NCBI GenBank assembly: GCA_001303705.1
Contig: LJUI01000075.1
Location: forward strand, 1 to 16,904
Reading direction: 5' to 3'
DNA from: a candidate division TA06 bacterium SM23_40
GTDB taxonomy: Bacteria > LJUI01 > SM1-40
Length of the DNA: 16,904 bases
The notes beneath the pieces are model-generated. The model worked only from the letters and a program-made list of their open reading frames with translations. It did no database searches and was not told where the DNA came from. Positions 1-16,904 of this stretch are shown one piece after another. The position numbers were made by a program, and so were the translations under genes. Positions within the stretch are counted from its first letter, which is position 1; each line of letters starts with the position of its first letter.

Positions 1-66
1 AGTATAGCGCAATTCCCCTCCGATTGCAGCAGGGAAGATTCCGACAGACTGAAGCTGTGTCCGCAC

Positions 67-2055
67 TCACCCGACCCCGGACGCGATGCTTTCTCGCCGA
101 CGTCGGTTGCCGAGCCGTACCCTATCGGTCAACGCGAAGACTCCGCCAAGAACGACGAGCCACGATCCGTACCAGATCCAGCTGACGAGCGGTTTGGTAT
201 GCAGCTTGAGGGCGACGTGTCCATCCTCGGATACGCCACCGAAGATGGTATACAGGTCTCCCGCCAAGGTGGAACGGATTGCCACTTCTGTCATAGGACT
301 GTCAGCAGTGGGGTAGAACGCCTGGGCCGGCTCCAGAGTCGCGACGTGTCGCTCCCCTCGTTTGACCGAGAGTCTGGTGGTGATGAGTTGCGCATTCAGC
401 CTCTCGGTCGTTACGATCTCCTCGAGCCTCACCCGATACTCCCCGATCCCGACTTCCTCACCGACGACAATACTTTTTTGGACCTCGTGCTCAAAGACGG
501 ATGACCCCAGAATCCCGATGAAGATCGAAGCCACGCCGATATGAACTAGATAGCCCCCGAACCGCCTCCTGTCTCTCCATATAGTCTGGACAGATGCAGT
601 GAGCAAGGTGCCGCCGGTCTTCCGACACCTGACCATCGCCGCGCGTGCCGATTCGGCCAGGACCGATGCCACGATAAGGGCACTACCTGCAACACAAATG
701 AACCGGTACGGCGAACGTACATCGAATACCAGTGCCGCACCGACTCCCGCCGCCAGACTGAATCCCGCCGCCCACAGAGACGAGCGAGGGATTCCTGCCA
801 GGCCGGTGCGGCGCCAGGGGATGAGCGTACACACTCCGGTGAGAAGGAGCAGGAGAAGGGCAATGGGAGTGTTCACCCGATCGAAGAAGGGCGCAGAGAC
901 CGAGATCTTGCTCCCGGCGAACGCCTGCGAAAAGAGGGGAAACGTCGTCCCCACGAGCGTGGCGAACGCGAGGGCGCTGAACAACCAGTTGTTGAGCACC
1001 AACAGGCTCTCCCACGAAAAGAGACCGCCCGTCCTCAGCTCTCCTCTCAAAGCGTCGGCGCGCCACATGCCGATGGCGAGGACCGCCGACACGGAGAGGA
1101 GCATGAAGCCGATGAAGTAGGGACCCAGGGAGGAACCAGCAAAGGCGTGGACCGATGAGAGCACTCCGCTCCGCGTGAGAAACGTCCCAAAGATGCACCC
1201 CTCGAAAGTGAGTGCTGCAAGAGCCACGTTCCATCCCTTCAACGCACCCGTCCTCCGCTGAACCGCCGCTGAGTGAAGGAATGCAGTCCCCACAAACCAC
1301 GGTATTAGAGAGGCATTCTCAACCGGATCCCATGCCCAGTACCCGCCCCAACCCAGCTCTACATACGACCACTTCATGCCGAGGGCGATGCCGGCGGTGA
1401 GTGCGACCCATGAGAAGAGGCTCCATCGGCGCCCCATCTCCGGCCACTCATCGATCTCTCTCCTGAGCAGAAGCGCAGCCACGGCGAATGCAAACGGGAC
1501 CACATACCCCACGTACCCGAGATAGAGGATGGGAGGATGAAAGATCATCCCGGGATCCTGAAGTAGGGGATTGAGACCCTGACCGTCGAGCGGAGGATGT
1601 GGAATCGTTATCAGGGGATTGGCGATGCGAGCAACGAGGGAGGCAAAGAACAATTCCGCGACGCCGATGGTCAACGCCACGGCGGAGATGAAGCGCACCC
1701 CCACTCGCCTCCGCACCCCGGAGGTGAGTACTATGCATGCAAAGAGAGAGACCAGCCAGAGCCAGAGGAGGAGCGATCCCTCCTGTCCCGCCCAGAATGC
1801 AGATATCGTATAGAAGAGAGGGAGGTCCCGGCTAGTGTACTGGGCCACGTATCGAACACCGAAGTCCCGCGATGCCAGTGCCCAGATGAGTGCGCCCGCG
1901 GCGACGCTGACCAGCACGAAGACGGCGACAAGAGCCCAGCGCCCACTCGCGAGAGCGGCCCTGCTGCGCCTCGCCAACCCGACGGCAAGAGCGAACACAG
2001 AATAGATGGCGAAGAAGGGGGCAATGTAGAGTGCCACGAGCCCGACGCTATTCAT
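67..2055 (-). CDS. ccmF: Cytochrome c heme lyase subunit CcmF
   Basis: CcmF takes heme from holo-CcmE and attaches it to CXXCH motifs of apocytochromes c at the outer face of the inner membrane. The 662-residue product is close to the usual CcmF length (about 650) and is a multi-pass membrane protein. It shows the tryptophan-rich heme-handling WWD motif (WGGYWAWDPVEN, residues 236-247). Four histidines, H173 (FHPPILY), H261 (LHSAAVQ), H303 (SSVHAF) and H505 (YLVHIG), match the four heme-associated histidines known in E. coli CcmF; the first three even have the same numbers. That match supports the start at 2055 rather than the in-frame ATG at 2082. The start overlaps the end of ccmE by 8 nt (ATGAATAG), with GAGG upstream, so translation is probably coupled. 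A large periplasmic loop near residues 535-620 precedes the last membrane segment. It is the last gene of the operon visible here; the 66 bp to the window edge show no terminator. Confidence 0.96.
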   Translation of the reverse strand: MNSVGLVALYIAPFFAIYSVFALAVGLARRSRAALASGRWALVAVFVLVSVAAGALIWALASRDFGVRYVAQYTSRDLPLFYTISAFWAGQEGSLLLWLWLVSLFACIVLTSGVRRRVGVRFISAVALTIGVAELFFASLVARIANPLITIPHPPLDGQGLNPLLQDPGMIFHPPILYLGYVGYVVPFAFAVAALLLRREIDEWPEMGRRWSLFSWVALTAGIALGMKWSYVELGWGGYWAWDPVENASLIPWFVGTAFLHSAAVQRRTGALKGWNVALAALTFEGCIFGTFLTRSGVLSSVHAFAGSSLGPYFIGFMLLSVSAVLAIGMWRADALRGELRTGGLFSWESLLVLNNWLFSALAFATLVGTTFPLFSQAFAGSKISVSAPFFDRVNTPIALLLLLLTGVCTLIPWRRTGLAGIPRSSLWAAGFSLAAGVGAALVFDVRSPYRFICVAGSALIVASVLAESARAAMVRCRKTGGTLLTASVQTIWRDRRRFGGYLVHIGVASIFIGILGSSVFEHEVQKSIVVGEEVGIGEYRVRLEEIVTTERLNAQLITTRLSVKRGERHVATLEPAQAFYPTADSPMTEVAIRSTLAGDLYTIFGGVSEDGHVALKLHTKPLVSWIWYGSWLVVLGGVFALTDRVRLGNRRRRESIASGVG

Positions 2056-2458
2056 GATCCTCGTCTTCTCCGCTTTCCACATACTTCGAGGGACACGTCG
2101 TCATCAGCTTGGTCGCCTGGATCGCTCCGGCCTCTCTGTCGTACCTTCCTTCAACGATGATCTTCTCTCCTTCTCTGTATGTATCAGGTCTGAACCCATC
2201 GTAGATGACAGCTACGCTCGCCGCGCTGTCGGCCATGACAAAGCTGAGCTGTGGCCCCGACGGATCCCACACCGTCGAACCTTCCACGACCAACCCCTGT
2301 ATGCGCAGGCCTTCACCGCTGCTCTCTGTTCGGCCGTGTACCAGTTCACTTACTTCGACATAGTACGCGCCTGTCTCCCGCACCGCGCTCACTATGAGAT
2401 AGCCGATCCCGATAGCGAAGACGAGCCCGACCACAACGATCCGTTTCTTGCTGATCAT
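2048..2458 (-). CDS. ccmE: Heme chaperone CcmE, cysteine (CXXXY) variant
   Basis: CcmE is a periplasmic, membrane-anchored heme chaperone that binds heme covalently and passes it to CcmF. The 136-residue protein has one N-terminal transmembrane anchor (residues 6-25, after MISKKR), an OB-fold beta domain (about 35-120) and a short acidic tail. The usual heme-binding HXXXY motif is replaced by CPSKY (C122, Y126). This is the CXXXY form described for Desulfovibrio and archaea in the 'system I*' Ccm pathway. The start at 2458 has a good Shine-Dalgarno (GGAGGACGTTC-ATG) and sits directly before the anchor; a longer in-frame reading to 2683 would overlap rseC and add an unlikely Arg-rich leader. 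The gene overlaps ccmF by 8 nt. Family and motif are clear; that the cysteine binds heme here is inferred. Confidence 0.94.
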   Translation of the reverse strand: MISKKRIVVVGLVFAIGIGYLIVSAVRETGAYYVEVSELVHGRTESSGEGLRIQGLVVEGSTVWDPSGPQLSFVMADSAASVAVIYDGFRPDTYREGEKIIVEGRYDREAGAIQATKLMTTCPSKYVESGEDEDHE

Positions 2459-2573
2459 GAACGTCCTCCGAGGATACCCTCGCCGCGGTACCTGCTGATC
2501 TCCGGGTGGAAGGTGCTTCCGCCAGAGCAACCCCTGTACCAGGAGACGATGATCTCCCGTCCGGTCAGTCTCC

Positions 2574-3020
2574 TCAGCCCGCCCCCATCCCCGAGCCGAC
2601 CTCATCAGCGCGACTGACGATCTCGATGATCGTCGGCACGTGCCGCTTACTCCTGAGCATCCTCCTGTCCCACCATCGAGCAACCAGAAACGAGACGATC
2701 AGCCCGACAAGTGCCCCCACCACTCCAGTGTGCTGGCTGCCGCCGACCGATACGCCCACCGCGTACCCGATGAGGATGCCGAAGATGGGGACGATGAAGA
2801 CGACGAACGCAGCCAGGAGCACGACTCCAGATCCGATGCTGATCCGGACCGTGTCGCCGGCACGCGCGCCTATCGGATTGAACGCCTCGATGACGCGGCT
2901 GCCGTCAGCCCCCATGGTACACGCCGTCCGCGCACAACACGTCGTACACGCCTCCGACCCTTGAATGGCGAGCGTCGCCATCCGACCTGCTGCCGTCTGT
3001 ACCACCGCACGCTCGGTCAT
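2574..3020 (-). CDS. RseC/MucC-family (SoxR-reducing system) membrane protein
   Basis: This 148-residue product fits the RseC/MucC family. An N-terminal domain carries a cysteine cluster (CTTCCARTAC, about residues 26-35), followed by a small beta region (SRVIEAFNPIGARAGDTVRI). Two hydrophobic segments come next (about 65-90 and 97-115), then a basic cytoplasmic tail. E. coli RseC is linked to the Rsx SoxR-reducing system and to sigma-E control; in other phyla the family is common next to Rnf or redox genes. The cysteines could ligate an iron-sulfur cluster or be redox active, but this is not shown by the sequence. The start at 3020 has a clear GGCGGAGGACG-ATG site, 25 bp after the upstream gene. 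Its place just before ccmE-ccmF suggests a redox role, by context only. Confidence 0.82.
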   Translation of the reverse strand: MTERAVVQTAAGRMATLAIQGSEACTTCCARTACTMGADGSRVIEAFNPIGARAGDTVRISIGSGVVLLAAFVVFIVPIFGILIGYAVGVSVGGSQHTGVVGALVGLIVSFLVARWWDRRMLRSKRHVPTIIEIVSRADEVGSGMGAG

Positions 3021-3045
3021 CGTCCTCCGCCTGAATGATCTTCTC

Positions 3046-5355
3046 TCACGGCACAGCCATCCACAGCCCCGACCGCGGTCTCGCAGCTGTCAGGCCGATC
3101 AATATCAATGCACTACAATTCAACAGGAATACCCCGACCAACGTTCCCGGAATCCCCAGCACCGGCAGGGCGATGGCGCTCGCCACGAAGGCACCTGCCG
3201 CCGCGCCAAAGAGATCGATGGCATAGGTGATCCCGCCGATATGTCTCGTCCGCGGCCTGACATCGAGGTACAGCCCCACTGCCAGGGGGAACTGCACCCC
3301 GCCGAGTAACCCGGCTATCCCCGTGAGCAGGGGGATAATCCATTCCGCGGCTCCGAAGGTAGCTCCCTTCGTCTGCCAACCCATGAGGATGCCGAGAATC
3401 CCCAGGAAGATAAGCGGATAGAGCGTAATGATCAATTGATTGATGCCGTACAGCCTCCACCGGGCGGCGGAGGGAACGAGCCGCCTCGTCGACACCACAC
3501 TCCCCAGGACCAGGCCAAACATAAACGCCGCCAGGATGATACCCAACCTGGCGTACACGTACCCATAGATGATCTGAAACGAGAGAAGCGCGATGACCTC
3601 AAAGACGATCTCTGCGGCGCCCGTCGTCCCCACGGAGACGAGAATCCCTATCCCGCGAGCCGAGGGCAGCTTCATCACGGCGAGGGCGATGCAAGCCGTG
3701 GCCACGGCGATGGCGACCGCTATCTGCCACAGGTGCAGGCCTGCGAGGCGCTCGAGAAGCACCCGCTCCCCGCTCTGGAACCGAGATGACCACAGGATCA
3801 TATCATAGTAATACGAGATGGGATAGAGATCTGTGTTCTGCCGAACCGCCGGCCCCTGGGACATCCGATCATGCAGATAGCGAACGCGCCCGGGGTCGAG
3901 CCTGAAGGGAAGCGAGTGAGGGGAGACATAGGTAGTCTCCAACTGACGTCTCTCCATCCGCTCGCTCAGGACGCGATAGTCGGACGTCAACAGGCCAGAT
4001 TGGGACGAGGCAACGAAGATATTGGTCTCTCCTGGAAGGACCTCCACATTGACGAATACGGATTCGAGCGTCGCCCGAAGACACCGGAGAAATCGCGCTA
4101 GCTCAGGTGCGATGTAGTTCTCCGCCGAGGCGACGCGCAGGGCAAAGATGCCGCCTGCCTCCATGATGCTCGATACTTCGCGGAAGAACTCGCGCGTATA
4201 GAATCGATTGATCTGAGCTGTATACGGTTCCGGAAGATCCAGGATGACTGCATCATAGCGGGATCGCGTGCGTTTCACATACCACCGTCCGTCGCCCTCG
4301 ATGACTCTGATCCGGGAATCGTCGAGCGTACGTCTCACATCAGCACCGAAGAATTCCCTTGCCATCGAGATGATCGTGGGATCGAGCTCAACATAGTCGA
4401 CCGACTCGACTCCGTGTTTCAGTACCTCTTCGAGGGATCCACCTGCTCCTCCTCCGATCAGCAGTATCTTCCGGGGGTCCGGGTGTTCGAGCAGGGCAAA
4501 GTGAACCGCCTCCTCTGCGGTGGCACGGTCAGGATAGGTGAGGACGAGGAGCCCGCTTTCGTACAAGCTCGTCTGATACTCATCACCGACCACCACTACC
4601 TGCCCATAGATCGAATCGCGTACCTTCTGGAGCTGGAACCCGGACCACTGCCGACGGAGAAGACCGAGATCGAGTCGATCGACCAGGCCCGTGACCTGGG
4701 CGATAGAGGCCGCCGACACGGATCCAAGGATGAGAAGGGGGTAGACGATACTCGCCCGATAGCGAAACGCCAATACGCCGAGCGCTGCCACCGCGTTGAG
4801 GAGGAAGGCAACGATAGCGATAGTGAGTGGGGGGAATAGCCGGATGAGAATGAATGTGAAGGCGATCCCCCCGAGAACCGAACCCCCGGCTTCCAGGTAG
4901 TAGACCCACCCTATCTCTGCCGCCATTGTCCTCTGCTCTCCTCCCGCCAGGCGGCAGGCGAGCGCAAACGTGGCGCCGACTGAGAGACAGAGCGGAGCAA
5001 GGAGAACGAAGGAGGAGAAGAGCATTGGGCCGATCCCGACAACCTCGCCCGGCCCGACGCCGAGGGCTGATTTGACGGTTCTCGCTGCGACCAGGGAGAT
5101 GGGGACGAGGAGCGCCAGGGCCGCCTGGGCCAGACCATATGCCACGAGCCGGCTGCGCACAACGACACCGACGATACGGGCGCCAACCGCGCTTCCCAGG
5201 CCCACCCATAGCAGCCAGGAGGCGAGAATCGCTCCCAGAGAGAGCTCATTCCCATAGAAGGCGACGATGATCTCACGCATCAGGACGAGCTGACCGACCA
5301 TCGCGCCGAAACCCATGATAACCAGTGAAAAGGCCAACCGTCCTCGCACGAGCAT
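3046..5355 (-). CDS. Membrane-embedded spermidine synthase-like protein
   Basis: This 769-residue protein has a soluble aminopropyltransferase/methyltransferase-type Rossmann domain between two multi-pass membrane domains. Residues 1-215 hold about seven hydrophobic segments and residues 540-765 about seven more. The central domain (about 240-500) has the nucleotide-binding loop LLIGGGAGGSLEEVLKHG (from residue 299), the acidic ribose-binding end VELD (322-325), and EGDGRWYV (353-360). Where soluble spermidine synthases carry DSTDP it has DLPEPYTAQ (373-381). Membrane 'spermidine synthase-like' proteins of this plan are widespread and mostly uncharacterised; the substrate is unknown. The start at 5355 was chosen because the longer in-frame start at 5460 would overlap the prenyltransferase gene and adds a non-family leader; its Shine-Dalgarno is weak (GAGG abutting ATG). 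It follows the prenyltransferase gene by 76 bp and precedes rseC by 25 bp, so it is very likely co-transcribed. Confidence 0.85.
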   Translation of the reverse strand: MLVRGRLAFSLVIMGFGAMVGQLVLMREIIVAFYGNELSLGAILASWLLWVGLGSAVGARIVGVVVRSRLVAYGLAQAALALLVPISLVAARTVKSALGVGPGEVVGIGPMLFSSFVLLAPLCLSVGATFALACRLAGGEQRTMAAEIGWVYYLEAGGSVLGGIAFTFILIRLFPPLTIAIVAFLLNAVAALGVLAFRYRASIVYPLLILGSVSAASIAQVTGLVDRLDLGLLRRQWSGFQLQKVRDSIYGQVVVVGDEYQTSLYESGLLVLTYPDRATAEEAVHFALLEHPDPRKILLIGGGAGGSLEEVLKHGVESVDYVELDPTIISMAREFFGADVRRTLDDSRIRVIEGDGRWYVKRTRSRYDAVILDLPEPYTAQINRFYTREFFREVSSIMEAGGIFALRVASAENYIAPELARFLRCLRATLESVFVNVEVLPGETNIFVASSQSGLLTSDYRVLSERMERRQLETTYVSPHSLPFRLDPGRVRYLHDRMSQGPAVRQNTDLYPISYYYDMILWSSRFQSGERVLLERLAGLHLWQIAVAIAVATACIALAVMKLPSARGIGILVSVGTTGAAEIVFEVIALLSFQIIYGYVYARLGIILAAFMFGLVLGSVVSTRRLVPSAARWRLYGINQLIITLYPLIFLGILGILMGWQTKGATFGAAEWIIPLLTGIAGLLGGVQFPLAVGLYLDVRPRTRHIGGITYAIDLFGAAAGAFVASAIALPVLGIPGTLVGVFLLNCSALILIGLTAARPRSGLWMAVP

Positions 5356-5431
5356 CCTCAGATTTCTATTCGTTGCAGCCGTGGAGCGTCCGGAACAGGT
5401 CAGCAATGTTGCTGCGCCGAGCAACCGGCAT

Positions 5432-6382
5432 CTAGAGCAGCCGGTCGAGGAGATAGCCAAGCGTCAACAGCAGGCCCACGGTGAGATGTATGAGAATCGT
5501 TGTGGCGTTCGCGGGAACGAGTTCCAGACGGTCTTCATAGTGGAGCAGCGCTGTACGTCCCGCTTTTACCGCAAGGGGCAGGCTCACCAGCACGAGGAGT
5601 CCATAGGGCGTCAGGTGCCGAGCAGATACAGCGAGAATGGGAATCAGGTAGACAAGCGCCAGAATCACGACATATCCCCGGGCGGCGGCCTTCAGGCCGA
5701 GACGCACGACGAGCGTCCTCTTCCCCACGGCCTCATCCGCCCGCGAGTCCTGGAATTCATTGATGTACACCACTACCGCGATGAGGAGCGCGATCGGGAG
5801 GGAGGCAATAACGGGCTCCCAGGAGAGTCTCATCGATTGGACATAGTACGAACCCAGACACATGAGAACTCCGAAATTGAGGCCGATCATCAACTCACCG
5901 ACGCCTCTGTGTGCGAATCGGATCGGGGGAGCAGTGTAGAAAAACCCGCTCATGAAGCCGACGAGCCCGAGCCACAAAATGATGGGCCCGCGCTGCCACG
6001 CAAGGTACAGGCCGATGAGGGCGCCGATCGCATAGAGTACGAGCGACTCGCCCAGCACCTCTTTCGGCGTGAGGAGTCCGTTCTGTATCATCCGGCTCCC
6101 GCCGGTGAACGGCCGAACGAACTCTACGTTCACCTCATCGTTTCCGCTCCGATGATCGAAATAGTCGTTGGCCACATTCGTACCTGCGTGGATCAGCATC
6201 CCACCGACCAACGTCAGGGAAAAGAGACCCCAGTGAAAGATCCCATTCCGCGCCCACGCGATCGTTGCGCCCAGGATAATGGGGATCACCGACGCTGTAA
6301 AGAAAGGAGCACGCAGCTCCTTCATGTACACTCCCATCTTTCCCATCGTAAGGCCTGACTTCAGAGATTCAGAGTCGGGCAT
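5432..6382 (-). CDS. menA: UbiA-family prenyltransferase, probably MenA (1,4-dihydroxy-2-naphthoate polyprenyltransferase)
   Basis: MenA joins a polyprenyl chain to 1,4-dihydroxy-2-naphthoate in menaquinone synthesis, within the inner membrane. The 316-residue protein has about nine transmembrane segments and both Asp-rich motifs of the UbiA superfamily. The first is NVANDYFDHRSGND (near residues 69-82); the second is EFQDSRADEAVGKRTLVVRLG, of which the GKRTL-VRLG part is typical of MenA. Length fits MenA (about 300). Start choice: ATG at 6382 has AGAAGG four bases upstream; ATG at 6397 is in frame but its GGAG directly abuts the codon; the frame opens further to 6517, but that would run through the promoter. 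First gene of a five-gene operon. Confidence in UbiA family is very high; the exact aromatic substrate (DHNA versus another) is less certain, since no other men genes are visible. Confidence 0.88.
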   Translation of the reverse strand: MPDSESLKSGLTMGKMGVYMKELRAPFFTASVIPIILGATIAWARNGIFHWGLFSLTLVGGMLIHAGTNVANDYFDHRSGNDEVNVEFVRPFTGGSRMIQNGLLTPKEVLGESLVLYAIGALIGLYLAWQRGPIILWLGLVGFMSGFFYTAPPIRFAHRGVGELMIGLNFGVLMCLGSYYVQSMRLSWEPVIASLPIALLIAVVVYINEFQDSRADEAVGKRTLVVRLGLKAAARGYVVILALVYLIPILAVSARHLTPYGLLVLVSLPLAVKAGRTALLHYEDRLELVPANATTILIHLTVGLLLTLGYLLDRLL

Positions 6383-6457
6383 CTCGCCTTCTACCATCTC
6401 CTCTCTCGTCCCGCCAACACTGGAGGCGGCACGGCCGTATCGCATCCAATCCGCACG

Positions 6458-6486
6458 AGTATATGCAGCTCGACTCCTCGCGTCAA
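6458..6486 (-). promoter_or_regulatory. Sigma-70-type promoter of the menA-ccmF operon
   Basis: Read on the minus strand, a -35 box TTGACG (6486-6481) and a -10 box TATACT (6463-6458) are separated by exactly 17 bp; each matches the consensus in five of six positions. The predicted transcript starts near 6451, about 70 bases before the prenyltransferase start. The promoter lies just past the stop codon of the upstream subtilase, so the operon need not depend on read-through. No clear operator was seen next to it. Confidence 0.6.
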
Positions 6487-6503
6487 GGGGGCTCCGGCGG
6501 TGC

Positions 6504-9476
6504 CTAGTGGAGGACAACCATCTTGCGAGTCCTCCGTTCGGTGCCGACTTCGAGGCTATAGAGATAAATACCAGAGGCAGCCCTCCGGCCGCCCGCGCTC
6601 AATCCATCCCAATCGACACGATGGATGCCCGCCCTGACCATCCCATCCACGAGCTCGCGCACAAGCTGGCCCTGCATATTGTAGATACGGAGCCTCACCC
6701 GCTGCCCGGCAGGGATAGAGTAGGTTATAGTCGTGGTGTGGCGTACAGGATTAGGTGCGTTCTGGGACAGGAAGTGACGACGGTGGACGGGCATGAGCCG
6801 TTGCTCCGCCACCCCTACGGCCCCGAACCAGCAGAGCGCGCGCCTCAGGAGTTCAACCCCGCCCTGAATCTCGGGCGAAGGTTCTCTCACCAGCTCGGGA
6901 GCGAATGCAAGAAAGAGACTGCGATACTCTCCCTCATGGCGGACGCCCGCCGCCCCCCAATGTTCATACTCGAGCACAGTGCTCCCCCCGGCAACGGGCG
7001 AAATGACATCCATTGATGCAGGCCCATCCCGCACAAGCAGCAGGCCGTCTCCGATCGGATCACCGGAGATGCCTGTGATAAGCGTGTCGCTCGTCGCGCC
7101 GGAGTCGAAGCGGGTGTGAAGGTAATCGAGAAGGAAAGGACGCTCAGCGATCTCCTCGGCGATATTATCTCCGCACAGCAGGAGGTCGCCGCCCTGATCC
7201 AGGAACTGGCCGAGCGCCACCTGATCGGCTTGAGTAAGCGTACTCTCAGGAGCTGCGCCCGTGAACCAGAGGACAAGATCGGCGTTCCCCAGCCATCCTG
7301 TCGGCAGCCCCTGAGATCTAACCTCCCATCCGTCGTACACGAGTCCGAGCGTGTCGCGGAGCAGTTCGTCATAGAACGGCGCAAACCCCTGTTCACCATC
7401 GTCATCGACTGCGAGGAGTGAGGGATGGCCGATGAGGAGATCGAGGGTGTCGATCAGATTGTCGGGAACCACTGGTGTCCCGTCAATCTTCCGGAGATAA
7501 AAGGTTGCCCATCTGGCCGGTCCTCCGCTCACCGTGAACGTGAACGGATCATCCGCGTTGTCACCTGTCTTTCCGCTCTCGATATCTCCGAAGCTGGCAG
7601 ACGAATCGACAAGGATGATCTCCGGATCATCTGTCGACAGGTAGCAGTACAGCTCTGCCGAGGGCTGCCACAATGCCGAGTCGAGGAAGGTGATGACCCA
7701 GTCGACGGTCTCGCCCGGCTCAGCTCGACCGTCCCCATCGCCTCCATCATCGAGAATGGTCCAGCCAATCACCTCGGGATAGGAATAGCGCATCGTCCCC
7801 ACGGCACGGTAGGCATCGATGCGTCCTGCACCTGAACTGCTGTCCCGGCCCGGGGGGTCGATATCGAACGCAGTCGCTTCCAGAATACTGTCGATAGCCA
7901 CGGGCATCAGGCTGGGAACCGCCGAGAGCATGAGTGATACCACCCCTGCATTGACGGGAGCTGCCGCCGACGTGCCGCTGAAATTGTAGTTGTACCCCCA
8001 GTTGCTCGTGAGCAGGGCGGCAGGCAGGCCGACACCCGGGGCCGCCACGTCCGGTTTGGCCAGGCCGGGAGGGAACGGGTAGTCATCGAACGGCGGCGCG
8101 AGATCCCAATCGGTAGGACCCCGGCTGCTGAAGTAGGCAACCGTATCCTCCGGCACGCTCGCCCCCACCGCGAGCACGCCGCTGTGGCGGGAAACAATGT
8201 ATATGCCGCTCCCGTCGCTGGGGTACCACGGTGCCGGCACGTCAGCGGGAGGATCGACCTCGTCCGGCGGAGGAAACGGGCAGTACTGGCCGCCGTACCC
8301 TCCCTCGTTCCCCGCCGCCTGTGAGAGCACCGTCCCGCTCGCGAGCAGGGTGTTCCCCGCCAGACGGAGGGAATACGAAGGAGTGGGATGACAGGGGATG
8401 ACGAGGCTCGAGCTCAACAGATCGGCTCCGTTCTCCACGCCGTACTCCATCGCTGCAATGAACTCGCTCGTCAACTGCACCTTCAGGGCCATGACTCTGG
8501 CCTCGGGCGCGAGCCCCGTGGCCACTCCAGCCCACCCGTCACCCGCAACGATCGACGCCGTCGCCGTCCCATGCCCGTGATCATCCATGGGATCGGGACC
8601 ACTCTCTTCGAAGTTCCACCCAACCACGTCATCGAGGAATCCGTTCCCATCGTCGTCCACGTCGTTGAGATCCCCTCCCAGGCTGTCCGGGTAGCTCTCA
8701 AAGTACCCGTTGTTGTTGATATCCTCGGGACCGTTGATCCACATCCGATGGGCGAGATCGAAATGTTTGTAATTGATGCCAGTGTCGATCATCCCCACGA
8801 CTCTGCCCTGCCCGCGGAACCCGAGCCTCCATACCCGATCGGCGCGCACGTGGTGGATCGCCCAGGATGTATCGACGGACGACACCTCCCCGAGTTCCGG
8901 CCTGCACGCATCAGGCTCATCCAGGGCAGGGGCAAGAGCTCTGTCCTGTTCGACGAGCAAGACCCCGGGAAGGGATTCGAGCGACTCCCTGGCCCGTCCC
9001 GAGAGCTCAGCGGCCACGGCGTTGACCATCCACAGGGGCCTCGTCCCGCTCGCCTGCCCCTGGTCCTCAAGGCGCGCCAACTCATCCTTCACCGGTCCCT
9101 GGGTGCGAGCGGCGAGCTCCCTCAGTTCGACGGCGACAGTGTGGCGCCGTGCCTGATGGTCGAGCCCGCGAACCCTGGCGTGGAGCACCTCGTAATCGGG
9201 CTGCTGAGCCAGAACGATAATGAACGGCGTGAGCCTGTCTGAAGACTCCACAGCTCGCCTCACTTCGGGGGGAGAATCAGCCCCCTGAGTCGCCCCCGCA
9301 GGGAGCGTCAGAATGGAGAACGCCGCAGACAACAGGGATACGATGAGCAGCGACGCGCAGCAGCAGGACCGGACTCCTGACCGGGATCCCAGCCTCGTCC
9401 GCGTCCGGATCCTCGAGAGCATCCAGGCGCTCGCACGCGCCAATACCTCATTGTCTGCCCCGACCTTCATCCGCAT
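6504..9476 (-). CDS. Secreted S8 (subtilisin-like) serine protease with C-terminal sorting domain (paralogue 1)
   Basis: A 990-residue secreted protease. After a long basic leader comes a signal-type hydrophobic segment (about 37-60, CCCASLLIVSLLSAAFSI), then an inhibitor-like prodomain (about 80-180). In the catalytic domain D231 lies in GMIDTGINYKHFDL, H302 in DDHGHGTATAS, the oxyanion N390 in AAGNEGG and S503 in NFSGTSAAAP. A Ca-loop-like insert (EDINNNGYF...DVDDDGNGFLDD) follows the Asp motif. Next come a beta-sandwich region, a GATase/ThuA-like domain (LLLCGDNIAEEIAERPFL) and a last ~85-residue FlgD-like/type IX sorting module (SQNAPNPV...GIYLYSLEVG...KMVVLH). The start at 9476 has an excellent GGAGGA site eight bases upstream; the ORF opens at 9530 but without such support. 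The nearby terminator-like hairpins suggest it is transcribed separately from its paralogue. Confidence 0.93.
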   Translation of the reverse strand: MRMKVGADNEVLARASAWMLSRIRTRTRLGSRSGVRSCCCASLLIVSLLSAAFSILTLPAGATQGADSPPEVRRAVESSDRLTPFIIVLAQQPDYEVLHARVRGLDHQARRHTVAVELRELAARTQGPVKDELARLEDQGQASGTRPLWMVNAVAAELSGRARESLESLPGVLLVEQDRALAPALDEPDACRPELGEVSSVDTSWAIHHVRADRVWRLGFRGQGRVVGMIDTGINYKHFDLAHRMWINGPEDINNNGYFESYPDSLGGDLNDVDDDGNGFLDDVVGWNFEESGPDPMDDHGHGTATASIVAGDGWAGVATGLAPEARVMALKVQLTSEFIAAMEYGVENGADLLSSSLVIPCHPTPSYSLRLAGNTLLASGTVLSQAAGNEGGYGGQYCPFPPPDEVDPPADVPAPWYPSDGSGIYIVSRHSGVLAVGASVPEDTVAYFSSRGPTDWDLAPPFDDYPFPPGLAKPDVAAPGVGLPAALLTSNWGYNYNFSGTSAAAPVNAGVVSLMLSAVPSLMPVAIDSILEATAFDIDPPGRDSSSGAGRIDAYRAVGTMRYSYPEVIGWTILDDGGDGDGRAEPGETVDWVITFLDSALWQPSAELYCYLSTDDPEIILVDSSASFGDIESGKTGDNADDPFTFTVSGGPARWATFYLRKIDGTPVVPDNLIDTLDLLIGHPSLLAVDDDGEQGFAPFYDELLRDTLGLVYDGWEVRSQGLPTGWLGNADLVLWFTGAAPESTLTQADQVALGQFLDQGGDLLLCGDNIAEEIAERPFLLDYLHTRFDSGATSDTLITGISGDPIGDGLLLVRDGPASMDVISPVAGGSTVLEYEHWGAAGVRHEGEYRSLFLAFAPELVREPSPEIQGGVELLRRALCWFGAVGVAEQRLMPVHRRHFLSQNAPNPVRHTTTITYSIPAGQRVRLRIYNMQGQLVRELVDGMVRAGIHRVDWDGLSAGGRRAASGIYLYSLEVGTERRTRKMVVLH

Positions 9477-9576
9477 TGATATCTTCCTCCGCAGCCGGAT
9501 AGAAGCATGCAGCCAGAGCCCCGTGCACACTCCACGTCGATGGTGCCGCCGATCCAGGGCGACCCCCGATCAAACG

Positions 9577-9608
9577 AAGGGGAGGCCCCTCGTGCGGGGC
9601 CTCCCCTT
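9577..9608 (-). terminator. Strong GC-rich hairpin downstream of the second subtilase
   Basis: A perfect 13-bp inverted repeat, AAGGGGAGGCCCC / GGGGCCTCCCCTT, with a 6-nt loop. It lies 41 bp downstream of the stop codon of the minus-strand subtilase at 9650. On the minus strand it is followed by CGTTTG, only a weak U tract, so it may end transcripts with help from other factors or protect the 3' end of the mRNA. It separates the two tandem protease genes. Confidence 0.7.
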
Positions 9609-9630
9609 CTCTCGATACCGTGGTAACGAC

Positions 9631-9648
9631 CTCCCCCTATCAGGGGAG
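9631..9648 (-). repeat. Small second hairpin abutting the subtilase stop codon
   Basis: CTCCCC / GGGGAG arms of 6 bp with a 6-nt loop, beginning one base after the stop codon of the second subtilase. Its arms share sequence with the larger hairpin at 9577-9608, so the two could form alternative pairings. Without a T run it is not a classical terminator by itself. Confidence 0.4.
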
Positions 9649-9649
9649 A

Positions 9650-12031
9650 TCAATTCACGACGATCATCTTCCTCGTTGCCTGAGTCCGGCCCGCCTGGAG
9701 ACGGTAGAAGTATACTCCGGACGCAACCCGCTGTCCAGCACCATCTCGCCGGTCCCAGGTGACGACATGTCGGCCCGGCAGCACCGGCCCGTCGACGAGC
9801 GTGCGCACGTGCTGGCCGAGGATGTTATAGACCGTCAGGTTAGCGGCCACAGTGCGCGACTCCTCCCCGGCGCCTGCCGGAACGGCATAAGTGATGAGCG
9901 TCCTCTCGCGAACCGGGTTTGGCCGATTTTGAGCGAGCCTGAGGACTGACGGGATATCCAGCATCGGCTCCGGGCCGGATCCGACATGAGGAGGCATGCC
10001 GAACCAGTACAGTATCCGCTCCATCACTTCCCACTTGTCGTTTGTCGGCGATGGCGGCGCATCATTGATCGCCTCCCACCCGAATCCGAAGAAGACGACC
10101 TGATACGTGCCGGAATCGTAATGAAGGCCGGCAACCCCGCCCAATTCGTAGTAGAAGCAGCTATCTGCACCGGCCAGGACGCCGAGCTCGTCCTTGCCCG
10201 GCTGCGCATCGACGACGATGAGGAGGCTGTCCCCGATCGGGTCACCCTCTACGCCGAACAGACCGTAGTCCGGATTGGTCGGCGCGACGAGACTGGCATG
10301 GAGATAGTCGCTCAGGAACGTCTCTCCCGAGAGCTCCTCCGCGATGTCAGTACCGCTCAGGAAGAGCTTCCCTCCTCCATCGAGGAACGAGCTGAGGAGC
10401 GCCATGTCGCTTGCCGTGAGCGTCGTCTCGCTGTCGTCGCTCGTGAACCAGATCACGAGCTCAGCGGTCGGAACGTAGGAGTCGGGGCTCCCCTGCTCGG
10501 CGACGTCCCAGATGTCGTACAGCATATCGAAGGTATCCCCGAGCACATCCTCATACGCGACCTCGGCATCGTCCCCGCCATCGTCATCGACGAGGAGGAT
10601 TGCCGGGTGGTCGATGAGAACAGAGAGCGTATCCTCGCGGTTGTTCGGGGGAGGCGGGTTATCCGCATCCTTCCATAGTACGAATGTCACCCATCGCGGC
10701 TCACCGCCGTCTACCCTGAACTGGAATGGATTGGAGGTATTGCTCCCGAACCACCCTGCGAAGATATCGGGGAACGTCGCCACCGAGTCGACGATCGTGA
10801 TGTCCGGATCATCAGTGCGCAGCCTTCCCTCGATGTTCGCGGCGTCGAGCCACGGCTGGTAGTTGCGGAGCTGGACGATGAAGTCGACCGTCTCGCCCAC
10901 CTCTGCCCGGTCGTTGGGGTTGGCAGCGCCGCTGTCATCGACCCAGTAGACCTCGGTGTCGAGGAACGAGTACAGGTGGCTGCCAAGCGCCTGGTACGCG
11001 TTGATCCGCCCGGTGCCGAGCATGCCCTCATACCCCGGATTGAGCGAGTCGATATCCTCCGCTGTATCCTTTATCCTCGCTATCACTTCATCGACCGCCA
11101 GCCCGGGAGACTGCGACCTGATAAGCCCGGCCAGCCCGGTTACGAAGGGCGCAGACATCGACGTCCCCTGGAGGTCCGCATAACCGTCGTTGAAGAACGT
11201 GCTCATGATGCCTACGCCGGGGGCGCTCACATCGACCCACGCCCCGTAGTTGGAGAACCCCGCCTTCACATCCTGCTGGTTTGTGGCGGCAACAGACAGG
11301 ACGGTATCGGCCATGATGTCGACTACGTCGGGAGCATTCAGATTGTCGTTGCCGGCGGAATGGACCATCACCACGCCCGCCGCGTATGCATCCCGCATCG
11401 CCTGCATGATCACCCCGCCACTCGTGTCATAGCTCATGTTGATGGCGGTCACGCTCTTCTGGATACCATAGGCGATACCGCTTACCGCAAATGACATGTT
11501 TATCAGGCCGGTCTGACAGTCAGGAGCCTGCCATCCCACCCGGAGCGGCATGATCCGGCAGTCACGTGCCATGCCGGCAACACCGACTCCGTTGTTCGTC
11601 ACGGCCGCGGCGATGCCGGAGACGTGCGTTCCGTGACCGTCGAAGTCCATGGGATCGTTGTCTGCCGTATAGTCCTCGCCGGGACAGACTTGGCTCGGGC
11701 TGAGCGTCACAAAATCCCACCCGATGACGTCGTCGATATACCCGTTCCCGTCGTCATCGAAGTTATTGATGTCGCCTCCCTGGGCCTCGGGAATGGTGTC
11801 GAACTGCCCGTTGCCATTGATGTCCTCGAGCCAATTGATCCAGATATCGGCGGCAAGATCGGGGGGATCCCAATCGACGCCCGTGTCGGTGATCCCCACG
11901 ACGACCGTCGTATCCCACGTCGAAAGGTCCCACGCCTCGGGCCCATCGACATCGTGGTCGTTTTGTTGCCGAAGACCCCACTGTTGATAGAACCGCGGGT
12001 CGTTCGGGACCTCGTGGAGGCGGCAGACATC
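9650..12031 (-). CDS. Secreted S8 serine protease (paralogue 2), catalytic and C-terminal part; frameshifted
   Basis: This frame holds the mature part of a second subtilase. Numbering below is for the repaired protein (922 residues from 12417). It has D178 in GITDTGVDWD, H262 in DGHGTHVSG, oxyanion N357 in VMVHSAGNDN and S420 in LQGTSMSAPFVTG, all intact. A Ca-loop-like segment (EDINGNGQFD...FDDDGNGYIDD), a GATase-like domain (LFLSGTDIAEELSG) and a C-terminal FlgD-like sorting module (QNRPNPV...GVYFYRLQAG...KMIVVN) match paralogue 1 in order. Coding continues upstream of the first usable GTG (11899) through PNDPRFYQQWGL, a typical subtilase entry sequence, to about 12031. There the frame must change by one base to join the signal peptide and prodomain at 12032-12417. 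One base appears missing from a G run. This could be a sequencing error or a real lesion; as read, no secreted protease would be made. Confidence 0.85.
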   Translation of the reverse strand, partial: DVCRLHEVPNDPRFYQQWGLRQQNDHDVDGPEAWDLSTWDTTVVVGITDTGVDWDPPDLAADIWINWLEDINGNGQFDTIPEAQGGDINNFDDDGNGYIDDVIGWDFVTLSPSQVCPGEDYTADNDPMDFDGHGTHVSGIAAAVTNNGVGVAGMARDCRIMPLRVGWQAPDCQTGLINMSFAVSGIAYGIQKSVTAINMSYDTSGGVIMQAMRDAYAAGVVMVHSAGNDNLNAPDVVDIMADTVLSVAATNQQDVKAGFSNYGAWVDVSAPGVGIMSTFFNDGYADLQGTSMSAPFVTGLAGLIRSQSPGLAVDEVIARIKDTAEDIDSLNPGYEGMLGTGRINAYQALGSHLYSFLDTEVYWVDDSGAANPNDRAEVGETVDFIVQLRNYQPWLDAANIEGRLRTDDPDITIVDSVATFPDIFAGWFGSNTSNPFQFRVDGGEPRWVTFVLWKDADNPPPPNNREDTLSVLIDHPAILLVDDDGGDDAEVAYEDVLGDTFDMLYDIWDVAEQGSPDSYVPTAELVIWFTSDDSETTLTASDMALLSSFLDGGGKLFLSGTDIAEELSGETFLSDYLHASLVAPTNPDYGLFGVEGDPIGDSLLIVVDAQPGKDELGVLAGADSCFYYELGGVAGLHYDSGTYQVVFFGFGWEAINDAPPSPTNDKWEVMERILYWFGMPPHVGSGPEPMLDIPSVLRLAQNRPNPVRERTLITYAVPAGAGEESRTVAANLTVYNILGQHVRTLVDGPVLPGRHVVTWDRRDGAGQRVASGVYFYRLQAGRTQATRKMIVVN

Positions 12032-12417
12032 CCTGCATAGGTGCGGGCCGCGGCGACCAAATCGGCCTCTCCCGCGAGCTTCAGTAGATAGGCGCCGGCA
12101 AGTTTCTCCAGGGTTACTCTCCCTTGAAGCAGACCGATATTGACGAGGGGCCTCATGTCCAGGACGCCGAACTGCTCGTTGAGTGCGGCGAGCGCGCCCC
12201 GGGCATTATCCCTCCCCTCGGCCGTGATCGCCGAATACCCTTCAGATGCTGCCATTCCGACGATGAGATGCCCTTCCATATACCCGACCGCCGGGGAAGG
12301 CACCTGATCAGTGTAGACGACCTCTTGGGCCTGGGCCGAAACCACCGAGACCACCAGCAACGCCATTGCGGCCCAGCAGGCGAGACCGACATCTCCACGC
12401 ACATTCATCCTAGGCAT
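12032..12417 (-). pseudogene. N-terminal part (signal peptide and prodomain) of the frameshifted subtilase
   Basis: About 128 codons with a signal peptide (MPRMNVRGDVGLACWAAMAL onward, likely cleaved after AQA near residue 31) and a prodomain-like region (MEGHLIVGMA ... ALNEQFGVLDMRPL ... YLLKLAGEADLVAAARTYAG). This is the usual prodomain pattern of subtilases, and the catalytic domain follows at once in another frame. The ATG at 12417 has GAGGAGG six bases upstream; the ATG at 12423 directly abuts that site and is less likely. Left in its own frame, translation runs on into nonsense and stops at 11707. Adding one G after TATGCAGGG restores one continuous protein. Confidence 0.75.
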
Positions 12418-12423
12418 TGTCAT

Positions 12424-13072
12424 CCTCCTCAGTTCGCTCAGTTCACAGCCCCCCCTACCCGGCGCCGCTGACCCTCGCTTGGGCAGATCAACGCGAAGAC
12501 CTCAACCACGCCCACGCTGGGCCTCATCCCGCGCGGGGAGACCGCTGCCAGCATTATGGTTCACTCTGTGCCCTCCTCACAGACGATCTGACTCTTCCCC
12601 GTTCATGGGTCGAGTGAAGACGGCACATCACCATATGGTAACAACCGTAGAAAAGAAAATGACTCCCGCGATCCTCTCGCCGCTCCCCGAGATCTATCAA
12701 AGTCGAGGATATTGACCGGGTCTGGGAGAGGAGTAAGGCCTTGTTCAGGCCGGGAGGCACATCCAGGGACCTTTGAGAGGGGACCGATCGATGTGATCGG
12801 TGACCGACGGAAGACCGGAAAGGCAGTATGCTCCTTCCGAATGCACACCAAGTATAAGGGATGCGACCGCCTGAGGCAAGGAAATTCTCGGGCGTCCCCG
12901 GTAGGATCGAGCCGCTCCATATCCCCTGAAGATAGAGGAGGTTGCCGTCTATTTCCAGCTCTTGAGGGGCGGTACCCGGCCACGCTGCCCGCCCATGACC
13001 GTTGCTACGTCCGCAACCTGCCATCGCGCGCCTATGCGCACGACGAGACCCCTCTCGCGGGAGCAAGACACC
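12424..13072. other. Gene-poor region between the subtilase and abiE
   Basis: About 650 bp with no gene I can support. Open frames exist on both strands (for example 12712-13080 on plus and 12554-13066 on minus), but they encode Arg/Pro/Ser-rich sequence without recognisable motifs, and they overlap one another. Small dyads are present: GGCCT-tgttc-AGGCC at 12737-12751, ACCGATC-gatgt-GATCGGT at 12783-12801 and the 10-bp palindrome ACCATATGGT at 12630-12639. The minus-strand subtilase promoter should lie here, but I found no convincing -35/-10 pair. Confidence 0.5.
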
Positions 13073-13137
13073 GAACTTGACGTCAGGGCGAGAAGAGGCT
13101 AATATCGTTAGCCTCTTCTCGCTAAAATGTCAAGTTC
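13073..13137. repeat. Composite palindrome upstream of abiEi (probable operator)
   Basis: A 65-bp inverted repeat. Outer arms GAACTTGAC (13073-13081) and GTCAAGTTC (13129-13137) are perfect over 9 bp. Inner arms GCGAGAAGAGGCTAA (13088-13102) and TTAGCCTCTTCTCGC (13108-13122) are perfect over 15 bp around a 5-base centre TATCG. Neither strand has a T run after it, so an intrinsic terminator is unlikely. AbiEi antitoxins of known systems bind inverted repeats upstream of their operon and repress it; this element is a good candidate for that site, about 85 bp before the abiEi start. The binding role is inferred. Confidence 0.65.
13077..13105 (+). promoter_or_regulatory. Candidate distal promoter inside the palindrome
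   Basis: TTGACG (13077-13082) and TAATAT (13100-13105) are separated by 17 bp, matching the sigma-70 consensus in five and four of six positions. The -35 box lies in the left outer arm and the -10 box spans the inner arm and the centre, so a protein bound to the palindrome would block it. Transcription would start near 13112 and run into abiEi. Because the element is palindromic, a weaker mirror promoter (TTGACA-17-TAACGA) also appears on the minus strand. Confidence 0.4.
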
Positions 13138-13150
13138 CGCCACTATTCGG

Positions 13151-13179
13151 TTGACAACACGGCGACATAAGGCTAAAGT
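13151..13179 (+). promoter_or_regulatory. Main candidate promoter of abiEi-abiEii
   Basis: A perfect -35 box TTGACA (13151-13156) and a -10 box TAAAGT (13174-13179, four of six) are 17 bp apart, giving a start near 13186 and a leader of about 36 bases. An 8-bp inverted pair, GTTGACAA (13150-13157) and TTGTCAAC (13201-13208), flanks the promoter and could be a second operator. The element GGCTAA is shared with the palindrome upstream (AGGCTAATATCG versus AGGCTAAAGTTATC). Confidence 0.6.
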
Positions 13180-13221
13180 TATCTACCCTAACTCACCCCT
13201 TTGTCAACTGGAGCCGAACCA

Positions 13222-14028
13222 ATGAAGTTGAACAAGTTCTTCTCAACACATCCTGTATTCACGGTCTCAGAACTCGATAAGTTCCTCGCGCAACAAGGGT
13301 CCCGTAATCATTGGACCCGCAAGGCTCTCCTCGCCCACCACCGGAAGCAAGGACGCATCCTGCCGGTGCGTCGAGGCCTGTACGCAGTCGTACCCCCGGG
13401 GGCATCTCCTGATACGTGCCCGGTCGATCCGTATCTGCTTGCAGCCAGGATGACTGACGATGCAGTGCTCGGTTACCACACGGCTCTAGAGTTCCATGGC
13501 AATGCCTACTCTGTCTACGAGCAGTTCTTCTATTTGGCTGAACGAAAATCGGCTCCGGCAACGTTCCGCTCATATCGGTTCCGCTGCGTCCTGTTCCCCA
13601 GGAAACTTCGGGCTCAGGGGAAGATGAACTTCGGAGTCCAGGTTGGCGAACGAGCCGGGATCCCAGTTCGGGTCACAAGTCTCGAGCGCACATTGGTCGA
13701 CGTCCTTGACCGACCCGATCTCGGGGGCAGCTGGGAAGAGATATGGCGCTCGCTGGAGTCAGTGGAGTTCTTCGATCTGAACCGGGTCGTCGATTACGCC
13801 CTCCTTCTCGGCAATGCGACGACCGTGGCCAAGGTGGGTTTCTTTCTGGATCAGCATCGCGATGCCCTCATGGTCGAGGAGGCCCATCTCCGTCCTCTGC
13901 GCGACCATCGACCGCGAAACCCCCATTACCTGAGCCGCGGTGCTAGAAAGCCCGGGCACTTCATACCCGATTGGAACCTGATCGTGCCAGCCGCAGTACT
14001 CGAGCGGTCTTGGGCGGAGGTCAGATGA
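13222..14028 (+). CDS. abiEi: Type IV toxin-antitoxin antitoxin AbiEi
   Basis: A 268-residue AbiEi-family protein, the antitoxin and transcriptional repressor of an AbiE system. Residues 1-60 form a winged-helix type domain (HPVFTVSELDKFLAQQ, then RQGRILPVRRGLYAVVPPG-like wing; here written KQGRILPVRRGLYAV). The rest is the toxin-countering domain, with the family pattern VTSLERTLVDVLDRPDLGGS near residues 151-170. The ATG at 13222 has GGAG eight bases upstream; an in-frame TTG at 13201 lies in the leader and inside an inverted repeat, so it is less likely. The stop overlaps the toxin start by 4 nt (ATGA), a sign of translational coupling. It is the only plus-strand operon in the window, which fits a module acquired separately. 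Confidence 0.9.
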   Translation: MKLNKFFSTHPVFTVSELDKFLAQQGSRNHWTRKALLAHHRKQGRILPVRRGLYAVVPPGASPDTCPVDPYLLAARMTDDAVLGYHTALEFHGNAYSVYEQFFYLAERKSAPATFRSYRFRCVLFPRKLRAQGKMNFGVQVGERAGIPVRVTSLERTLVDVLDRPDLGGSWEEIWRSLESVEFFDLNRVVDYALLLGNATTVAKVGFFLDQHRDALMVEEAHLRPLRDHRPRNPHYLSRGARKPGHFIPDWNLIVPAAVLERSWAEVR

Positions 14029-14993
14029 GAATCTCGAAGGAGAGACTAGTCTCCGAGGCCGAGGCGACTGGATTCCGGGCCGAAGTCATGGAAAAGGCCA
14101 TCCATCTACTCAACCTGCTCGAGAGCCTTGGCAGGCACCCATTTCTCCAGAGTCGTCTGGCGCTCAAGGGCGGCACGGCTCTGAATCTGTTCGTATTCGA
14201 CGTTCCACGTCTATCTGTCGACCTGGACCTCAACTACATCGGTGCTGCTGACAGGAACCTGATGCTTGAGGAACGACCAAAGATCGAGAAAGCGATCCGA
14301 GCGGTCTGCGCGCGTGAAGACCTTGCTGTCCGTCGCGTCCCAGAAGATCACGCTGGAGGAAAGTGGGTACTCCGCTATCGAAGCGCCCTCGGGCTCGGAG
14401 GGAACCTCGAGATCGACTTGAATTTCATGTTTCGCATCCCCCTATGGCCACCTGTCGTTAGAGACTCCCGCTCGGTCGGTTCGTACAGAGCTTCGGGGAT
14501 ACTAACGCTCGATACCCACGAGCTCGCAGCCAGCAAGCTCGTGGCTCTGCTGACCCGCCGGCAGGCGCGAGATCTCTTTGACGTGCACCAGCTCCTGACG
14601 CGCCTCGAACTGGATCGCCAGAATCTAAGACCGGCGTTCGTCGCTCTCGGTGCCACGACCCGGACGGACTGGCGAACGATCTCCACAGATGATGTAGATT
14701 TCACGGTAGATGAGCTCAGAAACCACCTGATACCGATGCTGCGCAGTCCCTCCCCACTGAGCGTCAAGCAGACGGCGGAATGGGGAGGCCGTCTGGTTGA
14801 CGAATGTCGTCGGACGTTCGAGATCGTGCTCCCACTCTCAGGCCGCGAATTGCAGTTCCTGGATCGACTGCTCGATGCTGGCGAGATCGATCCTTCGCTC
14901 CTCACCTCAGACGAAGCCCTGAGCGACAGAATCAGGCGTCACCCTCTCCTACAATGGAAAGCCCTCAACATCAGACAATACAAGGGCAAATGA
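14025..14993 (+). CDS. abiEii: Type IV toxin-antitoxin toxin AbiEii (nucleotidyltransferase)
   Basis: A 322-residue DUF1814/AbiEii-family nucleotidyltransferase. The N-terminal motif LKGGTALNLF followed by RLSVDLDLNYIG (about residues 44-68) gives the GG-x(n)-DxD metal and nucleotide site. EIDLNF (about 131-136) supplies a further acidic strand. ASKLVALLTRRQARDLFD (about 171-188) carries the conserved Lys and the RDLFD helix. AbiEii toxins bind nucleotides and arrest growth, and related MenT toxins modify tRNA acceptor ends; the target here is unknown. All key residues appear intact, so the toxin is probably active. The start at 14025 has GGAGG upstream and overlaps the antitoxin stop. The gene ends about 210 bp from the native end of the convergent aspS gene. 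Confidence 0.92.
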   Translation: MRISKERLVSEAEATGFRAEVMEKAIHLLNLLESLGRHPFLQSRLALKGGTALNLFVFDVPRLSVDLDLNYIGAADRNLMLEERPKIEKAIRAVCAREDLAVRRVPEDHAGGKWVLRYRSALGLGGNLEIDLNFMFRIPLWPPVVRDSRSVGSYRASGILTLDTHELAASKLVALLTRRQARDLFDVHQLLTRLELDRQNLRPAFVALGATTRTDWRTISTDDVDFTVDELRNHLIPMLRSPSPLSVKQTAEWGGRLVDECRRTFEIVLPLSGRELQFLDRLLDAGEIDPSLLTSDEALSDRIRRHPLLQWKALNIRQYKGK

Positions 14994-15017
14994 CCGATCT
15001 GGTACAGACGCAGAGCT

Positions 15018-15036
15018 GAAGGCCTAATGAGCCTTC
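15018..15036 (+). terminator. Weak hairpin after abiEii
   Basis: GAAGGC / GCCTTC arms of 6 bp with a 7-nt loop, 24 bp beyond the toxin stop and between convergent genes. There is no T run after it on either strand, so termination activity is doubtful. Confidence 0.25.
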
Positions 15037-16904
15037 CTGATGCACATCGCCCTCCCGATCCGCCTGCACCGCACAGTCCGGGACCCAACCTCTATGGTTC
15101 TCCGGGAAACATGCCAATCTCCTGACGCAAGGCTCACGAACACGGCTATGTCACAGCCCAGAGCTCCGCGGCTCAGAGAAAGCCATACCTCGACTAGATT
15201 GTTCACTGTTCCAGGCGGATATGGAGTCTTCGGGAAGGGAATCACATCGCGGATGTTGGCCCTCCCGGCTGCAAGCATGACGATCCGGTCCACACCGGGA
15301 GCTATGCCGCCGTGGGGAGGAGCTCCATAGTTGAATGCCTCGAGCAGATATCCATACTTGCGTTCCGCATCCTCGCGGCTGATCCCGACTACCTTCATCA
15401 CCCGCTCCTGTATCTCACGGCGGTGAATCCTGATGGAGCCGGAGGCCAACTCGACACCATTGCAGACAAGGTCATAAAGATATGCGCGCACCCGGCCGGG
15501 GTCCGTCTCAAGCAGATCCATATCCTCTTCCCGGGGCATACTGAACATATGGTGGGTCGCGGTCCACGCCCCGACATCCTCATCCCACTCGAACAGAGGG
15601 AATTCCGTTATCCAGCAGAACCGGAAGACGTCTTCCGGGATGAGGCCGAGCTCCTTCCCGAGTGAGGTGCGGAGCACTCCCAAGGCCCGCTCGACCGTCC
15701 GCTTCCTCCCCGCGACAAATAAGATCAGGTCTCCCTCCTCGACCTCCATCTTCTTCTCCATCGCCCCGGTCCATTCCGCGCTCAGGAACTTGGCCGATGG
15801 GCCGGTCGTCTTTCCCTCTTTTCGCTTCAGCCAGACGAGCCCTCCCGCGCCATGCTCCTTTATGAGTCGTTCCCACCGGTCGAGCGCGCTCCGGGCCGTC
15901 TGCGCTCCTCCCTTCACATTGAGTCCTCTCACGACACCGCCGTCGGCGAGAACCTTGTCGAACACCCCGAACCCCGACTCAGTGCCGAGATGCGAGAGAT
16001 CGACGATCTCGAGCCCGAACCGGATATCGGGCTTATCGGTTCCGAACCGGAGCATCGCCTCGGCGAACGGGATGCGGGGGAACGGGGGACCGAGATCGGC
16101 ACCGAGCGTCTCCTTAAAGACGTAGCGGAACATCTCCTCCGCCATCGCCAGCACGTCCTCTTCTTCGACAAAGCTCATCTCGATGTCGATCTGAGTATGT
16201 TCGGGCTGCCGGTCGGCCCGCATATCCTCGTCGCGCAGGCACCGGGCGATCTGAAAGTACCGATCGAACCCGGCCACCATGAGGAGCTGCTTATATATCT
16301 GCGGAGATTGCGCCAGGCAGTAGAACTTGCCGGGATGGATCCGGCTGGGGACGAGGAAATCGCGTGCCCCTTCAGGAGTGGTGCGGGTGAGGATCGGCGT
16401 CTCTATCTCCACGAACCCATGCGATGAGAGGTATCTCCGCAGCGCCTGGCTGATCTCATGCCGCAACACGATCGTACGCTGCATCGACGGCCGCCTCAGA
16501 TCGAGGTACCGATACCGCAGACGAAGTTCCTCTCCCGCCCGTTCCTCGTCCTCGATGACGAACGGAGGAGTGAGCGACTCATTCAGAATCTCGATCTGGC
16601 GCGCCCGGACCTCGATCTCTCCTGTGGGCAGGTTCGGGTTGGCCATGCCCGCCGGACGCTCGCGCACGGTCCCCTGCACGGCGATCACATACTCCCCTTT
16701 CAGGCGGCGAGCCTGCGCGTGGAGCTCGGGGCCATCGGCAGGATCGAATACAACCTGCGTGACGCCGTACCGGTCTCTCATGTCGATGAAGATGAGCCCT
16801 CCATGGTCGCGGCGCCTAGCCACCCACCCCGTGAGCACAGCGGTTTCGCCGACCTGCTCCTTGCGGAGCTCACCACACGTATGGGTCCTCTTGAGATATC
16901 TCTG
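15024..16904 (-). CDS. aspS: Aspartyl-tRNA synthetase, start off the right edge; 3' end disrupted
   Basis: AspRS charges tRNA-Asp. The frame is open through the right edge (QRYLKRTHTCGELRKEQVGE precedes the internal GTG at 16838), so only a few N-terminal codons are missing. Visible are the OB-fold anticodon domain (GWVARRRDHGGLIFIDMRD), class II motif 2 (CLRDEDMRADRQPEHTQID), the bacterial GAD insertion (around 15650-16000) and motif 3 (GGIAPGVDRIVML), then RDVIPFPKT. After FPKT (codon at 15225-15227) similarity stops: the expected ~25-residue tail is absent. Its last residues, LHIRLEQ then TGA (stop at 15203-15205), sit in another frame directly at the junction. The open frame therefore runs past the native stop to 15024, and the last ~66 residues are probably not native. 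The lesion could be real or an assembly artefact. The native end of the gene is best placed at 15203. The His after RRRD resembles non-discriminating AspRS enzymes. Confidence 0.93.
   Translation of the reverse strand, partial: QRYLKRTHTCGELRKEQVGETAVLTGWVARRRDHGGLIFIDMRDRYGVTQVVFDPADGPELHAQARRLKGEYVIAVQGTVRERPAGMANPNLPTGEIEVRARQIEILNESLTPPFVIEDEERAGEELRLRYRYLDLRRPSMQRTIVLRHEISQALRRYLSSHGFVEIETPILTRTTPEGARDFLVPSRIHPGKFYCLAQSPQIYKQLLMVAGFDRYFQIARCLRDEDMRADRQPEHTQIDIEMSFVEEEDVLAMAEEMFRYVFKETLGADLGPPFPRIPFAEAMLRFGTDKPDIRFGLEIVDLSHLGTESGFGVFDKVLADGGVVRGLNVKGGAQTARSALDRWERLIKEHGAGGLVWLKRKEGKTTGPSAKFLSAEWTGAMEKKMEVEEGDLILFVAGRKRTVERALGVLRTSLGKELGLIPEDVFRFCWITEFPLFEWDEDVGAWTATHHMFSMPREEDMDLLETDPGRVRAYLYDLVCNGVELASGSIRIHRREIQERVMKVVGISREDAERKYGYLLEAFNYGAPPHGGIAPGVDRIVMLAAGRANIRDVIPFPKTPYPPGTVNNLVEVWLSLSRGALGCDIAVFVSLASGDWHVSRRTIEVGSRTVRCRRIGRAMCIRKAH

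Follow-up and report, generated by a model that had tools for sequence, protein, structure and literature searches.

Two tandem candidate AbiEi operators in the control region of a type IV abiE operon from a candidate division TA06 bacterium

Introduction

AbiEi proteins bind paired 23-bp inverted repeats in their own promoter and repress it (PMC7319586). Two of them serve as points of reference here. The Streptococcus agalactiae AbiEi acts on one pair of 23-bp repeats and binds with positive cooperativity (PMC7319586), the two repeats lying 3 bp apart (PMC7319586, PMC3985639). In the Mycobacterium tuberculosis operon Rv2827c-Rv2826c, two inverted-repeat pairs lie upstream of the AbiEi-type antitoxin gene and overlap its promoter; the 23-bp repeats are separated by 13 bp within a pair and by 4 bp between pairs, and binding shows negative cooperativity (PMC7319586). 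Autoregulation through paired inverted repeats is also described for S. suis (PMC11062541). A preliminary description of the DNA studied here had stated that known AbiEi proteins repress their operons through upstream inverted repeats. No study of an AbiEi subfamily with a 57-bp operator was found in the literature.

We analysed a 16,904-nucleotide stretch of DNA (hereafter the window) from candidate division TA06 bacterium SM23_40. We consider it highly probable that AbiEi regulates its own type IV abiE operon from positions 13077-13207, through two tandem copies of its operator; binding, repression, stoichiometry and the choice of firing promoter are inferred.

Results

The putative operon consists of two genes on the forward strand. 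The first, abiEi (13222-14028), encodes the predicted 268-residue antitoxin and autorepressor (PADLOC AbiEi E=1e-118), which also matches Pfam AbiEi_4 barely over the cut-off. The second, abiEii (14025-14993), encodes the predicted nucleotidyltransferase-type toxin (PF08843 E=1e-31; PADLOC AbiEii E=2e-104), its ATG overlapping the stop codon of abiEi (ATGA). In the predicted AbiEi model (pLDDT 87), residues 1-57 form a winged helix, with residues 30-42 as the recognition helix, and a nucleotidyltransferase-like C-terminal domain follows. A sequence search of the PDB gave no matches; a fold search did. Two structures stood well ahead of all others in it: M. tuberculosis Rv2827c (1zel), with Z 14.3 over 248 residues and a protein identity of about 14-18% in the structural alignments, and S. 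agalactiae AbiEi (6y8q), with Z 13.7 over 186 residues. With 195 residues in chain 6y8q_A, the S. agalactiae protein is shorter than the 268-residue AbiEi of the window. An AbiEi with an N-terminal winged helix and a nucleotidyltransferase-like C-terminal domain, next to an AbiEii nucleotidyltransferase toxin in the same operon, is the composition expected of a type IV AbiE system.

The nearest upstream gene lies on the opposite strand and starts at about 12423, so that no upstream forward-strand gene drives a transcript into the region. Roughly 650 bp (12424-13072) separate this divergent subtilase-like gene from the first operator copy; this interval holds no recognisable gene, and searches of it gave no Pfam domain and no plasmid match. 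The reverse strand carries a tandem pair of large subtilase genes at 6504-12423, with FlgD-like or secretion-sorting C-terminal domains. A frameshift may have split the second of these genes, leaving its 5' part as a separate frame at 11707-12423.

Upstream of abiEi a repeat search located 30-nt arms at 13073-13102 and 13108-13137, 83% complementary across a 5-nt loop. Within these arms lie perfect 15-bp inner arms (13088-13102 and 13108-13122) and 9-bp outer arms (13073-13081 and 13129-13137), just where the nested palindrome had been described, over a promoter-like TTGACG-17-TAATAT. The palindrome is far beyond chance: dyad scores over the 621 bp upstream peak at 15, against a maximum of 12 in 100 shuffles. 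The same search showed that 13077-13102 recurs as a direct repeat at 13151-13176 (77% over 26 nt). This direct repeat belongs to two copies of one larger element, the distal operator O1 (13077-13133) and the proximal operator O2 (13151-13207), both of the form TTGAC-N47-GTCAA and 57 bp long, with centres 74 bp apart and 17 bp between the two dyads. Each comprises inverted 26-bp half-sites 5 bp apart (13077-13102 on the forward and 13108-13133 on the reverse strand in O1; 13151-13176 and 13182-13207, likewise, in O2). Read in the same orientation, all four arms begin with TTGAC, followed by a GGCGAGA-like and then an AGGCTAA-like block, and the likeness of O1 to O2 drops off beyond the dyad limits. 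The 8-bp inverted pair GTTGACAA/TTGTCAAC (13150-13157 and 13201-13208), reported earlier as a separate pair flanking a second promoter, is present and proves to be the outer end of O2. Matrix scores are 41.5 for O1 and 33.7 for O2 (shuffles at most 7.6), and a position matrix trained without the window ranked the two copies at the top of it (30.9 and 29.9; next -4.5). O2 lies at -71 to -15 relative to abiEi, where most homologues place theirs, and is directly followed by a putative ribosome binding site, GGAG within TGGAG (13209-13213).

A promoter scan of 900 bp returned two sites as the sole forward-strand matches, where shuffling predicts 0.3 for both strands: P1 (TTGACG-17-TAATAT, 13077-13105) inside O1, a possible second promoter, and P2 (TTGACA-17-TAAAGT, 13151-13179) in O2, the likely main promoter. 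In both operators the left outer arm doubles as the -35 hexamer, and the dyad centre holds the -10 hexamer. The window thus has two inverted-repeat pairs upstream of abiEi, each overlapping a promoter-like site, the arrangement by which AbiEi autoregulatory operators are recognised.

Upstream regions (260 bp 5' of abiEi) were compared among homologues from genome contigs, plasmids and whole genomes, a comparison that the preliminary description had proposed for close AbiEi homologues and which recovered the same dyad. The gap-47 dyad is present in nearly all homologues of at least 56% identity. Over the 22 loci of at least 44% identity (window included), exact TTGAC-N47-GTCAA occurs as 17 sites in 12 loci, the gap always being 47; other gaps average 0.03 sites each. 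In the 234 kb of fetched DNA all 21 exact matches lie upstream of abiEi genes, and every other gap from 40 to 54 has at most one match. In a leave-one-out matrix scan nearly all close homologues had the dyad at scores far exceeding those of shuffles (L006 being marginal), and several distant ones had weaker forms, among them the TTGAA/TTCAA and TTGCA/TGCAA variants of L008, L010 and L011; in several homologues below 50% identity the scan did not find it. The proximal site is at -67 to -74 in most loci. No relatives were found in viral contigs, and phages yielded just one, a distant one. Loci L057 and L060 lie on one contig, where two nearby abiEi genes occupy the same strand; their exact site is one site counted twice, situated by its coordinates just 5' of the contig's second abiEi.

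Two tandem copies were found in seven genomes, at spacings of 74 bp in the window, 75 in L003, 85 in L051, 99 in L052, 74 in L061, 74 in L062 and 68 in L007, with the proximal copy at about -70 to -13. In L037 and L041 the matrix scan gave a weaker second copy. The 99-bp and 68-bp spacings are not whole helical turns; helical phasing was accordingly rejected as a conserved feature of the copies, and neither phasing nor looping is general. The double operator of the M. tuberculosis antitoxin thus has putative counterparts, of a different geometry, in other bacterial lineages.

The inner bases of the dyad were examined for evidence of the protein that reads them. The outer TTGAC is constant and was part of the site selection; pairing is mostly absent at bases 6-10 from each end and mostly present, although the sequence varies, at bases 11-26. 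Over columns 11-26, distal and proximal copies agree at 0.57 within a genome against 0.40 across genomes, and none of the 5040 permutations does better than the true pairing (1/5040). Operator distance correlates with AbiEi winged-helix distance (Mantel, 16 sequences; r=0.45, p=0.0002), and still does so when the rest of the protein is controlled for (r=0.34, p=0.004), a control that lessens shared ancestry without removing it. The reverse control, the rest of the protein given the winged helix, was not significant (p=0.26). The likeness of copies within a genome may partly reflect an old duplication, and the operator-helix correlation partly shared ancestry; the pattern is nevertheless that expected if AbiEi binds the dyad. 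Trp at residue 31 is found in two proteins, those of the window and L052, both with GGC-TAA-type cores, an association of two cases only.

Discussion

The 57-bp dyad is very probably the site at which AbiEi binds to switch off its own genes. Two AbiEi monomers would bind per dyad, the N-terminal winged helix of each reading one 26-bp half-site. AbiEi on O2 would block RNA polymerase at the main promoter P2, the two competing because the -35 and -10 hexamers are within the dyad. O1 is the more symmetric copy here and sits 74 bp further upstream, at roughly the same face of the helix; it would be a second operator that shuts the possible upstream promoter, strengthens repression or widens its range, or does both.

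Within this scheme, we find it somewhat more probable than its opposite that O1 is an auxiliary operator and not a promoter, P2 alone making the abiE transcript and O1 contributing, in the way known from Rv2827c, through binding that is cooperative or graded. The distal copies of five of the six two-copy relatives (L003, L051, L061, L062 and L007) are without a good -10 at 17-bp spacing, while the proximal -10 is retained in most of the other two-copy genomes, and the position conserved across loci is the proximal one. Against this, the window O1 carries a complete TTGACG-17-TAATAT and the distal copy of L052 retains TAATGT as a -10. The comparison thus points to P2, the proximal one, as the conserved promoter; P1 is plausible as a promoter in the window but without backing from conservation. 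Because the distal copies of most two-copy relatives have no good -10, their common role is better supported as that of an operator. The earlier proposal of two operators on two promoters controlling abiE is supported by the comparison in the form of two operators on two promoter-like sites; P1 is not conserved as a promoter in most relatives.

Other readings of the palindrome fare less well. That a regulator other than AbiEi binds the dyads and controls abiE modules is improbable, since the site accompanies abiEi across phyla on plasmid and chromosome alike, its bases track the AbiEi winged helix, and paired inverted repeats are an established means of autoregulation, both for two AbiEi proteins (PMC7319586) and in S. 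suis (PMC11062541). Still less credible is that the 65-bp element works as RNA, as an attenuator or antisense target; the preliminary description had suggested that it could fold as a long hairpin in a transcript begun further upstream. Positions 13073-13137 do fold very stably, at -44.2 kcal/mol (z = -12.3), but the strength of the stem is not conserved: the window O2 folds at just -12.6, and in relatives the distal copies show weak symmetry, at 6-11 of the 16 inner positions where the window has 15. Positions 6-10 of the dyads are mostly unpaired while the total length is fixed. The upstream gene runs on the other strand, RNA from P1 would lack the left arm because its start is inside the dyad, and we found no T-run terminator and no Rfam match at the gathering threshold. 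Least likely of all, and practically to be dismissed, is the insertion of a mobile repeat (REP or MITE) in front of abiE. The perfect 15-bp inner arms resemble the end of such an element, but the palindrome overlaps a promoter, and the same geometry, with diverged bases, stands at abiEi loci of several phyla, on plasmids and chromosomes. It occurs in the 2.88-Mb genome at its own locus only, so that the idea of a repeat family, which would have counted against the original claim, was rejected. Exact TTGAC-N47-GTCAA occurs four times in that genome, as O1, O2 and two further sites, C179 and C182; the latter were considered as additional AbiEi targets and discarded, their inner scores being low and chance-like.

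The proposed AbiEi double operator is well supported and has precedent in kind, with a conserved geometry of its own; the result refines known biology and does not amount to a new type of system. The window resembles Rv2827c-Rv2826c in having two pairs and in the fold of the protein, but does not have that operon's dimensions, its 26-bp half-sites lying 5 bp apart within and 17 bp apart between dyads, and it further differs in the placing of the promoter hexamers, with the -35 as outer arm and the -10 in the middle of each dyad. The arrangement had been called denser than the simple case; there are indeed two pairs here, but Rv2827c had already provided a precedent (PMC7319586). S. agalactiae AbiEi resembles the window protein in fold and in having paired repeats in its promoter, 3 bp apart there and 5 here, and differs in its single pair of 23-bp repeats. 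A closer relative is the abiE locus of the Desulfomonile tiedjei plasmid pDESTI.01 (L034), whose AbiEi is 59% identical and whose 57-bp dyad lies at -72 to -16; it differs in having one operator and in adjoining a parA gene on the plasmid.

These comparisons provide a testable operator definition for a widespread AbiEi subfamily, and operators and winged helices vary naturally, which makes them a convenient collection for learning how AbiEi chooses its DNA. A bolder proposal, which we hold tentatively and rate at rather less than an even chance, is that the operator of this subfamily is fixed at 57 bp and embedded in the promoter, while its inner bases (half-site columns about 11-23) would make up a changeable specificity code, which the beginning of the recognition helix (residues about 29-34) would read. 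The tandem copies would give graded or looped repression unlike that of both studied AbiEi proteins.

Two more distant loci bear other arrangements. Upstream of the match at 2498 in L035, a 36% AbiEi homologue on the Methylorubrum extorquens AM1 megaplasmid, three spaced palindromic blocks surround CTGGTACAT...GTACC, an operator-like array quite unlike TTGAC-N47-GTCAA. Upstream of 1483 in L016, a 30% homologue, the sequence reads CTTGCAAAATTATGCA-N47-TGCATAATTTGGCAAG, which is possibly a relative of the operator with different outer bases.
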